A program made the position numbers and the translations under genes. The notes under the pieces are model-generated. The model was not told where the DNA came from. It did no database searches and saw nothing but the letters and a program-made list of their open reading frames with translations. This document shows positions 1 to 64,000 of a stretch of DNA of 64,000 nucleotides, piece by piece. Numbering within the stretch: the first letter of the stretch is position 1; the number at the start of each line of letters is the position of its first letter. The stretch lies in NCBI RefSeq assembly GCF_007556815.1, contig NZ_CP041745.1, forward strand, positions 2,457,001-2,521,000, given 5' to 3'. This DNA is from Paraburkholderia megapolitana (GTDB lineage Bacteria > Pseudomonadota > Gammaproteobacteria > Burkholderiales > Burkholderiaceae).

Positions 1-41
1 ACGTTACCCGAGTTCACCGCTCGATGCATGACGTCGGGCTT

Positions 42-158
42 TCATCCACCGCCGAGAAAACGCAGCAGATCCCACACAAAGCGGCAGACAAGCACAATCA
101 GCTCCCATAGCTGGACAAGCTGGTGCCAGAGTCCGACGCGGAAAAGTCCTTCGATCAT
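42..158 (-). CDS. Possible small hydrophobic protein (38 aa)
   Basis: This ATG-started frame encodes 38 residues dominated by Leu, Val, Trp and Phe, with a few charges and a Gly-Gly-Gly end. It could form one amphipathic or membrane helix. There is no clear Shine-Dalgarno sequence. A terminator-like hairpin lies about 40 bases upstream on the same strand. I do not recognise a family, and GC-rich DNA readily yields frames like this by chance, so it is only a candidate. Confidence 0.15.
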   Translation of the reverse strand: MIEGLFRVGLWHQLVQLWELIVLVCRFVWDLLRFLGGG

Positions 159-198
159 CGATACAGACAGTGTTGATTCGAGGCGTAAGTAAAAACAA

Positions 199-216
199 GG
201 CAGGCGAAAACCTGCC
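199..216 (-). terminator. Terminator-like hairpin (minus strand)
   Basis: GGCAGG and CCTGCC form perfect 6-bp arms around a 6-base loop. Read on the minus strand, the stem is followed by TTGTTTTTA, the layout of an intrinsic terminator. No minus-strand gene is visible immediately to its right, so it could instead be a hairpin in the leader of the chemoreceptor gene. Confidence 0.3.
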
Positions 217-377
217 GACGATTCCGCATGATATCGGCCACGGGACATCCCGTATCAAGTTCCGCGTGCGTGCGCCGTAAACGCGGAGAGCAGGCGAGGC
301 GTTCGCGCAGCACGGCAACGACCCCGCTGCCGCCAATCCCGCCACCTCTCGCGTGGGATCGATCAGGAGACACCGTC

Positions 378-1790
378 ATGCCGCGCTTCAGTTTTTCCCG
401 TCTGCGCAACCCCGCCCGTTCGCGCACGGTAGTCGGGGATATCGCCGCTCAGGCGGGTACCCTGGGCATCGAGATCTGCGATGTGTCCGGCCACGTCGAC
501 GAAGTAGCCACGCGCATCCAGAATCAGGCCCATGTGTGCCGGGCGTTACGCGATTCGGCGGCGCAAACGATGGCGGGCAATCACCGCATCGCCGAAGCCG
601 CTCGCGAAATGCGCAGCGTCAGCGCGCGGGCCGCAACGAGCGTCGAACAGTCGCAGCAGACGCTCGAAACATCGCTCGCGGATATTCACGGGCTGGTGGA
701 AGGCGTCACGGTGATCGAAAGCCAGATCGGCGCGCTGCGTGCCGCGCTCGCGCATGTGAGCCGCGTGTCGGAAGAGATTTCGCTGATCGCGCGACAAACC
801 CATCTGCTCGCGCTCAATGCCGCGATCGAAGCAGCACGGGCTGGTGACTCGGGCAAGAGTTTCGCCGTGGTCGCGGCCGAAGTGAAGAATCTGTCCGCGA
901 AAACGGCACAGGCCACCGGTCAGATCGAAACGACGCTCGCGCAACTCACGCAGCAGACCGAGCAGTTGATTGCGGAAGGGTCGGTCAACACCGAACGCGC
1001 CCATCGTGTGCGCGAAGGCACGCGCATGATCGGCGATGTCGTTCACGCAACTGGGCACGCGATCACGCAACTCAACGACGAAGCAAGCCAGATCGCGACA
1101 CTGACCGGCGAGATCGAAACGCAATGCAACGGGCTCGAAGCGCAGGTGCTGGAACTGGCGGGCGGTGTCGAGGATTCGAGCGAGAATTTCGTGCAGGCGA
1201 AAAACCGGCTCGGCAATCTGCTCGGTGTGTCCGAGACCTTGATCGAACTGACCGCGGCAGCCGGTGTCGAGACGACCGATACGCCGTTTATCGAAGCGGC
1301 CCAACATGCCGCCGAGAAAATCGGCAAGACCTTCGAGGCCGCGGTGGCCCGCGGCGATATCGCACTCGACGATCTGTTCGACGCGCACTACGCGCCGATG
1401 CCCGGCACGAATCCGCCGCAGTTCATGACGCGCTTCACGCTGTTCACCGACCGCGTGCTGCCCGCGATCCAGGAGCCGCTGCTTTCACTCGATCCGCGCG
1501 TCGCGTTCTGCGCCGCCGTCGATACACACGGCTACTTGCCGACACATAACCTGAAGTTTTCGCAGCCACAGGGCACGGACCCGGTGTGGAACGCGGCGCA
1601 TTGCCGCAACCGGCGACTCTTCGACGATCGCACCGGGCGCGCCGCAGGCACGCATACGAAGCGCTTTTTACTGCAAACGTATCGGCGCGATATGGGTGGC
1701 AATGCGTTCGTGCTGATGAAGGATGTGTCCGTGCCGATTTTTGTCGGTGGGCGGCATTGGGGTGGATTGCGGATTGGGTATAGGGTTTGA
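378..1790 (+). CDS. Soluble methyl-accepting chemotaxis protein
   Basis: This is a chemoreceptor of 470 residues. I chose the ATG at 378 because AGGAGA lies 7 bases upstream; the open frame runs back to 228 without a better site. No transmembrane segment is visible, so it should act in the cytoplasm. Residues 20-330 are heptad-rich coiled coil. The conserved signalling hairpin lies at about 134-172, with the [12 protein letters not shown] core that contacts CheA and CheW. The C-terminal 130 residues form a Cache-like sensory domain of the type found after the signalling domain in some cytoplasmic receptors ([10 protein letters not shown] around 386). The ligand is unknown. No che genes lie nearby, so it is an orphan receptor. 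Family assignment is firm; the C-terminal domain label is by motif resemblance. Confidence 0.9.
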
Positions 1791-1808
1791 CAGCGGGGTT
1801 TGACAGCG
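1783..1808 (+). repeat. Perfect 13-bp tandem duplication carrying two TTGACA boxes
   Basis: GGGTTTGACAGCG occurs twice without a gap, at 1783-1795 and 1796-1808. The first copy contains the chemoreceptor stop codon (TGA 1788-1790). Each copy contains the consensus -35 hexamer TTGACA (1787-1792 and 1800-1805). A weak -10 candidate (TAGATT, 1825-1830) follows the second copy. The duplication probably forms part of the promoter of the methyltransferase gene. Confidence 0.6.
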
Positions 1809-1892
1809 TTGCGCGGCATCGTGATAGATTGGCGACCTGTGTTTCCTGACGGGATCACATAACTGAATAACTGACATTTCGGAGGTTCGTGT

Positions 1893-2009
1893 ATGAAAGC
1901 TCATTGCGAATTGATGTTTGCAAAATCCACCTTCAAACCATCTTCGCAATGGAATCATGTCCAACACGAACTCCGACCCGTTTCGCTTCTCCACGATCGC
2001 GCATCGTAA
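1893..2009 (+). CDS. Possible 38-codon leader ORF overlapping the methyltransferase
   Basis: An ATG at 1893 is preceded by a strong GGAGG (1881-1885) at ideal spacing. It opens a 38-codon frame ending with TAA at 2009. It overlaps the first 53 bases of the methyltransferase gene in another frame. The methyltransferase start itself has only a weak ribosome binding site. The arrangement suggests a leader peptide or translational coupling, but no family match is apparent and the peptide itself may not matter. Confidence 0.3.
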   Translation: MKAHCELMFAKSTFKPSSQWNHVQHELRPVSLLHDRAS

Positions 2010-2724
2010 CCATCATTACCTTAGCCCGCTCTCGATCGGTAAGGCCCGGGGGCTGCTCCGAAGCCTGACAAGCGGTCTTTCCGCGCAGGACGTCGTGCTC
2101 GACGCTGGCTGCGGCAAGGCTGCCTTGCTCCGCGAAGCACTCGATATGTCGCCGGCACACGGCGTAGGTGTCGATATCAACCCGCGTTTTCTCGACGAAG
2201 CGCGCTGCCTGTTCAGCGATGCTTCGCCCGGTGATTCACGACTCGCTTTGCTCAACTGCCCATTGCTCGAACATAGTCCACCGCCACACGGCTACGCGGC
2301 GATCATCTGCGTCGGCTCGGTACATGCATTCGGTTCGTTCGACGAATGTCTGCGCCGCAGTGGCGACTGGCTCACACCCGGTGGGCGCCTTCTGATCGCG
2401 GACGGCTACTGGAAGCAACCGCCATCGCAGGCATACCTGGACGTCCTCGGCGGAACCGCGGACGAATTTGTCTCTCACGCCGAAAATGCGCAACGTGCGA
2501 GCAAACATGGTTATGCCGTGTTGCGAACCGCCACCAGCAGTGACGACGAATGGGATGAATATGAAGGCGAGTATTGCAGCGCAATGATGCAATACCTCGC
2601 ATCGCATCCCGACGATCCAGACTCGGCGGAATTCTCGCTTCGTATGCAGCGATGGCATCAAGCCTATCTGTACTGGGGGCGAGCGACACTCGGTTTTGGT
2701 TATTACCTGCTTGCGCGTCGCTAA
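1957..2724 (+). CDS. SAM-dependent class I methyltransferase
   Basis: This 255-residue protein has a Rossmann-type methyltransferase fold. Motif I is VLDAGCGKA (about residues 47-55), the acidic residue binding the SAM ribose is in GVDIN (about 71-75), and a post-motif IICVGSVHAFGS segment follows. The C-terminal half is acidic and aromatic, and probably recognises the substrate. The substrate cannot be told from sequence. ATG 1957 was preferred over a TTG at 1918 that would add 13 unconserved-looking residues. A 38-codon frame with a strong ribosome binding site overlaps its 5' end. A hairpin terminator follows at 2742-2785, so it is probably monocistronic. Confidence 0.8.
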   Translation: MSNTNSDPFRFSTIAHRNHHYLSPLSIGKARGLLRSLTSGLSAQDVVLDAGCGKAALLREALDMSPAHGVGVDINPRFLDEARCLFSDASPGDSRLALLNCPLLEHSPPPHGYAAIICVGSVHAFGSFDECLRRSGDWLTPGGRLLIADGYWKQPPSQAYLDVLGGTADEFVSHAENAQRASKHGYAVLRTATSSDDEWDEYEGEYCSAMMQYLASHPDDPDSAEFSLRMQRWHQAYLYWGRATLGFGYYLLARR

Positions 2725-2741
2725 ACGCTTTCGAAATGATG

Positions 2742-2785
2742 GCCCGGCTCCGTCGCTCTCGCGACGCCGGGCTTGGTCTCTTACT
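2742..2785 (+). terminator. Hairpin terminator between convergent genes
   Basis: The arms GCCCGGC (2742-2748) and GCCGGGC (2766-2772) enclose a second stem GTCGC/GCGAC around a TCTC loop, with a 3-base bulge. The stem is followed by TTGGTCTCTTACTT. It lies 17 bases after the methyltransferase stop codon and before the convergent VOC gene. Confidence 0.6.
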
Positions 2786-2813
2786 TCATTGCTTCAGCCG
2801 GCACCACTCGGCT

Positions 2814-3203
2814 TCAAAGAGACCACGCCGCCCTCTGCAGAACCACGCGATAACCGTCGTGGTCTTCGAACGTCCGCCCCGACACATCCCAATACGGATT
2901 GAACGACGGCACGCCAACGAAACCGTTTTCAACCAGACGGTCACAAGTCGATTGCCACTCGTCACCGTCGGGCACGTAAAACACCAGCAAATCCTCGTGC
3001 GTCGGCGACGGCGCAACCGGATGCGTGCGGCACTGCGTGAACTCGAAGTGATAGTCCATGCCGGACCTTCCCAGCATCACACCGTCGAACCCCTGATGGT
3101 CCTGAAATCTCGCCAGCGCAACGAGGTTGAGCGCGGCGCAATACATGCGCTCCGACCTGGCAAGATCGCTGACGGGTCGGGCGACTCTGAGATGTGTCTG
3201 CAT
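2814..3203 (-). CDS. VOC family (glyoxalase/bleomycin resistance-like) protein
   Basis: The product is 129 residues if translation starts at ATG 3203 (THLRVARPVSDL). The frame extends further upstream without a convincing start. Length and sequence fit a single VOC fold: the opening RVARPVSDLARSERMY is typical of these proteins. Paired beta-alpha-beta-beta-beta modules would supply the metal ligands, with HFEF in the middle and EDHDGYRVVL near the end. VOC proteins are dioxygenases, glyoxalases or drug-binding proteins, and the sequence does not say which. It is convergent with the methyltransferase and has no obvious functional partner. Confidence 0.8.
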   Translation of the reverse strand: MQTHLRVARPVSDLARSERMYCAALNLVALARFQDHQGFDGVMLGRSGMDYHFEFTQCRTHPVAPSPTHEDLLVFYVPDGDEWQSTCDRLVENGFVGVPSFNPYWDVSGRTFEDHDGYRVVLQRAAWSL

Positions 3204-3431
3204 GGAAGGTCGTGGTAAGAAAGGTGGTTGGGAATGCCGGAAAAACCGCGTGACTGCGGCCGAAACTACTGTACACGCTGGCACGCCCCACAAGCCAACA
3301 GAAAGCTCCCTCCTCTACCATCACCTCCACGACAGCGAAGGGGCGCCTCACACCTGCCCGCTTCCGGTCGCACTGACTGCCATCGATGATGACGGCTTTG
3401 TGTCGGCTACCCACTGGCTGCGGAGAAATCC

Positions 3432-4595
3432 ATGCTCGGAACAATTGGGCGGTACGGTTGGGCAACGCTCGGCGCGCTCACTGCGTGCGCATGCCTGCTA
3501 TCGATGCCGGCACATGCAGAAAATGTCGTCATCGGCGTGAACGTCGTCAACCCGATGCGCGCCAGCATCGCCGACCAGAACGCTGTCTTCGCCCAGTTGA
3601 AGGCCGCGGGTGTGCATGTGATCCGCTGCGGCATCACGGCCGACTCCAAAGGTATCGATTACGCCAGACGGGCCGCCGCGCAGGGCATCAAACTACAGCT
3701 CGGCGTCAGCCCGACCTACCCGCCCGATGCGCCCAGGCGCCCCTATCAGCCGGCACTCTTTCCGCAGATGTGGAGCGGTCCGCCGTTGTCCCTTGCCGAC
3801 CCGGCTCTCTCTCGAACCTCGTTCCAGTTCATCTTCGATCAGCTGGACGCCAACGGCATCGCACTTGCCGGCGTCGAGCTCGGCAACGAGATCAACTGGG
3901 CGGCTTTCAACTCCGAGTTTCCGTTACCCGGCGAGGGCAAGATTCTCAGTCTCGCCGATCTTGCCCACGATCCCGAAGGCAAGCAGATCGCCAAAGGATT
4001 CCTCCAGTACCTGAAGATCCTCGCAGTCCTCAAAGACGTGCGGGACCATTCGAGCATCAACCGGAAAACGCCGATCATCTCCGCCGGGTTCGTCGATGCG
4101 CAGGACGGTGCGAAGCTCTATAACAACCGGAAAGAAGACATGGTCAGTCTCTCTGCAACGCTCGCGTTTCTTCGTGCGCACGGTCTCGATTCGCTCGTCG
4201 ATGCATATGGGATTCACACCTATCCCTCGTCCGCACAACCGGGCAATGCCGCCACGGCCGCGGCGCGCGCTGCCCGCCTGAACGACGTCACTTTCGCGGA
4301 ATGTGGTGTACAGGGTGCCTCGGGGAGCGCCAAACCCTGCTGGGTCACCGAATGGGGTTTTCCCAATAGCGACTTTTCGTGCCCCTCGCAGGATGCGAGC
4401 CGCACGCTGCTCGTTCAGGAAGTCCATCGGGACTTCGCACAAATGGCGGCCCAGCGCCGTCTGGTCGGTATCACCTGGTTCGCGTGGAACGCCGACCCGT
4501 GGTCGAAAACGCCGAACCAGGACAACATCTATCGCTGCGACGCGCTCATGCCGAGTGGCCGCGCAGCCATCAAGCCGATCGCACTCGGCGGATAG
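3432..4595 (+). CDS. Secreted glycoside hydrolase-like TIM-barrel protein
   Basis: This 387-residue protein starts with a signal peptide cleaved after AHA (about residue 29). The rest looks like a clan GH-A (beta/alpha)8 barrel. An Asn-Glu pair in GNEINW (E153) is positioned as acid/base catalyst, and the Glu of WVTEWGFP (E307) as nucleophile. The segment AYGIHTYP between them also fits. It should be exported to the periplasm or outside and act on a beta-linked glycan. The precise GH family and substrate are not evident. ATG 3432 is the natural start of the signal peptide. It converges with the hydrolase gene at 4637, and I see no sugar transporter beside it. Confidence 0.75.
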   Translation: MLGTIGRYGWATLGALTACACLLSMPAHAENVVIGVNVVNPMRASIADQNAVFAQLKAAGVHVIRCGITADSKGIDYARRAAAQGIKLQLGVSPTYPPDAPRRPYQPALFPQMWSGPPLSLADPALSRTSFQFIFDQLDANGIALAGVELGNEINWAAFNSEFPLPGEGKILSLADLAHDPEGKQIAKGFLQYLKILAVLKDVRDHSSINRKTPIISAGFVDAQDGAKLYNNRKEDMVSLSATLAFLRAHGLDSLVDAYGIHTYPSSAQPGNAATAAARAARLNDVTFAECGVQGASGSAKPCWVTEWGFPNSDFSCPSQDASRTLLVQEVHRDFAQMAAQRRLVGITWFAWNADPWSKTPNQDNIYRCDALMPSGRAAIKPIALGG

Positions 4596-4636
4596 ATATA
4601 AGTAGAGCGCAATAAACCTGTCGACAGCTCACCCCA

Positions 4637-6208
4637 TCACGGTGGCGACGTATGCCAGAGAGGACTTGCTGCGGCCGATTGAATGATGATCGCGCTGTCG
4701 TCGGGCAGGAGGAAGCCGTCCCGCTCAAGTTCGCGCGTCGCGCGTCGAACACGGTTCACATACTCGTCGCGCGTCGTGTATCGCTCCAGAACGGGACGAC
4801 GTCCATCGTGCGCTGCTTCGGCGTCCGCCTGTGTTCGGGGGAACGCGACGTAGGCGCCAGCAAGCATGCACAGAAAAGAAAGCGGTGGATTTTGCCGCGC
4901 GTTCGTGCCGAGCGGCGCCTCCATGTCGGGGAGCCTTACCCCTCCCATAGCATTTCCATCTTCGTCACGCTTCGGGATTTCGACTATCGCTTTGGGCAGA
5001 TAACTCGGCGCGTGCAGAACCATCGGATCATTTTTGGCATCTTCAAGCGGCATGAGGTGGCTTTCCGGTGGCTCAGTTCCCTTCACCACCCAGTCTTCCA
5101 GGTGCAGTAGCGTTGCGCGTGAGACCGGACTCCAATCCAGTCTGGCCGGTGGTAGTTCGCAGTGGGTCTCCCGCAAAACGACGTGGGATGCACCCGCAAT
5201 GTCATACACGCGGACATTGTCCGGAATGCGCCGCTCGGCTGTCCCTTCGGCCCCGGTACGCGACAGGGATGCTCGCAGCGAGAAGTAGTCGGTCGTGGAG
5301 TTGATGAGAATCATGCGAGGGGGATTCTCACCTCGCGCCTTGACCCGTTGAATGACGTCGCCGATGGTCAGCACGCCATCGTTGACGCCGCGAAATTCGG
5401 GGTTGCCGAAAGTCGGAACCTCGGCAGCGCTCGACTGCGGCCCCGTGCCCGATTGCATGATGGGCAACATGCCCGCGCCCGAGACAAAAATATGCATGCC
5501 GTCGAATACGCGATGCCCCTCCGTCATGTTGAAACCGTTCAGGAGGAAAGTTTTAAGGTATCGCCCCGATTGCGACTTGCCGGATGCGAGTGTCCACATG
5601 ACAGCGCCTTGCAGGGGGTTGGCCGTGCCGGATTTATCGGACGTAGCATGCGCAAGGAAATCGGCGGCGTCTCTGACAATTGCGAAGCCGACACCTTCGA
5701 TGAAGCGCTGCCGTCCTGATCCGTCGATAAACACAGGCAGGTCGGCACCTTTGCCCAGTTCCCACTGCACCTCAGCAACAGCGAAACCTCGATCCTGAAG
5801 AAAGCCCGTGCCCGCTTCAGTCGCGCCGGCCTCAAACGGCTCATCACGCGGGCTGTTGTAAAGCGCCTGTGCATAGGGACGACCCCGGTTAGGAATGTCG
5901 ACCAGAAGCACACCGTTGCCGCTTTTCGGGTCCTTCGGAAAGGTCAAAGAGATTTTTTCTGAGTACTCGACGAGTCCATCGGCATTTCTCGGTGCCTTTT
6001 CAATGTCGGGAATCTTCTCGGTGGGTTGCAGTTCACCAAAGATGCGGCCTTCCCAGTGTTCGAATTCACCAGGTTTGAACGTGCCGTAGCTTTGCTTCGA
6101 GGTAATCTCCAGTCGGGTGACTCTGGCATCGGCTAAAGCCGGGAAGCCGATGCCAGTCATGAGCGCCGTGATCATGACGGCCATAGAGGTCAAATGCGCA
6201 CGTGTCAT
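4637..6208 (-). CDS. Exported alpha/beta hydrolase (alpha/beta hydrolase domain family)
   Basis: The start at 6208 has GGAGA seven bases upstream and begins a signal peptide (hydrophobic stretch followed by PALADA), giving 523 residues. The protein resembles the large, poorly characterised alpha/beta-hydrolase-domain family of proteobacterial exported esterases. Visible marks are LLVDIPNRGRP near residue 105, a nucleophile elbow GKSQSGR with Ser at about 214, and a His in DIAGASHVV. It is the last gene of a same-strand set after an MFS transporter and a maleate-isomerase-like enzyme, so it may release a small acid from an ester in the periplasm for import. That role is inference. Confidence 0.75.
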   Translation of the reverse strand: MTRAHLTSMAVMITALMTGIGFPALADARVTRLEITSKQSYGTFKPGEFEHWEGRIFGELQPTEKIPDIEKAPRNADGLVEYSEKISLTFPKDPKSGNGVLLVDIPNRGRPYAQALYNSPRDEPFEAGATEAGTGFLQDRGFAVAEVQWELGKGADLPVFIDGSGRQRFIEGVGFAIVRDAADFLAHATSDKSGTANPLQGAVMWTLASGKSQSGRYLKTFLLNGFNMTEGHRVFDGMHIFVSGAGMLPIMQSGTGPQSSAAEVPTFGNPEFRGVNDGVLTIGDVIQRVKARGENPPRMILINSTTDYFSLRASLSRTGAEGTAERRIPDNVRVYDIAGASHVVLRETHCELPPARLDWSPVSRATLLHLEDWVVKGTEPPESHLMPLEDAKNDPMVLHAPSYLPKAIVEIPKRDEDGNAMGGVRLPDMEAPLGTNARQNPPLSFLCMLAGAYVAFPRTQADAEAAHDGRRPVLERYTTRDEYVNRVRRATRELERDGFLLPDDSAIIIQSAAASPLWHTSPP

Positions 6209-6279
6209 CCAAAGTCTCCGTACGTCGGTGGTCCGACTGATTAACTGTCCCAGGCACGGTGCCATCACCCGGCGTCTGG

Positions 6280-7032
6280 TCAGAATTGTCCGGAAAGCAG
6301 GTGCCCTGCGCCGCGTACTTCGGCCTTCAGATCAAGGGTCTTGAGAATGCGATAGACGGTAGCGACCGCTGCCGACAATACCGGCTTGCCCAAACGGTCC
6401 TCGACCAGCTGGATCGCGGGCAGCGAGGGCATCTGTACACAGGCGGACAATACGACGGCGTCGGCTTCGCTGACATCGAGCCGTTTCACATGTTCAAGCA
6501 GATTCATCGGATCCAGGCGCCCCACTTCGAGGTTGTCGGAGACCTCGAGACTGAGGGTGTCCGTCACCTCGATGTCTTCGCTTTCGATATAGGTGGCGAC
6601 CTGCTGCGTGAGCGGCTTCATGTAGGGCGTGAGAATGGCGACCTTGCGAAAACCCATCGCCTTGATTCCTTCGCATAGTGCACCGGCCGAACTGATCACC
6701 GGTGTGGGCACCCCGTTCTCCTCTGCGACCCGGCTCAGCCGGGACTCGGACTGACGATGGTATCCCGGCCCCTGACACATGATCGCTACGAGACATGCGT
6801 ACGCGAGCACGTCGCATCGCGCATCGATCAATTCCGCTGCACAGCGGTCGCTTTGCACGTCCATGTTCTTCAGTTCCTCGGGGGTCACGTGCATCATGCG
6901 CATGCGCGCCGAGTGGAAGGTGAAGCGTTCCTCCGGAAACAAGGCCTGCCGTGCATTGAGCATCGCAGGGATTTCTGTCTCCATCGTGGTATTGGAACTC
7001 GGCACGATCTGGCCGATTCGATAGCTCTTCAT
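6280..7032 (-). CDS. Maleate isomerase-like protein (Asp/Glu racemase superfamily)
   Basis: The 250-residue length matches the maleate cis-trans isomerase/arylmalonate decarboxylase group. The N-terminal PSSNTTME (residues 11-18) is characteristic of maleate isomerases. Two cysteines lie in the expected catalytic positions: C80 in AYACLVAIM and C198 in LSACVQMPSL. Maleate isomerase converts maleate to fumarate, for example at the end of nicotinate or gentisate-type pathways. The start at 7032 begins MKSYRIGQIV. It sits 26 bases downstream of the MFS transporter gene and 71 bases upstream of the hydrolase gene, all on one strand. A related isomerase or decarboxylase activity cannot be excluded. 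Confidence 0.75.
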   Translation of the reverse strand: MKSYRIGQIVPSSNTTMETEIPAMLNARQALFPEERFTFHSARMRMMHVTPEELKNMDVQSDRCAAELIDARCDVLAYACLVAIMCQGPGYHRQSESRLSRVAEENGVPTPVISSAGALCEGIKAMGFRKVAILTPYMKPLTQQVATYIESEDIEVTDTLSLEVSDNLEVGRLDPMNLLEHVKRLDVSEADAVVLSACVQMPSLPAIQLVEDRLGKPVLSAAVATVYRILKTLDLKAEVRGAGHLLSGQF

Positions 7033-7058
7033 AAACTGCTCCGGTTGATTGGAAAAAT

Positions 7059-8360
7059 TCAGTTGCCGCTAGTCAATTGCGCGCCCTTTGTCTCACGCAA
7101 CGTGAACACCAGCGCGGCAGCACACAGGTAGGTCACTGAAGCCATGCAATAGGTCAGCGTGAAACCCAGGATGGGGATCAGCATCGGCACCAGCTTGATG
7201 CCGGCGATCGCACCGACACGGCCGAAGTTGAAGCAGAACCCGGCCGCCGTGGAGCGGACGCTGGTCGGGAACAGCTCGGCATACCAGGCGCCGAATCCGC
7301 TGAAATAGCCCGTGAAAAAGCCCAGCAAAGCGGAAAGCCCGCCGATGCCAGCAATGTTTCCAGTCGTCCACGCAAGCCGGCCGTCGTACAGCGGAATCAT
7401 GCGTGCGCCATAGGCGAAGATCGGCACAGCCAGTGCGATGCCGAGAAAGAAAACCGCAAACGCCTGACGTCGACCCACACGCTCCGCCAGGACGCCATAG
7501 AGCAGATAACCGAGCGTTGCACCCACCCCTGTCCATACCAGGAACACCGGCGCCTGATCGATCCTCACGTTCAGGACGCTCTGCAGGTAGATCGGCGTGA
7601 AGGTCATGATGATCCAGTAACCGAACATGCCGAGGATCGAGATGGAGAGTGCAAGCAGGGTCGTTCTGCGCAGATCCGCGTTGAATATCTGCAGCAGCCC
7701 CGCCCTGGTCTTGTTACGACGCAGGAACTCGCGGTTCTCGAGCCAGACTGGCGATTCCTTGACGAACGCCAGAATCAGCAGCGCAACGCAATAGGCGGGC
7801 GCTGCCGACATCATGAACAGCCGTCGCCACGAGGCAGGATCGGAGGCGTCCAGCAGCGTCCACGCGAAGACGGCCGCAAGAAGGCTGCCCGCCGACCAGC
7901 CGGTCTGCATGAACGCCATGGCTTTAGCGCGGCCGGAGGCCGGCCACACTTCACCTACCAGCGCGACGGCAGCAGACCACAACCCGCCCACTCCAATGCC
8001 CACGGCAAAGCGATACACGCTGAGCTCGGTGACGCTATGCGCGAAGCCGCATAGCAAGGTACCGGTCGCATAGGTCAGTACCGAGATCAGCAGCGCGCGC
8101 TTACGTCCGATCCGGTCAGACAGGTTCCCTAGCAGCAGGCCGCCTACGCCCGTCGCAAGCAGGAACCAGGCGACGATCGAGACAACCTGCCCGAGCGTTG
8201 CCCCGAACGTGTGTGCGATGGAAAGAATCACGAAGCTGAAGATGGTTGCATCGAGGGCATCGAACAGCCACGCTCCCCACGTACCGCCGAGCGTCGCGTA
8301 ACGCACGAATCGCGACGAAACTCCGATCTCCATTACCTGCGTTTCTCGCAACGTCTCCAT
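7059..8360 (-). CDS. MFS transporter, probable organic-acid:H+ symporter
   Basis: This 433-residue polytopic protein has about twelve hydrophobic segments. The family motif GNLSDRIGRKRA lies between helices 2 and 3, and its counterpart AERVGRRQ in the second half. The opening WGAWLFDALDATIFSFVI resembles carboxylate and aromatic-acid MFS symporters. I chose ATG 8360 because GGAGGAG lies directly upstream; an ATG at 8399 lacks such a site. The following genes encode a maleate-isomerase-like enzyme and a hydrolase, and the preceding gene is a LysR regulator, so a dicarboxylate or related acid is a reasonable substrate guess. Confidence 0.8.
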   Translation of the reverse strand: METLRETQVMEIGVSSRFVRYATLGGTWGAWLFDALDATIFSFVILSIAHTFGATLGQVVSIVAWFLLATGVGGLLLGNLSDRIGRKRALLISVLTYATGTLLCGFAHSVTELSVYRFAVGIGVGGLWSAAVALVGEVWPASGRAKAMAFMQTGWSAGSLLAAVFAWTLLDASDPASWRRLFMMSAAPAYCVALLILAFVKESPVWLENREFLRRNKTRAGLLQIFNADLRRTTLLALSISILGMFGYWIIMTFTPIYLQSVLNVRIDQAPVFLVWTGVGATLGYLLYGVLAERVGRRQAFAVFFLGIALAVPIFAYGARMIPLYDGRLAWTTGNIAGIGGLSALLGFFTGYFSGFGAWYAELFPTSVRSTAAGFCFNFGRVGAIAGIKLVPMLIPILGFTLTYCMASVTYLCAAALVFTLRETKGAQLTSGN

Positions 8361-8560
8361 GGCTCCTCCGATTTCCTTTGTCTGGTTTTTTGCATGCATG
8401 GAGCGCGTACCTTCACCGCGCAAGCATTGGTTTGCGCGAGGTTGCGTCTGTCAGACATGTCATTGACCCGGCCGCTGTCTTTGTAAATTTGCGGACCTCG
8501 GCCTCGATTGACTTATCGTAGGGGGCTGGCGAAACCCTGTATATCAACGAGTTGCGACCG

Positions 8561-8583
8561 TGCCATCGCGAAACGCGATGGCA
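8561..8583 (-). terminator. Perfect 10-bp hairpin after the lysR gene
   Basis: TGCCATCGCG and CGCGATGGCA form a perfect 10-bp inverted repeat with a 3-base loop, 12 bases past the stop codon of the LysR gene on the minus strand. There is no U-tract, so it is either a weak terminator or a stabilising hairpin. It separates the regulator from the transporter operon. Confidence 0.45.
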
Positions 8584-8595
8584 GCCGGCAAGGTT

Positions 8596-9480
8596 TCAGC
8601 GGGAGGCGCGCAGGTGGTCAAAGAAGAGTCTCGCAACGGGCGACAGGGCGTCGACACGACGCACGCAAACGGAGAGTTCGCGGCTCGCCCATGAATCTTC
8701 AAGCGCTAGCGTACGTGTTCCCGAAAGCGCATAGATCTCGACAATGCCAGCGGGCAGCACGCCGATCCCGACACCGCACTCGACCATCTTGCACAGCACA
8801 TCGTAAGAAGCGACCTCCACCCGGGAGCGCAGCAATTTACCGGCTTGCCCCGCAGCCGTCAGCATGCGCAGGCGCAGATGAGTGCCGGTACGCAACACGA
8901 CATGCTCGTAGTCGAGTACCTCCGAGAACGTAACCGACTCGCGCGCAGCGAGCGGATGATCCTCGCGCACGAGCACTTTCAGTTCGTCATGACGAAACGG
9001 ATAGACCTCGATATCGGCGCTGTATGGCAGGCTGGTAAAGACGCCTATGTCAGCCAGGTTCTCAGCGATACCTTCGGTAATCGACAGACTGTCGCGCTCC
9101 ATCAACCGGAACTGCACGTCCGGATAACGTTCGCCAAACGATTTGACAAGCGGCGGGATGAAGGTCGACACCGCCGAGATATTGACGAGCAGTCGCACCA
9201 GTCCGCGGGTCCCGTCGGAGAACTCCCGCATCCGCGTGACGATGTTTTGCAGATCGTCCAGCACGTCGCGCGCCATGACCGAGAGATTGATCCCGGCCGC
9301 GGTCGGCGTAATGCCTTTATTCGTGCGTACCAGCAGCGGTGTGCCGAGTGCCTCTTCGAGATCGCTGAGCCGTCGGCTGATTGCCGCCGCGGCAATATGC
9401 TCACGGGTGGCTACGCTCGTGATAGTGCCGTCCTCGACGACCCGCACGAATAATCTCAAGGAAAGAGGGTCGAGTTTCAC
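8596..9480 (-). CDS. LysR-family transcriptional regulator
   Basis: At 294 residues it has the usual LysR architecture: an N-terminal winged helix-turn-helix at about 1-65 (SLRLFVRVVEDGTITSVA, then AISRRLSDLEEALGTPLLVR), a linker helix, and a periplasmic-binding-like effector domain at 90-290. It lies upstream of, and on the same strand as, the MFS, isomerase and hydrolase genes, rather than divergent from them as is usual. It probably controls that set, but a hairpin separates the two, so they may be separate transcripts. Confidence 0.88.
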   Translation of the reverse strand: MKLDPLSLRLFVRVVEDGTITSVATREHIAAAAISRRLSDLEEALGTPLLVRTNKGITPTAAGINLSVMARDVLDDLQNIVTRMREFSDGTRGLVRLLVNISAVSTFIPPLVKSFGERYPDVQFRLMERDSLSITEGIAENLADIGVFTSLPYSADIEVYPFRHDELKVLVREDHPLAARESVTFSEVLDYEHVVLRTGTHLRLRMLTAAGQAGKLLRSRVEVASYDVLCKMVECGVGIGVLPAGIVEIYALSGTRTLALEDSWASRELSVCVRRVDALSPVARLFFDHLRASR

Positions 9481-9576
9481 GGCAATTGGCGCTCGTCATC
9501 GGGAAGGGTCGGCGGAACACATACGGCCGCATCACTGTACCGCGCACCATCGAAAAGGCTATCCAATACAATCAGT

Positions 9577-9604
9577 TTGACCGGATTGACCGACTATTTG
9601 ACCG
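9577..9604 (+). repeat. Three direct copies of TTGACCG in a divergent promoter
   Basis: TTGACCG starts at 9577, 9586 and 9598. The first and third copies extend to the 11-mer TTTGACCGGAT. The cluster lies between the divergent LysR gene (start 9480) and the PEBP gene (start 9719) and could be a regulator binding region. Confidence 0.4.
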
Positions 9605-9718
9605 GATACGGAGCCACCGGCTTGATTAGCGCCCATACAATGCCTTAACCATGTGGTCGCCGTTTCCGGTCGGGCACATGCCTGATTTCCTCATTGCCCC
9701 CCAGGACGACACCCCACC

Positions 9719-10354
9719 ATGCAACTCATCAGTCAAAGCTTTAAAAACGGCGCAACGATTCCCGGCGAGTTCGCATTTGCCGTCGCCGACCCGGTCTCGC
9801 ACGTCGCCCTGTCGTCAAACCGCAATCCTCATCTGGCGTGGAGCGACGTGCCCGAAGGAACGCAATCGTTCGTCGTGGTCTGCCACGATCCGGATGTGCC
9901 GAGCCGCGGCGACGACGTCAACCAGGAGGGCCGTGAAGTACCTGCTTCGCTGCCTCGCGTCGACTTCTTCCATTGGCTTCTGCTCGACATCCCGACCGGT
10001 ATCACCGAGATTCCCGCCGGCACGCACGCCAGTGGCGTCACGCCGCGAGGCAAGGCCGGCCCGCTTGCCCATAATGGCTGGCGCCACGGTATCAACGACT
10101 ACACGGGCTGGTTCGCGAACGACGAGCACATGCAGGGCGAGTACTATGGCTACGATGGTCCGTGCCCGCCGTGGAACGATGCGATCGTCCACCATTACGT
10201 GTTCACGGTCTATGCGCTTGCCGCTCCCACGCTCGAAGTCAGCGGTCCGCTTACCGGAGCGAACGTGCGCGCCGCGCTTGCCTCCGCATCCGTGCTGGGT
10301 CAAGCCAGCGTGACCGGACTGTACAGCCTGAACCCGAAGGTTCTGCTCGACTAG
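9719..10354 (+). CDS. YbhB/YbcL family Raf kinase inhibitor-like (PEBP) protein
   Basis: This 211-residue protein is a member of the bacterial phosphatidylethanolamine-binding-protein family. Matching segments are NPHLAWSDVPEGTQSFVVVCHDPDVPS near residue 40, the ligand-pocket segment FFHWLLLDIP near 83, and YYGYDGPCPPWND ending in HHYVFTVYAL around 142-165. No signal peptide is present, so it is cytoplasmic. The biochemical role of these bacterial proteins is poorly known. An AraC regulator follows 24 bases downstream on the same strand and may be co-transcribed. Confidence 0.9.
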   Translation: MQLISQSFKNGATIPGEFAFAVADPVSHVALSSNRNPHLAWSDVPEGTQSFVVVCHDPDVPSRGDDVNQEGREVPASLPRVDFFHWLLLDIPTGITEIPAGTHASGVTPRGKAGPLAHNGWRHGINDYTGWFANDEHMQGEYYGYDGPCPPWNDAIVHHYVFTVYALAAPTLEVSGPLTGANVRAALASASVLGQASVTGLYSLNPKVLLD

Positions 10355-10378
10355 CGATATCGCATCCACGATCCAGCC

Positions 10379-11269
10379 ATGGCCTCGCCTCACCTCATTT
10401 CCGATGACGCCCTACCGCTCTCCAAAGTTCGGGAGCCGATGGGAGAGGCGAGCTGGCATCTGCCATCCGGCGCGCCTGTATCGAGGCACAACCTGTGCGG
10501 TCTGGCGCGGCCATGCTTGAGGCAGGCCCTGCGAACCCAACGTTTCCGCTTTTTTGAAGCGACCGTGTTGCTTGTGGTGACAGGTCGATTGACGCTCGAC
10601 GACGGAACACAACGACTGGTGGTCGATAGCCCGTCGTCCCTGATCCTCGTCGACCAGAGCACGTGCACGGATATCCTGAAGACCCCCGGGGGCGATGAAG
10701 GCCGCTTCCGTTCGATCTTCCTGACGTTGTCAACCGGACTGCTTGCTGAGTTCCATCGTCATCACCCTTCCACGCGAACGAAAGAGCGCCGGTCGATGGC
10801 ATTCCAGCAGGTTCCGCTAGACGATGATTTGTCGTCGACGTTCGAACATTGCGTGCAGAGCATCGAAGCACACCAGATTAGCGATCAACGGCTTCTGCAT
10901 CGCCTGATGGACTTGCTGATCGCGCTGTCGGACCGCGGCCATCAGTTTGCCTGTGACGGGTTGCAGATAACCACCTCGGAACGATTGCGCAGCCTCATCA
11001 GCGAGGCACCCGAGCGTCGCTGGACAGCGCAGGAAGCCGGTCGCGAACTCGCAATGAGCGAATCGACATTGCGCCGGCGCCTGGCCACAGAACAGGTGCG
11101 CTTCGAGGAATTGCTCCTCGACACCCGCATGCATCACGCCATGATGCTGATGCAGACAACGGCCTGGACCATTCCGCATATTGCTCAGGCCTGCGGGTAC
11201 AAATCCCGCACGCGATTTGCAGAACGCTTCAAGGAACGATTCGGCCGTGCGCCATCCAGCGTCCGCTGA
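10379..11269 (+). CDS. AraC-family transcriptional regulator
   Basis: The product has 296 residues. The N-terminal part (about 1-190) resembles a cupin-type sensor domain without an obvious ligand motif. The C-terminal 100 residues carry the two helix-turn-helix motifs of AraC proteins: WTAQEAGRELAMSESTLRRRL and then WTIPHIAQACGYKSRTRFAERFKERFG. The nearest gene on the same strand is the PEBP protein, 24 bases upstream. The gene ends 10 bases from the convergent potI. Targets are not evident. Confidence 0.85.
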   Translation: MASPHLISDDALPLSKVREPMGEASWHLPSGAPVSRHNLCGLARPCLRQALRTQRFRFFEATVLLVVTGRLTLDDGTQRLVVDSPSSLILVDQSTCTDILKTPGGDEGRFRSIFLTLSTGLLAEFHRHHPSTRTKERRSMAFQQVPLDDDLSSTFEHCVQSIEAHQISDQRLLHRLMDLLIALSDRGHQFACDGLQITTSERLRSLISEAPERRWTAQEAGRELAMSESTLRRRLATEQVRFEELLLDTRMHHAMMLMQTTAWTIPHIAQACGYKSRTRFAERFKERFGRAPSSVR

Positions 11270-11279
11270 GCGGTAGTGC

Positions 11280-12101
11280 CTATCCCACCGCCTCCGCCAT
11301 CCGCCGCTTCTCCGCCCGCTGCATGAAATGATTCCCGATGATCACACCGGCGGTCACGACGGCGATAAACAGCGTCGCGAGCGCATTCATCTCGGGATTC
11401 AAGCCAAGCCGCACGCGCGAAAACACGACCAGTGGCAACGTCGTCGAACCGGGCCCGGACAGAAACGCCGACAGCACGAGATCGTCGATTGACAGCGTGA
11501 ACGACAGCAGCCAGCCCGCAATCAACGCCTGCGAAATCAGCGGCAACGTGATCGCGAAGAACACGCGCAGCGGCGTCGCGCCAAGATCGAGCGCAGCCTC
11601 TTCGAGCGACGGATGCAGCTCACGCACACGCGACTGCACGATGATCGCGACGTAGGAAATACACAGCATCACGTGACCGATCCAGATCGTGAAGATGCCG
11701 CGCCCCGCCGGCCAGCCAAACCACTTCTCCATTTCGATGAAGAGCAGCAGCAGCGAGATGCCCTGAATCACCTCGGGGATCACCAGCGGCGCGTTGATCA
11801 TCCCGGTGTACAGCGTGAAGCCGCGAAAGCGGCCCATGCGCGCCATCACGAAGCCGGCCCACGTGCCGATGAACACCGACGCGAAAGCGGTCAGCAGCGC
11901 GATGCGCAGCGACAGCCACGCCGCCGCAATCAGCTCGTCGTCCTGCAACAACGCGGCATACCAGCGCGTCGAAAACCGCGTCCAGACCGTGACGAGCTGC
12001 GACTCGTTGAACGAATAGACGACGAGGCTGACGATCGGCACATACAGGAACAGAAAGCCGATCCCGAGCGCGATGAACTGAAGGATGCGATTCGGTTTCA
12101 T
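11280..12101 (-). CDS. potI: Putrescine ABC transporter permease PotI
   Basis: PotI is an inner-membrane subunit of the putrescine importer PotFGHI. The 273-residue product has six predicted helices and the binding-protein-dependent permease loop EEAALDLGATPLRVFFAITLPL, which docks on the ATPase. The start at 12101 (MKPNRILQF) overlaps the potH stop codon by four bases; the open frame continues upstream but only as the potH antisense phase. It is the last gene of the operon and converges with the AraC gene. Confidence 0.92.
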   Translation of the reverse strand: MKPNRILQFIALGIGFLFLYVPIVSLVVYSFNESQLVTVWTRFSTRWYAALLQDDELIAAAWLSLRIALLTAFASVFIGTWAGFVMARMGRFRGFTLYTGMINAPLVIPEVIQGISLLLLFIEMEKWFGWPAGRGIFTIWIGHVMLCISYVAIIVQSRVRELHPSLEEAALDLGATPLRVFFAITLPLISQALIAGWLLSFTLSIDDLVLSAFLSGPGSTTLPLVVFSRVRLGLNPEMNALATLFIAVVTAGVIIGNHFMQRAEKRRMAEAVG

Positions 12102-13030
12102 CGACGCTTCTCCCCCAGTTCCTTCGCCTGCGAGTACTGGAAGAGCGCCATCGGCACCAGCAGCAGCAACACCATCGCGCACGTCACCGCAGATGCCATC
12201 GGCCAGTCCGCATTGTCGAAGAACTCGTTCCACATGACGCGGCCAATCATCAGCGTATTCGCACCGCCGAGTAGTTCCGGAATCACGTACTCACCCACCG
12301 CCGGAATGAACACCAGCAGGCAACCGGCGATCACACCGTTTCTCGACAGCGGCAGCGTGATCTGCCAGAACGCCTTCCACGGCTTCGCGCCGAGATCGTA
12401 GGCGGCTTCGAGCAGCGTCATGTCCATCTTGACGAGGTGCGCGTAGAGCGGCATCACGAGAAACGGCAGGTACGAATACACCATGCCGATATAGACGGCC
12501 GCGTTCGTGTGATACAGCTCGATCGGCGTATGAATCAGACCGATCGACATCAGGAAATTGTTCAACAGGCCGTTGTTCTTGAGGATGCCGATCCACGCAT
12601 ACACGCGGATCAGGAACGACGTCCAGAATGGCAGCATCACCGCCATCATCAGGATGTTGCGCGTAGCCGGATTCGAGCGCGCGATGTAGTACGCCATCGG
12701 GTAGCCGAGCAGCAGACACAGCAGCGTCGAAATCGCCGCGACCACCACCGAGTTCACATAGGTCGCGAAGTACAGGCTGTCGGTCAGCAGGAACGCGTAG
12801 TGCGACAGATCGAACGCGAACTGGACCACGCCGTCTTTCAACGTCACCAGTTCGGTGTACGGCGGAATGCCGAGCCGCAGGTCGGCGAAGCTGATCTTCA
12901 CGACCAGCAGGAACGGCACGAGGAAGAACAGCAACAACCAGATGAACGGACCCGCCACGACGGCGGTGCTACCCTTCAGGTTGAAGCGCCGCACCGGCCA
13001 CGCAATGAAAGCATCGAGTGCGCGCTTCAT
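12098..13030 (-). CDS. potH: Putrescine ABC transporter permease PotH
   Basis: At 310 residues this is the second inner-membrane subunit of the putrescine importer. Six hydrophobic helices follow a short cytoplasmic N-terminus. The EAA-type loop LLEAAYDLGAKPWKAFWQITLPL is intact. Four-base ATGA overlaps join it to potG upstream and potI downstream, which points to translational coupling and equal subunit ratios. Confidence 0.92.
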   Translation of the reverse strand: MKRALDAFIAWPVRRFNLKGSTAVVAGPFIWLLLFFLVPFLLVVKISFADLRLGIPPYTELVTLKDGVVQFAFDLSHYAFLLTDSLYFATYVNSVVVAAISTLLCLLLGYPMAYYIARSNPATRNILMMAVMLPFWTSFLIRVYAWIGILKNNGLLNNFLMSIGLIHTPIELYHTNAAVYIGMVYSYLPFLVMPLYAHLVKMDMTLLEAAYDLGAKPWKAFWQITLPLSRNGVIAGCLLVFIPAVGEYVIPELLGGANTLMIGRVMWNEFFDNADWPMASAVTCAMVLLLLVPMALFQYSQAKELGEKRR

Positions 13031-14181
13031 GATGTCAGCACCACACCGGCCGATGCGCTCCAGCGTACGTAGACCTCGTCGCCCCAGGTCGGCGAGTCGA
13101 TCTCGGAGAGCGCGAGGCTCGTGACGTTCGCGATCACCGTCTTGCCGCCGTCGAGCTTCACGTGATACAGCGAATAGCCGCCCATGTAAGCGATGTTCGA
13201 GACAACGCCCTTGCCCCAGTTGTAGGTGCCCTCAGGCGGCTTGCGCGTAAGCGCGATGCGCTCGGGACGCACCGAGATCGTCACCGGCATGCCAAGCGGT
13301 CCGGTGATGCCGTGGCTCACGTACAGGCGGGTCGGCAGATCGGCGGTTTCGATGAACACGTGGTCGGGCTCGTCCTCGACCACATTCCCGTCGAACAGAT
13401 TCGTCGAGCCGATGAACTCCGCCGAGAAACGACAGTTCGGAAACTCATAGACTTCGTGCGGCGTACCGAGCTGCATGATCTCGCCCTCGCTCATCACCGC
13501 GAGACGCGAAGCCATCGTCATCGCTTCTTCCTGATCGTGCGTGACCATCATGCAGGTCACGCCGACCTTGTCGAGAATGTTGACGAGTTCGATCTGCGTG
13601 CGTTGACGGATCTGTTTATCGAGCGCGGACATCGGCTCGTCGAGCAGCAGCAACTTCGGCCGCTTCACCAGCGAGCGCGCGAGCGCCGCGCGCTGCTGCT
13701 GGCCACCCGACAGCTGATGCGGTTTGCGCTTCGCATAGCGCGCCATCTGCACGAGTTCGAGTGCGCTCTGCACACGGTCTTTCAGTTCCGCTTTCGGCAC
13801 GCCTTCCTGCTTCAGGCCGAACGCGACATTCGACTCGACCGTCATGTGCGGAAACAACGCATACGACTGGAACATCATGTTGACCGGCCGTCGGTACGGC
13901 GGCAACTGCGCGAGGTCTTCGCCATCGATCAGGATCTTGCCCGACGTGACGCTCTCAAGACCGGCCATCATGCGCAGCAGGGTCGACTTGCCGCAGCCCG
14001 AGCTGCCGAGCAGCGCGAACAGCTCGCCCTTGCGGATGGACAGGTTGACCTCTTTGACGGCCACCGTCTCGCCGAATTTCTTCACGACGTCGACGATCTG
14101 CACGAAGTTATCGGTGGCACCCCCGGCGGCGCCACCGACGACACTGCCGGCCGTGCCCGGCAAGCTCGACTGGTCACTCAT
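13027..14181 (-). CDS. potG: Putrescine ABC transporter ATP-binding protein PotG
   Basis: This 384-residue ATPase energises the putrescine importer. Visible motifs are Walker A GSSGCGKST (about 57-65), the signature LSGGQQQR, Walker B LLLLDEP and the switch His in MMVTHDQEEA. The C-terminal 120 residues form a TOBE-type regulatory domain, as in PotA/PotG. It has an N-terminal Gly/Ala-rich extension of about 25 residues. It lies 117 bases downstream of potF, with a terminator-like hairpin between them, and overlaps potH by four bases. Confidence 0.92.
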   Translation of the reverse strand: MSDQSSLPGTAGSVVGGAAGGATDNFVQIVDVVKKFGETVAVKEVNLSIRKGELFALLGSSGCGKSTLLRMMAGLESVTSGKILIDGEDLAQLPPYRRPVNMMFQSYALFPHMTVESNVAFGLKQEGVPKAELKDRVQSALELVQMARYAKRKPHQLSGGQQQRAALARSLVKRPKLLLLDEPMSALDKQIRQRTQIELVNILDKVGVTCMMVTHDQEEAMTMASRLAVMSEGEIMQLGTPHEVYEFPNCRFSAEFIGSTNLFDGNVVEDEPDHVFIETADLPTRLYVSHGITGPLGMPVTISVRPERIALTRKPPEGTYNWGKGVVSNIAYMGGYSLYHVKLDGGKTVIANVTSLALSEIDSPTWGDEVYVRWSASAGVVLTS

Positions 14182-14214
14182 GATCGATTGCTTTTACCTG
14201 TTTCTCAGCTGCGT

Positions 14215-14250
14215 TAGACGAACAAAGCCCCCGGTGAGTACCGAGGGCTT
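14215..14250 (-). terminator. Hairpin with U-rich tail between potF and potG
   Basis: On the minus strand, GAAGCCC-type arms (AAGCCC 14225-14230 with GGGCTT 14245-14250) are extended by CGGT/ACCG around a GAGT loop with one mismatch. They are followed by TTTGTTCGT. The position between potF and potGHI suggests partial termination, giving more binding protein than membrane components, as is common in ABC operons. Confidence 0.5.
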
Positions 14251-14298
14251 CAGGAGTTGCGTGGCCGTTTCCTGCGATCCGCTATCGCTATCGATGCT

Positions 14299-15399
14299 TC
14301 AGCGGCCGGACTTGAATTCGGTCCAGAGCCGGGTCTGCAGACGCTGGATTTCAGGCGGCAGCGGCTTCATCAGGAACAGCGTCTTGACGACGTCCTGCGG
14401 CGGATAGACGGCCGGATCGTTCGCCACGTCCTTGTCCACGTACTTGCGCGCTTCGGCGTTCGCACTCGGGTAGTAGACGGCATTCGTGATCGCTGCGTGC
14501 ACCTGCGGCGTCTCGATGTAGTTGATCCATTCGAGCGCGGCTTCCTTGTGCTTCGCGTCCTTCGGAATCGCCATCACGTCGAACCACACCGGCGCCCCGC
14601 CCTGCGGAATGTAGTACTCGACCTTGTACGGCTTCTTCGCTTCCAGCGTGCGGTGCTTCGCAATCACCACGTCGCCCGAATAGCCGTACGCGAAGCAGAT
14701 GTCGCCACCGACCAGATCGTTGATATAACCCGACGAGTTGAACTGCGTGATGTACGGACGGATCTTCTTCATCATCGCGAGCGCCGCGCGATAGTCGTCC
14801 GGATTCGTGCTCATCGGGTCTTTGCCCATGTAGTGCAGCGCGGCGGCAAACACCTGGTCCGGTGCGTCGAGCAGCGACACGCCGCAAGCCTTCAGCTTCG
14901 AGATGTTTTCCGGCTTGAACAGGACGTCCCAGCTGTTGAGCGGCACGTTGCTGCCAAGCAGCTTTTGCGCCTTGGTCACGTTGTAGCCGAGACCGGTCGT
15001 GCCATATGCCCACGGCACCGAGAACTGGTTGCCCGGATCTGCACCGGCGATGAGCGCCATCAGTGCGGGATCGAGATACTTGAGATTCGGCAGCTTCGAT
15101 TTGTCGAGCGGCGCGAAGATGCCTGCTGCGATCTGCTTGCCTGCGTAGTTGCTGGTCGGTACGACAATGTCGTAACCGGAATTGCCGGTGAGGAGCTTGG
15201 CCTGCAGCGTGTCGTCGCTGTCGTAGTTGTCGTACTGGACCTTGACGCCGGTCTGTTTGGTGAAGTTCGGGATTGTGTCCTTGGCGATGTAATCCGACCA
15301 GTTGTACACATTCAGCTGCGTGTCCTTCGCTGCCGCCGTCACCCACGGTGCCGCACACAATACGAGCGCGGCCAGCCGGCCCATCACCTGTCTCTTCAT
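14299..15399 (-). CDS. potF: Periplasmic putrescine-binding protein PotF
   Basis: At 366 residues with a signal peptide (hydrophobic stretch ending AAPWVTAAAKD), this is the extracytoplasmic binding protein of the putrescine system. LNVYNWSDYIAKDTIPNFTKQTGVKVQYD is the typical opening of PotD/PotF proteins. The start at 15399 has GGAG about 9 bases upstream. It is the first gene of the potFGHI cluster. Spermidine or another polyamine is possible, but the gene order fits the putrescine-type system. Confidence 0.93.
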   Translation of the reverse strand: MKRQVMGRLAALVLCAAPWVTAAAKDTQLNVYNWSDYIAKDTIPNFTKQTGVKVQYDNYDSDDTLQAKLLTGNSGYDIVVPTSNYAGKQIAAGIFAPLDKSKLPNLKYLDPALMALIAGADPGNQFSVPWAYGTTGLGYNVTKAQKLLGSNVPLNSWDVLFKPENISKLKACGVSLLDAPDQVFAAALHYMGKDPMSTNPDDYRAALAMMKKIRPYITQFNSSGYINDLVGGDICFAYGYSGDVVIAKHRTLEAKKPYKVEYYIPQGGAPVWFDVMAIPKDAKHKEAALEWINYIETPQVHAAITNAVYYPSANAEARKYVDKDVANDPAVYPPQDVVKTLFLMKPLPPEIQRLQTRLWTEFKSGR

Positions 15400-15910
15400 C
15401 CTGTTCTCCGTTGCCGACCGGCCCGAACCGGTCGCTCATGTAACTTACGTCGCCGATGCCGCGCGTCCGCGCACGGCACCCCCGAAAAATTCGAAAACTA
15501 CCATTAATTGCTGCGCGCGCCAAAGAAAAAACCTTCCTGTCGCACAAACAGTACAGGGCGTGCGACCTGTCGTTGTTGGGTCCGCTGCATTCCTGTGCCG
15601 GTTTTTGCCTTTGCCGTGTAAATCTCGCGCTGCAAAACGGGCGCAATTTTAACGGGTTATGCGCGCGTGTCCAGCCGGAAAAAAACCTCCCGCTCCGGTA
15701 GCATCCTGCCGGGCCGGTGAACGGTCCGCGCGCCATATCCCGCCGACGGCTTATCGCCAATGCATATTGACGCACGCGCGGCAGGGTAATCGATGTTCGC
15801 AGCCGCGTTGAAGGGCACAATAGGCCTGACCGGGTCGCCCGACACCTCGCGCGGTCGGGCCCGCTGCCTGCGCCAAACCGGCTTACCGGCTGTACCGTCC
15901 AGGGTTCGCG
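15400..15910. other. 511-bp divergent intergenic region between potF and mntH
   Basis: No gene is supported here. It must hold the promoters for potF (leftward) and mntH (rightward). An inverted repeat GACCGG/CCGGTC (15416-15421 and 15428-15433) lies just upstream of the potF start. A second, GCCCGAC/GTCGGGC (15837-15843 and 15854-15860), lies about 50 bases before the mntH start. A run of Phe/Cys-rich minus-strand frames across the middle looks random. Confidence 0.5.
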
Positions 15911-17215
15911 ATGAATACCAACCCGTTTGCGCTGCGTCCGAATCGCCGCCGCCCGCCTCAGGGCGGCGAGCCGGGCCGGCCCGCGCACTGGTTTTCGTTC
16001 GTCGGGGCGGGAGCGCTGATCGCGGTCGGCTACATGGACCCGGGCAATTGGGCTACCGCGCTGGCCGGCGGTGCGAGCTACGGCTACAGGTTGCTCAGCG
16101 TCGTGCTGCTATCGAGCCTGATGGCGATGCTGCTGCAATGGATCTCGTCGCGACTCGGCCTCGTCACCGGGCGCGATCTGGCGCAGTTATGCCGTGAACG
16201 CAATAGCCGCGCGGCGACGGTCTTCCTGTGGATCACCAGCGAAATCGCGATCATCGCGTGCGATGTCGCCGAAGTGGTCGGCAGCGCGGTGGCGCTGCAA
16301 CTGTTGCTCGGCGTGTCGCTGACGGTCGGGGTGTTGTTATCGGCGGTCGGCACGCTCGCGATGCTCGCACTTCAGCAGTACGGCAGGCGCACGCTTGAAG
16401 CCGTCGTCGTCTTACTGATTCTGTTCGTCGGGATGTGCTTCGTCGTCGAACTCGCGCTCGCCAGACCCGACTGGCACGCGGCGCTCGCCGGCACCGTGCC
16501 AAGTAGCGAGCTGCTGCGCAACGCCGGAATGGTCTGGCTCGCGGCCGGAATTCTCGGCGCGACGGTGATGCCGCACAACCTTTACCTGCACTCGGCGCTC
16601 GTCAAGCAACATGCGCCCGGTGGCACCCGGGCGGAAATCGCCCATGCACTACGCGGCGTGAACTTCGATACTTTCGGCTCGCTGTCGTTTGCGTTCGTGA
16701 TCAACGCGGCGCTGCTGATACTCGCGGCCGCCGTGTTCTACGCGAACGGCCATCGCAACGTGACCGATCTCGCCGACGCGCACCGGCTGATCGCGCCGAT
16801 CGTCGGGTCGCGCTGGGCCAGCATCCTGTTTGCGGCGGCGCTACTCGCCTGCGGGCTGAACGCCACGGTGACGGGGACGCTGGCCGGCCAGGTCGTGATG
16901 GAAGGTTTTTTGCGGCTGCGGCTGCCGCGCTGGCAACGTGCGTTGCTGACCCGGGCGCTCGCAATGGGGCCTGCGCTGCTGGCAGTTGCGCTGTTCGGTC
17001 CGCATGGTTCGAACCAGTTGCTCGTGGCGAGCCAGGTTGTGCTGAGCCTGCAATTGCCGCTAGCCGTGGTGCCGCTGATCCGTTATGCGTCCGATCCGCT
17101 GTTGATGCACGACTGGCGCGTGCGCGGTGTGCCGCTGCTGCTCGCGTGGCTTTGCGCCGTGGCGATCCTCGTGCTCAATGGGGTGCTGGTCTGGCAGGTT
17201 GCGACCGGGTCATGA
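15911..17215 (+). CDS. mntH: Nramp-family divalent metal (Mn2+/Fe2+) transporter
   Basis: This 434-residue membrane protein is an Nramp symporter that imports Mn2+ or Fe2+ with protons. The metal-site motif DPGN is at residues 43-46 (in YMDPGNWATAL). The second motif, MPHN, is at 220-223 with the expected Met and His. Eleven hydrophobic helices can be counted. The N-terminal 25 residues are Pro/Arg/Gly-rich and cytoplasmic. Regulation by MntR or Fur would be expected from the family, but I could not identify an operator confidently. Confidence 0.92.
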   Translation: MNTNPFALRPNRRRPPQGGEPGRPAHWFSFVGAGALIAVGYMDPGNWATALAGGASYGYRLLSVVLLSSLMAMLLQWISSRLGLVTGRDLAQLCRERNSRAATVFLWITSEIAIIACDVAEVVGSAVALQLLLGVSLTVGVLLSAVGTLAMLALQQYGRRTLEAVVVLLILFVGMCFVVELALARPDWHAALAGTVPSSELLRNAGMVWLAAGILGATVMPHNLYLHSALVKQHAPGGTRAEIAHALRGVNFDTFGSLSFAFVINAALLILAAAVFYANGHRNVTDLADAHRLIAPIVGSRWASILFAAALLACGLNATVTGTLAGQVVMEGFLRLRLPRWQRALLTRALAMGPALLAVALFGPHGSNQLLVASQVVLSLQLPLAVVPLIRYASDPLLMHDWRVRGVPLLLAWLCAVAILVLNGVLVWQVATGS

Positions 17216-17301
17216 GCTGTTTCTTCACGCAGGCGCCCGCGTCCTTTCGTTTAACATAGCGGGACGTTCCCGTTTTTTCGCTTCCAGCTTCAAGGTCTTC
17301 G

Positions 17302-17505
17302 ATGGCATCCAATCTTCACGCACTTCCCGACAGCCCCTGCATCGGCGTCTGCTCGACGCTTTTCGACGAAATCTGCAAGGGCTGCGGCCGGACGGCCGGC
17401 GAAGTAGCGAACTGGGTCTTCATGACCGACGACGAAAAACGCGCGGTGTGGGAGCGTATTCAGCGTGAAGGTACTGCGATGCGGTTTCAGTACGACAAGC
17501 TGTAA
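17302..17505 (+). CDS. DUF1289 family small protein
   Basis: The 67-residue product has four cysteines in the DUF1289 pattern: SPCIGVCS near the N-terminus (C13, C17) and CKGCGRT (C26, C29). This is a probable small metal-binding site. It continues with the family helix WVFMTDDEKRAVWERI. The function is unknown; members often sit next to unrelated housekeeping genes. It follows mntH by 86 bases and converges with the ABC-F gene. Confidence 0.88.
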   Translation: MASNLHALPDSPCIGVCSTLFDEICKGCGRTAGEVANWVFMTDDEKRAVWERIQREGTAMRFQYDKL

Positions 17506-17508
17506 CGC

Positions 17509-17541
17509 GGCGGCGTGGGTCACATGAGCAACCTCGCCGCC
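17509..17541. terminator. GC-rich inverted repeat between convergent genes
   Basis: GGCGGCG (17509-17515) and CGCCGCC (17535-17541) form a perfect 7-bp stem with a 19-base loop between the DUF1289 gene and the ABC-F gene. Neither side has a U-tract, so a terminator role for either gene is only plausible. Confidence 0.3.
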
Positions 17542-17552
17542 GGTCGGTGTGC

Positions 17553-19145
17553 TTACTCCACACCCTGGCTAGCGAGGAAATCCTCGTAATTCCCACCAAA
17601 GTCATTCAACGTGCCATCCGTCTTCACTTCAATGATGCGATTGGCCAAGCCATTCACGAACTCGCGATCGTGCGACACGAAGATCAGCGTGCCTTCGTAT
17701 TTCTCGAGCGCGATCTGCAGCGACTCGATCGATTCCATGTCCATGTGGTTGGTCGGCTCGTCCATCAGCAGCACGTTGTGACGGCCGAGCATGAGCTTGC
17801 CCCAGATCATGCGGCCCTTCTCGCCGCCCGACAGCACCTTCACCGACTTGCGGATATCGTCCGCGTTGAACAGCAGCCGGCCGAGCGTGCCGCGCACCGA
17901 CTGTTCGTCGTCGCCTTCCTGGCGATAACCGTCGATCCACTCCATCAGCGTGACGTCGTCCGGGAATTCCTCATAGGTGTCCTGCGGCATGTAGCCGAGG
18001 TTCGCGTTCTCGGCCCACTTGATCGTGCCGTGATCGACCTTGAGGTTGCCCCTCAGCGTACGCAGCAACGTCGTCTTGCCCGCGCCGTTCTCGCCGATGA
18101 TCGCGATGCGCTCGCCCGGCTGCACGCTGATGCTGAAGTTGTTGAAGATCGTGCGGTCGTACTTCTTGGTGATCTTCTCCGCGACGACGGCGATGTTATG
18201 CAGCTTCTTCTCGTACTCGAAGCGGATAAACGGGTTCTGCCGCGACGACGGCTTGAATTCCTCGATCTTGATCTTGTCGATCATCTTCATGCGGCTAGTG
18301 GCCTGACGGGCCTTCGACTTGTTCGCCGAGAAGCGGCGCACGAAGTCCTGCAGGTCGGCCACGCGTTCCTTGGCCTTCGCGTTGGCGCTCTGCTGACGCT
18401 CGCGCGCCTGCGTGCTCGCCAGCATGTAGTCGTCGTAGTTGCCCGGATAGACCTTCAGCGTGCCGAAGTCCATGTCGGCCATGTGCGTGCAGACCTGGTT
18501 CAGGAAGTGTCGATCGTGCGAGATGATGATCATCGTCGAGTTGTACTGGTTGAGCACGTCTTCCAGCCAGCGGATCGAGTTGATGTCGAGGTTGTTGGTC
18601 GGCTCGTCGAGCAGCAGCACATCGGGCTTCGAGAACAGCGCCTGTGCGAGCAGCACGCGCAGTTTCCAGCCGGGCGCGACGTTGCTCATCGGGCCGTTGT
18701 GCAGGTCGATGGCAATACCGATGCCGAGCAGCAGTTCGCCCGCGCGCGCTTCGGCCGTGTAGCCGTCGTACTCGGAGAACTTCGCTTCGAGTTCGGCGGC
18801 GTGCATGTAGTCGTCGTCGGTGGCATCCGGGTTCGCGTAGATTGCGTCGCGCTCGGTCATCGCGGCCCACATCTCGGTGTGGCCCATCATGACGACGTCG
18901 AGCACCCGTACGTCTTCGTACGCAAACTGGTCCTGGCGCAGCTTGCCGAGGCGGATATTCGGTTCGAGCATCACGGTGCCCGAACTCGACTCCAGGTCGC
19001 TGCCGAGGATCTTCATGAACGTGGACTTGCCGCAGCCGTTCGCCCCAATCAGGCCATAGCGGTTCCCTTCCCCGAATTTGACCGAGATGTTCTCGAAGAG
19101 GGGCTTCGGCCCGAATTGCATGGTGATGTTGGCGGTAGACAGCAC
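17553..19145 (-). CDS. ybiT: ABC-F family ATPase, YbiT type
   Basis: The 530 residues contain two ATPase domains and no membrane segment, the layout of ABC-F translation factors that act at the ribosomal E site. Walker A sequences are GANGCGKST (about 36-44) and GENGAGKTT (about 350). The second signature LSGGEKGR is canonical. The first is the altered VAPGWKLR seen in YbiT. The P-site interaction linker ([17 protein letters not shown]) joins the domains. Length and motifs match YbiT rather than EttA. It is monocistronic, convergent with the DUF1289 gene and divergent from the YdcF-like gene. Confidence 0.85.
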
Positions 19146-19374
19146 AGCGCGTCCCTTTGAAAGGTAGTACGGCGAAAAACCGGGTATTTTAGCAGGTTCT
19201 CGTGAACGGTTCAGGTTGGGCGGCAGCCCGGTTCACCGCTACCGACGCCTGGGCGATACCCCACATCATCTGAAATATGGAAATGACGACGACTCAATCA
19301 AGTTCAAGTATGAAAACCAATCCTGCACACACGGCCGAACGATCGGCCAGCCCGGTGACCTGGTGGTGACAGCC

Positions 19375-19971
19375 ATGAACCGCACCAAAACAACACCCAG
19401 GCCCATGCCCACAAGAATCCGGAGAGCACTCGGTATCGTCGTTTGCCTGTGGCTGCTGGGGGGCATTGTGCTGGCTTCAGCGGGATTGCTCACGCATGCT
19501 CAGCCCGCCGATGTCGGCGTCGTGCTGGGCAACGCGGTGCAGCGCGACGGCACCCCGTCACCGAGGCTCGCAGCGAGGCTGGACACGGCGCTGCAGTGCT
19601 ATCAGCAAAGCCAGTGCGGGCTACTCTTCGTGAGCGGCGGCATCGATCCATCCGGCACGAACGAGGCGCTGGCCATGCGCGCCTACCTGGTAGGCCACGG
19701 CGTGCCGCCCGACAAGATCGTGGTGGATAGCACGGGCGGCGATACATGGAGCACCGCCCGTCACGCAAGCGCCTTCATGCGCAGCCGGGGACTGTTCAGC
19801 GCCGTCGTGGTGACGCAATACTTCCACCTGCCCAGGACCACGCTTGCTCTCAAACGCTTCGGCGTACGCGACGTAAGTGGCACGTATCCGCGGTTCTGGG
19901 AACTCCGCGATATCTATTCCGTGGCACGCGAAGTCCCCGCCTACTTCTGGTACAGCATCCGCCCAAGCTAG
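19375..19971 (+). CDS. YdcF/SanA-like (DUF218) membrane-anchored protein
   Basis: I chose ATG 19375, preceded by GGTGGTGA, giving 198 residues. The longer frame from 19216 adds residues without conservation. One transmembrane segment (residues about 18-40) precedes a DUF218 domain. Family marks are ADVGVVLGNAVQRDGTPSPRLAARLDTA, LFVSGGIDPSGTNEA, and VVTQYFHLPRTTLALKRFG. Related SanA/YdcF proteins affect envelope integrity. It starts 229 bases from the divergent ABC-F gene and ends 40 bases from the convergent BMP gene. Confidence 0.82.
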   Translation: MNRTKTTPRPMPTRIRRALGIVVCLWLLGGIVLASAGLLTHAQPADVGVVLGNAVQRDGTPSPRLAARLDTALQCYQQSQCGLLFVSGGIDPSGTNEALAMRAYLVGHGVPPDKIVVDSTGGDTWSTARHASAFMRSRGLFSAVVVTQYFHLPRTTLALKRFGVRDVSGTYPRFWELRDIYSVAREVPAYFWYSIRPS

Positions 19972-20011
19972 ATCCACGCGCGGGAGATGCTGCCCGAGGG
20001 GTATGCCGGCG

Positions 20012-21106
20012 TTACTTCGGCAGCACCCCGTCGACGCCCTCGACATACCAGTTGAGCCGCTGCAGTTCCGCATCGGCCAGCGTCTTGCCCGCCGGAACCT
20101 TCACCGCACCGGTCTGATCCTTGATCGGACCGGTGAACACATCCCACTTCGCGCTCGCGATTTGCGCACGCTTCGCTTCGACGTCCTTCTGCGCGGCTGC
20201 GGAGAGGACACCGGTATTCAGGTCTTCGAGATTGACGGCTTTCTGCGGAATGCCCCACCACACCGGATCGTTCTTCCATTTGCCGTCGAGCACCTGCTGG
20301 ATCGCCGCCGTGTAGTACACGCCCCAATGTCCGACCACCGAGCCGAGATGCGCGTCAGGACCGAACTTCTTCATGTCCGAGTCCCAGCCGAACGCATGCA
20401 CGTGTTTCTCCGAAGCGGTGGCCAGCGTCGCGCTTGAATCGGTGTTCTGCAACAGCACGTCGGCGCCCTGCCCGATCAGCGTTTCGGCAGCCTGTTTTTC
20501 CTTGCCTGGATCGAACCAGCTGTTGATCCAGATCACCTTCGTATGCACCTTCGGATTCACCGAGCGCGCGCCGAGCGTGTACGCATTGATGTTGCGGACC
20601 ACCTCGGGGATCGGCACCGACGCGACGAAACCGAGCGTGTTGGTCTTCGTCACATAACCGGCCGCGACGCCCGCGAGATACGCACCCTGGTACATGCGCA
20701 CGTCATAGGTGCCGAAGTTCGCGGCTTTCTTGTAGCCGGTCGCGTGCAGGAACACGGTGTCGGGAAAGTCCTTCGCGACCTTCAGTTCGAAGTCCTGGTA
20801 GCCGAAGCTCGAACCGATGATGATCTTGTTGCCCTTGTTCGCGAGATCGCGGAAGACGCGTTCGGAGTCGGCGGATTCGGGCACGTTTTCGATCCGCGTG
20901 ATCTTGATCTTGCTGCCGAACTGCGCTTCGGCTTCTTTCGAACCCTGATCGTGGGCGAAGGTCCAGCCGGCGTCGCCCGGGTTGCCCAGGTAGACGAAGG
21001 CGACGCCAGGTGCGTCGGCGGCCTGTGCCGGTTGTTGTGCAAGCGTTGCGCCAAGACTCAGCGATGCGGCCGCGAGCGCGAACGTGGTCAGCAGTTTTCT
21101 TCTCAT
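20012..21106 (-). CDS. BMP family ABC transporter substrate-binding protein
   Basis: The product has 364 residues from ATG 21106 (GGAG nearby) with a signal peptide ending AQQPAQA. It belongs to the basic-membrane-protein family, which binds purine nucleosides and bases: GVAFVYLGNPGDAGWTFAHDQGSKEAE and the following repeats match. It is the last gene of a four-gene importer operon (ATPase, two permeases, binding protein). The surrounding purine-degradation genes make a purine base, nucleoside or urate the likely ligand. That choice is inference. Confidence 0.88.
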   Translation of the reverse strand: MRRKLLTTFALAAASLSLGATLAQQPAQAADAPGVAFVYLGNPGDAGWTFAHDQGSKEAEAQFGSKIKITRIENVPESADSERVFRDLANKGNKIIIGSSFGYQDFELKVAKDFPDTVFLHATGYKKAANFGTYDVRMYQGAYLAGVAAGYVTKTNTLGFVASVPIPEVVRNINAYTLGARSVNPKVHTKVIWINSWFDPGKEKQAAETLIGQGADVLLQNTDSSATLATASEKHVHAFGWDSDMKKFGPDAHLGSVVGHWGVYYTAAIQQVLDGKWKNDPVWWGIPQKAVNLEDLNTGVLSAAAQKDVEAKRAQIASAKWDVFTGPIKDQTGAVKVPAGKTLADAELQRLNWYVEGVDGVLPK

Positions 21107-21160
21107 TGTGTTTTCTCCAGTGATGTCGTTAATTGTCAGATCGTTGTTATCCAGATGCAC

Positions 21161-22090
21161 TCAGCCTGCGGCGAAAAACGGTTTGCCGAGCGAAGCCGGC
21201 GCGTTCAGCCGGATCGTGTTCGGGTTGCGCGAGATCAGCACCAGCACGACGATCGTCGCGAGGTACGGCAGCATCGCGAGAAACTGCGTCGGCACAGGCA
21301 CGCCGATCGCCTGTGCGTAGAACTGCAGGCCCGTCACGGCACCGAACAGCAACGCGCCGATCAGCAGACGCCCCGGGCGCCACGTCGCGAACACGACGAG
21401 CGCGAGCGCGATCCAGCCGCGCCCCGACGTGAGCTGCTCCTGCCACAGATGCAGATTGACGATCGAGTAGTAGCCGCCCGCGAGTCCCGCCATGCCGCCG
21501 CCAAACAGCACCGCGCCATAGCGCACGCCGACCACCGGGAAGCCCACCGAATGCGCAACCTGTGGCGACTCGCCCACCGAGCGCAGCACGAGACCCGCAC
21601 GCGTGCGGTACAGGAACCAGCCGATCACAGCGAACATCGCGAACGCGAGGTAATCGAGTGGCGTCAGACTGAAAAACGCGGGACCGAGGACCGGAATTTT
21701 CGAGAGCAGTGGAATCGGCCACGCATCGATCGTCACGCGCACAGCCGCCGATGTGTACGGCTTGCCGACATACGCGGACAAACCGATGCCGAAGATCGTC
21801 AGCGACAGGCCGGTTGCGACCTGGTTCGCCATCATCGTCAGTGTGAGAAATGCGAATAGCAGCGACATGGCCACGCCTGCCGCGATCGCCGCCATCACGC
21901 CGAGCCACGGGTTGCCCGTGATTGCGGTGACCGCATAGCCGCTCACCGCGCCCATCAGCATCATCCCTTCGACGCCAAGGTTGAGTACCCCCGATTTCTC
22001 CGCGACGAGTTCGCCCGCGCCGGCGAACATCAGCGGAATCGCTGCGGTCACGGCGCTCGAAGTCAATGCACTGGCTTGCTGGATATCCAT
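21161..22090 (-). CDS. Nucleoside/purine ABC transporter permease (second permease)
   Basis: This 309-residue inner-membrane protein has eight or more hydrophobic helices and the branched-chain/BMP-type permease signature around [24 protein letters not shown] (about residues 26-50). It is the partner of the permease encoded directly upstream, 19 bases away. Together they form the channel of the BMP-type importer. Confidence 0.88.
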
Positions 22091-22109
22091 GAGAGTCGTG
22101 TTGGAGAAG

Positions 22110-23225
22110 TCAGTGGGCGTGCGGAACGTGCGCGGCCGTATGGCGGCGACGCACGCGGTAATTCACGAACAGGTCGGCACCGAGCAGGCAGAACAGCAGC
22201 AACCCCTGGAACACGCCGGACAGCGCCTGCGGCAGCTGCATCGACGTCTGCACCGCTTCGCCGCCTAGGTACAACAACGCCATCAACAGGCTGGCGAGCA
22301 CGATACCGAACGGATGCAGCCGGCCGACGAACACGACGATGATCGCAGTGAAACCATAGCCCGGCGACCACGTCGCTTGCAGTTGCCCGATCGGCCCCGC
22401 GATCTCGCCCATGCCGGCCAGCCCAGCCAGCCCGCCGCTGATCAGCAGCGACGTCCAGATCGTGCGGCGATCCGAGAAGCCTGCGTATCGCGCGGCCAGC
22501 GGCGCAAGACCGCCGACGTTCATGCGGAAGCCCGCAAAGCTTTTACGCATGAAGAGCCACACGAGCGGAATCGCGACCAGCGTGATGAAGATCGACGCGT
22601 TGAGCCGCGTGCCGCGCAGGAATTTCCAGTGCCAGTCGCCGGCGAAGGTCGGATAGAGCGCGTCGCCAGAGAACATCTCCGACAGCGGAAAATTCATCCC
22701 CTGCGGGTCGCGCCACGGGCCGCTCACCAGATAGATCAGCAGTTGCGTGGCGACATACGTGAGCATCAGGCTCGTGAGGATTTCATTGGTGTTGAAGCGG
22801 CTCTTCAGCAGCGCGGGAATCGCGGCCCACGCCATGCCGCCGATTACACCGGCCAGCATCATCGTCGGCAGGATCCACCAGCCGCTCGCCTGATCGAAGT
22901 AGATCGCGACACCGCTCGCAGCAATTCCGCCGAGCAGCATCTGCCCTTCCGCGCCGATGTTCCAGACGTTCGCGCGATAACCGATTGCGAGACCGAGACC
23001 GATCAGACACAACGGCGACGCCTTTAGCAGCAGTTCGGTCCAGCCGTTGATGCTCGACAGCGGTTCGATAAAGAACGCGTGCATCGCCTGCACGGGGTCG
23101 CGGCCCACCAGGCCGAAAATCAGAAAGCCGATCACGAGCGTCAGCAGTGCGGCGATCAGCGGGACGGCGAGCTGCATCGCGCGGGACGGCGAGGTGCGCG
23201 CTTCGAGTCGATACGGAGGGATCAT
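22110..23225 (-). CDS. Nucleoside/purine ABC transporter permease (first permease)
   Basis: At 371 residues this is the larger permease of the importer. It contains GYRANVWNIGAEGQMLLGGIAASG, the counterpart of the segment seen in the second permease, and about ten hydrophobic helices. It lies 61 bases downstream of the ATPase gene and 19 bases upstream of the second permease gene, all on the minus strand. Confidence 0.88.
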   Translation of the reverse strand: MIPPYRLEARTSPSRAMQLAVPLIAALLTLVIGFLIFGLVGRDPVQAMHAFFIEPLSSINGWTELLLKASPLCLIGLGLAIGYRANVWNIGAEGQMLLGGIAASGVAIYFDQASGWWILPTMMLAGVIGGMAWAAIPALLKSRFNTNEILTSLMLTYVATQLLIYLVSGPWRDPQGMNFPLSEMFSGDALYPTFAGDWHWKFLRGTRLNASIFITLVAIPLVWLFMRKSFAGFRMNVGGLAPLAARYAGFSDRRTIWTSLLISGGLAGLAGMGEIAGPIGQLQATWSPGYGFTAIIVVFVGRLHPFGIVLASLLMALLYLGGEAVQTSMQLPQALSGVFQGLLLFCLLGADLFVNYRVRRRHTAAHVPHAH

Positions 23226-23286
23226 GAGGTCGGTGTGGTGAGCGTGTCGTTATCTGTCTGTGCGCTGTGTGCTTTCATGTGCGGGG

Positions 23287-24900
23287 TCATGCGTGCGCTG
23301 GTTCGCCGGGCGGTGACGGCGGCAACGTTGCGCTGTCGCGCTCGCCGAACAGGCCCGCCATCCAGCGGCCGATCTCTTCGGCATTCGTGTCGCCGCACCG
23401 GCGCACCGGCGAAAGACGTCCGCGCGCGAGCACGGCCACGCGGTCGCAGATGTCGAACAGTTCTTCGAGTTCTTCGGAGATCACGAGGATCGCTACGCCG
23501 CGCGCCGACAGATCGAGCAACTGCTGACGGATGAACGCCGCCGCGCCGACGTCGACGCCCCACGTAGGCTGCGCGACGACCAGCACCTTCGGCGCCTGGA
23601 GCATCTCGCGGCCGACGATGTACTTCTGCAGGTTGCCCCCCGACAGACTTTGCGCAAGCGCATCGGGGCCGGCGCAGCGCACGTCGAACGCCGCGATGCA
23701 ACGCTGCGCGAACGCTTTCATTGCGCGCGCATCGATCCAGCCCGACCGGACCATCTTCTCGCGATGCGCGGTGAGCAACGCGTTTTCCGCAAGCGACATC
23801 GCTGGCACGGCGCCGCGCCCGAGCCGCTCCTCGGGCACGAACGCAAAGCCGAGCGCCCGCCGCGCACCTGCACCGAGTCGCCCTGCCGGCTGGCCGCAGA
23901 TCTCAATCGCATCCGCTTGCGAACTGCGCGCTTCGCCCGACAGCGCGGCGAGCAGTTCCGCCTGGCCGTTGCCCGACACACCCGCAATGCCGAAGATCTC
24001 GCCGCCGTGCACCGCGAGCGACACATTGTCGAGCGAGGTGCCGAACGGATCGGCGCTCGCCACAGAGAGCTGCCTCACCTCGAGCAATACGTTGCCCGGC
24101 GTGTGCGCACGGCGCGTGTAATCGGGCAACGAATGGCCGACCATCAATTGCGCAAGCGACGCATGCGTTTCGTCGCGCGGCGTCACGCGGCCCGTTACGC
24201 GGCCGCCGCGCATCACGGTCGCGCTGTCGCACAGCGCCTGGATTTCGTCGAGCTTGTGACTGATGTAAAGGATGCTGCAGCCTTCGGCCGCGAGCCGCCG
24301 CAACGTCTCAAACAGCTTGCGCACCGCCTGCGGCGTCAACACCGAGGTCGGTTCGTCCATGATCAGCAGACGCGGGTTCTGCAGCAGACAGCGGACGATC
24401 TCGACGCGTTGCCGCTCGCCCACCGTCAGGCTATGCACGTGGCGCTGCGGATCGATATCGAGGCCGTAGTCGGCGGAGACTTCGCGGATGCGTTTGCCAA
24501 GTGTCTTGAGGTCGAACGGTTCATCGAGCGCGAGTGCGATGTTCTCGCCGACCGTCAGTGTCTCGAACAGCGAGAAGTGCTGGAACACCATGCCGATGCC
24601 GAGCTTGCGCGCGGCCGCCGGACTCGCGATCTCGACGGTTTCGCCTTCCCAGCGGATCTCGCCGGCATCGGGACGCACCGCGCCGTAGATGATCTTCATC
24701 AGCGTGCTCTTGCCGGCGCCGTTCTCGCCGAGCACCGCGTGGATCTCGCCGGCTGCGACGGTGAGCGTGACGTCGTCGTTGGCGCGCACGGCCGGGTACT
24801 GCTTGCTGATGCCCGTCAGCGCGAGCCGCGGAGCGGGTGTCGACGGCGCCGCGGCCGGGCCGCCGGCAGAAGAAGATGAAGCAGGGGAAGAGTCGTCCAT
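23287..24900 (-). CDS. Nucleoside/purine ABC transporter ATP-binding protein (double ATPase)
   Basis: I start the protein at ATG 24900, giving 537 residues; the frame extends 23 codons upstream. It is a fusion of two ATPase domains, as usual for BMP/ribose-type importers. The first half has GENGAGKST, LTVGERQRVEI and LLIMDEPTS. The second has the relaxed GVSGNGQAEL in place of a canonical Walker A, with LSGGNLQKYIVGRE. A Ser/Ala/Pro-rich leader of about 25 residues precedes the first domain. It opens the importer operon and diverges from the LysR gene at 25150, whose product may regulate it. Confidence 0.88.
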   Translation of the reverse strand: MDDSSPASSSSAGGPAAAPSTPAPRLALTGISKQYPAVRANDDVTLTVAAGEIHAVLGENGAGKSTLMKIIYGAVRPDAGEIRWEGETVEIASPAAARKLGIGMVFQHFSLFETLTVGENIALALDEPFDLKTLGKRIREVSADYGLDIDPQRHVHSLTVGERQRVEIVRCLLQNPRLLIMDEPTSVLTPQAVRKLFETLRRLAAEGCSILYISHKLDEIQALCDSATVMRGGRVTGRVTPRDETHASLAQLMVGHSLPDYTRRAHTPGNVLLEVRQLSVASADPFGTSLDNVSLAVHGGEIFGIAGVSGNGQAELLAALSGEARSSQADAIEICGQPAGRLGAGARRALGFAFVPEERLGRGAVPAMSLAENALLTAHREKMVRSGWIDARAMKAFAQRCIAAFDVRCAGPDALAQSLSGGNLQKYIVGREMLQAPKVLVVAQPTWGVDVGAAAFIRQQLLDLSARGVAILVISEELEELFDICDRVAVLARGRLSPVRRCGDTNAEEIGRWMAGLFGERDSATLPPSPPGEPAHA

Positions 24901-25149
24901 GGGATTCCGTAGTGCATCGATACGCCGTCTGCCGCCCTGCGCCGCCGCTCCGAAGAGCCTCGTGTGCACTGCGGCAACCGGTCGACAATACCTAATTCGC
25001 CGCAGCCAGTCGAGCCGTCAAAAATCGCGCAAAGCCGCGCCACAGCACGCTTTCCGGGTTAGCCACCCTTGACGTGGCTTTGTGTCTATATTAAAACGCA
25101 TATACCCCACAGCACCCTCGATCAGCCTTTACATATAATCGGAGAAGTC

Positions 25150-26082
25150 ATGAGCCAGCAACGCGAGGCGATCGACACCTACTTACTGCGGGTCTTGCAC
25201 ACCCTGCTGATGGAGCGCAGCGTGACGCGCGCCGCCGTCAAACTCAACCAGTCCCAACCGGCTATCAGCGCGGCGCTGCGCCGGTTGCGCGACATCACCG
25301 GCGACCCGCTGCTCGTGCGCGGCAAATCCGGCATGGTGCCTACCGAGTACGGTCTGCGCCTGCTCGAGCCGGTGCAGAATGCGCTGCGCGAAATCGAGCG
25401 CATCAAGTTCCAGCAGCACAACTTCGATCCGGCGACGTCGATCCGCTGTTATCGCATCGGTTGCCCGGACTATCTGAACGTGCTGTTCGTGCCGACCGTC
25501 GTCGAGCGTTTCCGCCAGGCCGCACCCAACGCGACACTCGAATTCCATTCGCTTGGGCCCGCCTTCGACTACGAACTCGCGCTCGAAGACGGCAAGCTCG
25601 ATATCGTCGTCGGTAACTGGCCCGAGCCGCCCGAGCAACTGCATCTGTCGAACCTGTTCGTCGATCAGATCGTCTGCCTGATGAGCAGCGCGCACCCGTA
25701 CGCCAAACGTGGCGGCCTCACACTCGATCAGTACCTGAACGCGCCGCACCTCGCACCGACGCCCTATTCGGTCGGCCAGCGCGGCGCAATCGACGTGCAC
25801 CTCGCACGCGAGCGGCTCAAGCGCCACGTCGTCGTTACGCTGCCGTACTTCAATCTCGCGCCGTACGTGCTCGTTAAATCGGATCTGATCTTCACGACGA
25901 CGCGGCTCTTCGCCGATCACTACTCGAAGTTCTTGCCGCTCACGGTCGTACCCGCGCCGCTCGACTTTCCACCGATGCAGTACTACCAGTTGTGGCACGA
26001 GCGCTGCCATTACTCCGACGAAGTTCGCTGGCTGCGCGGGCTTGTTGCCGAGGCGACTCGGACGTTGATCGATAAACCCTGA
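25150..26082 (+). CDS. LysR-family transcriptional regulator
   Basis: The start at 25150 has GGAGAAG directly upstream, giving 310 residues; 27 upstream in-frame codons are unlikely to be used. The N-terminal helix-turn-helix (RSVTRAAVKLNQSQPAISAALRRLRDITGDPLLVR) is typical. The effector domain has the NodD-like features of LysR regulators. It diverges from the purine importer operon and is convergent with the 8-oxoguanine deaminase gene, so it is a candidate regulator of purine uptake. Possible promoter hexamers are TTGACG (25069-25074) with TAAAAC 17 bases on. Confidence 0.88.
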   Translation: MSQQREAIDTYLLRVLHTLLMERSVTRAAVKLNQSQPAISAALRRLRDITGDPLLVRGKSGMVPTEYGLRLLEPVQNALREIERIKFQQHNFDPATSIRCYRIGCPDYLNVLFVPTVVERFRQAAPNATLEFHSLGPAFDYELALEDGKLDIVVGNWPEPPEQLHLSNLFVDQIVCLMSSAHPYAKRGGLTLDQYLNAPHLAPTPYSVGQRGAIDVHLARERLKRHVVVTLPYFNLAPYVLVKSDLIFTTTRLFADHYSKFLPLTVVPAPLDFPPMQYYQLWHERCHYSDEVRWLRGLVAEATRTLIDKP

Positions 26083-26085
26083 CGC

Positions 26086-26113
26086 GAGCCCGCGTTCATT
26101 GTTACGCGGGCTC
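26086..26113. terminator. Perfect 9-bp hairpin between lysR and the deaminase gene
   Basis: GAGCCCGCG (26086-26094) and CGCGGGCTC (26105-26113) enclose a 10-base AT-rich loop, three bases after the LysR stop codon. It lacks a U-tract on either side. The position between convergent genes suggests a bidirectional terminator. Confidence 0.45.
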
Positions 26114-26230
26114 CCATCGGCAAGACGGACAGCGTGCTTGCGCGCAGTCCTTCAGTCCTGGTTGCGCAACCACCTGATACAGCGTCTGAGTGAGCCGGTT
26201 GTGCCACTCACTCGTACGCTGAATGACTAT
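26102..26230 (-). pseudogene. Decayed second copy of the 8-oxoguanine deaminase 3' end
   Basis: Bases 26162-26209 align without gaps to the last 48 bases of the functional deaminase gene (26236-26283), about 37 of 48 identical, including 13 in a row. Read on the minus strand, the remnant encodes EWHNRLTQTLYQVVA, against ERHNGLARTLYQAAA at the end of the intact protein. It then continues in frame to a TAA in the loop of the neighbouring hairpin. No start or enzyme body remains. It looks like what is left of a tandem duplicate or of a replaced 3' end. Confidence 0.6.
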
Positions 26231-26235
26231 CGTAG

Positions 26236-27621
26236 CTACGCAGCCGCCTGATACAGCGTCCGCGCAAGCCCGTTGTGTCGCTCGATCACCGGCCCTAGAT
26301 CGAGCGTCGTCAGCCTCCCCTCCTTCACGACGACACGCCCACCGATCACGCTATAGGCCACCTGCGACGGCGCGCAGAACACCAGCGCCGCAACCGGGTC
26401 GTGCAACGCGCCGGCAAAGAGCGGCTGGCGCAGATCGAACGCGACGAAATCGGCGGCCATGCCGGGCGCGAGCGCACCGATATCGTCGCGATTGAGCACC
26501 CGTGCGCCACCGAGCGTCGCGATTTCGAGCGCTTCGCGCGCGGTCATCGCATCGGGCCCAAAACCGACGCGCTGCAGCAGCAATGCCTGACGCACTTCGG
26601 CAACCATCTGCGCGCCATCGTTCGATGCCGAACCGTCCACCCCAAGCCCAACCGGCACGCCGGCCAGCCGCATTCGTTTAACCGGCGCGATGCCCGACGC
26701 CAGTCGCATGTTCGAGCACGGACAGTGCGCCACGCCGGTGCCGGTCCGCGCAAACAACGCAATCCCTGCATCGTCGAGCTGGACACAGTGCGCATGCCAC
26801 ACATCGCGCCCGACCCAACCGAGATCCTCGGCGTATTCGGCCGGTGTCATACCGAACTTCTCGCGGCTGTACGCGATGTCGTTCACGTTCTCCGCGAGAT
26901 GCGTATGCAGCGACACACCATACTGCCGAGCCAGCGCCGCCGATTCGCGCATCAGGTCGCGGCTCACCGAAAACGGCGAACACGGCGCAACCACCACCCG
27001 CAGCATCGCGTAGCGGCCCTCGTCGTGATATGTCTCGATGAGCCGCTGCGTATCCTTCAGGATGTCCGCCTCGCGCTCGACCACCGAATCCGGCGGCAAT
27101 CCCCCGTCTTTCTGTCCCACACTCATGCTGCCGCGACTCGCATGAAAGCGCATACCGATGCGCTGCGCGGCGGCGATGCTGTCGTCGAGCCGGCTGCCGT
27201 TCGGATAGATATACAGATGATCACTGGACGTCGTGCAACCGGACAGCAGCAACTCGGCCATCGCCGTCAGCGTCGATACCTCGATCATCTCGGGCGTCAG
27301 ATGCGCCCACACCTTGTAGAGGCTCGTCAGCCAGCCGAACAGCTCGGCGTCCTGCGCGGCCGGGATCGCCCGCGTCAGGCTCTGATACATGTGGTGGTGC
27401 GTGTTGACGAGCCCCGGTATCACCAGGTGCCCGTGCAGGTCGAGCACGTCGTCCGCTGTTTGCGGCAATTCGGCTGTCGGGCCGACCGCGACGATCCGGT
27501 TGTCTTCGATATACAGGCCGCCGTCGCGCAACTCGCGTCGTGCGCCATCCATCGTCACGAGCACATCGGCATGTTTGACCAGCATCGTTCTGCCGCGGGT
27601 GTTTTGCTGCGCCATCGTCAT
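26236..27621 (-). CDS. 8-oxoguanine deaminase (amidohydrolase family)
   Basis: The start at 27621 has GGAG six bases upstream, giving 461 residues. The enzyme is a zinc amidohydrolase of the TrzA/AtzA group. NTHHHMYQSLTR (about 73-84) supplies the first metal ligands, HTHLAENVND the next His, and GLGVDGSASNDGAQM the catalytic Asp. The combination with SGCTTSSDHLYIYPNG matches 8-oxoguanine deaminases, which turn 8-oxoguanine into urate, so it would feed the urate pathway encoded next to it. Guanine or another aminopurine as substrate cannot be excluded. It faces uraH/puuD divergently and carries a decayed duplicate of its end downstream. Confidence 0.85.
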   Translation of the reverse strand: MTMAQQNTRGRTMLVKHADVLVTMDGARRELRDGGLYIEDNRIVAVGPTAELPQTADDVLDLHGHLVIPGLVNTHHHMYQSLTRAIPAAQDAELFGWLTSLYKVWAHLTPEMIEVSTLTAMAELLLSGCTTSSDHLYIYPNGSRLDDSIAAAQRIGMRFHASRGSMSVGQKDGGLPPDSVVEREADILKDTQRLIETYHDEGRYAMLRVVVAPCSPFSVSRDLMRESAALARQYGVSLHTHLAENVNDIAYSREKFGMTPAEYAEDLGWVGRDVWHAHCVQLDDAGIALFARTGTGVAHCPCSNMRLASGIAPVKRMRLAGVPVGLGVDGSASNDGAQMVAEVRQALLLQRVGFGPDAMTAREALEIATLGGARVLNRDDIGALAPGMAADFVAFDLRQPLFAGALHDPVAALVFCAPSQVAYSVIGGRVVVKEGRLTTLDLGPVIERHNGLARTLYQAAA

Positions 27622-28149
27622 TCGTTTCTCCGCCTGATTCATGCCGCTCCGGCGAATTGCCTCAGCGACGGGTGCGAGGCGCACCGAACGCGATGGGGCG
27701 AGCACGCACCGTGCCGCCGCGTCCGTTCAGACGCCGGGGGCCCGGTTACCCGGCGTGCTGCGCCGTCTTCGGGACACGCAGCGGGGCTGCGCATGGGCAT
27801 AACCTTCGCGGGCCAAAATTGCGCTGACAACACGCACCGGTGCGATACCGGGATTCACGCTGCCGATATAGTGGGTCATTCTGGCGCCGGTACGATCGGT
27901 AAAACGCATAAACCGCGTCGTCATACGGCTCCGGTGCGATCCAGCTTTCAGCGGGCTGTCATGCGTCAGGCTTTATCTTTCCTATCGCTCGTGCGCGAAT
28001 GCGTTCATCCTTTTTACAATGGCTGCCACGGCGCTCGCTTCGATCCGCCGACGGGTATGTAGCCACTGACGTGGAGCCTCGATCCGCCGCACACGCATCA
28101 TGGATCGGGCCGTCGCTGAAACCTCGCATCGATACAAGGAAAATTGCGA
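27622..28149. other. 528-bp divergent promoter region between the deaminase gene and uraH
   Basis: I see no gene. The region holds three spaced copies of CCGGTRCGAT (27837-27846, 27887-27896 with one change, 27931-27940), the first overlapping a perfect palindrome GCACCGGTGC (27834-27843). It also holds two hairpins: ACGCCGGG/CCCGGCGT (27732-27739 and 27750-27757) and CGCAGC/GCTGCG (27777-27782 and 27786-27791). Two copies of TCGATCCGCCG start at 28040 and 28079. The region should contain both promoters and their operators. Confidence 0.5.
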
Positions 28150-28503
28150 ATGGGAAAGCTCACTACCCACGTGCTCGACACCGCGAACGGCCGGCCCGGC
28201 GCCGGCGTCAAGGTCGAACTCTACGCACTGGCCGGCGACACGCGCCGCCTGCTGAAAACCACCGTCACTAACCACGATGGCCGCTGCGACGCACCGTTGC
28301 TGGCAGACGATGCCTTCGTGGCCGGCGAATACGAACTCGTGTTCCATGCCGGCGACTACTTTGCCGCCACGGGCGCGCAGTTGCCGCAGCCGCGCTTCGT
28401 CGATCGTGTCGTGCTGCGCTTCGGCATCGCCGATGCGGGTTCGCACTATCACGTGCCGCTGCTCGTGTCGCCGTGGTCATACAGCACGTATCGCGGTAGC
28501 TGA
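28150..28503 (+). CDS. uraH: 5-hydroxyisourate hydrolase
   Basis: The 117-residue product is a transthyretin-like enzyme that hydrolyses 5-hydroxyisourate to OHCU, the second step of urate breakdown. Both family signatures are present: [16 protein letters not shown] at the N-terminus and the C-terminal YRGS. The catalytic His and Arg are expected in these segments. ATG 28150 is preceded by AAGGA. It lies 192 bases upstream of puuD on the same strand, and the two enzymes act in succession. Confidence 0.95.
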
Positions 28504-28695
28504 CACAAGGCCGGTCACCGTCCGTGCATTTTGCAGATGACGAGGAGACACCTGCTGAACGCTGACGGACGGCTGGATCAGAACGGCAACCGCACACCCA
28601 CATACGGCGCCCTACGCGCCTGACGCAGTCCGCGCGCCGGCCACCCGACGAGCCGCGCCGCGACGCGCATAACGAACAGGAAGTGGAGGAGTTTC

Positions 28696-29889
28696 ATGGA
28701 AGGATTTATCACCGACTGGCTGAATCTCGCGATTCGCTGGTTTCACGTCATCGTCGCGATTGCATGGATCGGCGAGTCGTTCTATTTCGTCGCGCTCGAC
28801 AACAGCCTGAAACCGCCGCAGGACGCGAACCAACGCAAACGCGGTGTGTTCGGTGAACTCTGGCATGTACACGGCGGCGGCTTCTACAACATGCAGAAGT
28901 ACACGGTCGCACCACCCGAAATGCCCGACGACCTGCACTGGTCGAAGTGGCCGTCGTACACGACGTGGCTGTCAGGTTTCGGGCTCTTCACCGTGCTGTA
29001 TCTGTTCGCGCCGAACACCTACCTGATCGACAAGAACGTGCTCGATATGGGACCGGTCGTCGCGATCTTCTCGGCGCTCGGTTTTCTGGCGGCTGGCTGG
29101 ATTGTCTACGACTCGCTTTGCCGTCTGCTCGGCACGAGAGACAAACTGCTCGGTATAAGCGTTGGCCTGTATGTGCTGATCGCCATCTGGCTCGCGTGTC
29201 ATATCTTCGCGGGGCGTGCGGCGTATCTGATCACCGGCGCGATGCTCGCGACGATCATGTCGGCGAACGTGTTCGTCGTGATCATTCCGGGTCAGCGCAA
29301 GATGGTCGACGCGATGTTGAAGGGCGAGACGCCGAATCCGATCTACGGCAAACGCGGCAAGCAGCGCTCGGTGCACAACACCTATTTCACGCTGCCTGTG
29401 GTGTTCGCGATGCTGTCGAACCACTACGCGATGACCTACACACATCCGTACAACTGGGCCGTGCTCGCGATCATCATGCTGGCCGGCGCACTGATCCGTC
29501 AGTTCTTCGTGATGCGACACCGCGGCCAGGTGCTGTGGTATCTGCCCGTCGGTGGCGTCGCGCTGATGGCTGCCGCACTCGCGTGGACGATGCCGAAGCC
29601 GGTCGTGCCGCAAGCGCAGGCGGCGAACCAGCCGGTGCTGAAAGTCGCGGATATCGCGCCGGTGTTGCAGCAGCGCTGCATCGCGTGTCACTCGTCGCAT
29701 CCGACCATGATGGGTAGCGCCCCGGCCGGCGTGATGTTCGATACGCCCGACGAGATCTCGCAGAACGCGCAACGGATCTACAACCAGGCAGTGACGTTGA
29801 AGGCAATGCCGCTCGGTAACGTCACGCACATGACCGATGCTGAACGGCAGAAGATTGCTGCGTGGTTTCAGGCCGGCGCCGCGAAGTAA
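28696..29889 (+). CDS. puuD: Membrane urate hydroxylase PuuD (urate oxidase, cytochrome c type)
   Basis: The 397-residue protein has an N-terminal membrane part of about eight helices (NLAIRWFHVIVAIAWIGESFYF) and a C-terminal cytochrome c domain with a haem motif RCIACH (C328, C331, H332) and distal Met residues. This is the layout of PuuD, which oxidises urate to 5-hydroxyisourate and passes electrons to the respiratory chain instead of O2. GGAGGAG stands before ATG 28696. It is the first committed step, followed by UraH, encoded upstream. A hairpin terminator follows. Confidence 0.92.
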   Translation: MEGFITDWLNLAIRWFHVIVAIAWIGESFYFVALDNSLKPPQDANQRKRGVFGELWHVHGGGFYNMQKYTVAPPEMPDDLHWSKWPSYTTWLSGFGLFTVLYLFAPNTYLIDKNVLDMGPVVAIFSALGFLAAGWIVYDSLCRLLGTRDKLLGISVGLYVLIAIWLACHIFAGRAAYLITGAMLATIMSANVFVVIIPGQRKMVDAMLKGETPNPIYGKRGKQRSVHNTYFTLPVVFAMLSNHYAMTYTHPYNWAVLAIIMLAGALIRQFFVMRHRGQVLWYLPVGGVALMAAALAWTMPKPVVPQAQAANQPVLKVADIAPVLQQRCIACHSSHPTMMGSAPAGVMFDTPDEISQNAQRIYNQAVTLKAMPLGNVTHMTDAERQKIAAWFQAGAAK

Positions 29890-29900
29890 GCGATAAGGGG

Positions 29901-29932
29901 CTGGCCGCAGGGTCGGGATGACCGGCGGCCAG
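29901..29932 (+). terminator. Hairpin after puuD
   Basis: CTGGCCGC (29901-29908) and GCGGCCAG (29925-29932) are perfect arms. They are extended by GGTC/GACC around a 5-base loop with a small internal loop. The stem begins 11 bases after the puuD stop codon. It has no clear U-tract. Confidence 0.5.
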
Positions 29933-29967
29933 TCCAGGATGCTCCACTCCGACAGATCGACCACGCG

Positions 29968-30948
29968 CTATGACAAACGCGCGAGGAAGCTACCGATCGC
30001 ACGATTGAACGCGGAATTGTCCTCGACATGAGGGATATGCCCGATGCCCGGCAAGACGTTCATTTGCGCGTCAGGCAACAGGCGCGACAGGCGCAGTCCA
30101 TCGCTAACGGGTGTTACGCCGTCGGTTGCACCCCAGATCACATCGACCGGCATGGTCAGCGACGCGTAGTCCGGCGAGTGGCTGCTTTTGCTGAGCCCTG
30201 GATCGTTGAGAAATGCATCGAGCCAGTTCTCGTAAGCCACCGTCGTCCCAACCACCGAGAGCGGTCGCTGATAGACGGCGATCCACTCGGGCGTCAGCGC
30301 GTCGTGACGCGAGGTGAACTTCCGTAAAAACCACCCGGTGAGCCGCGGATTGGTCGCCGTCGCGGCAATCACCGGTCGCGCGACCACCGGTAGCGCAAGC
30401 AGATTGCCGATTAACCCTCGCTGCGCGGGCGCTTGATCGATAGACAGCGCAACATCCACCAGTACCGCTGCCTTAAAGCGCTCCGGTTCAGTCATCAACG
30501 CTTCGACCGTCGCTCGCCCGCCAAACGAATGACCCACGAGTATGACCTGCGAAAGCTTCAGCGTGTCGAGCATCCCGAGAATGCGCAGTGCCTGGTGGTC
30601 CGTGTCGTAGGTATCGGCCGCCGGCCGGCTCGTATAGCCAAAAGGCGGCAGGTCGACCGCAATGCAGTGATAGCCCGCCTGAGCGAGATAATTCATGGTC
30701 GGCAGCCACGTCGAACTCCAGGCGCCTGCGCCGGAAATAAAAACAATCGGCTTGCCGTTCGCGGGACCCCGCTCCTGTATCAGCATGTCCACGTCCGCCG
30801 CCCGCACAAAACGCGATCCAACGGGCGCAGCGCTCTGCGCGACATCCCGCTCGCGGCTATGGGCCAGCAGATCCGCGGCGCCCAATACGCACACCAGCGC
30901 GATGATCGGTGTAGCGACCACGGCAATCGTGATTTTATAAAATTTCAT
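29968..30948 (-). CDS. Membrane-anchored alpha/beta hydrolase
   Basis: The 326-residue protein begins with one transmembrane segment (about residues 5-25), so the enzyme domain probably faces the periplasm. The fold is a classic alpha/beta hydrolase: oxyanion region VFISGAGAWSSTW near 70, nucleophile elbow VGHSFGGR with Ser141, acid IWGATDGVTP, and catalytic His in PGIGHIPHVED. The substrate is unknown. It stands inside the purine cluster, but nothing in it suggests a purine role. Confidence 0.82.
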   Translation of the reverse strand: MKFYKITIAVVATPIIALVCVLGAADLLAHSRERDVAQSAAPVGSRFVRAADVDMLIQERGPANGKPIVFISGAGAWSSTWLPTMNYLAQAGYHCIAVDLPPFGYTSRPAADTYDTDHQALRILGMLDTLKLSQVILVGHSFGGRATVEALMTEPERFKAAVLVDVALSIDQAPAQRGLIGNLLALPVVARPVIAATATNPRLTGWFLRKFTSRHDALTPEWIAVYQRPLSVVGTTVAYENWLDAFLNDPGLSKSSHSPDYASLTMPVDVIWGATDGVTPVSDGLRLSRLLPDAQMNVLPGIGHIPHVEDNSAFNRAIGSFLARLS

Positions 30949-31156
30949 GAAGTCTCACGCGTTCTTGTTATGTTTCGTCGTTGCAGCGGCATATTTACTA
31001 TGGAAAATAATTACATGTGCCAATACTGGGCCAGTTTTCTCAAGATCAAGATCGACCGATAATATCAAGTCCGCTTAGAATTGCGCACCGAAGCTTAAAA
31101 CAAGCTGACAGTTTCAATAGCCGTCAATCGACTCCCGGGAACAGGCGAAAACAAAC

Positions 31157-31528
31157 ATGCTATTAACTACAGTCGTCCCCGCTTTCTTTTTGAGCCGCGG
31201 TCGCATTACCCGCAGCGAATGGCTAACCCGCATCGTCATCGCCGCACTCGTGTGCACCGCTTTCGGCAGCCTCGCCGGATCCTGGTTTGGCGAAACGGGC
31301 ACGAGCCTCTTTGCAATCGTCTTTCTCTGGAGTGCAAGCGCGCTCTCGGCGCAACGCCTGCACGACACCAGCCGCAACGGATGGTCGTTATTAGCCGCCG
31401 TCATCCCGGTGTTTGGACCGATCTGGGTTTTGATCCACCTGCTGCACCGCGGCGTCGATCACGCCAATCGCTTTGGTCCCGATCCGGCAATCCGCTCGGA
31501 TTACCTCAAAGTCAATATCGCGGAGTGA
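31157..31528 (+). CDS. DUF805 family membrane protein
   Basis: At 123 residues this has the DUF805 pattern: SRGRITRSEWLTR at the N-terminus, then helices, the conserved SAQRLHDTSRNGW (about 66-78), and NRFGPDP near the end. Three or four membrane helices are predicted. The family has no assigned biochemical function. Seven bases separate it from the FAD/methyltransferase fusion gene, so it is the first gene of a three-gene operon. Confidence 0.85.
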   Translation: MLLTTVVPAFFLSRGRITRSEWLTRIVIAALVCTAFGSLAGSWFGETGTSLFAIVFLWSASALSAQRLHDTSRNGWSLLAAVIPVFGPIWVLIHLLHRGVDHANRFGPDPAIRSDYLKVNIAE

Positions 31529-31535
31529 TGCAGAC

Positions 31536-33776
31536 ATGGCAACGGTCAACGACGTCACCCAGCTAAACCGGATTCCGGTATTTTCAGTCGCTACGCCGAC
31601 TACTACTCAGGAAGTCGTCGAGGCGCTCACGCAGACCAATCTGCCGGTATCGGTAGGCGGCGGTCACTTCAGCATGGGCGGACACACTGCCAGCCCGGGC
31701 ACGCTGCATCTGGATATGCGCAAGATGAACCGGATACTCCGGTTCGAGCCGCATACATCGGTGATTCGCGTGCAGGCTGGTATCCGCTGGTGCGACATCC
31801 AGCACTTCATCGATCCGCATGGTCTGTCCGTCAAGATCATGCAGACTTACGCGAACTTCACGGTAGGTGGTGCGCTGTCGGTGAACGCGCACGGGCGTTA
31901 CATGGGCCTCGGGCCGGTCGTGCTGTCGGTACGGGCCATTACGCTCGTGCTCGCGAGCGGCGAAGTCGTCACCGCGACGCCTGCTGCGAACACCACGTTG
32001 TTCAATGCGGCGATTGGCGGGTACGGCGGTGTAGGCATCATCACCGAAGTGGAACTCGACCTCGCGCCCAATACGCGGGTCAAGCGCAGCGATCGCAAGA
32101 TGCACACGGTCGATTACAAGGCATGGTTCGACAAGAACGTGCGCGGCCATCACGATGTGATCTTCCACAATTTCGATCTCTATCCGCCGCGCTACACACG
32201 CGGCCGGGCCATCAGCTGGACAGTGACCGACGAGCCGGCAACGTCGGGACGATTGCAGCCGCTCAGCCGCGGGTTTCTGGCGGCGAAATATTTTCTGTGG
32301 GCCATCACCGAGACACCGCTCGGCAAGTTCCGGCGCGAGTATCTGTACGACCCGCTGCTGCATTTCGGCAAAAAGGTGCACTGGCGCAATTACGAAGCCG
32401 GTTACGACGTCGCGGAACTCGAACCGGTCGGGCGTCGCCGGCGCACGTACGTGCTCCAGGAGTATTTCGTTCCCGTGGCCGTCGTCACGCAATTTGCAGA
32501 GGCGCTCTCGGAGATCCTCTCGCGACATCGGGTGAATGCCGTCAACATTTCGATCCGCCACGCGCTCGCCGACAACCGCACCGTCATGGCGTGGGCACGC
32601 GGCGAGACATTTGCCTTCGTGCTCTACTACAAGCAGCGCACGCGCGACAACGCCCGCGAGCGCGTCGCGGTATGGACGCGCGAACTGATCGATGCGGTGC
32701 TGGCGGTGGGCGGTACCTACTATCTCCCTTATCAGTTGCACGCGACGCACGAACAGTTCCATCGCGCTTATCCGCGCGCGCGCGAAATGTTTGCGCTCAA
32801 GCAGCAATTCGATCCGCAATACCGGCTGCGTGGTGCGCTGTGGGATCGCTACTATGCGCCGGAGCGAGGCACGCCAGAAACGACGCCGATGTCGACTACG
32901 GCTGCGGCAACAAAGGAAGACAGCAGCGGCACGTTGTTCTCGACGATCTACGGTAACGAGCACGAAGCCGATCGCTTCTATACGTTCCTGCAGAACATCT
33001 TCCACGTGTTGCCTGAAGACCGCCTGCATACGTTGATCAAGGCGTCGATGGCGGAACACTCGGGTGACGAGGGTATTTATCGCGCGATCCAGGCGGGTCT
33101 CCCCGCTATCACACCGCGCCTCGCGATGCTCACCTACGCGCTGCCGTCCCTGTCGACGCAGAAAGCGGAAATGGGCCGGCAAGCCGCCACGCTGCTAGGC
33201 GATGCGCCGTTGCGAGACTACGTCGAGATCGGCACGACAGGGCGTTACGTGCGCGCCATGAAGAAGTACCTGCATCTCAAAGGCGAGGTCACTCTGGTTC
33301 ACGACGTGCGGCCGGGCATGAGCCCGGTCGATATCGTCGAGCGCGGGCAGCTCGGCTCGATCGGCAAATTCCAGCCTTTGAACGACTACGCTCCGATCGC
33401 ACTACCTGCCGCCAGCGCGGATCTGGTCAGCTGCTTTGTCGGTCTGCACCATATGGCGCCGGCAAAGCTTGCGCCGTTTCTCGACTCGATTGCGCGGATC
33501 GTCCGTCCGGGCGGCTATTTCGTGGTCCGCGATCACGATGTGACGACACCGACCATGGACGCATTCGTCGCGCTTGCACATACGGTCTTCAACGCGGGGC
33601 TCGGCGAAACGTGGCACACCAACCAGGCGGAATTACGCCATTTCGCCAGTGTGGACGACTGGATCTCGCGTATCGAAGCCGCAGGTTTTCGCCATACAGG
33701 CGCGCGCCTGACCCAGCACGGCGATCCATCGGACAATATCCTGATGGCGTTCGTGCGCGTTGGAGAAGCGGCATGA
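31536..33776 (+). CDS. Fusion of FAD-dependent oxidase and SAM methyltransferase
   Basis: The 746-residue protein joins two enzymes. Residues 1-440 are an FAD-linked oxidase of the FAD_binding_4 type: the FAD loop VGGGHFSMGGHT at 40-51, NFTVGGALSVNAHGR at 107-121, and IGGYGGVGIITEVELDLAP at 160-178. A Thr/Ser/Ala-rich linker (441-470) follows. Residues 471-746 are a methyltransferase with an altered motif I (DYVEIGTTGRY, 561-571), an acidic VHDV (588-591) and FVGLHHM then RIVRPGGYFVV, typical of class I enzymes. ATG 31536 is seven bases after the DUF805 gene. The stop overlaps the next start by four bases. The substrate is unknown. A joint oxidation-methylation of one small molecule or lipid is my inference. 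Confidence 0.8.
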   Translation: MATVNDVTQLNRIPVFSVATPTTTQEVVEALTQTNLPVSVGGGHFSMGGHTASPGTLHLDMRKMNRILRFEPHTSVIRVQAGIRWCDIQHFIDPHGLSVKIMQTYANFTVGGALSVNAHGRYMGLGPVVLSVRAITLVLASGEVVTATPAANTTLFNAAIGGYGGVGIITEVELDLAPNTRVKRSDRKMHTVDYKAWFDKNVRGHHDVIFHNFDLYPPRYTRGRAISWTVTDEPATSGRLQPLSRGFLAAKYFLWAITETPLGKFRREYLYDPLLHFGKKVHWRNYEAGYDVAELEPVGRRRRTYVLQEYFVPVAVVTQFAEALSEILSRHRVNAVNISIRHALADNRTVMAWARGETFAFVLYYKQRTRDNARERVAVWTRELIDAVLAVGGTYYLPYQLHATHEQFHRAYPRAREMFALKQQFDPQYRLRGALWDRYYAPERGTPETTPMSTTAAATKEDSSGTLFSTIYGNEHEADRFYTFLQNIFHVLPEDRLHTLIKASMAEHSGDEGIYRAIQAGLPAITPRLAMLTYALPSLSTQKAEMGRQAATLLGDAPLRDYVEIGTTGRYVRAMKKYLHLKGEVTLVHDVRPGMSPVDIVERGQLGSIGKFQPLNDYAPIALPAASADLVSCFVGLHHMAPAKLAPFLDSIARIVRPGGYFVVRDHDVTTPTMDAFVALAHTVFNAGLGETWHTNQAELRHFASVDDWISRIEAAGFRHTGARLTQHGDPSDNILMAFVRVGEAA

Positions 33777-34879
33777 GGTGGCCGTTGCGCAATGCGCTTC
33801 TCGCTATCGGCGCGGTCATCTGCGCGGTCATCGGTATCGTGCCCGCAGTCTCGACGCCAGCTGTGTATGCAGCAACGCCCTCCGCGACACAGGTGGCTCC
33901 GGGCACCTCATACCAGAGCCCCGTGCCGGTAGCGGATCGCCGCGGCACCGAACAGACGCTGCTGACCTTTCCCGAGTGGTATCTCGTGCACAGTCCCGCG
34001 GAATACGCGCGGATCGTCCGGATTGCGCCGTCGCACGATTTTCCGTTTCTGGACCAGACCGGCCAGCTGTGGTCGAGCTACGCAACGGTCACGCGCGAGC
34101 AGCTGCATGACCACTATCCGCTCAATCCCGGCTATCACGTGATGATCTGGGTGATCGCGTCGAGCACGACGATCGAATACGCACTGCGCTCGATCTATGA
34201 AAATACCGTGGGCCGCGCAAGTTGGCTGCTAGGCGGAGAAAAGCTCACCGCCGAAGACCGTTACGGTGCCCAAGCCGCGCAGGAGTACGTGGACTTCATC
34301 CGCCAGGAGCCGTGGTATCTGTTCGATTTCAGCGCGCGCCTGCACCACCTCTGGAGCGATGTGCCGCTGTGGGGACCCGGGCTGATCCGCAAATGGGAAC
34401 GCCGCTACACCCTGACCACCGAATACGCGATCAAGGCAGTGTATGGAAAGATGATTGAAAAGGCCACGCGGGCTGCTTATACGCCCGCGCTGATGACGAC
34501 CGATGTGGTCGTGGACCACCTGCCCGATGGCTGGTCGGCGCCCACCCATGTCAGCGTGCTTGCTCACCTGCCGGACGGTCAGGCGTTACTTGCGTTGCCG
34601 CGCTATTTCGACTTCAGGCTGGCGGCGACAACGCTTGCGCAACAGGGCATTCATCTCACCGATATCGCCGGCAACCGATCGGTGATTCTGGTCACGCTGT
34701 GGGTAAAGGACGACCAGGTATTGCCCGCGACCAGTGGCCGCGTGCTGTTCGAACAGCCGCTCACGATGCCCGCCCATACCCGACGCGTCGCGCTGCTGAT
34801 ACCGGTTCGCGACCTGTCCGACTTTCTGGCGGCGGCCGGGAAAGACGGTCTCGAGACGGAGCATGTGTACGACTATTGA
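33773..34879 (+). CDS. Exported or membrane-anchored protein of unknown function
   Basis: I do not recognise this 368-residue protein. ATG 33773 overlaps the stop codon of the FAD/methyltransferase gene (ATGA) and has GGAGA six bases upstream. An N-terminal hydrophobic segment (about residues 8-30) ending near AVYAATP may be a signal peptide or anchor. The rest is rich in aromatic residues (LLTFPEWYLVHSPAEYARI, YHVMIWVIASSTTIEYALRS) with a second hydrophobic stretch near 125. The coupling to the fusion gene and DUF805 suggests that all three work together at the membrane. It converges with allA, six bases away. Confidence 0.7.
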   Translation: MRWPLRNALLAIGAVICAVIGIVPAVSTPAVYAATPSATQVAPGTSYQSPVPVADRRGTEQTLLTFPEWYLVHSPAEYARIVRIAPSHDFPFLDQTGQLWSSYATVTREQLHDHYPLNPGYHVMIWVIASSTTIEYALRSIYENTVGRASWLLGGEKLTAEDRYGAQAAQEYVDFIRQEPWYLFDFSARLHHLWSDVPLWGPGLIRKWERRYTLTTEYAIKAVYGKMIEKATRAAYTPALMTTDVVVDHLPDGWSAPTHVSVLAHLPDGQALLALPRYFDFRLAATTLAQQGIHLTDIAGNRSVILVTLWVKDDQVLPATSGRVLFEQPLTMPAHTRRVALLIPVRDLSDFLAAAGKDGLETEHVYDY

Positions 34880-34885
34880 ATCCGC

Positions 34886-35398
34886 TCAGAGCGCGACCGC
34901 CTGCAGCGCCTCTTCAGTCAACCACAACGATTCGTCGAGATCCTGTTCGTTGAGATTGAGCCCATCGCCGCCACGATCGACGACGATGAAATCGCTAATT
35001 TCGCCGAGCGCGATCAGCGGATGGTGCCACACGCCCTTCGCGTAATTCACGCCCTGCCAGCCGCTCGTCACGAACGCGCGGATCGCCTCCGAATCGAGTT
35101 CACCCGCCGGCGCAACGACCACCAGATACGGCTTGTCGTTCAACGGTACAAACGCCTGGCTACCAAGTGGATGCCGTTCGAGCATCTTCACCTCGAACGG
35201 CAGCGTGCGCGGCTGGCCGCGAAACAGGTTCACGAGCGCACGACCGCCCTCATCGACGACATCGACATGCGCGAGATCGTGGTAGCGGATCGTCGTGCCG
35301 AGGTTGATCGGAATCTGCTTTGCGCCGTCCAGTTCGATCACGTCGCCGAACGGGGCGAACGCGGCGCGGGTCAGCGGTTCGATAACGAGCTTGTTCAT
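34886..35398 (-). CDS. allA: Ureidoglycolate lyase
   Basis: The 170-residue product belongs to the AllA family (cupin-like fold), which splits ureidoglycolate into glyoxylate and urea. Typical segments are [17 protein letters not shown] at the N-terminus, [18 protein letters not shown] in the middle, and [16 protein letters not shown] containing the conserved His pair. The preferred start is ATG 35398, eight codons inside the open frame, five bases after the allantoicase gene. This is the last step of the pathway encoded by the cluster. Confidence 0.93.
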
Positions 35399-35403
35399 CG
35401 TGA

Positions 35404-36414
35404 TCAGGCGAGCGTGCCCCATAGACGCAGGCGCGATACGCCGCCGTCCGGGATGATGTTAAAGCGCACGTGCGTGACCACGCCGAGCGCTGCCAGTTCG
35501 CTTTCGAAATGATGCTGCCGGTCCATCTGCAGCTTCTGTTCGCCGAGCAGCACCGGCCAGAACATCGCCTGCGTCACCAGTGAACTGTCAGTGCCGCCCG
35601 TCACGCGCGCGGCCTGGATCGAGCAGCGATCCGGATAGTTGCCCTTGAAGTGCGCCGTATCGACTTCGATCTTGCGGATCACACCCGGCTGCGCGAGCGC
35701 GAAAATCGCCCAGTCGTTGCCCGGTTCGCGACGACGTCGCGTTTCCCAGCCGTCGCCCATGTTGACGCCGCGACCCGGCCTCAGCAGCGTGGAGGCAGCA
35801 CCGAAGTGCTGGTTGTTCGCGCCGACCAGGTATGCGCCGTTTTCCATCGCCGCCAGATCGAACAGCTCGGTGCGACTTGCGCCGGCCCAGTCGACCTGCG
35901 GCTGACCATATACGCGCAGACGCGCGATGCCGCCGTCCGGATAGATGTTCACGCGCAGATGGGTCCACGCGTTGGCATCGTTCACGTCGAGATAGTGATG
36001 GCTGTTGCCCTGCAAGGTGGTCGACGGGACGATCTCGGTCCACTGCGTCGAAGCACCCGGCGCACCGTCGACGACACGTGCCGCCTCCACCGATGCCGCC
36101 GGCGGAAAGTTGCCGGTGAAGTGGCTCGTATCGAGGTCGAGCCCCTTGATCACACCCGGCCGCGCCAGCTTCACGACGCACCAGTCATAGCCGCTCGAAC
36201 GCTTGCGGCGGGTTTCCCAGCCGTCCATCCATTTGCCGTTGTCGTCGTACTTGCCGGGAATGAAGACGGCCGGTTCCGGGTTCAGCATGCGTTCCTTCGG
36301 CGCGAAGAAATCGTCGCTGGCCTCGAGCGCCTGCGCGCCGAGACGCGGGTCCGCCAGATTCACATAGCGACGCGTGAAATCCGGTGCGTTAGGGTCGAGA
36401 ATCGGGAGTGCCAT
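35404..36414 (-). CDS. alc: Allantoicase
   Basis: This 336-residue enzyme hydrolyses allantoate to ureidoglycolate and urea. It is made of two homologous halves, visible as the repeats [20 protein letters not shown] and [20 protein letters not shown], each followed by a [10 protein letters not shown] or [10 protein letters not shown] segment. The length is usual for the family. It is followed five bases later by allA and preceded by uraD, all on the minus strand, matching the order of reactions in the pathway. Confidence 0.95.
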
Positions 36415-36493
36415 CGTTGTCTTCCTTTTTGTCTATGAATGCCGGCGTCGGTGGCCGGCGGTTGCAATGTCGCAATGTTGGTTAACGCGCGCG

Positions 36494-37015
36494 CTACGCT
36501 TCGATCAGATCGTCGAGCCTGAAGCGCGCGATCCGGTAAATCTGGTCGAGGCTCGCACGCAGTTCTTCGGCTCGGCTGTGGCTCACGCGCGCTTCGAAGT
36601 TCGCGATGATGCCGTGACGGTCATAACCGCGCACCGCGAGAATGAACGGAAAGCCGAACTTCTCGCGATACGCCGTGTTCAGGCTCACCAGCCGCTCGAA
36701 CTCTTCGCGCGTGCATTGATCGAGCCCGGCGCCGCTCTGCTCTCGCGTCGACTCTTCTGTCAGCTCGCCGCGTACCGCTGCCTTGCCGGCCAGCTCCGGG
36801 TGGGCGTTGATCAGCGCGAGCTGGATCGCTTCGTCGGCACTTTCGACTGCATGCGTCATGGTCGCGTGCAGCGCGTCGATACTCGCAAACGGTCGCGCAC
36901 CGGCGGCGACTTCGGCCACCCACGGCGAATGCTCGAAGATGCCGGACAGCGCCGCGACGAACGCATCGGTTGAACTGTGATTGAGCTGGTCGAGTGTGTA
37001 ATGCATCGCCTTCAT
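36494..37015 (-). CDS. uraD: OHCU decarboxylase
   Basis: The 173-residue enzyme decarboxylates OHCU to S-allantoin, the third step of urate degradation. The catalytic HPELAGK (residues 72-78) and the FGFPFILAVRG segment are conserved. ATG 37015 overlaps the puuE stop codon by four bases, which favours this start over an ATG nine bases later. It therefore belongs to the puuE-uraD-alc-allA transcript. Confidence 0.93.
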   Translation of the reverse strand: MKAMHYTLDQLNHSSTDAFVAALSGIFEHSPWVAEVAAGARPFASIDALHATMTHAVESADEAIQLALINAHPELAGKAAVRGELTEESTREQSGAGLDQCTREEFERLVSLNTAYREKFGFPFILAVRGYDRHGIIANFEARVSHSRAEELRASLDQIYRIARFRLDDLIEA

Positions 37016-37962
37016 GCCGCGGCCCCGCGGGAAAGGGGTTGATAAGGATGATGGTCGCGCCAGTGCCGCGCGATATCGACGCGTCGTGTCACCCACACGC
37101 GATCATGCTGCTCGATGTGATCGAGAAACCGCTGTAGCGCGCGGAACCGCCCAGGGCGGCCGAGCAGCCGGCAGTGCATGCCGACAGACAGCATCTTCGG
37201 TGCTTCATCGCCCTCTTCGTAGAGCACGTCGAACGCGTCGCGCAGATAGGTGAAGAAATGATCCGCCGTGTTGAAGCCCTGCGGTGAGGCGAAACGCATG
37301 TCGTTGGTATCGAGCGTGTACGGCACGATCAGTTGCGGGACGTTGACGCCGCCCGTCACTTCGACGTCAAGCCAGAACGGCAGGTCGTCGCCGTAGTTGT
37401 CCGAGTCGTACAGGAAGCCGCCGTATTCGGCGACAAGCCGGTGCGTGTTCGGACTGTCGCGACCGGTGTACCAGCCGAGCGGCCGCTCGCCGGTCACGCG
37501 CTCGATCGCTTCCATACCGAGCCGCATATGTTCCGCTTCGCGCTCCGGCGCCATGTCCTGGTAGTGAATCCAGCGATACCCATGACACGCAATCTCATGC
37601 CCCAACTCGACGAATGCGCGCGCGAGCTCCGGATGCCGCTCGATCGCCATGCCGACACCGAACACCGTGAGCGGCAGGCTGCGCTTTTCGAACTCGCGCA
37701 GGATGCGCCACACGCCGGCACGCGATCCGTATTCGTAGATCGACTCCATGCTCATATGCCGCGACGGATAAGCCGCTGCACCGACGATTTCCGACAGAAA
37801 CTGCTCCGACGCCGGATCGCCGTGCAGCACGCAGTTCTCACCGCCCTCTTCGTAGTTCAGCACAAACTGCACGGCGACGCGTGCGCGCCCCGGCCAGTTC
37901 GCCTGCACCGGGTGGCGGCCGTAGCCGATCAGATCGCGCGGGTAATTCGAATCGAATGACAT
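37012..37962 (-). CDS. puuE: Allantoinase PuuE (polysaccharide deacetylase family)
   Basis: At 316 residues this is the metal-independent PuuE-type allantoinase, unrelated to AllB. Marks are MSFDSNYPRDLIGYGRHPV at the start, AVQFVLNYEEGGENCVLHGD, and the deacetylase-fold segments GHEIACHGYRWIHYQ and GWYTGRDSPNTHRL. It converts allantoin to allantoate. It overlaps uraD by four bases and follows the racemase gene by 155 bases. Confidence 0.94.
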   Translation of the reverse strand: MSFDSNYPRDLIGYGRHPVQANWPGRARVAVQFVLNYEEGGENCVLHGDPASEQFLSEIVGAAAYPSRHMSMESIYEYGSRAGVWRILREFEKRSLPLTVFGVGMAIERHPELARAFVELGHEIACHGYRWIHYQDMAPEREAEHMRLGMEAIERVTGERPLGWYTGRDSPNTHRLVAEYGGFLYDSDNYGDDLPFWLDVEVTGGVNVPQLIVPYTLDTNDMRFASPQGFNTADHFFTYLRDAFDVLYEEGDEAPKMLSVGMHCRLLGRPGRFRALQRFLDHIEQHDRVWVTRRVDIARHWRDHHPYQPLSRGAAA

Positions 37963-38117
37963 GGTATGGACGAAAAGCGGTCTAGCGACGCGGTGAAAAG
38001 AGGCGTGGAACGCGGGATACCGACATGTATCCCTGACGTTCGAATACGGACGCCACGATGCAACGAGTGTAGCGAAAACGCCCGGATGCGCCCATACACA
38101 CGGGCAGATAGTGCGAG

Positions 38118-39008
38118 TCAGACCGGGTGTATGTGCGGCTGCCGCTGCGGTTCGGCGCCGGATGCCGGATCGCTCGCGTTTACCCGACCTGGTATGCCAA
38201 CGGCACTCTGGCCGCTGGCCCCGGGGGACAGGGGACCACTGGCCGGCCCGGGGCCTTCTAGCCCTGGGCCGGCCAGCTCGGGACTAAACCGCTCGAATTC
38301 GCCGTCATAGCGTTTCGGCAGCGGCCGCGCATAGTCGCCGCGCTTCGCAGTCGCGAGACGCAACGCAACCAGCGCCTCGACCCATTTCACCGCGGCGGTC
38401 ACGCCTTCGATTACCGGCGCACCCAGCGCATCCTCGATTTCCGCGCACAGTTCGGCCATCCCCGCGCAACCGAGTACGATCGCGTCCGACCCGTCTTCGT
38501 CGAGCGCTCGGCGGCATTCGTCGAGAATGATCGCGCGTGCCGCCGAGCCGGGACGGTCGAGATCGAGCACGGCGACATCGGTGGCGCGCACGTTGCGGCA
38601 AAAGCGTGTCATGCCGTACCGCTCGGCGAGATGCCATGCCATGCCGCGCGTGCGCGCCAACGTCGTCACTACCGAAAACCCCGGCGCGAGCACGCTCGCC
38701 GCGTGCATCGCCGCTTCCGCGATGCCGATCACGGGGCCACGCGCCAGCTCGCGTGCGGCGTAGAGACCGGGATCGCCGAAGCACGCGATCACGTAGCCGT
38801 CGCAGCCCTCGCGCTCGCCCGCGGCGACTTCGGCGAGTAGCCCCGGCGTGGCGAGCGCTTCGTCGTAGTAGCCCTCGATCGATGGCGGGCCCATCGGCGG
38901 GCTCACGGCGATCAGCTCCGTGCCGGGCGCGACGACTTCGCGTGCACAACGCGCCATCGCGTCGGTCATGCGCCACGTCGTGTTCGGGTTGATCAGTTTG
39001 ATACGCAT
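38118..39008 (-). CDS. Asp/Glu racemase family protein, probable allantoin racemase
   Basis: The 296-residue protein resembles the hydantoin/allantoin racemase branch. It opens MRIKLINPNTTWRMTD, with catalytic cysteines C76 (VIACFGDPGL) and C181 (VLGCAGMAEL). Between the permease and allantoinase genes, the fitting role is to interconvert allantoin enantiomers. Residues from about 242 on are an unusual Gly/Pro/Ser-rich tail of about 55 residues ending HIHPV, beyond the normal family length of roughly 240. A long perfect hairpin in the DNA lies exactly in this tail. Confidence 0.82.
   Translation of the reverse strand: MRIKLINPNTTWRMTDAMARCAREVVAPGTELIAVSPPMGPPSIEGYYDEALATPGLLAEVAAGEREGCDGYVIACFGDPGLYAARELARGPVIGIAEAAMHAASVLAPGFSVVTTLARTRGMAWHLAERYGMTRFCRNVRATDVAVLDLDRPGSAARAIILDECRRALDEDGSDAIVLGCAGMAELCAEIEDALGAPVIEGVTAAVKWVEALVALRLATAKRGDYARPLPKRYDGEFERFSPELAGPGLEGPGPASGPLSPGASGQSAVGIPGRVNASDPASGAEPQRQPHIHPV
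38240..38275. repeat. REP-like 15-bp hairpin inside the racemase C-terminal tail
   Basis: TGGCCGGCCC (38240-38249) and GGGCCGGCCA (38266-38275) are perfect 10-bp arms. Inside them GGGGC/GCCCT adds five more pairs, one of them G-T, around a 6-base loop. The element falls in codons about 245-257 of the racemase gene. Such GC-rich palindromes are usually intergenic. Confidence 0.6.
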
Positions 39009-39057
39009 GTCTGCTCCTGCTTGAATTGCAACTTCAGTTGTCGCTTCAATGGCTATC

Positions 39058-40551
39058 TCATCTGCGCGTGAACATCAGGTAGAACCCCGCGCCAAGCGCC
39101 GCGCCGATAAACCACGAGAAATTCGCGAGCCCGTTCAATCCCGGCACCAGCACGCAGATAATCGCGATCACCGCCGCCGGCACTAGCGCCGCGACCGCCT
39201 TGTAATTCACACCGCCGCGATACCAGTAGCTGCCCGATTCGGACACGGTATACAGATCGTCGAGTACGATTTTCTGCCGCTTCACCAGGTAGAAGTCGAC
39301 GATCAGCACGCCGTATAGCGGCCCGATGAAACTGCCGAGCACGTCGAGCGTGTAGTGAATCACCTCGGGGTTGTTGAACAGGTTCCACGGCGTGATGAAA
39401 ATCGATGCGACCGCGGCCAGCATGCCGCCCGCGCGCCAGCTAATCAGACGCGGCGCGACGTTCGAGAAATCGAATGCCGGCGACACGAAATTCGCGACGA
39501 TGTTGATGCCGATCGTCGCGATCGTGAACGTCAGCGCGCCGAGTATCACCGCAGTCGGATAGTCGATTCGACCAACCGTTTCGACCGGATCGGTAATCAG
39601 TTCGCCGAACACCGGCAGCGTGGCCGCCGTAGTGATCACCGTGACGAGCGAGAAGGCGAGGAAGTTGACCGGCAGGCCCCAGAAATTGCCGCGCTGTACG
39701 CTGCGAAAGCTCTTGCCGTAGCGTGAGAAGTCACCGAAGTTCAGCATCGGCCCCGAGAAATACGACACCACGAGCGAGATCGCCGTGATCATCACCGGCA
39801 CGACTTCGAGCCCGTGATACTTGACGCCGCCCAGGTTGATGCCGATGTTGCGCCAGCCCGCACGCCACACCATGTAACCAGCGAGTATGAACATCACGAT
39901 GTAGACGGCCGGCCCGGCGAAGTCGATGAACTTCTTGATCGTCTCCATGCCGTTCCAGAACACGAGCGCCTGCAGCACCCACAGCAACATGAAGCCGGCC
40001 CAACCGATCGTCGACAGGCCCATGAAGCCGTGGTGATGAACGTCCGCATACGGAAGAAGCTGCGGGATGAATTTCAGCACGACGATGACGAGCGCACTCG
40101 AGGCCAGGTATGTCTGGATGCCATACCACGCAACCGCGATCAAGCCACGGATCACCGCCGGAATATTCGCGCCAAGCACGCCGAACGTCGCGCGGCACGC
40201 GACCGGATACGGCACACCGTTCTGTTGGCTCGGTCGCGCGATCAGGTTGCACAGCACATTGACGATCGTGATGCCGACCAGCAGCGCGATCAGCACCTGC
40301 CAGCTCGTCAGACCGAGCGCGAACAGACTGCCCGCGAACACATAACCACCGACGCTATGCACGTCCGACATCCAGAACGCGAAGATGTTGTACGCGCTCC
40401 AGGTCTGGTGCCGCAGCGGTGCGAGGTCTTCGTTGTAGAGACGTTCGCTGTAGCCGGCGGGCAGCGGCGCGCCGGGCGTCGAACTGCCCTCTTCGAATGC
40501 CGGCATTGCGGCGCTGGCAGGGTTACCCGGTGCTGCACTGAACTGAGCCAT
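39058..40551 (-). CDS. NCS1 family permease, probable allantoin/nucleobase symporter
   Basis: I use ATG 40551, with GGAGGAG just upstream, giving 497 residues. About twelve hydrophobic helices follow a 45-residue polar N-terminus. NCS1 marks include LYNEDLAPLRHQTWSAYNIFAFWMSDVHSVGGY, typical of helix 1 in Mhp1-like symporters, and RPSQQNGVPYPVACRATFGVLGANIP. The gene precedes the racemase and allantoinase genes on the same strand, so allantoin, hydantoin or a purine base is the expected substrate. Confidence 0.88.
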   Translation of the reverse strand: MAQFSAAPGNPASAAMPAFEEGSSTPGAPLPAGYSERLYNEDLAPLRHQTWSAYNIFAFWMSDVHSVGGYVFAGSLFALGLTSWQVLIALLVGITIVNVLCNLIARPSQQNGVPYPVACRATFGVLGANIPAVIRGLIAVAWYGIQTYLASSALVIVVLKFIPQLLPYADVHHHGFMGLSTIGWAGFMLLWVLQALVFWNGMETIKKFIDFAGPAVYIVMFILAGYMVWRAGWRNIGINLGGVKYHGLEVVPVMITAISLVVSYFSGPMLNFGDFSRYGKSFRSVQRGNFWGLPVNFLAFSLVTVITTAATLPVFGELITDPVETVGRIDYPTAVILGALTFTIATIGINIVANFVSPAFDFSNVAPRLISWRAGGMLAAVASIFITPWNLFNNPEVIHYTLDVLGSFIGPLYGVLIVDFYLVKRQKIVLDDLYTVSESGSYWYRGGVNYKAVAALVPAAVIAIICVLVPGLNGLANFSWFIGAALGAGFYLMFTRR

Positions 40552-40864
40552 GACTCCTCCTTGAGATGGGACCGTCGATTGCGAATCGAAGGGCATTGCA
40601 TCCTGCATGCCAGCGGCCGGGCCGCTATGGCCGGGGCTGCGCGCCTGCAGGCGCCGCGAGTGTCTCCGTACGTACGTACTGGTTTTTATCGCTCCGATAT
40701 GAGCGCGGACTCATACCGGAGCGCGTTCGCCTGCGTCTGGGCTGGACGTGGGCGTCCCTCCACGCGATGGACAGCGCACTACGCTGGCCATCGCACGGCG
40801 GTGGTCGTTCAGTTCGAATTCAGTGCGACGCGCACCACGCCTGAGCGTGGCTGCGCGGAGTGCT
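40552..40864. other. 313-bp region between gntR and the NCS1 permease gene
   Basis: No gene is supported. Two perfect palindromes stand out: GCGCCTGCAGGCGC (40641-40654) and GTACGTACGTAC (40668-40679), 13 bases apart, about 90-130 bases upstream of the permease start. They could be operators of the permease promoter or a terminator of the regulator gene. Confidence 0.45.
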
Positions 40865-41581
40865 TCAGATTGGCGCGGGCTTTGTGCCTCGTGTGCCGAA
40901 CACTTCGTGTAGATCGGCAGCGCCGCGCGCAGGACGATCCAGCATCTTCAACTCGACGCTTTGCAGGTGGCGCGCCATCAGCGCTGCGGCTCCCTGCGTA
41001 TGGCCGGCGTCGAGCGCGGCCAGAATGGCTTCGTGATCTTCGACCGAGCACGGGCTCTGGCCAATCGATTCGTACAGCGCCGAGATCAACGTCGAGCGCG
41101 CAACGAGCCCGTTCAGGCAATCGCACAGCACCGTGTTGCCCGTCAGCGCGGCCAGCTCCGTGTGGAACTCGCCCGACAGGCGGATCCACGCGGAAAAGTC
41201 TCGCGTCTCGAACGCCTTGCGCTCGCGGCCGATCATGCTGGCGATGCCCTTCAACCGGCGCGTGCCGTGCCCCGAGCAGATCCGCTCGACGACGGCCAGC
41301 TCGATGATGCGGCGCATCTCGAACACCTCGTGCACTTCCTGCAGCGACGGACTCGCGACAAACGCGCCACGGTTCGGCTCGAGATCGATGAGCCGGTCGG
41401 TCGCGAGCAGCGCAAGCGCCTGGCGCACCGGCCCGCGCTTGACGTCGAACACCTCGCACAACTGCGCTTCGGTCAGCTTGGCGCCCGGCGCGAGTCGATG
41501 TTCGAGGATCGCGTCGCGAATGCGTTCGGCGATGGCCTCGGGCCGGTTACCTGCGGAAGAAGCGGAAGTTCGGTCGGACAT
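40865..41581 (-). CDS. GntR-family transcriptional regulator (FCD subfamily)
   Basis: The 238-residue protein has an N-terminal winged helix (AIAERIRDAILEHRLAPGAKLTEAQLCEVFDVKRGPVRQALALLATDRLIDLEPNRGAFVA) and an all-helical FCD effector domain, with the usual His/Asp metal positions around FHTELAALTGN and SVEDHEAILAAL. It is the first gene upstream of the NCS1-racemase-puuE-uraD-alc-allA series on the same strand and the obvious candidate regulator of allantoin metabolism. An FCD-type palindrome stands 42 bases before its start, suggesting autoregulation. Confidence 0.88.
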   Translation of the reverse strand: MSDRTSASSAGNRPEAIAERIRDAILEHRLAPGAKLTEAQLCEVFDVKRGPVRQALALLATDRLIDLEPNRGAFVASPSLQEVHEVFEMRRIIELAVVERICSGHGTRRLKGIASMIGRERKAFETRDFSAWIRLSGEFHTELAALTGNTVLCDCLNGLVARSTLISALYESIGQSPCSVEDHEAILAALDAGHTQGAAALMARHLQSVELKMLDRPARGAADLHEVFGTRGTKPAPI

Positions 41582-41623
41582 GATGTGCGTTCCGTTATGG
41601 AGAGCATCTTAGGTTGGACATTA

Positions 41624-41639
41624 AAATTGTCAACAATTT
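41624..41639. promoter_or_regulatory. Probable GntR/FCD operator
   Basis: AAATTGT and ACAATTT are perfect 7-bp arms around CA. The core TTGTCAACAA (41627-41636) recurs in opposite orientation as TTGTTGACAA at 41757-41766. The geometry (TTGT, two bases, ACAA) is that of many FadR/FCD regulator sites. It lies about 42-58 bases before the gntR start, so autoregulation is likely. Confidence 0.6.
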
Positions 41640-41849
41640 TTGCTGTCAATGATTGGCAATTCAACCTGACTTGCCCTGTCACCGTGGAGATATGTCATTT
41701 TTTAAGGGAAAATCCTGGTCTTCTGGGCATGACAAGCCACGATTCTGCCGCATATTTTGTTGACAATATTTTCTGGGGTCGCGCTCGATGAACCAATACG
41801 CGCGGATTCGTGACCGGCAGTTAGTTGCGACAGACAGGCGTTCGCGACG

Positions 41850-41888
41850 TGCGCTATCCACCGCCCTGCTCTCGCAGCGGATAGCGCA
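41850..41888 (-). terminator. 10-bp inverted repeat downstream of ldcA
   Basis: TGCGCTATCC (41850-41859) and GGATAGCGCA (41879-41888) are perfect arms, with a small inner stem CTGC/GCAG. On the minus strand it begins 58 bases after the ldcA stop codon. No U-tract follows. A terminator for ldcA is the likeliest use, an operator the alternative. Confidence 0.4.
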
Positions 41889-41946
41889 CATCGGCGGATA
41901 ACGAAGACGTGGACGGATGGAAGCCGCATTACCGCCGGCCGCCCGC

Positions 41947-42873
41947 TCAGCCCAGATGCGGATAGTTCGAGACGGTCAGCTGGAAGCCGTGTGGATCGGC
42001 GACGAGGTGCGCATCGGCGCCGAACGGCAGCGTCACGATGTCGGCAATGTGGCCGAACGGCAGCCCGGTGATCACCGGAATGCCGATGACCGACCTCACC
42101 TGTTCGATCATCGCGTGCAGGTCGTAGCCGTTGTCGGAGTCGAACAACCTGGCGCCGGAGAAGTCGCCCAGCACCAACGCCTGCTGCTGCGCGAGGATGC
42201 CCGACAGATGCAGTTGATAAATCATCCGCTCGACCCGGAACGGCTGTTCGTTGACGTCCTCGAGCCAGAGGATGCCGCCCTGCACCGGCGGCATATACGG
42301 TGTGCCCACCAGCGACGAGAGCACCGCGAGATTGCCGCCCCACAGCATGCCGGTCACATCGGCGGACTGCGCCTGATGAGCATCGCTCGTCACGGTGAAG
42401 GTCGGTTTCGTGAGCGCATTCCAGAAGTGCTGCATCGTGAATTCGCTTGGCGTTTCCGCGCCGAAGTCGCTCAGCAGCATCGGCCCGGCAAACGTCTTCA
42501 CACCCGCGCGCGCATACAGTGCGAGCTGGATCGCGGTGAAATCGCTGTAACCGACGAGCGCCACCGGTGCGTCACGCAAGCGGCGCTGCAACCCTTCGTA
42601 ATCTAGCCCGTGCAGGATGCGCGTCGCCCCGTAACCGCCACGCACCGCGAGCACGATATCGGGCAGTGGGCGCGAAGTATCGGCGAGGCGGTTCAGATCC
42701 GCGGCACGTTCGCCGTCGGTGCCCGCAAAGCGCTGATAGCAGCGCTGCGTCGCGTCCAGCCCTTCGATGCGATGTCCTTGCGCGCGCAACCTTTGCAGCG
42801 CGCGCTGCGCCGCCTCCTGGTCGTACGGGTAGCCGGAAGGCGCGATCAGCTCGATGGTGCGGTGGGCGGTCAT
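41947..42873 (-). CDS. ldcA: LD-carboxypeptidase (muramoyltetrapeptide carboxypeptidase)
   Basis: I start at ATG 42873 (TAHRTIELIAPSGYP), giving 308 residues; the open frame runs far upstream over tadA but without family sequence. LD-carboxypeptidases remove the terminal D-Ala from tetrapeptides during cytoplasmic murein recycling. Family segments are VRGGYGATRILHGLDY (about 100-115), VGYSDFTAIQLALYA with the nucleophile Ser, and GNLAVLSSLVGTPYMP. No signal peptide is seen, which fits a cytoplasmic enzyme. It lies 35 bases downstream of tadA. Confidence 0.92.
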   Translation of the reverse strand: MTAHRTIELIAPSGYPYDQEAAQRALQRLRAQGHRIEGLDATQRCYQRFAGTDGERAADLNRLADTSRPLPDIVLAVRGGYGATRILHGLDYEGLQRRLRDAPVALVGYSDFTAIQLALYARAGVKTFAGPMLLSDFGAETPSEFTMQHFWNALTKPTFTVTSDAHQAQSADVTGMLWGGNLAVLSSLVGTPYMPPVQGGILWLEDVNEQPFRVERMIYQLHLSGILAQQQALVLGDFSGARLFDSDNGYDLHAMIEQVRSVIGIPVITGLPFGHIADIVTLPFGADAHLVADPHGFQLTVSNYPHLG

Positions 42874-42908
42874 GGGCAAAGGCAACGAAGGCGAAAAATC
42901 GGGTTGGG

Positions 42909-44014
<1,106 letters not shown>

Positions 44015-44210
44015 CGGTCATCCACTACGTTGCGGCCCGCGCATTTTATCAGGGAGCCGCCCCGGCGGGCGCCGGCGGCACCGTGTGTGGCCTCTAGCGG
44101 GCCCGCCATTCCCGGGAAAGCGTGGCCCGGCGGGCGGTCCGGGTGATCTGGCACCTCGGCGAATAACAGCGTCGGCGCTGCAAACAGCCTGTAAACTGGC
44201 GCAATCGACC

Positions 44211-44233
44211 GGGCCTGCGGGTCTTCCAGGCCC
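44211..44233 (+). promoter_or_regulatory. 7-bp inverted repeat upstream of the small lipoprotein gene
   Basis: GGGCCTG (44211-44217) and CAGGCCC (44227-44233) are perfect arms around a 9-base loop, ending 30 bases before the lipoprotein ATG. It is either a leader hairpin or an operator. The rest of 44015-44210 shows only GC-rich partial palindromes. Confidence 0.35.
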
Positions 44234-44263
44234 TGTAAGCCATCAAACAACGGAGGGACTCCA

Positions 44264-44407
44264 ATGAAACGGTTTTTCCGCCCAGCACTCGTGATTGCCG
44301 CCGTATCGGCCGCCCTCCTGCTCTCCGGATGCGGGGTTTTCTGCGGTGGCGCAGGTGGTAGCGGTGGCGGCTTTGCCGGCGGCTGCGGAACGGGCATGCG
44401 CTTCTGA
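44264..44407 (+). CDS. Small Gly/Cys-rich lipoprotein (47 aa)
   Basis: The gene has a GGAGG at good spacing before ATG 44264 and encodes 47 residues. A signal sequence with two Arg near the start and a hydrophobic core leads to the lipobox LLSGC, with the lipidated Cys at residue 23. The mature part is only 25 residues, very rich in Gly, with two further Cys. It is therefore predicted to be a tiny envelope lipoprotein. I know of no function. It stands alone between divergent and convergent neighbours. Confidence 0.7.
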   Translation: MKRFFRPALVIAAVSAALLLSGCGVFCGGAGGSGGGFAGGCGTGMRF

Positions 44408-44459
44408 TCGATTGCTTCGGGGGGAGCACCGCCCTCAGCCTGTGCACCGCCCCCGGCCG

Positions 44460-45071
44460 CTAACGCACAGGAAGTTCGCCGCCGAGCGTCCATCGCCCCA
44501 GCACCTCGTGCCGCGACTGCCCAAGCAGGCTATGGACAAGAAAAAACTCGCGCACTGGCCAGCCGATCCTGTGCACGATTTGCCGCGCCACCGGCGGTGT
44601 GTCGTAAAGCAGCGTGACATGTGGCGTGAAACTCGCTGTACGTCTTTTCGCTTCGCTGAATCCGATCGCCGCCCCCAACGATTCGCGAAACGCACCGAGC
44701 GCCGCAATGCCGGGTGCACCAGGCGCGGCGCGCAACACCAGCGGCTTGTTGTCCGCCCGGCGCCCAAAATACTCCACACGATCCAACTCGACATCGAATG
44801 GGGCTGCGCCTGTGCCAACCTGCGCGGCAGCGAGATGCAACAGATCGACGATTTTTTGCGGCAACCCGAAGTGGTCGCCGAGCCAGAACAGCGTGATATG
44901 CAGCCGCTCGCGGGCGATCGGCTTGTTCGTCAGCCCCGATGCGATCCGCAGGCGCGCCACCAGCCGCTCGATATGGGCAGTAGCTTCATCGTCGGGACGG
45001 ATCGCGAAGAAGAGCCGGTCTGTCGGCCCAGGCAGATTCTCGAATCCGTCCAGCAAAAGCTGTGTCGCCAC
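44460..45071 (-). CDS. thpR: RNA 2',3'-cyclic phosphodiesterase (2H family, ThpR-like)
   Basis: This 203-residue protein is a 2H phosphoesterase, with both HxTx motifs: HITL (58-61) and HVTL (151-154). Members hydrolyse 2',3'-cyclic phosphates on RNA and were once called 2'-5' RNA ligases. The start is GTG 45071 with GAGGAG five bases upstream. It is downstream of the esterase gene (63 bases) on the same strand. Confidence 0.88.
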   Translation of the reverse strand: MATQLLLDGFENLPGPTDRLFFAIRPDDEATAHIERLVARLRIASGLTNKPIARERLHITLFWLGDHFGLPQKIVDLLHLAAAQVGTGAAPFDVELDRVEYFGRRADNKPLVLRAAPGAPGIAALGAFRESLGAAIGFSEAKRRTASFTPHVTLLYDTPPVARQIVHRIGWPVREFFLVHSLLGQSRHEVLGRWTLGGELPVR

Positions 45072-45134
45072 GACGTCTCCTCGAGGTTGTCGTCACCCAC
45101 GTATGTGCCCGGCGATGCGGCGAGCTCGACCCGG

Positions 45135-45995
45135 TCAGATCGACATGGCCCGCGCGAGTGCATTCATCTGCACGCCGTCGGGCGCGGCCAGATCGTCGAG
45201 CACCGAAAAATGCGTGCAATCGGGCACCGGCAGATAGACGACCTGCTCGCCCCGCTCGTTGCACGCGTGCGCATAGTCGCTCGAATGCCGCACGAGTTCC
45301 GGTAACTCGGCCGCGCCTACGCTCACCGTCATCGGTACGCCCTGGCCGATGTGGCGCAATGGGCTGTACGCAGCGATCTCTACCGCTGTCAGTTGCAACT
45401 TGTCGTTCAGCCAGGACAAGCCGATCGGTTCGAGATCGACTAGCGCACTGATCGGCATCGCGTAGCTGATGCCCGCATGCGCGCGATACAACGCGGCCAG
45501 TTGTCCGCCCGCCGAATGCCCGCTCAGGCACACGGGGCGCCCGCCAAAACCGGCAGTGCCGGTGTCTGCTGCAAGATGATCGAGCAGCCGGCCGATCTCG
45601 TCGACGATCTGCGTCATCGATGCAACCGGCGCCAGCGTGTATTCCACCAGCACGACGTTGAAGCCGCGACCGAGCGGCCCGCTCGCGACGAACGCGAAAT
45701 CTTCCTTGGTGCAGTTCTGCCAGTAGCCGCCGTGAATGAAGATGAAGGTCGGCGCATCGGGCCGACCGCACGGCAGCCAGTCGAACCGTTGACGCGGCCG
45801 CGCACCGTAGCGAATGTCGCGTTGACCGGGCACCTCGCGATAGAGCGCTTCGCTTTGTTCCTGAAATCGCGCCAACGTGCCGGGGAAATCGGCGGCGGCC
45901 TTGACGTTGTTGTAGGCCGTATCGAGCGTGGCGCGGTCCATGCCGCGATAAAGCAAGGTCATCTCGTGCGCCTCCGTGCGCAGGTCATCCGGCAA
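45135..45995 (-). CDS. Alpha/beta hydrolase, esterase or kynurenine formamidase-like
   Basis: The 286-residue protein has the HGGYW oxyanion motif (88-92), nucleophile elbow GHSAGG (Ser161) and His262 in CTHFSVL, as in the formamidase/HSL-type esterases. The sequence opening (LDTAYNN...) also resembles kynurenine formamidase-like proteins of proteobacteria. No kynurenine gene is nearby, so I leave the substrate open. An ATG at 45962 is an alternative start. It lies 15 bases after the TPR glycosyltransferase gene. Confidence 0.82.
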
Positions 45996-46010
45996 TGCAA
46001 ACGTACGTCG

Positions 46011-47684
46011 TCATGCCGACTCATTGCGAGACGCGACCCGGCTGCCGAGCGCCGCAACGACCTGCTGCACAACCTCGTCCCAATCGCCGGGACGGCTCTG
46101 ACGAAACAGATGCAGCGCCTGCGGATACCACGGCGAATCGCTGCGCGGCTGCATCCAGCGCCAGTCTGTCCAGTACTTCGACAGCAGCACCCAGCACGGT
46201 TTGCCGAGCGCACCGGCCAGATGGGCGACCGCGGTATCGACTGTGATGACCAGATCCAGTTGGGCAATCACGGCCGCCGTGTCCGCAAAGTCCGCGAGAT
46301 CGGGCCCGACTGGAACGACCGGCTGATGCGCGGGCGCGCGCGCAGCTTCTTCCTCTGCCGCGCCCTTCTGCAGGCTCACGAAACGCACGCCCGGCACCGA
46401 CCATAACGGCGCGAGCGTCGCAAGGCCCGGTAGCGACCGGGCGTCGTCGTTCTGATGCCCCGTGAAGCCACGCCAGACGAGGCCGACCTTGAAGCCCTCG
46501 GCGGGCAGGCGGTCGCGCCAGCGCTCGAGTCGTCCGGGCGGCACACGCAGATACGGCAAAGACGCGGGAATCGTGTCGAGCGTCGTACCGAGAAGCATCG
46601 GCAGACTCATGAAGAACGACCAGTAGTCGTACGTGCGCGCCGGCTTGAGCGACGTCGTAACTTCGTCGACTCCATCGACCGTCGCGAGCAACGCCGCGAG
46701 CGGTTCCGGGCAAATCAATGCGAGATGCTTGACACCTTGTGCCTTCAGCAGCGGCACATAGCGCACGAACTGAAGGTAGTCGCCGTAACCCTGCTCCGGC
46801 CAGATCACGAGCGACTTGCCGGTCAGCGCTTGCCCCTGCCACCGCGGGTAGTCGAGCTGCGGGACATCGGTACGCGTATTTCTGCCTGCATGGTAGCGAA
46901 ACTCACCGTGCGGCCAGCCCTCTTCGTAGCGCCCCTGACCGAGCAACAGTATCGAGAGGTTCCAGTGGGCATCGGCGAAATCCGGCCTGCGCTCGAGCGC
47001 TTCGTGGTACATCGCCTCGGCTTGTGCCGGACGCTCGAGCAGTCTGAGCGCCGTGCCGAGATCGTTGCGCGCGTCGACATGCGCGGGATCGATTGCGAGT
47101 GTCTGGCGCAAGGCGAGTTCGGCTTCCTCGATGCGATCGGTGCGCAACATCAGCAGGCCGAGGTTGTAGTGTGCGTGCACATAGTGCGGATCGATTTCGA
47201 GCACCCGGCGATACACCGCATACGCATCGGAAAACCGTTTGTCGCGCACGTAGATCGTGCCGAGATTGTTCAGTGCACCGGTTGCATGGGGATCGATTTC
47301 GACTGCGTGCAGAAACGCCGCTTCCGCTTCGTCGAAGCGCTGACGCTCCATCAGCACGTTACCGAGGTTGTAGTGACCCGGCACGTGGCGCGGCCCAAGT
47401 TCTACTGCGCGGCGGCACATTGCTTCGGCTTCTGCGAGACGGCCTTGCTTGGCGAGCAGATTGCCGAGGTTCGCGAGATACACGGGGTCTTCGCTCTGCG
47501 CGATTGCCTGACGCATCAGCGCCTCGCCACTGGCCGGATCGCCCGCGTCGGCGCGTAGCAGGCCGAGTAGATGCAGCGCGTCGGCATGCTGCGGCTCTTG
47601 GGCGAGCACCTGAAGATAGCCGTCGGTAGCTTCCTGGAAACGGCCGGCCTGATGCGCGGCGTATGCAGACAGGAAAAGAGACAT
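46011..47684 (-). CDS. TPR-repeat protein with glycosyltransferase-like domain
   Basis: The 557-residue protein starts with about seven tetratricopeptide repeats (residues 5-245), visible as 34-residue blocks with the pattern ALNNLGTIYVRDKRFSDAYAVYRRVLEIDP. The second half (about 280-557) resembles family 9/41-type glycosyltransferases: VIWPEQGYGDYLQFVRYVPLL, then KVGLVWRGFTGHQND and VITVDTAVAHLAGALGKPCWVLL. Such proteins glycosylate proteins or act on cell-surface sugars. No signal peptide is seen. It appears to be first in a transcript with the esterase and the cyclic phosphodiesterase gene. Confidence 0.85.
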   Translation of the reverse strand: MSLFLSAYAAHQAGRFQEATDGYLQVLAQEPQHADALHLLGLLRADAGDPASGEALMRQAIAQSEDPVYLANLGNLLAKQGRLAEAEAMCRRAVELGPRHVPGHYNLGNVLMERQRFDEAEAAFLHAVEIDPHATGALNNLGTIYVRDKRFSDAYAVYRRVLEIDPHYVHAHYNLGLLMLRTDRIEEAELALRQTLAIDPAHVDARNDLGTALRLLERPAQAEAMYHEALERRPDFADAHWNLSILLLGQGRYEEGWPHGEFRYHAGRNTRTDVPQLDYPRWQGQALTGKSLVIWPEQGYGDYLQFVRYVPLLKAQGVKHLALICPEPLAALLATVDGVDEVTTSLKPARTYDYWSFFMSLPMLLGTTLDTIPASLPYLRVPPGRLERWRDRLPAEGFKVGLVWRGFTGHQNDDARSLPGLATLAPLWSVPGVRFVSLQKGAAEEEAARAPAHQPVVPVGPDLADFADTAAVIAQLDLVITVDTAVAHLAGALGKPCWVLLSKYWTDWRWMQPRSDSPWYPQALHLFRQSRPGDWDEVVQQVVAALGSRVASRNESA

Positions 47685-47736
47685 GAATGGAGTAAGCGGC
47701 TTCGATCAGGGGAGTCGTGAAACGGTGCAGCCATTT

Positions 47737-47758
47737 ATCCGCGTCGATATTCGCGGAT
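47737..47758. promoter_or_regulatory. 7-bp inverted repeat in the promoter of the TPR gene
   Basis: ATCCGCG (47737-47743) and CGCGGAT (47752-47758) are perfect arms around an 8-base loop. It lies 53-74 bases upstream of the TPR gene start on the minus strand. A regulator site is plausible; none is known to me. Confidence 0.35.
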
Positions 47759-47883
47759 GCGTGAAGTCTAGCAGTAGATGTGCGATGTGTTGCTCAACGC
47801 CGCATGCAGTCACAAAACTTCAAAATCGGGGACTAGCGGTGCAATTTTCTAAAAGCGGCGCAACAAGCACACGGCAAGGCTAA

Positions 47884-48312
47884 TCAATCCGCGTCAGGCG
47901 TGGCTTTCTGTTGCGCCTGACGCTGCAGGCGGGACAACTGCGCCAGCGCATCCGCTGCAGATTCGACGGGCACAAAAATATGGTCGTGAAAAGCCGCTGC
48001 GACCACGTTGCAACTGATACCCGCGTCACCGAGTGCTTGCGCGAACGCCGCGGTCAAGCCCACCGCGTGCAGGTCGGAATGCACGGTGAGCGTAATCCAC
48101 GCGGCACGAAACAGTACCGGTAGTCCCGCTCGTTGCGCCGTTGCTTCGTCGACGATCAGTGTCAGTCCCTCTTGCTCGCGAAATGTCGCGAGCGGAGTCA
48201 GTGTTTTGATATCGGCATCGAGTGGAACGGACGAATACACGTAGACGCCCTCGTTTAACTCAGGGCGTATCGATGCGAGCAGCTTGTCGAGATCGGTGAT
48301 GGGTTGGCTCAA
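47884..48312 (-). CDS. ACT domain protein (DUF2241 type)
   Basis: At 142 residues it consists of two ACT-like halves. Family features are NEGVYVYSSVP near residue 20, LTLIVDEATAQRAGL, and ITLTVHSDLHAVGLTAAFAQALGDAGISCNVVAAAFHDHIFVPVE in the second half. Such proteins bind amino acids or other small ligands. Its partner is unknown. It follows the DJ-1 family gene by 63 bases on the same strand. Confidence 0.82.
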   Translation of the reverse strand: MSQPITDLDKLLASIRPELNEGVYVYSSVPLDADIKTLTPLATFREQEGLTLIVDEATAQRAGLPVLFRAAWITLTVHSDLHAVGLTAAFAQALGDAGISCNVVAAAFHDHIFVPVESAADALAQLSRLQRQAQQKATPDAD

Positions 48313-48375
48313 AGGTTTCTCTGTGCAGGTTGAATCACGCTACGCGCACGGGCGCTCTCACGGGCGCTCTGTTTG

Positions 48376-48978
48376 TCAGCCCGGGAGATACGGCGCAATG
48401 TTCGCCAGCGCGCGCTCCACGTAGACCTCTTTCTCCCCGACCGGCGCGACATAATGGATCGCGCTGCGCGCCGCGTCGACACCTTCCAGTCGCGCGATGA
48501 ACCAGGCGGCCAGATACTGCGACGACAGGCACCCGCCCGCGGTCGCCACATTTCCCTTCGCGACGAACGGCTGATTGAGCACGGCCACGCCCGCTTCCTC
48601 GACCCACGGCCGGGTGGTCAGGTCCGTGCACGCTGGAACGTCACCCAGCAAGCCCAGCTTCGCGAACATGAGCGTGCCCGAGCACTGCGCACCGAGCAAC
48701 TGGCGCGTCGGATCGAACTTCAATTGCGACATCAACGCGGTGTCGGCGACGATTTCGCGGGTTCGTACGCCGCTGCCGGCGAGTACTGCGTCGGCGTCGC
48801 ATGCTTCCTCTAGCGACGCTTGCGCCTCGACCACCACGCCGTTCATCGAACGTACTTTGGCCGATGGACTGGCGATCGACACGCGCCACCCCGGCTTCTT
48901 GACGCGGTTCAGGATGTTCAGCGCGATCAGCGAGTCGAGTTCGTTGAAACCTTCGAAGGTCAGGATGGCGATATGCAT
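48376..48978 (-). CDS. DJ-1/PfpI family protein
   Basis: The 200-residue protein has the class I glutamine amidotransferase-like fold. The nucleophile Cys lies in LLGAQCSGTLMFAKLG (about residue 99) and an acidic residue in GFNELDSLIALNIL near the start. Members are glyoxalases, isonitrile hydratases or chaperones, and the sequence does not decide. It precedes the ACT protein gene and follows the GNAT gene by 75 bases on the same strand. Confidence 0.85.
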   Translation of the reverse strand: MHIAILTFEGFNELDSLIALNILNRVKKPGWRVSIASPSAKVRSMNGVVVEAQASLEEACDADAVLAGSGVRTREIVADTALMSQLKFDPTRQLLGAQCSGTLMFAKLGLLGDVPACTDLTTRPWVEEAGVAVLNQPFVAKGNVATAGGCLSSQYLAAWFIARLEGVDAARSAIHYVAPVGEKEVYVERALANIAPYLPG

Positions 48979-49053
48979 GAGGATCTCGTGCTAAGCGTGC
49001 CGTTGTGTTGCGTCATCGTAAAGCCGACCGCCGATACATTCAAACAATTGCGA

Positions 49054-49599
49054 TTACTTCCACTCCCGCCGCAGAAGCCCATAGACCCACGAATCCGATA
49101 CCTCGCCATTCACGATGCACGCTTCGCGCAACGTGCCTTCGCGGACAAATCCGAGCTTCTCCAGCACGCGGCCCGATGCCGTGTTGCGCGTGTCCGCCTC
49201 GGACTGAACACGGTTCAGGTCCAGCGTATCGAAGGCCCACTGCAACACCGCGCCGGCCGCTTCGGTGGCAAAGCCCTGGCCCCATGCCGAATCATCGAGG
49301 CAGTAACCCATCTTCGCGCTGCGATAGTCCGGATTCCAGCGGAACAGACCACACCAGCCGATGAACACGCCGTCGGCGGCACGCTCGATGGCGAGCCGCG
49401 CGCCGGTGCCTTCCTGCTCGAACTGCCGGCAAACCTCGATGAAGCGCTCTGCCTGCTCGCGTGTTTTCCAGGGCGGCGCGTCCCAGTAGCGCAGCACGTA
49501 CGGGCTGCTATGCAGCGCAAAGATCGCATCCGTATCGGCTTGCGTGAAAGGACGCAATAGCAGACGGGCGGTGTGCAGTGTCGGGGTGGGTAAGGACAT
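49054..49599 (-). CDS. GNAT family N-acetyltransferase (RimJ/RimL type)
   Basis: The product has 181 residues from ATG 49599 (SLPTPTLHTARLLLRPF). An ATG at 49611 overlapping the TetR stop codon (TAATG) would add four residues and cannot be excluded. Sequence features of the RimJ-type branch are TARLLLRPFTQADTDAIF, the acetyl-CoA loop DDSAWGQGFATEAAGAVL and NTASGRVLEKLGFVREG. It may acetylate a protein N-terminus or a small molecule. The TAATG junction suggests it is co-expressed with the TetR-like repressor. Confidence 0.85.
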   Translation of the reverse strand: MSLPTPTLHTARLLLRPFTQADTDAIFALHSSPYVLRYWDAPPWKTREQAERFIEVCRQFEQEGTGARLAIERAADGVFIGWCGLFRWNPDYRSAKMGYCLDDSAWGQGFATEAAGAVLQWAFDTLDLNRVQSEADTRNTASGRVLEKLGFVREGTLREACIVNGEVSDSWVYGLLRREWK

Positions 49600-49610
49600 A
49601 CCGGTAACCA

Positions 49611-50201
49611 TTAACTGTTGCGAAGACCGTTGATTATCAGACCCAGTCCAAATTCAAAGGCCACGTCGGGATCGATGGGACTTATCGCTGAGCCGGGCTG
49701 TGCTGCCGCGGTGTTCCTGTCCGTATCGGATGACGCACCGCCCGTGTCACGCGCCTGCTCTTCCAGCACGCAACCGAGCGTGAACTGACCCGCCGCCAGC
49801 AACGCCATCTGGGCGTCCGGTTCGCTGAAACCTGCACGCACAAGGTAGGCCACTTTCGGCACTATCCGCGCCAGCTCGTCCTGGTTCGGCGTGGTCCCCG
49901 CATGCAGCAGTGCGCCGTCACGATAAGTCAGAAGCGCACTGCGGAAGCTGCGCGCGTTATCGGCAAACCAGGCCGGCCAGTCTGCGCTGTCCTCGGGCAC
50001 GTCGAGCGTGTGGTGCCGCGTCAGCACCAAAGAGGCCATCTCGGCAAGAAGCGCCGACTTGTCGCGGAAATGCCAGTAGAGCGTTGCCGACTCCACACCG
50101 AGTTTCTCGGCAAGACGCCTTGTCGACAGGCCGTCCAGCCCAACTACGTCGAGGAGTTCCAGCGCCGCACTCACCACTTCGTCACGTCGAATTTTTGCCA
50201 C
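49611..50201 (-). CDS. TetR-class tetracycline repressor homologue
   Basis: This 196-residue repressor resembles classical TetR itself, not only the broad family. The helix-turn-helix GLSTRRLAEKLGVESATLYWHFRDK (about 24-48) keeps the TetR(B) positions T27, R28, T40, Y42, H44 and K48, with Q38 and P39 changed to S and A. Positions that bind Mg-tetracycline in TetR also line up without gaps: H64, N82, F86, H100, T103, P105 and E147; R104 and Q116 differ. It diverges from an FAD monooxygenase gene over a tetO1-like operator. Tetracycline or a related aromatic polyketide is the likely inducer, by inference. Confidence 0.88.
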   Translation of the reverse strand: MAKIRRDEVVSAALELLDVVGLDGLSTRRLAEKLGVESATLYWHFRDKSALLAEMASLVLTRHHTLDVPEDSADWPAWFADNARSFRSALLTYRDGALLHAGTTPNQDELARIVPKVAYLVRAGFSEPDAQMALLAAGQFTLGCVLEEQARDTGGASSDTDRNTAAAQPGSAISPIDPDVAFEFGLGLIINGLRNS

Positions 50202-50203
50202 GC

Positions 50204-50233
50204 TTGATTTTCTCTATCATTGATAGATATACT
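50204..50233 (+). promoter_or_regulatory. Probable promoter of the FAD monooxygenase gene
   Basis: A -35 candidate TTGATT (50204-50209) and a -10 candidate TATACT (50228-50233) are 18 bases apart. The first tetO-like operator fills the spacer and the second follows the -10 box, so repressor binding would block polymerase. Confidence 0.5.
50214..50226. promoter_or_regulatory. tetO1-like operator
   Basis: CTATCA-T-TGATAG is a perfect 6-bp inverted repeat. With its flanks it reads CTCTATCATTGATAGA (50212-50227), identical over those 16 bases to the core of Tn10 tetO1 as I recall it. It lies between the divergent TetR-like gene and the FAD monooxygenase gene. Confidence 0.75.
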
Positions 50234-50244
50234 TATCGCCGATA
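50234..50244. promoter_or_regulatory. Second tetO-like operator
   Basis: TATCG-C-CGATA is a perfect 5-bp inverted repeat, resembling the tet operator with central changes. Its centre is 19 bp from that of the first operator. A pair of operators between divergent genes is the Tn10 layout, although the spacing here is shorter. Confidence 0.5.
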
Positions 50245-50268
50245 GACTTTAGCACGAGGGAGTCAACC

Positions 50269-51894
50269 ATGCCTGTTTCCCCTATCCGCACATCGGTGCT
50301 CATCGTCGGTGGTGGGCTGGTCGGGCTGTCCGCCGGCCTGTTCCTGCAGCGTCTGGGTGTTCCCTTCATCCTCGTCGAGAAAAACGAGGGGGTTTCGCCA
50401 CTACCGCGTGCCCGTGGCATCCACTTGCGCACGATGGAGCTGTTTCGTCAGGTCGGCGTTGAGGACGCGGTCAAGGCAGCAGCGGCTGCGGCCTGGAAGC
50501 AAGGGGCGTTCGGTGGCGCGCGACGCGGGGAAACGCTGATCAACGCGGAATCGATCGTCGACGTCGCAACGATGCGCTCGAAGATAGCGGCGGCCGGTGC
50601 CTCGCCGTCGAGCTTCGGTGCGTGCCCGCAGACGCTGATCGAGCCAATAGTGCGCCAGCACCTGGAAACGCGCGGCGGCAATGTGCGCTTCGGTCATGAA
50701 CTCGTGTCGTTCGCCGAGTCCGGGTCCGGCGACGTCGTGGTCGCCACCGTACGTGCCAAAGATGGGCTGGAGACGACCATCGAGGCCAATTGGCTGCTCG
50801 CTGCCGACGGAGGGCGCAGCTTCGTGCGCAGACAGCTGGGTATCGGCATGAGCGAGACGCCCGCCCCCCAGCATCTGGTCAATATCTTCTTTCGCGCCGA
50901 TCTGGCTCAGGCCGTGGAGGGCCGCACTTTCAGCCAGTGCGAAATCGCGAACGAGAAGGTGCGCGGCCTGTTCCTCGCGATGAACAACACGGACAAGTGG
51001 TCGTTCCACCTCGAATACGATCCGGCGCAAGGGCCGCCGGCTGACAGCGCGTTGCCCGATCTGGTTCGGGCCGCGATCGGCCTCGCCGATGTCGATATCG
51101 AGATCCTGAGCCATGGCAGGTGGAGTACTGGGGTGTCGATTGCGGAGCGCTATCGGGTGGGTCGCGCTTTCCTGTGCGGCGACGCTGCGCACCTGATGCC
51201 GCCGTGGGGCGGCTTCAACGCCACGACCGGCATTGCGGATGCCCACAATCTCGCGTGGAAAATCGCTGCCACGCTGCGCAGTGAGGCGGGACCGGCGCTG
51301 CTCGACAGTTATGAGAGCGAGCGGCGGCCGCTGGCTGTGCGCAATGGCCATCAGGCGTTGTTGCGCTCGGATTTCGATGCGCGCTTTGGCATGGAAACCC
51401 CCGCCAACCGGGGGTTTTTTGCGGATCTGCTCGATTCCGGCGCCTTGTTGCTGCGGCATCGCTATCTCGATGCAAATATGTCGTCTGCCGGCGATACATC
51501 GGAGTTGGTCGCTCATCTGCAGGCGCAGACGGGGACGCGCTTCCCGCACGCCTGGATTCGACATAACGATCAACGGATCTCGACGCTGGATCTGTTCGGC
51601 GACAGCTATGTGTTGCTGGCTGGCCCAAAGGCGTCGGTGCAAGCGTCGAGTCGCCCTTCCCTGGACTCACGCACACCTGTCACCTATGTCGTTGGCAAGG
51701 ATTTCGCATTCGTCGATGACGAGGACAGCTGGTACACGTTGACGTGTCTGCCCGACGACGGCGTGGTGACTGTGCGGCCAGATGGATTTGTGCAGGAGCG
51801 CTCGGACGATGCGCTCGATCAGGGTATAAGGCGTTTCCGGAAGAACACGACTCGCTCGGTTTCTTCAAAGCCGAGTGCTCGATGCAATGCTTGA
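50269..51894 (+). CDS. FAD-dependent aromatic monooxygenase, candidate drug-modifying enzyme
   Basis: The 541-residue enzyme belongs to the p-hydroxybenzoate hydroxylase-type monooxygenases. Motifs are GGGLVGLSAGLFLQRLG (14-30) for FAD, the DG motif AADGGRSFVRRQLG (178-191) and GDAAHLMPPWGGFN (304-317). Length and the C-terminal thioredoxin-like part (about 430-510) match polyketide hydroxylases such as RdmE, PgaE and OxyS, or MhpA, rather than the shorter TetX. Control by a TetR-class repressor suggests a tetracycline-like or other aromatic substrate. The last 25 codons run across the end of the convergent AAC(6') gene and look unlike family sequence, so the original stop may have been lost. 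Confidence 0.85.
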   Translation: MPVSPIRTSVLIVGGGLVGLSAGLFLQRLGVPFILVEKNEGVSPLPRARGIHLRTMELFRQVGVEDAVKAAAAAAWKQGAFGGARRGETLINAESIVDVATMRSKIAAAGASPSSFGACPQTLIEPIVRQHLETRGGNVRFGHELVSFAESGSGDVVVATVRAKDGLETTIEANWLLAADGGRSFVRRQLGIGMSETPAPQHLVNIFFRADLAQAVEGRTFSQCEIANEKVRGLFLAMNNTDKWSFHLEYDPAQGPPADSALPDLVRAAIGLADVDIEILSHGRWSTGVSIAERYRVGRAFLCGDAAHLMPPWGGFNATTGIADAHNLAWKIAATLRSEAGPALLDSYESERRPLAVRNGHQALLRSDFDARFGMETPANRGFFADLLDSGALLLRHRYLDANMSSAGDTSELVAHLQAQTGTRFPHAWIRHNDQRISTLDLFGDSYVLLAGPKASVQASSRPSLDSRTPVTYVVGKDFAFVDDEDSWYTLTCLPDDGVVTVRPDGFVQERSDDALDQGIRRFRKNTTRSVSSKPSARCNA

Positions 51895-52289
51895 GCATGG
51901 GCATTGCCGACCTGTGTATCGGACGCGAATTCCATGCAGCCATGGTCAGATCCCCATTGACCGATAGCGGCACACAACGCACTCGCAATTCCTGCCCGGC
52001 GCATCTCCTGGACGACGTAAATACCTTCGAGAAACAGCACGGGTGATGTCTTGCAGCCGTTGACGTAGTCGCGACGCACCGCGGCTTCGGCAAAGCCAAT
52101 TGGTGCGTTATCGTCAGATAACACGATGAACGCCACATAGCGATGTGGGTCGGTGAGCAGTTCCTGAGCTTCGAGAAGGTGATCGTCGTCGCTGACGTGT
52201 TGCCAGAGCAGGCGTCGCAACGAACACCATGCCGAAATGTCACTGGGCAGAACCGCTCGAACCGTAAAAGAAACGTGAGGCACGCTCAA
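51819..52289 (-). CDS. Aminoglycoside 6'-N-acetyltransferase-like protein (AAC(6')-I type)
   Basis: The 156-residue GNAT protein carries marks of the AAC(6')-I group: ISAWCSLRRLLWQ near 18, IGFAEAAVRRDYVNGCKTSPVLFLEGIYV (about 63-91), and the C-terminal ALGFEETERVVFFRK. This group acetylates the 6'-amino group of aminoglycosides with acetyl-CoA. The gene ends inside the 3' end of the FAD monooxygenase gene (76-base antisense overlap). Whether it confers resistance or has a housekeeping substrate cannot be told from sequence. Confidence 0.82.
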   Translation of the reverse strand: MSVPHVSFTVRAVLPSDISAWCSLRRLLWQHVSDDDHLLEAQELLTDPHRYVAFIVLSDDNAPIGFAEAAVRRDYVNGCKTSPVLFLEGIYVVQEMRRAGIASALCAAIGQWGSDHGCMEFASDTQVGNAHAQALHRALGFEETERVVFFRKRLIP

Positions 52290-52347
52290 ACAGGTACTCC
52301 GTCAGGTTATCTACCCAGCGACGAGCCGCAACAACCCGCGCTCCCAC

Positions 52348-53121
52348 TCATTGCCCCGCTCCACGCGCATTCGCATACGTATCGCCCACCATCAGATGCA
52401 CGATCTCATCACCATTAGTCGCGGCCACGAGCCGCTCACCCGCAACCTCTCCACGCCGCAACACAACGATCCGGTCGGCAATGGCAAAGATATCGTGCAG
52501 GTTATGCGAGATCAAAATCACGGATACGCCCCGCGCTTTTAACGCGGCAATCAACTCCATCACCTTGCGCTGTTCGGGTACACCGAGCGCCGCCGTCGGC
52601 TCGTCCATGATCAGCACGCGCGCATTCCAGTAGATGGCACGACCGATTGCAATAGCCTGCCTCTGACCACCGGAGAGCATCTTCACCGGCCCTCTAAGCT
52701 TGCGCTCGGGAATCACGATATCGAGCCGCTCGAGCACTTCACGCGCGACCTCGGTCATGCGCAACCGGTCGATCACCTCAAGCCCGAACTGACGACGCGT
52801 CGGCTCGCGTCCGAGGAAGATATTGCTACCTACATCGAGGTTGTCGGCAAGCGCGAGATCCTGGTAGATCGTCTCGATCCCCTGCGCACGAGCATCCTGC
52901 GGATCACGCAGTTGCAAAGCCGCACCGTCGAACAACAACTGCCCCGCATCGGCATGATAGACACCGGAGATGATCTTGATCAGCGTCGACTTGCCCGCGC
53001 CGTTATCGCCGGCCAACGCCAGCACCTCACCGGCCATCAGTTGCAACGACACGTGCCGCAGCGCCTCCACACCGCCAAAGCGGATCGAGATGTCGCGTGC
53101 TTCGAGAATCGGCGTGCTCAT
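52348..53121 (-). CDS. Sugar ABC transporter ATP-binding protein (FrcA-like)
   Basis: The 257-residue ATPase has a single nucleotide-binding domain, unlike the double ATPase RbsA, and so resembles FrcA. Motifs are GDNGAGKST (about 38-46), MLSGGQRQAIAIGRA, VLIMDEPTAALG and the switch His in ILISHN. It overlaps the permease gene by four bases and is the last gene of a three-gene CUT2 importer operon. Confidence 0.88.
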   Translation of the reverse strand: MSTPILEARDISIRFGGVEALRHVSLQLMAGEVLALAGDNGAGKSTLIKIISGVYHADAGQLLFDGAALQLRDPQDARAQGIETIYQDLALADNLDVGSNIFLGREPTRRQFGLEVIDRLRMTEVAREVLERLDIVIPERKLRGPVKMLSGGQRQAIAIGRAIYWNARVLIMDEPTAALGVPEQRKVMELIAALKARGVSVILISHNLHDIFAIADRIVVLRRGEVAGERLVAATNGDEIVHLMVGDTYANARGAGQ

Positions 53122-54092
53122 TGCGCGCCTCCGAGCCGGTCCTTGTACTGATCGATCAGTACCGACATGATGATCACGATGCCGACCACGATAAATTGCC
53201 AGAACGCGTTGACGTCGATGAACACGAGCCCGAACTCGATCACCGCGATAATCAGCGCGCCGATCAATGTGCCGATAACGTTACCGGTCCCGCCAAACAG
53301 ACTCGCCCCGCCGATCACGACCGCCGCGATCGAATCGAGCAGCATCGGCTCACCGGCATTGGCGGCGCCCGCGGCAAAACGCGCCGTATAGACGATGCCG
53401 CCAATCGCGGCAAACGCCGCAGCGATCAGATAGATCACGAGCAGATGGCGCCTGACATTGATGCCGGCCCGAATCGCCGACTGCGGATTGCCGCCGATCG
53501 CATACGTGTACTGGCCAAAGCGCGTCTTCGACAGCACCCAGTGCATGACGAGCAGCAACACAACGGTCAGCACGACCGGCGTCCAGCCATGACCGAGCCA
53601 GACCAGACCGGCATTGTCCACGGCCACGGTCATGCCGCTCCCCGCGGCCAGAAATCCCGCGCCGCGCGCAACCCCATACATACCGAGCGTGCCGATGAAA
53701 GCAGGTACGCCGAGCCGCGCGATCAGTACGCCGTTCACGAGCCCGGGAATCGCGCACACGGCGACAGTCAGCGGAACGGAAAACAGCATGACCCACGGCG
53801 AACCGCCGCCCAGTAGCGTAAATTGCGCGACGCACACGGCGGCGAGTCCCATCACGAATCCCACCGACAGATCGATGCCCGCCGTGATAATCACAAACGT
53901 CTGGCCGATCGCGAGCAACAGCGGCGCACTGGCCGCGAGTCCGATCGATTGCAGGTTGTAGGCGTTGAAGATGAACGAGCGATGATCGGATATCTGCGCC
54001 CAGGCTTCAAAGAACACCAGTAGCGCCCCCAGGAAAAGCCAGGGCCACACCTTGCTGATCAGGGCGAGTCTATCGAGCCGTGAGTTATCCAT
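53118..54092 (-). CDS. Sugar ABC transporter permease (CUT2 family)
   Basis: I use ATG 54092 with GGAAG upstream, giving 324 residues. Eight or nine hydrophobic helices and the CUT2 segments GQTFVIITAGIDLSVGFVMGLAAVC and GGASLFGGTGNVIGTLIGALII identify a ribose/fructose-type permease. The upstream gene encodes the binding protein (82 bases away). Confidence 0.88.
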   Translation of the reverse strand: MDNSRLDRLALISKVWPWLFLGALLVFFEAWAQISDHRSFIFNAYNLQSIGLAASAPLLLAIGQTFVIITAGIDLSVGFVMGLAAVCVAQFTLLGGGSPWVMLFSVPLTVAVCAIPGLVNGVLIARLGVPAFIGTLGMYGVARGAGFLAAGSGMTVAVDNAGLVWLGHGWTPVVLTVVLLLVMHWVLSKTRFGQYTYAIGGNPQSAIRAGINVRRHLLVIYLIAAAFAAIGGIVYTARFAAGAANAGEPMLLDSIAAVVIGGASLFGGTGNVIGTLIGALIIAVIEFGLVFIDVNAFWQFIVVGIVIIMSVLIDQYKDRLGGAQ

Positions 54093-54174
54093 CGAGTCTT
54101 CCAGGAAACCGGCAGTAACGCCCGCGTACGCGCAGCGGCGCACGCGGGGCAGATTCTCGTTCGACAGCGCCTGA

Positions 54175-55155
54175 CTAGTTCGAATAGATGTATTGCTTCA
54201 TGTCCGGCTGGTCGATGTTCGTCTTGTCGAGCACCACGAAGCCCGTGCTCTTGAACGGCGGAATCTTCTTGCCGTGAATCAGGTCTGCCGCGTACTTCAC
54301 GCCGTAGTAGCCGATCTCATCCGGGCGTTGTGCGATCGCGATGTCCACGAGACCGCTTTTGATCTGCTGATCGACGCCCGGCACGGCATCGAACACGACG
54401 ACCTTCACGACACCCTGCTTGCCGGCGGCCTTGACACCTTGAGCCGCACCGCTGCCGGAGAAAGTATTGGCGCCGAACACGCCGGCCAGATCCGGGTTGC
54501 GCGCCAGCACCGCAGCCACATGCGACGCGGCGCGATTCGCGTCGTCCTCGTTATATTGCGTTTGCAGCACCTTGATGTTCGGGTGCTTCTTCATCTCTTC
54601 GAGGAAACCTTCGGCACGCGCATCGGTACTCGAGATGCCGGGCTTGTTGTTTTCGCAGTAGACCGTCCCCTTGTCGCCGATGGCCTTCGCAAGCGATCGC
54701 GCGGCCACGCGTCCACCTTCCAGGTTATCGGAGGCGATATAAGACAGCGGGAAATCCGCGTCGCCCTTGCCGGTTTGATAGTGACCGTCGCCGATATACG
54801 TGTCGACCGTGATGACCTTGATGCCTGCGTCGGCGGCTTCTTTCAGCGGTCCGATCAGTTGCTGCTTGTCGACGGGCGAGACCAGCAGGACGTCGGGGCG
54901 TTTGGCGATGAAGGCCTTGAGGATCGGCACCTGCTCGATGGTATTCCACGCCTTGGGCACCTGGAACAGCAACTGGACATGCTCTTCGTTCGCGGCCCGC
55001 TCGGCGCCGCGATGCATCGTGAAGTAGAAAGGATCGGTAACGCCCGGCAACAACGCGACCACGGGATTCGCCGCATCCGCGTGCGCCGGTCCCGTGAACG
55101 AGCAGGTAACGATCGCCGCCAGCGCGACCAGATAGTGGGAAACGATGCGCTTCAT
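54175..55155 (-). CDS. Sugar ABC transporter substrate-binding protein
   Basis: The 326-residue protein has a signal peptide (FTGPAHA) and the periplasmic-binding-protein type 1 fold seen in ribose and fructose importers: VVALLPGVTDPFYFTMHRGAE, VLLVSPVDKQQLIGPLKEAADAGIKVITVDT and GVFGANTFSGSGAAQGVKAAG. It is the first gene of the operon. The ligand is probably a pentose or hexose; no catabolic gene nearby narrows it down. Confidence 0.88.
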   Translation of the reverse strand: MKRIVSHYLVALAAIVTCSFTGPAHADAANPVVALLPGVTDPFYFTMHRGAERAANEEHVQLLFQVPKAWNTIEQVPILKAFIAKRPDVLLVSPVDKQQLIGPLKEAADAGIKVITVDTYIGDGHYQTGKGDADFPLSYIASDNLEGGRVAARSLAKAIGDKGTVYCENNKPGISSTDARAEGFLEEMKKHPNIKVLQTQYNEDDANRAASHVAAVLARNPDLAGVFGANTFSGSGAAQGVKAAGKQGVVKVVVFDAVPGVDQQIKSGLVDIAIAQRPDEIGYYGVKYAADLIHGKKIPPFKSTGFVVLDKTNIDQPDMKQYIYSN

Positions 55156-55314
55156 TCTTGTCCTCCTGTTGAGTCCGACGAACGGTGCATAACCTCACTT
55201 CTTCCGACTTGCTTCGATCTCCGCGAAGCAACTGCGTCCGGCAAGTGGGCCAGTATACTGGCGAGCGTCAACAGCGAGCCTGGTGTTTTCCTGCATCGTT
55301 TCCCTGCCTTTGCG

Positions 55315-55344
55315 CGGCAAGACCTGGCTCGTGCGGTCTTGCCG
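55315..55344 (-). terminator. Perfect 10-bp hairpin after the acyl-CoA dehydrogenase gene
   Basis: CGGCAAGACC (55315-55324) and GGTCTTGCCG (55335-55344) enclose a 10-base loop. On the minus strand it begins 11 bases after the acyl-CoA dehydrogenase stop codon. No U-tract follows, so termination efficiency is uncertain. Confidence 0.45.
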
Positions 55345-55355
55345 TTCGCCGCCGC

Positions 55356-57146
55356 TCAGAACTGTTCGATAGACAGCTCCGAGCCACTCGATGCGCCGCT
55401 ACGTATCGTTTCCAGCAACGCGTTCGCTCCCGGCAGAATCTTGTCGGCGTAGTAGCGCGCGGTGGCAAGTTTGGTGCGATGGAAATCGGGGTCTTCGTTA
55501 GCCGCGCTTTTTCTCGACGCCACCAGCGCCGCGCGCCCCATCTGCCATCCACCGCATACGTAGCCTGCGAGCATCAGATAGTCGACGGAACTGGCAAGCG
55601 CTGCATCGGGTTGCGTCGTCAATGTCTGCACGACCCATGCGGTGGCTTCCTCCAGCGCCTGGACGCTCGTCGTCAACGCTGCGCCGATGGACACCACCTG
55701 CGTATCGGTGCTGCGCACCTGCTCCGCCGCGGTCTCGCGCATCTCCGCAATCAGTTCGGCCATCCCGGCGCCTCGATCCGACGCGATCTTGCGGCCGATC
55801 AGGTCCGCAGCCTGGATGCCGGTCGTGCCTTCGTAGATCGGTGCGATGCGCGCGTCGCGCAGAAACTGGCATGCACCCGTCTCTTCGATATAGCCCATTC
55901 CGCCGTGCACCTGTACGCCCATCGATGCGATCTCGACGCCCAGTTCCGTGCACCATGCCTTCAACACGGGGATCAGAAGATCGACACGTACCTGGCGACG
56001 TGCGCGCTCCGCAGCATCGGGGTCGCGATGCGTGCGGTCCATATCCGCGGCCATCACGTAGGCGAAAGCACGCATCGCTTCGACCTGCGACTTCATCGTC
56101 AGCAACATGCGCCGTACATCCGGGTGATGAATGATCGCCACAACGCCGCCTGACCTGCTCGATGCGAGCCGCCCCTGCACGCGCTCCTTCGCATATTCGC
56201 GAGCCTGCTGATAAGCGCGCTCCGCAATCGCCAGCCCCTGAATACCGACCTTCTGGCGCGCCTCGTTCATCATCGTGAACATGTGCGCGAGACCTTTGTT
56301 CTCCTGCCCCACCAGATAACCGATCGCGCCACCCTGGTCGCCGAAGCTCATCACGCAGGTCGGACTCGCGTGAATGCCGAGCTTGTGTTCGAGCGACACG
56401 CAGTGCACGTCGTTGCGTTGCCCCGGCGAGCCATCTGCATTCAGCAGAAACTTCGGCACCACGAACAGCGATATGCCGCGCACGCCCTCGGGCGCATCCG
56501 GCGTGCGTGCGAGCACGAGGTGAATGACGTTGTCCGTCATATCGTGATCGCCCCACGTGATGAAGATCTTCTGGCCATACAGGCGATAGTGGTCGTCTTC
56601 GGGCACGGCCTTCGTGCGCACAGCGGCGAGATCGGAGCCCGCCTGCGGCTCGGTCAGGTTCATCGTGCCGGTCCATGCGCCGCTCACGAGCTTCGGCAGA
56701 TAGCGTCCTTTCAGTTCGGCTGAGCCGTGTTGACGCAACGCTTCGGTGGCGCCCGCCGTCAACAGAGGACACAGTGCGAACGCCATGTTCGACGAATTCC
56801 ACATCTCGACGGTCGCCGCTTGCAATAACTCGGGCAAGCCTTGCCCGCCGAATTCCGGATCGCCCGAAAGGCCGCTCCAGCCGCCTTCCACAAACTGCCC
56901 ATAGGCTTTCGCAAAGCCGTCGGCTGCAACGACGCCCTCTTTCGACAGGCGCGCTCCCTGCTCGTCGCCGGTCTTGTTGAGCGGCGCGAGTACTTCTGTT
57001 GCGAGTCTGGCCGCCTCATCGAGTACAGCGTCGGCGAGTTCGGGCGTTGCCTCTTCGAAGCCCGGCAGCGCGGTTAACCCGTCGAGCCCGGCCAGTTCCG
57101 TCATCACGAAGCGCATGTCGCGCAGCGGGGCGATATAGGTGCTCAT
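55356..57146 (-). CDS. Acyl-CoA dehydrogenase (DmdC-like, 596 aa)
   Basis: The long form of acyl-CoA dehydrogenase. It starts STYIAPLRDMRFVMTEL, the small N-terminal module of this branch, and ends in an extra C-terminal domain. FAD and substrate contacts are visible in MNLTEPQAGSDL and KIFITWGDHDM; the catalytic base is probably the Glu in APIYEGTTGIQA. GGAGG stands at proper distance from the second of two adjacent ATGs (57146). The branch includes 3-methylmercaptopropionyl-CoA dehydrogenase DmdC, but many members act on other acyl-CoAs. The etfA and etfB genes directly upstream supply its electron acceptor. Confidence 0.88.
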   Translation of the reverse strand: MSTYIAPLRDMRFVMTELAGLDGLTALPGFEEATPELADAVLDEAARLATEVLAPLNKTGDEQGARLSKEGVVAADGFAKAYGQFVEGGWSGLSGDPEFGGQGLPELLQAATVEMWNSSNMAFALCPLLTAGATEALRQHGSAELKGRYLPKLVSGAWTGTMNLTEPQAGSDLAAVRTKAVPEDDHYRLYGQKIFITWGDHDMTDNVIHLVLARTPDAPEGVRGISLFVVPKFLLNADGSPGQRNDVHCVSLEHKLGIHASPTCVMSFGDQGGAIGYLVGQENKGLAHMFTMMNEARQKVGIQGLAIAERAYQQAREYAKERVQGRLASSRSGGVVAIIHHPDVRRMLLTMKSQVEAMRAFAYVMAADMDRTHRDPDAAERARRQVRVDLLIPVLKAWCTELGVEIASMGVQVHGGMGYIEETGACQFLRDARIAPIYEGTTGIQAADLIGRKIASDRGAGMAELIAEMRETAAEQVRSTDTQVVSIGAALTTSVQALEEATAWVVQTLTTQPDAALASSVDYLMLAGYVCGGWQMGRAALVASRKSAANEDPDFHRTKLATARYYADKILPGANALLETIRSGASSGSELSIEQF

Positions 57147-57160
57147 CATGACCTCCAGCG

Positions 57161-58108
57161 TCAGTTCGCTTGCAGTTTGTCCAGTTCGCCGGACAACTCC
57201 GGCAACACCTTGAAGAGATCGCCGACGATCCAGTAATCGGCAACCTGAAAGATCGGCGCCTCTTCGTCCTTGTTGATCGCGACGATCACCTTCGAATCCT
57301 TCATGCCGGCCAGATGCTGGATCGCACCCGAGATGCCGACCGCGATATACAGTTGCGGCGCGATGACCTTGCCGGTCTGACCGACCTGATAGTCGTTCGG
57401 CACGAAGCCGGCATCCACGGCAGCGCGCGATGCACCAACCGCCGCACCCAGTTTGTTCGCGATGTCTTCGAGCAAGGCGAAGTTTTCGCCGGAGCCCATG
57501 CCCCGGCCACCCGAGATCACGCGCTGCGCCGCTGTCAGTTCCGGGCGTTCGGAGCGTGTCAGCTGCTGGCTCACGAAACGCGAGCCCGGGACTTCAGCGG
57601 CCGCTGCGAGCGGTTCGATTGCTGCCGTGCCGCCTTCGGCAGGAGCTGCTGCAAACGCCGTCGTGCGAACCGTGATGATCTTGATGCGGTCCGCGCTGCG
57701 CACGGTCGCGAGTACATTACCCGCGTAGATCGGGCGCACGAACGTATCGGCGGATTCGACGGCGACGACATCGGAGATCTGCGCGACGTCGAGCCGTGCG
57801 GCGACGCGCGGCAGCGCGTTCTTCGCGGTGGTCGTGGCGGGTGCCAGCACGTGGCTGTAGTCGGCGGCGACTGCTTCGATCAACGCGGCCAGGTTTTCCG
57901 CGAGCGGATACGCATAGTGCGGCGCATCGGCAACCCGCACGCACTTCACACCGACGATGCTTGCGGCCTGTTCGGCCACAGCCGCGCATTGCGCTCCAGC
58001 GACAAGAACATGAATGTCGTCGCCAAGACGCGCAGCCGCGCTTACGGTGTTCAACGTCGCCGCCTTCAGCGTGTGATTGTCGTGTTCTGCAATAACGAGT
58101 ATGGACAT
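57161..58108 (-). CDS. etfA: Electron transfer flavoprotein alpha subunit
   Basis: The 315-residue alpha subunit of ETF. The FAD-binding C-terminal part contains [36 protein letters not shown] and [29 protein letters not shown], both standard. EtfAB accepts electrons from acyl-CoA dehydrogenases and delivers them to ETF:quinone oxidoreductase. It lies 14 bases upstream of the acyl-CoA dehydrogenase gene and 15 bases downstream of etfB. Confidence 0.95.
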
Positions 58109-58123
58109 GCTTTCCTCTTCCGG

Positions 58124-58873
58124 TCAGATGACGTGAGCGACATTCCTCAGCCTGGCGACGAGATCGGCGGCGTCGGTCACGCGCACCCCTGCCTCGCGTT
58201 TCGCCGGCTCGGCGAGCTTCAGCGTCGATAGCCGCGGCGCAACGTCGGCGCCGAGCGCATCGGGTGTTATCACGTCGAGTGGCTTCTTTTTCGCCTTCAT
58301 GATGTTGGGCAGCGTTGCGTAGCGCGGTGTGTTGAGACGCAGATCGGTGGTCACGACAGCCGGCAGATCGATCTCGATCGTTTCGAGCCCGCCGTCGATC
58401 TCGCGCGTCACCGTCGCTTTTCCCGCTTCCACGACGACCTTCGATGCGAATGTCGCCTGCGGCCAGCCCAGCAATGCCGCGAGCATCTGGCCGACCTGGT
58501 TTGCGTCGTCGTCGATGGCCTGCTTGCCTAGCATCACGAGTTGCGGTTGCTCCTTCTCCACGAGCGCCTTGAGCAGCTTCGCCACGGCCAGTGGCTGCAA
58601 CTCCATGTCGGTCTCGACGAGAATGGCGCGGTCGGCGCCCGTTGCGAGCGCCGTGCGCAGCGTTTCCTGGCAGCCCTGCACGCCGCAGGACACCACCACC
58701 ACCTCCGATGCCGCGGCCGCCTCCTTCAACCGTACGGCCTCCTCCACGCTGATTTCATCGAAGGGATTCATCGACAGCTTCACGTTCGCGATGTCGACGG
58801 CGCTGCCGTCGGCTTTCACGCGGACTCTCACATTCGCGTCGACGACGCGTTTCACAGGAACCAGTACTTTCAT
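58124..58873 (-). CDS. etfB: Electron transfer flavoprotein beta subunit
   Basis: The 249-residue beta subunit binds AMP and carries the docking loop for dehydrogenases. Visible marks are [18 protein letters not shown] at the start, [17 protein letters not shown], and the signature [31 protein letters not shown]. It opens the etfB-etfA-acyl-CoA dehydrogenase operon and diverges from a large LuxR-type regulator gene, 168 bases away. Confidence 0.95.
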
Positions 58874-59020
58874 TGGCGACTCCGTTTAGATGGAAAACTG
58901 CGCGACGGCGGCAACGCTTGGTGCACCGCAATACGATTCGATGCGCGAGGCATGTCTCCTTCCTCCAGATGGTTGGGCGTATGATTTGTTCATGTTGTCC
59001 GAGTGCAGCGCCGCGCAAAA

Positions 59021-59036
59021 TCCCCCGTAAAGGGGA
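59021..59036 (+). promoter_or_regulatory. Hairpin covering the ribosome binding site of the LuxR-type gene
   Basis: TCCCC (59021-59025) can pair with GGGGA (59032-59036) around a 6-base loop. The GGGGAG it covers is the Shine-Dalgarno sequence for ATG 59042. This could lower translation of the regulator unless opened, but the stem is short. Confidence 0.35.
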
Positions 59037-59041
59037 GTGCG

Positions 59042-61825
59042 ATGACATGGATGGGGAATGGCAGCCAGGGTCAACCCGAACGCCCGGAGCATCTGATGCA
59101 CGTGATAGAAGCGACGCCCCCGAAGAGGCCGCCTCTCTTCCTCGCCACGAAAGTCTTTCCGCCGCGCCTGCCCCCTGGGTTGATCGACCGGCCGCGGCTA
59201 CTCTCTCTCGCCGGCAAGGCGGAATACAAACGGCTCACGGTCATCAAGGCGCCGGCCGGTTTCGGTAAAACCTCGCTGGCGCTCATGTGGCTCAACGAGC
59301 TGAATGCAGGCGGCGCCTTTGTCGCCTGGCTATCGCTCGATACCGAGGACGACGAGCCCGCCCGCTTCTTCCATCACCTGGCCCAGGCATTACGCAACGT
59401 CTGCGCGAGCGTCGGGCCATCCGCGGTCAGCCTGACCACCGAAGCGTCGCTCGTGCCCGCGCATCTGGTCGTGTCGACACTCGTCAACGAACTCGTCGAA
59501 GTCGACGACGAGGTCTATCTGTTCATCGACGACTATCACGTGATCACCCTGCCCGCCATTCACGATGCGATGTCGTACTTCATCGCGAACGTGTCCTCGA
59601 ACGTGCATGTCGTGATCTGCACGCGTGCCGATCCACCGCTACCGCTTGCCAACCTCAGAGCGCGCAACGAGTTGCTGGAAATCGATGCGTCGACGCTGCG
59701 TTTTAACATCGACGAAACCCGCAGCTTCGTCGAGCACGAATGCCCCGGCGAATTGCGTCCGGCCAGCGTCAAGTCGTTGTTCGCGAGCACGGAAGGCTGG
59801 GCCGCGGCGCTGCGCATTTCGGCTTCGGTGCTCGCGCGCGGCGAAGGCAAAACGGATTGGGGTGCGAGTGCGCCATCCGGTGCGTCCCGGCCGTTCGCCG
59901 CCTACCTCGAAGAGATGCTCAAGCGTTTGCCCGCGGACATGGTCGAGTTCATGTTGTGCACGTCGATACTCGATCGCCTGAGCGCATCGCTATGCGAAGC
60001 GGTCACCGGCATCGCGACCGAACGGGACATGCTCGAGACGATCTCGGCGCGCCAGTTGCTGCTCGAGCCGATCGATGTCGAGGGACACTGGTTCCGCTAT
60101 CACCATCTGATGGGCGAATACCTGCGTCAGCGGCTCGAAACGCAACAGCGTGGCAAGGTTGCGGTGCTGCATCGGCGTGCGAGCGAGTGGTACGCGAAAG
60201 AGGCGCTATGGACCGACGCGGTCAAACACTCAATCGCCGCGGGGGACACCGAAGACGCGGTCGCGCTGATGAGCCACTGCGCCATGGCGCTCGTCACAAA
60301 GGGCGATCTGCTGACGCTGCTCGGCTGGCAACGCCAGTTCCCCGCACATCTGATGCGTGGACAGGTCAAGATCAAGCTGGCCATTGCATGGGGCATGGCC
60401 CTGGCGATGCGTTTCGACGAAGCGCGCGCAATGCTGGACGAAATTGAGCACGACGCGGGCAGTCACTCAGGCGATGCGCTCGACAACATCCACTGGGAGT
60501 GTCAGGCCATCCGCTCGGTGGCGATCGCACTACAGGACGATGCGCCGCGCGCGCTTGCGATCGCGCAGACCTGTCTCGAACGGCCTTCAACCGATAGCTG
60601 GACCACCAACGTCGTCTCCAACGTCGTGCGTTTCGGGCACTGGAAAGCAGGCAACCTGCAGGCGCTGTACGCGACACCGTGGATCCCCTACTCCATCGAA
60701 GAGGATCAGCGCAACGTATTCGCCTCGGTCTACCGGCTATGCCTGCTCGGCCACGCGGAAATGCAGCAGATGCACTTCGCGCTCGCCGAACGCTATTTCA
60801 CCGAATCGATGCAGCTCGCCGAGCGTCATACGGGTCCGAAGTCGATCTCGGTTGCGTTGTGCGCGCCGATGATTGCGCAGATCTGGTACGAGCAGGGACG
60901 GCTCGACGAAGCGGAAGCGTTGTTGCTCGATCTGATGCCGGTGATCGATCTGGCGGTGCTGCTCGACAGCACGTTGATTGCCTACCGTGTGCTGATCCGC
61001 ATCGCGATTGCTCGTGCCGACACTGAGCGCGCCTATACGTTGCTCGATCAGGCGCAGATCCTCGCTTATGCGCGCGGCTGGGACCGGATGATTGCCGGTG
61101 TCCTTGTCGAGCGCGCACGGCTCTATCTCGACGAAGGAAGGATGACGGAAGCATCGGCTTGTATCGTGCAAATGAATCAGCTCGTGCGCTCGCATTCCAA
61201 CGCCGGGCAGGCCGTCTCGCCGGAAATCGAAACCTACCGCGCGATCGCAATGGCCTGGGTCTCGATGGCCCGCAACGATACCGGTGAAGCGCTCGCGTCG
61301 CTGGAGGCTGCGTTGCAAAGCGTCGAAGACCGGCACGGCGATTATCTTGCCCTGCGCCTGCGCACGGTGCTCGCGCTCGTCTGGTTACGCTCGAACGAGC
61401 CGACGCGCGCCGTAGAAATCTTCCGCGAAGTCTTGAGCGCGAACAGCGACATCTACCGCTCGATCATCGACCAGGGGCCGGAAATCGGGCCGCTGTTGCG
61501 CGCGGTGCGCGACGACACGCGCTCGACGCCGCAAACGAAGGAGAGCACCGCGTACATCGATCGTCTGCTGGATGGCTGGCGGGCACTGTACGAGCCCGCG
61601 GTGCCCCGGCGCGACATGGAACGCGAGCCGTTGAGCGCACGCGAACGCGGCATTGTCGAGCTGATTGCCCAGGGGCAGTCGAACAAGGAAATCGCACGCA
61701 CGCTGGGGATTGCGCCCGAAACGGTCAAGACACACGTCAAGAACATCTTCGTCAAACTGGATGTCGACAAGCGCGCGCACGCCGTTTCCCGTGCCCAGAC
61801 ATTAGGACTGGTTGCAGCCGGTTAG
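59042..61825 (+). CDS. MalT-like LuxR-family ATP-dependent regulator (LAL)
   Basis: I use ATG 59042, with GGGGAG five bases upstream, giving 927 residues; a GTG at 59003 is less likely. The STAND-type regulator has a Walker A APAGFGKTS (about 70-78), a Walker B VYLFIDDYH near 165, a long helical middle of TPR-like repeats, and a C-terminal LuxR helix-turn-helix (LSARERGIVELIAQGQSNKEIARTLGIAPETVKTHVKNIFVKL). MalT-type proteins need ATP and an inducer to activate. It diverges from the etf/acyl-CoA dehydrogenase operon, its probable target. Confidence 0.88.
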   Translation: MTWMGNGSQGQPERPEHLMHVIEATPPKRPPLFLATKVFPPRLPPGLIDRPRLLSLAGKAEYKRLTVIKAPAGFGKTSLALMWLNELNAGGAFVAWLSLDTEDDEPARFFHHLAQALRNVCASVGPSAVSLTTEASLVPAHLVVSTLVNELVEVDDEVYLFIDDYHVITLPAIHDAMSYFIANVSSNVHVVICTRADPPLPLANLRARNELLEIDASTLRFNIDETRSFVEHECPGELRPASVKSLFASTEGWAAALRISASVLARGEGKTDWGASAPSGASRPFAAYLEEMLKRLPADMVEFMLCTSILDRLSASLCEAVTGIATERDMLETISARQLLLEPIDVEGHWFRYHHLMGEYLRQRLETQQRGKVAVLHRRASEWYAKEALWTDAVKHSIAAGDTEDAVALMSHCAMALVTKGDLLTLLGWQRQFPAHLMRGQVKIKLAIAWGMALAMRFDEARAMLDEIEHDAGSHSGDALDNIHWECQAIRSVAIALQDDAPRALAIAQTCLERPSTDSWTTNVVSNVVRFGHWKAGNLQALYATPWIPYSIEEDQRNVFASVYRLCLLGHAEMQQMHFALAERYFTESMQLAERHTGPKSISVALCAPMIAQIWYEQGRLDEAEALLLDLMPVIDLAVLLDSTLIAYRVLIRIAIARADTERAYTLLDQAQILAYARGWDRMIAGVLVERARLYLDEGRMTEASACIVQMNQLVRSHSNAGQAVSPEIETYRAIAMAWVSMARNDTGEALASLEAALQSVEDRHGDYLALRLRTVLALVWLRSNEPTRAVEIFREVLSANSDIYRSIIDQGPEIGPLLRAVRDDTRSTPQTKESTAYIDRLLDGWRALYEPAVPRRDMEREPLSARERGIVELIAQGQSNKEIARTLGIAPETVKTHVKNIFVKLDVDKRAHAVSRAQTLGLVAAG

Positions 61826-61833
61826 CGCAGGTC

Positions 61834-63129
61834 TCAATGCATGACGAAAAGTGTGGCGGCATGAAGCAACAGGCCGACCATGCCGCCTACGAACGTACCG
61901 TTGATCCGCACATACTGCAGATCGCGGCCGATTTCCGTTTCGATCTTGCGGCTGACTTCTTCTGCGTCCCAACCTTTGACGACTTCGGTGATCAGCACAG
62001 AAACCTGGCGCCCGTAGCGCGTGACGAGTTCACGCGCAAGCGTGAGCCACCATGCATTCAGCTTGCGTTGAATCTCGGGCTCGCGGCCGATCCGCTTGCC
62101 GAGCGACACCAGCATACGGGTGAAAGCGTCGCGCATCGCCGATGGCTCACGGCCGAGATCGGCGATCACATGTTCGCGCAAACGGTCGAGCGGCACGCGG
62201 TAATAATCGGCTTGCCTGAAATGACGAATGCAGTCGCGCATCAACGACCTGCCGAAACGACGATGTACGGGCGAGGTCTGCAACTGCACGATCAACTCGC
62301 GCACTGTTTCATCGAACTGGCGGCGCAGTTCGTGATCCGGACTCGCCGCTGCTTCATGAAGCAGCGCAATGATGCCCTCGACAAATTTCCTGACGATGTA
62401 GGCATCGAGCCGCGCGGGCGTGTACTTCGACGTTTCGCTGAACTTGGCCTTGATCATTTCAACGTTGGCCACTAGCCACTTTTCCAGCGCATCGAGCCCG
62501 TGATCGAGCCACGGCTGATGCCGCTCGTCTTCAGTCAGGATCTGGAGCACGTTGCCGGCCATGCGGGAGACGTCGAGCGTACGCAGTTGCGGTATCACCA
62601 GATGATCGAAAAACCATTGCACGTCTTTTTCATTCATGCCCGCAAGCAGTCCGGCAACGGCATCCGCGGCGACATCGGCGACGCCGCGGCTGTTCGCCGG
62701 TTGTGCCAGCCACTGCGCCAGCGCCTTTGCCGCATCGTGACTGCCCAGCCTGTCGACGATGAGATCCGGTGTCAGAAAATTTTCTTCGACGAAGTGACCG
62801 AGACTCTCGGCGATGCGTTGCTGGTTTTGCGAAATGATGGCCGTATGCGGGATCGGCAAACCCAGCGGGCGACGAAACAGCGCGACGACCGCATACCAGT
62901 CCGCGATCGCACCGACCGTGCCGGCCTCTGCAAACGCACGCGGCCACGCAAGCCACGGATACTGCGCCTGCCACACCACACATGCGAACAGCAACGCGAT
63001 CATCAGGACGAGCAGGCATAGCGCCGTCCGACGCATGCGCCTCAGGCCCGCTATCTTGCGATCTTCACGTGCATTGGCAGCGGCATTAATCGACCGCGCC
63101 TCATCTCCATCGCCAGCAAAAAAATTCAA
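61834..63129 (-). CDS. DUF445 family membrane protein
   Basis: At 431 residues it matches DUF445. An N-terminal hydrophobic pair (TALCLLVLMIALLFACVVW) is followed by PWLAWPRAFAEAGTVGAIADWYAVVALFRRPLGLPIPHTAIIS, the family signature, then a long helical soluble part and a final membrane helix (GTFVGGMVGLLLHAATLFVM). The function is unknown. Its start overlaps the stop codon of the phaZ-like gene (ATGA). It converges with the LuxR gene, eight bases away. Confidence 0.88.
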   Translation of the reverse strand: MNFFAGDGDEARSINAAANAREDRKIAGLRRMRRTALCLLVLMIALLFACVVWQAQYPWLAWPRAFAEAGTVGAIADWYAVVALFRRPLGLPIPHTAIISQNQQRIAESLGHFVEENFLTPDLIVDRLGSHDAAKALAQWLAQPANSRGVADVAADAVAGLLAGMNEKDVQWFFDHLVIPQLRTLDVSRMAGNVLQILTEDERHQPWLDHGLDALEKWLVANVEMIKAKFSETSKYTPARLDAYIVRKFVEGIIALLHEAAASPDHELRRQFDETVRELIVQLQTSPVHRRFGRSLMRDCIRHFRQADYYRVPLDRLREHVIADLGREPSAMRDAFTRMLVSLGKRIGREPEIQRKLNAWWLTLARELVTRYGRQVSVLITEVVKGWDAEEVSRKIETEIGRDLQYVRINGTFVGGMVGLLLHAATLFVMH

Positions 63130-63958
63130 CCTGCCTCCTGCCTGAGAAACCTGCGCACCACCGGCCCGACTTCGCTCGCGCGCGAGATAAGAAACAGATG
63201 ACCGTCATCGATCACATAGAGCGTCGAATCGCGGATACGTGCCGCGAGAATTTTTGCGTTGGTCAGCGGCACGATCGGGTCGTCGGTGCCGTGCATGATC
63301 ATGGTTCGCTGGCGCAGCGCACCGAGCCACGGCAGACTGCTCCAGCCAGTCGCGGCCAGCAGTTGATACAGGTAACCGCGGCCGCGCGGCGGCTGGATAT
63401 GCCGGCTGTGCGCCTTTAGCAACGACGGATCGCGCCGGTAAGCGCCTCCGTAGATTTCCGCGCCCACCTCTTGCAGATAGGCGGGATCGGTGTAGCGGCG
63501 CGGTCCGATCAGCTTCGACAGCACCGACAGTTTCGCCGGCACCATGATCACGCCCGGCGAGGTTGCCGCGAGAATCAGCCTGCGGCAGCGGCCCGGATAC
63601 AGGCGCGCGAACTGCTGCGCCAGCGCGCCGCCCACGATACGCCGAGCACGTCGACAGGCCCGTCGTAACCGAGTCGCGTCAGCAGCTTGTCGGCGAGCAC
63701 CGACAGCGTCGAAAAACGATACGGCACAACGGGCACAGGCGAGCCGCCCACACCGGGAATATCGAAGATGATGACGCTCACATCTTCGAGCGCCGCGACG
63801 AACGGCTCGACCAGTTCGAGGTTCGCGCCGATGCCGTTGAAAATGAGCAACGGCGGCGACGCGTCGCTGCCGTGCCATGTGGCGACACGCAGTGTCTGAC
63901 CGTCCAGGTCGATCATCTGGATTTGCATGCTGCAAGCTGATTCGGGGCTCGGGTGCAT
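63126..63958 (-). pseudogene. phaZ: Poly(3-hydroxyalkanoate) depolymerase-like gene with a frameshift
   Basis: Two frames together give a complete PhaZ-like alpha/beta hydrolase of about 277 residues. The first, from 63958, encodes the N-terminal part up to VDVLGVSW, including LLIFNGIGANLELVEPF. The second encodes ALAQQFARLYPGRCRRLILAATSPGVIMVP to the end, with IDDGHLFLI. The break falls exactly in the nucleophile elbow: GVSWGG would need one more G in the run at 63631-63633 (CCC on the plus strand). Intracellular PhaZ degrades medium-chain PHA. Either the gene is inactive or a base is missing in the assembly. The stop overlaps the DUF445 start. Confidence 0.8.
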
Positions 63959-64000
63959 TTCTTGTTTCCGGATGATCTTCTGGAAGGATACCGCGTTGGA

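Follow-up and report, generated by a model that had tools for sequence, protein, structure and literature searches.

A predicted tet-type repressor switch with a flavin monooxygenase as its output in Paraburkholderia megapolitana

We found that a locus of Paraburkholderia megapolitana has the build of a classical tet cassette but a different output: the divergent partner of its TetR-type repressor is an FAD monooxygenase and not an efflux pump. The locus lies in a stretch of 64,000 nucleotides (hereafter the window, at its whole length) of a 7.63 Mb genome. The repressor gene is on the minus strand (49611..50201, 196 aa) and starts with GTG, where relatives have ATG at the same codon; the monooxygenase gene is on the plus strand (50269..51894, 541 aa), and 67 bases separate the two. 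Both open reading frames, and the nature of the divergent partner at this locus, are as the original prediction had them. Regulation by a tet-type switch is supported by the conserved anatomy of the locus, and we infer a tetracycline-like inducer and substrate. The locus is probably a portable two-gene unit for drug-inducible detoxification, built on the classical tet switch and directed at tetracyclines or related metal-chelating aromatic polyketides. To judge from the conserved anatomy, a repressor dimer bound to two tetO-like operators would shut off both its own gene and that of the monooxygenase. A Mg-chelating tetracycline, or a related aromatic polyketide, may then enter the pocket and free the DNA, as the conservation of N82, F86, H100 and E147 suggests. 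The induced flavoenzyme would oxidise, and so inactivate, the same compound with NAD(P)H and O2, a step proposed because of the family of the enzyme, its coupling to the repressor and the precedent of MabTetX discussed below.

The repressor matched TetR_N with 62.1 bits (cut-off 21) and TetR_C_1 with 49.6 bits (cut-off 24), and the TetR fold was recovered for it. Its best NCBIfam match was the tetracycline repressor equivalog NF010319, with 214.6 bits for a cut-off of 265; hence, we file it as TetR-type and not as TetR. A gap-free alignment with classical TetR had been announced. With TetR(A) and TetR(B) the alignment is free of gaps up to about residue 160, and gaps follow in a variable loop. 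It places H64, N82, F86, H100, T103, P105 and E147 in register, as predicted for the ligands of Mg-tetracycline. Q38 and P39, which read the DNA, are S and A in this protein, a change that had gone unmentioned. The same is true of two of the eight tetracycline contacts given in a published account (PMC8326586): six are kept, and R104T and Q116K are changed. Both positions are also variable in pump-linked repressors, where R104 is found in 17 and Q116 in 15 of the 21 that adjoin TetA-type pumps (L110-L113 are near copies in this set, from which the L088 repressor, a fragment, was left out). We rejected K116 as a mark of enzyme-linked repressors, as it occurs in five of the same 21. N82, H100 and E147 are invariant in all 27 enzyme-linked repressors, and H64, described as a key tetracycline contact of TetR (PMC8326586), is lost in eight of them; these 27 rows include near copies, with 21 left after clustering at 90%. 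A single clade of all enzyme-linked repressors failed the AU test, since some repressors whose partner is another gene or unknown branch within it. A wider group of 37 rows without the TetA-linked ones had moderate support only (87/84), in a tree from which P0166 and P0180 were excluded.

The intergenic region had been proposed to hold a palindrome and a second, weaker one, and we located both. Operator 1 (50214..50226, CTATCATTGATAG) is an exact palindrome and tetO-like at 10 of 10 core positions; operator 2 (50233..50245, TTATCGCCGATAG) is tetO-like at 8 of 10, and their centres are 19 bp apart. Each site has an equivalent in all 14 enzyme-linked loci. The stretch CTCTATCATTGATAGA has 16 bases in common with tetO1. 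The 19-mer ACTCTATCATTGATAGAGT is present beside a TetA-type pump in L124. Exactly two sites (at least 8 of 10) were found in every one of the 22 scored TetR intergenic regions (14 linked to the enzyme type of the window, one to another flavoenzyme and seven to TetA-type pumps), loci that were picked for holding a TetR, so that the count speaks for the operators and not for the frequency of the repressor-enzyme pair. Composition-preserving shuffles gave any such site in a mean of 1.5 of the 22 regions, and in five at most. Spacing between centres is 19 bp in Burkholderiales, 16 in Rhizobium and Pseudochrobactrum, and 21 in both Pantoea plasmids. Two tetO-like sites each were also seen in two Streptomyces plasmid loci, and 17 Enterobacteriaceae loci, scanned as a whole, have at least two each.

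The number of tetO-like sites was not above chance, either in the window (nine with at most three mismatches, one of them exact, for 9.09 expected) or in the whole genome (two places with at most one mismatch, against four for a reversed control pattern). It is the placement and conservation of the operators, not their number, that are beyond chance. A regulon was considered and rejected, since the sole other genomic place of CTATCANTGATAG (at most one mismatch) is no evidence for one when the reversed control gives four hits per strand. That other place (G000:C1:505942-505954; near 1500 in L098) lies upstream of an ORF that we take to encode a FitA/VapB-like antitoxin and that is followed by a toxin-like ORF. 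A chance likeness between antitoxin operators and tetO may account for it.

The operators had further been placed over the promoter. On the plus strand, a promoter-like TTGATT-18-TATACT (50204..50233; 9 of 12, a consensus match only) has operator 1 in its spacer, and an alternative, TTGATA-17-TAGACT (50220..50248; 9 of 12, a score found in 31 of 200 shuffles), is overlapped by both operators. At the same place, L009 and L038 of Paraburkholderia have TTGACT-16-TATACT, a sigma-70 match of 10 of 12 equalled by three of 200 shuffles, again with operator 1 in the spacer. Consensus scoring of the intergenic regions gave no convincing promoter match in most other loci. The predicted promoters of the window overlap the operators; the matches reach 9 of 12 here and are weak in most loci. 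The intergenic layout is that of a putative promoter region blocked at two sites.

The monooxygenase is GrhO5/RdmE-like, as indicated by the Pfam domains FAD_binding_3 and Rng_hyd_C and by its PDB relatives. Its three-domain fold, C-terminal Rng_hyd_C and FAD fingerprints place it in the class A GrhO5/RubL/RdmE fold group, and the solved structures closest to it are those of GrhO5, RubL, RdmE and the Methylocystis monooxygenase 8fhj. Its relation to TetX, OxyS and PgaE was judged from profile and structure scores, the profile scores being those of the best 25 of 54 NCBIfam families. It scored 341.7 bits with the RdmE model NF046069 (cut-off 700) and 344.1 bits with the MbnF model NF045577 of methanobactin biosynthesis (cut-off 800), below the cut-off in both cases. 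About one-third identical to the Streptomyces aromatic polyketide hydroxylases GrhO5, RubL and RdmE, it is encoded outside any recognisable biosynthetic cluster. Its Glu225 aligns with Tyr224 of RdmE, the residue described as activating the substrate (PMC4515095). It is a class A flavin monooxygenase, like the destructases Tet(X) and Tet(47)-Tet(56), whose role we propose for it, but it has about 515 homologous residues with Rng_hyd_C, whereas the destructase model NF033476 has 386 positions. We rejected membership of the tetracycline destructases: NF033476 had no match at the locus, and the five matches in the genome (E<=0.001) were all below the cut-off. Tet(X)-type chains were not among the PDB and structure matches listed. 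A role in anti-phage defence was also discarded, as neither the repressor nor the monooxygenase was matched in PADLOC.

These relatives bear on the nature of the substrate. The best of them in the PDB act on rubromycin precursors, aklavinone and other natural products, not on tetracycline, and OxyS, the anhydrotetracycline hydroxylase, is 44th by Foldseek. One could thus imagine a switch that senses tetracycline-like drugs and an enzyme whose main substrate is another polycyclic aromatic, any effect on tetracycline being incidental. We find this unlikely: in different genera the genes of sensor and enzyme have stayed side by side, along with both operators, and this speaks for a shared compound. 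The enzyme could also be a catabolic or stress hydroxylase of phenols or quinones, with a plant or soil phenolic as ligand of the repressor and no link to antibiotics. RubL, 8fhj, GrhO5 and RdmE all outscore HbpA as its PDB relatives, the operators and the metal side of the pocket are of the TetR kind, and none of the eight neighbouring window genes tested is specifically common to the other loci; this origin seems distinctly unlikely. GrhO5, RubL and RdmE being biosynthetic enzymes, we considered an enzyme that tailors a polyketide made by the host itself, under a pathway-specific TetR regulator. We give it little credence, as the two ORFs of at least 600 aa in the window (the only size examined) encode an FAD_binding_4 protein and a MalT/LuxR-type regulator, and the unit stands among unrelated neighbours in the loci compared.

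The end of the enzyme is peculiar. Homology to its relatives stops near residue 515 (~51813), and what lies beyond has no homology to nearly all of them. Residues 517-541 have a pLDDT below 50 in the predicted structure, and this tail of about 25 residues reads into a convergent gene for an aminoglycoside 6'-N-acetyltransferase (51819-52289, minus strand; AAC(6') group E, 170.8 bits, cut-off 140), which overlaps the last 76 bases of the monooxygenase gene. Such a tail, together with losses elsewhere (a fragment in G007, a split gene in L046), would fit an acquired unit in decay, with an altered 3' end and a locus that may no longer work. Yet all 515 homologous residues are open, the fingerprints are intact and a protein of the same length, 96% identical, is known from P. 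megapolitana, which makes decay very improbable.

The closest proteins among the matches listed (96-97% identical) are from P. megapolitana or the genus Paraburkholderia. We read the pair in the DNA of 14 loci. Those of Burkholderiales are the window, G022, Paraburkholderia sp. BL21I4N1, P. bryophila, Burkholderia arboris (a contig and a plasmid), B. cepacia and Achromobacter dolens; the others are three Rhizobium, Pseudochrobactrum and two Pantoea plasmids. Thirteen further pairs were deduced from equal lengths of the longest contig in the homologue lists of both proteins, not from read DNA, and enter the pocket alignment, the AU test, the enzyme tree and the 27-row residue count. The pair is rare. 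The 34 other genomes of the genus hold one full-length orthologue of the enzyme and one fragment. Eight of 398 Pseudomonadota genomes have a close TetR (E<=1e-20), and the enzyme adjoins only the window's own. A close TetR is present in 15 of 392 genomes of the family of G234, in 17 loci (15 by TetA-type pumps and two by a DHA2 pump), and the enzyme type of the window is beside none of these 17. Remnants of the enzyme are seen in the same-genus genome G007 (a fragment, L019 1501-1809) and in a Stenotrophomonas MAG (L046 3983-5519, where the gene is split into two ORFs).

When the eight other genes of the window were compared with 17 loci, we found nothing beyond general ABC-ATPase similarity (25-28% identity). 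Because no other window gene is specifically common to these loci, the two genes and their operators look like the unit. The AAC(6') gene was rejected as a partner, with no match in the 17 loci compared (flanks of 1.5-4 kb). In the enzyme tree, from which the split genes of L046 and L076 were excluded, all 26 repressor-linked rows fall in one clade of 34 rows (SH-aLRT 99). The neighbouring clade contains 25 actinobacterial enzymes without this repressor; in that clade, the enzyme of Kribbella L053 is accompanied by a divergent repressor in which only TetR_N was recognised. In Achromobacter deleyi, the gene next to the enzyme encodes an AraC-type regulator instead of a TetR-type repressor. Near the pair, the two Pantoea plasmids (583 and 634 kb; L079 90-7594, L080 1-6599) carry genes for a class A beta-lactamase and for another flavoprotein, the latter divergent from a MarR-family gene. 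In L079, this flavoprotein matched Tet(X) with 137 bits (cut-off 750).

Related repressors are found with other outputs. In L082 (1477-3363) and in the Streptomyces plasmids L106 (4841-6772) and L107 (4880-6769), a related repressor with two tetO-like sites is paired with a divergent flavoenzyme of 416-420 aa. As in our locus, the layout is divergent, but the 416-aa flavoenzyme is of another lineage. Its best NCBIfam match is PRK07588 and its second the tetracycline destructase model (209 and 196 bits, cut-off 550), both below the cut-off. L082 is 73-76% identical in DNA over 1.5-1.6 kb to seven plasmids of Streptomyces and Embleya. This similarity of a Pseudomonadota genome to Streptomyces plasmids suggests that the second pair was transferred between phyla. 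One Enterobacteriaceae genus has two genomes in which the partner of the repressor is a DHA2 pump (258 and 264 bits, cut-off 230); proteins named from Klebsiella and Raoultella are 98-99% identical to these repressors. In both genomes, a Tet(X)-like flavoprotein is encoded nearby (L125 2320-5682; L126 5073-7682), with different gene orders, 51% mutual identity and, for one, 132 bits (cut-off 750). That flavoenzymes and pumps keep turning up around such repressors is our best circumstantial argument for a tetracycline-like drug as the compound that the switch may sense.

The locus resembles tetR-tetA efflux operons in its divergent layout, TetR fold, metal-side pocket and two tetO-like operators. 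It differs from them in its output, a flavoenzyme and not a pump, in R104T and Q116K, and in a repressor that scores below the curated cut-off. The principle of a repressor-controlled flavoenzyme is already known from a precedent that the original prediction did not name. In Mycobacterium abscessus, the TetR-family repressor MabTetRx controls the FAD monooxygenase MabTetX (MAB_1497c/MAB_1496c); tetracycline and doxycycline induce the system through release of the repressor from an operator called tetO, and the published account describes this mechanism as shown by experiment (PMC6143652). MabTetX has 53.2 kDa with its tag (PMC9430549) and is reported to be less than 25% identical to known destructases (PMC10944477). 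Alone, it did not make M. smegmatis or E. coli resistant (PMC9430549), and the same was reported from another E. coli screen (PMC10944477). Hence, transfer tests can be falsely negative. The two pairs, compared by description only, both have a TetR-family repressor with an FAD monooxygenase, but the mycobacterial genes form one operon, whereas those of the window are divergent with two short operators. In the portions of the openly licensed literature available to us, the mycobacterial pair was the sole TetR-controlled flavoenzyme found to act on tetracycline.

The original prediction read the locus as an inducible enzyme that oxidises tetracyclines or related polyketides. Its switch is borne out by the conserved divergent pair, the paired operators, the TetR fold and the invariant N82, H100 and E147, whereas tetracyclines as inducer or substrate are something that we still infer, because the enzyme is below the RdmE cut-off and without a match to the destructase model, residues 104 and 116 differ from the published contacts and eight of 27 enzyme-linked repressors lack H64. 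The same observations weigh against a tetracycline-directed detoxification unit, as do the MbnF score below its cut-off, the AraC-type regulator of A. deleyi, the actinobacterial relatives without this repressor, the chance-level count of tetO-like sites in window and genome, and the weak promoter matches of most loci. A bolder view, rather doubtful, is that the enzyme might found a further lineage of tetracycline-inactivating flavoenzymes, neither Tet(X)- nor Tet(47)-type and with an added thioredoxin-like domain. It might move as a self-contained inducible tet-switch cassette among soil- and plant-associated Proteobacteria, large plasmids included, unseen by current destructase models. TetR-tetO might then sense metal-chelating polyketides in general, and its output could be exchanged among TetA pumps, DHA2 pumps and two or more lineages of flavoenzymes.

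If the enzyme destroys the compound that is sensed, there would be inducible drug inactivation on chromosomes of soil and plant bacteria and on large plasmids, missed by NF033476. If the inducer is another polyketide, the pair would be a ready-made biosensor and a hint at the ligand that the tet switch had before tetracyclines came into the clinic. In both cases the question lends itself to direct testing, with one repressor, one enzyme and an intergenic region of 67 bp. The locus suggests that a soil-type bacterium has an inducible, uncharacterised means of disarming compounds of the tetracycline kind.
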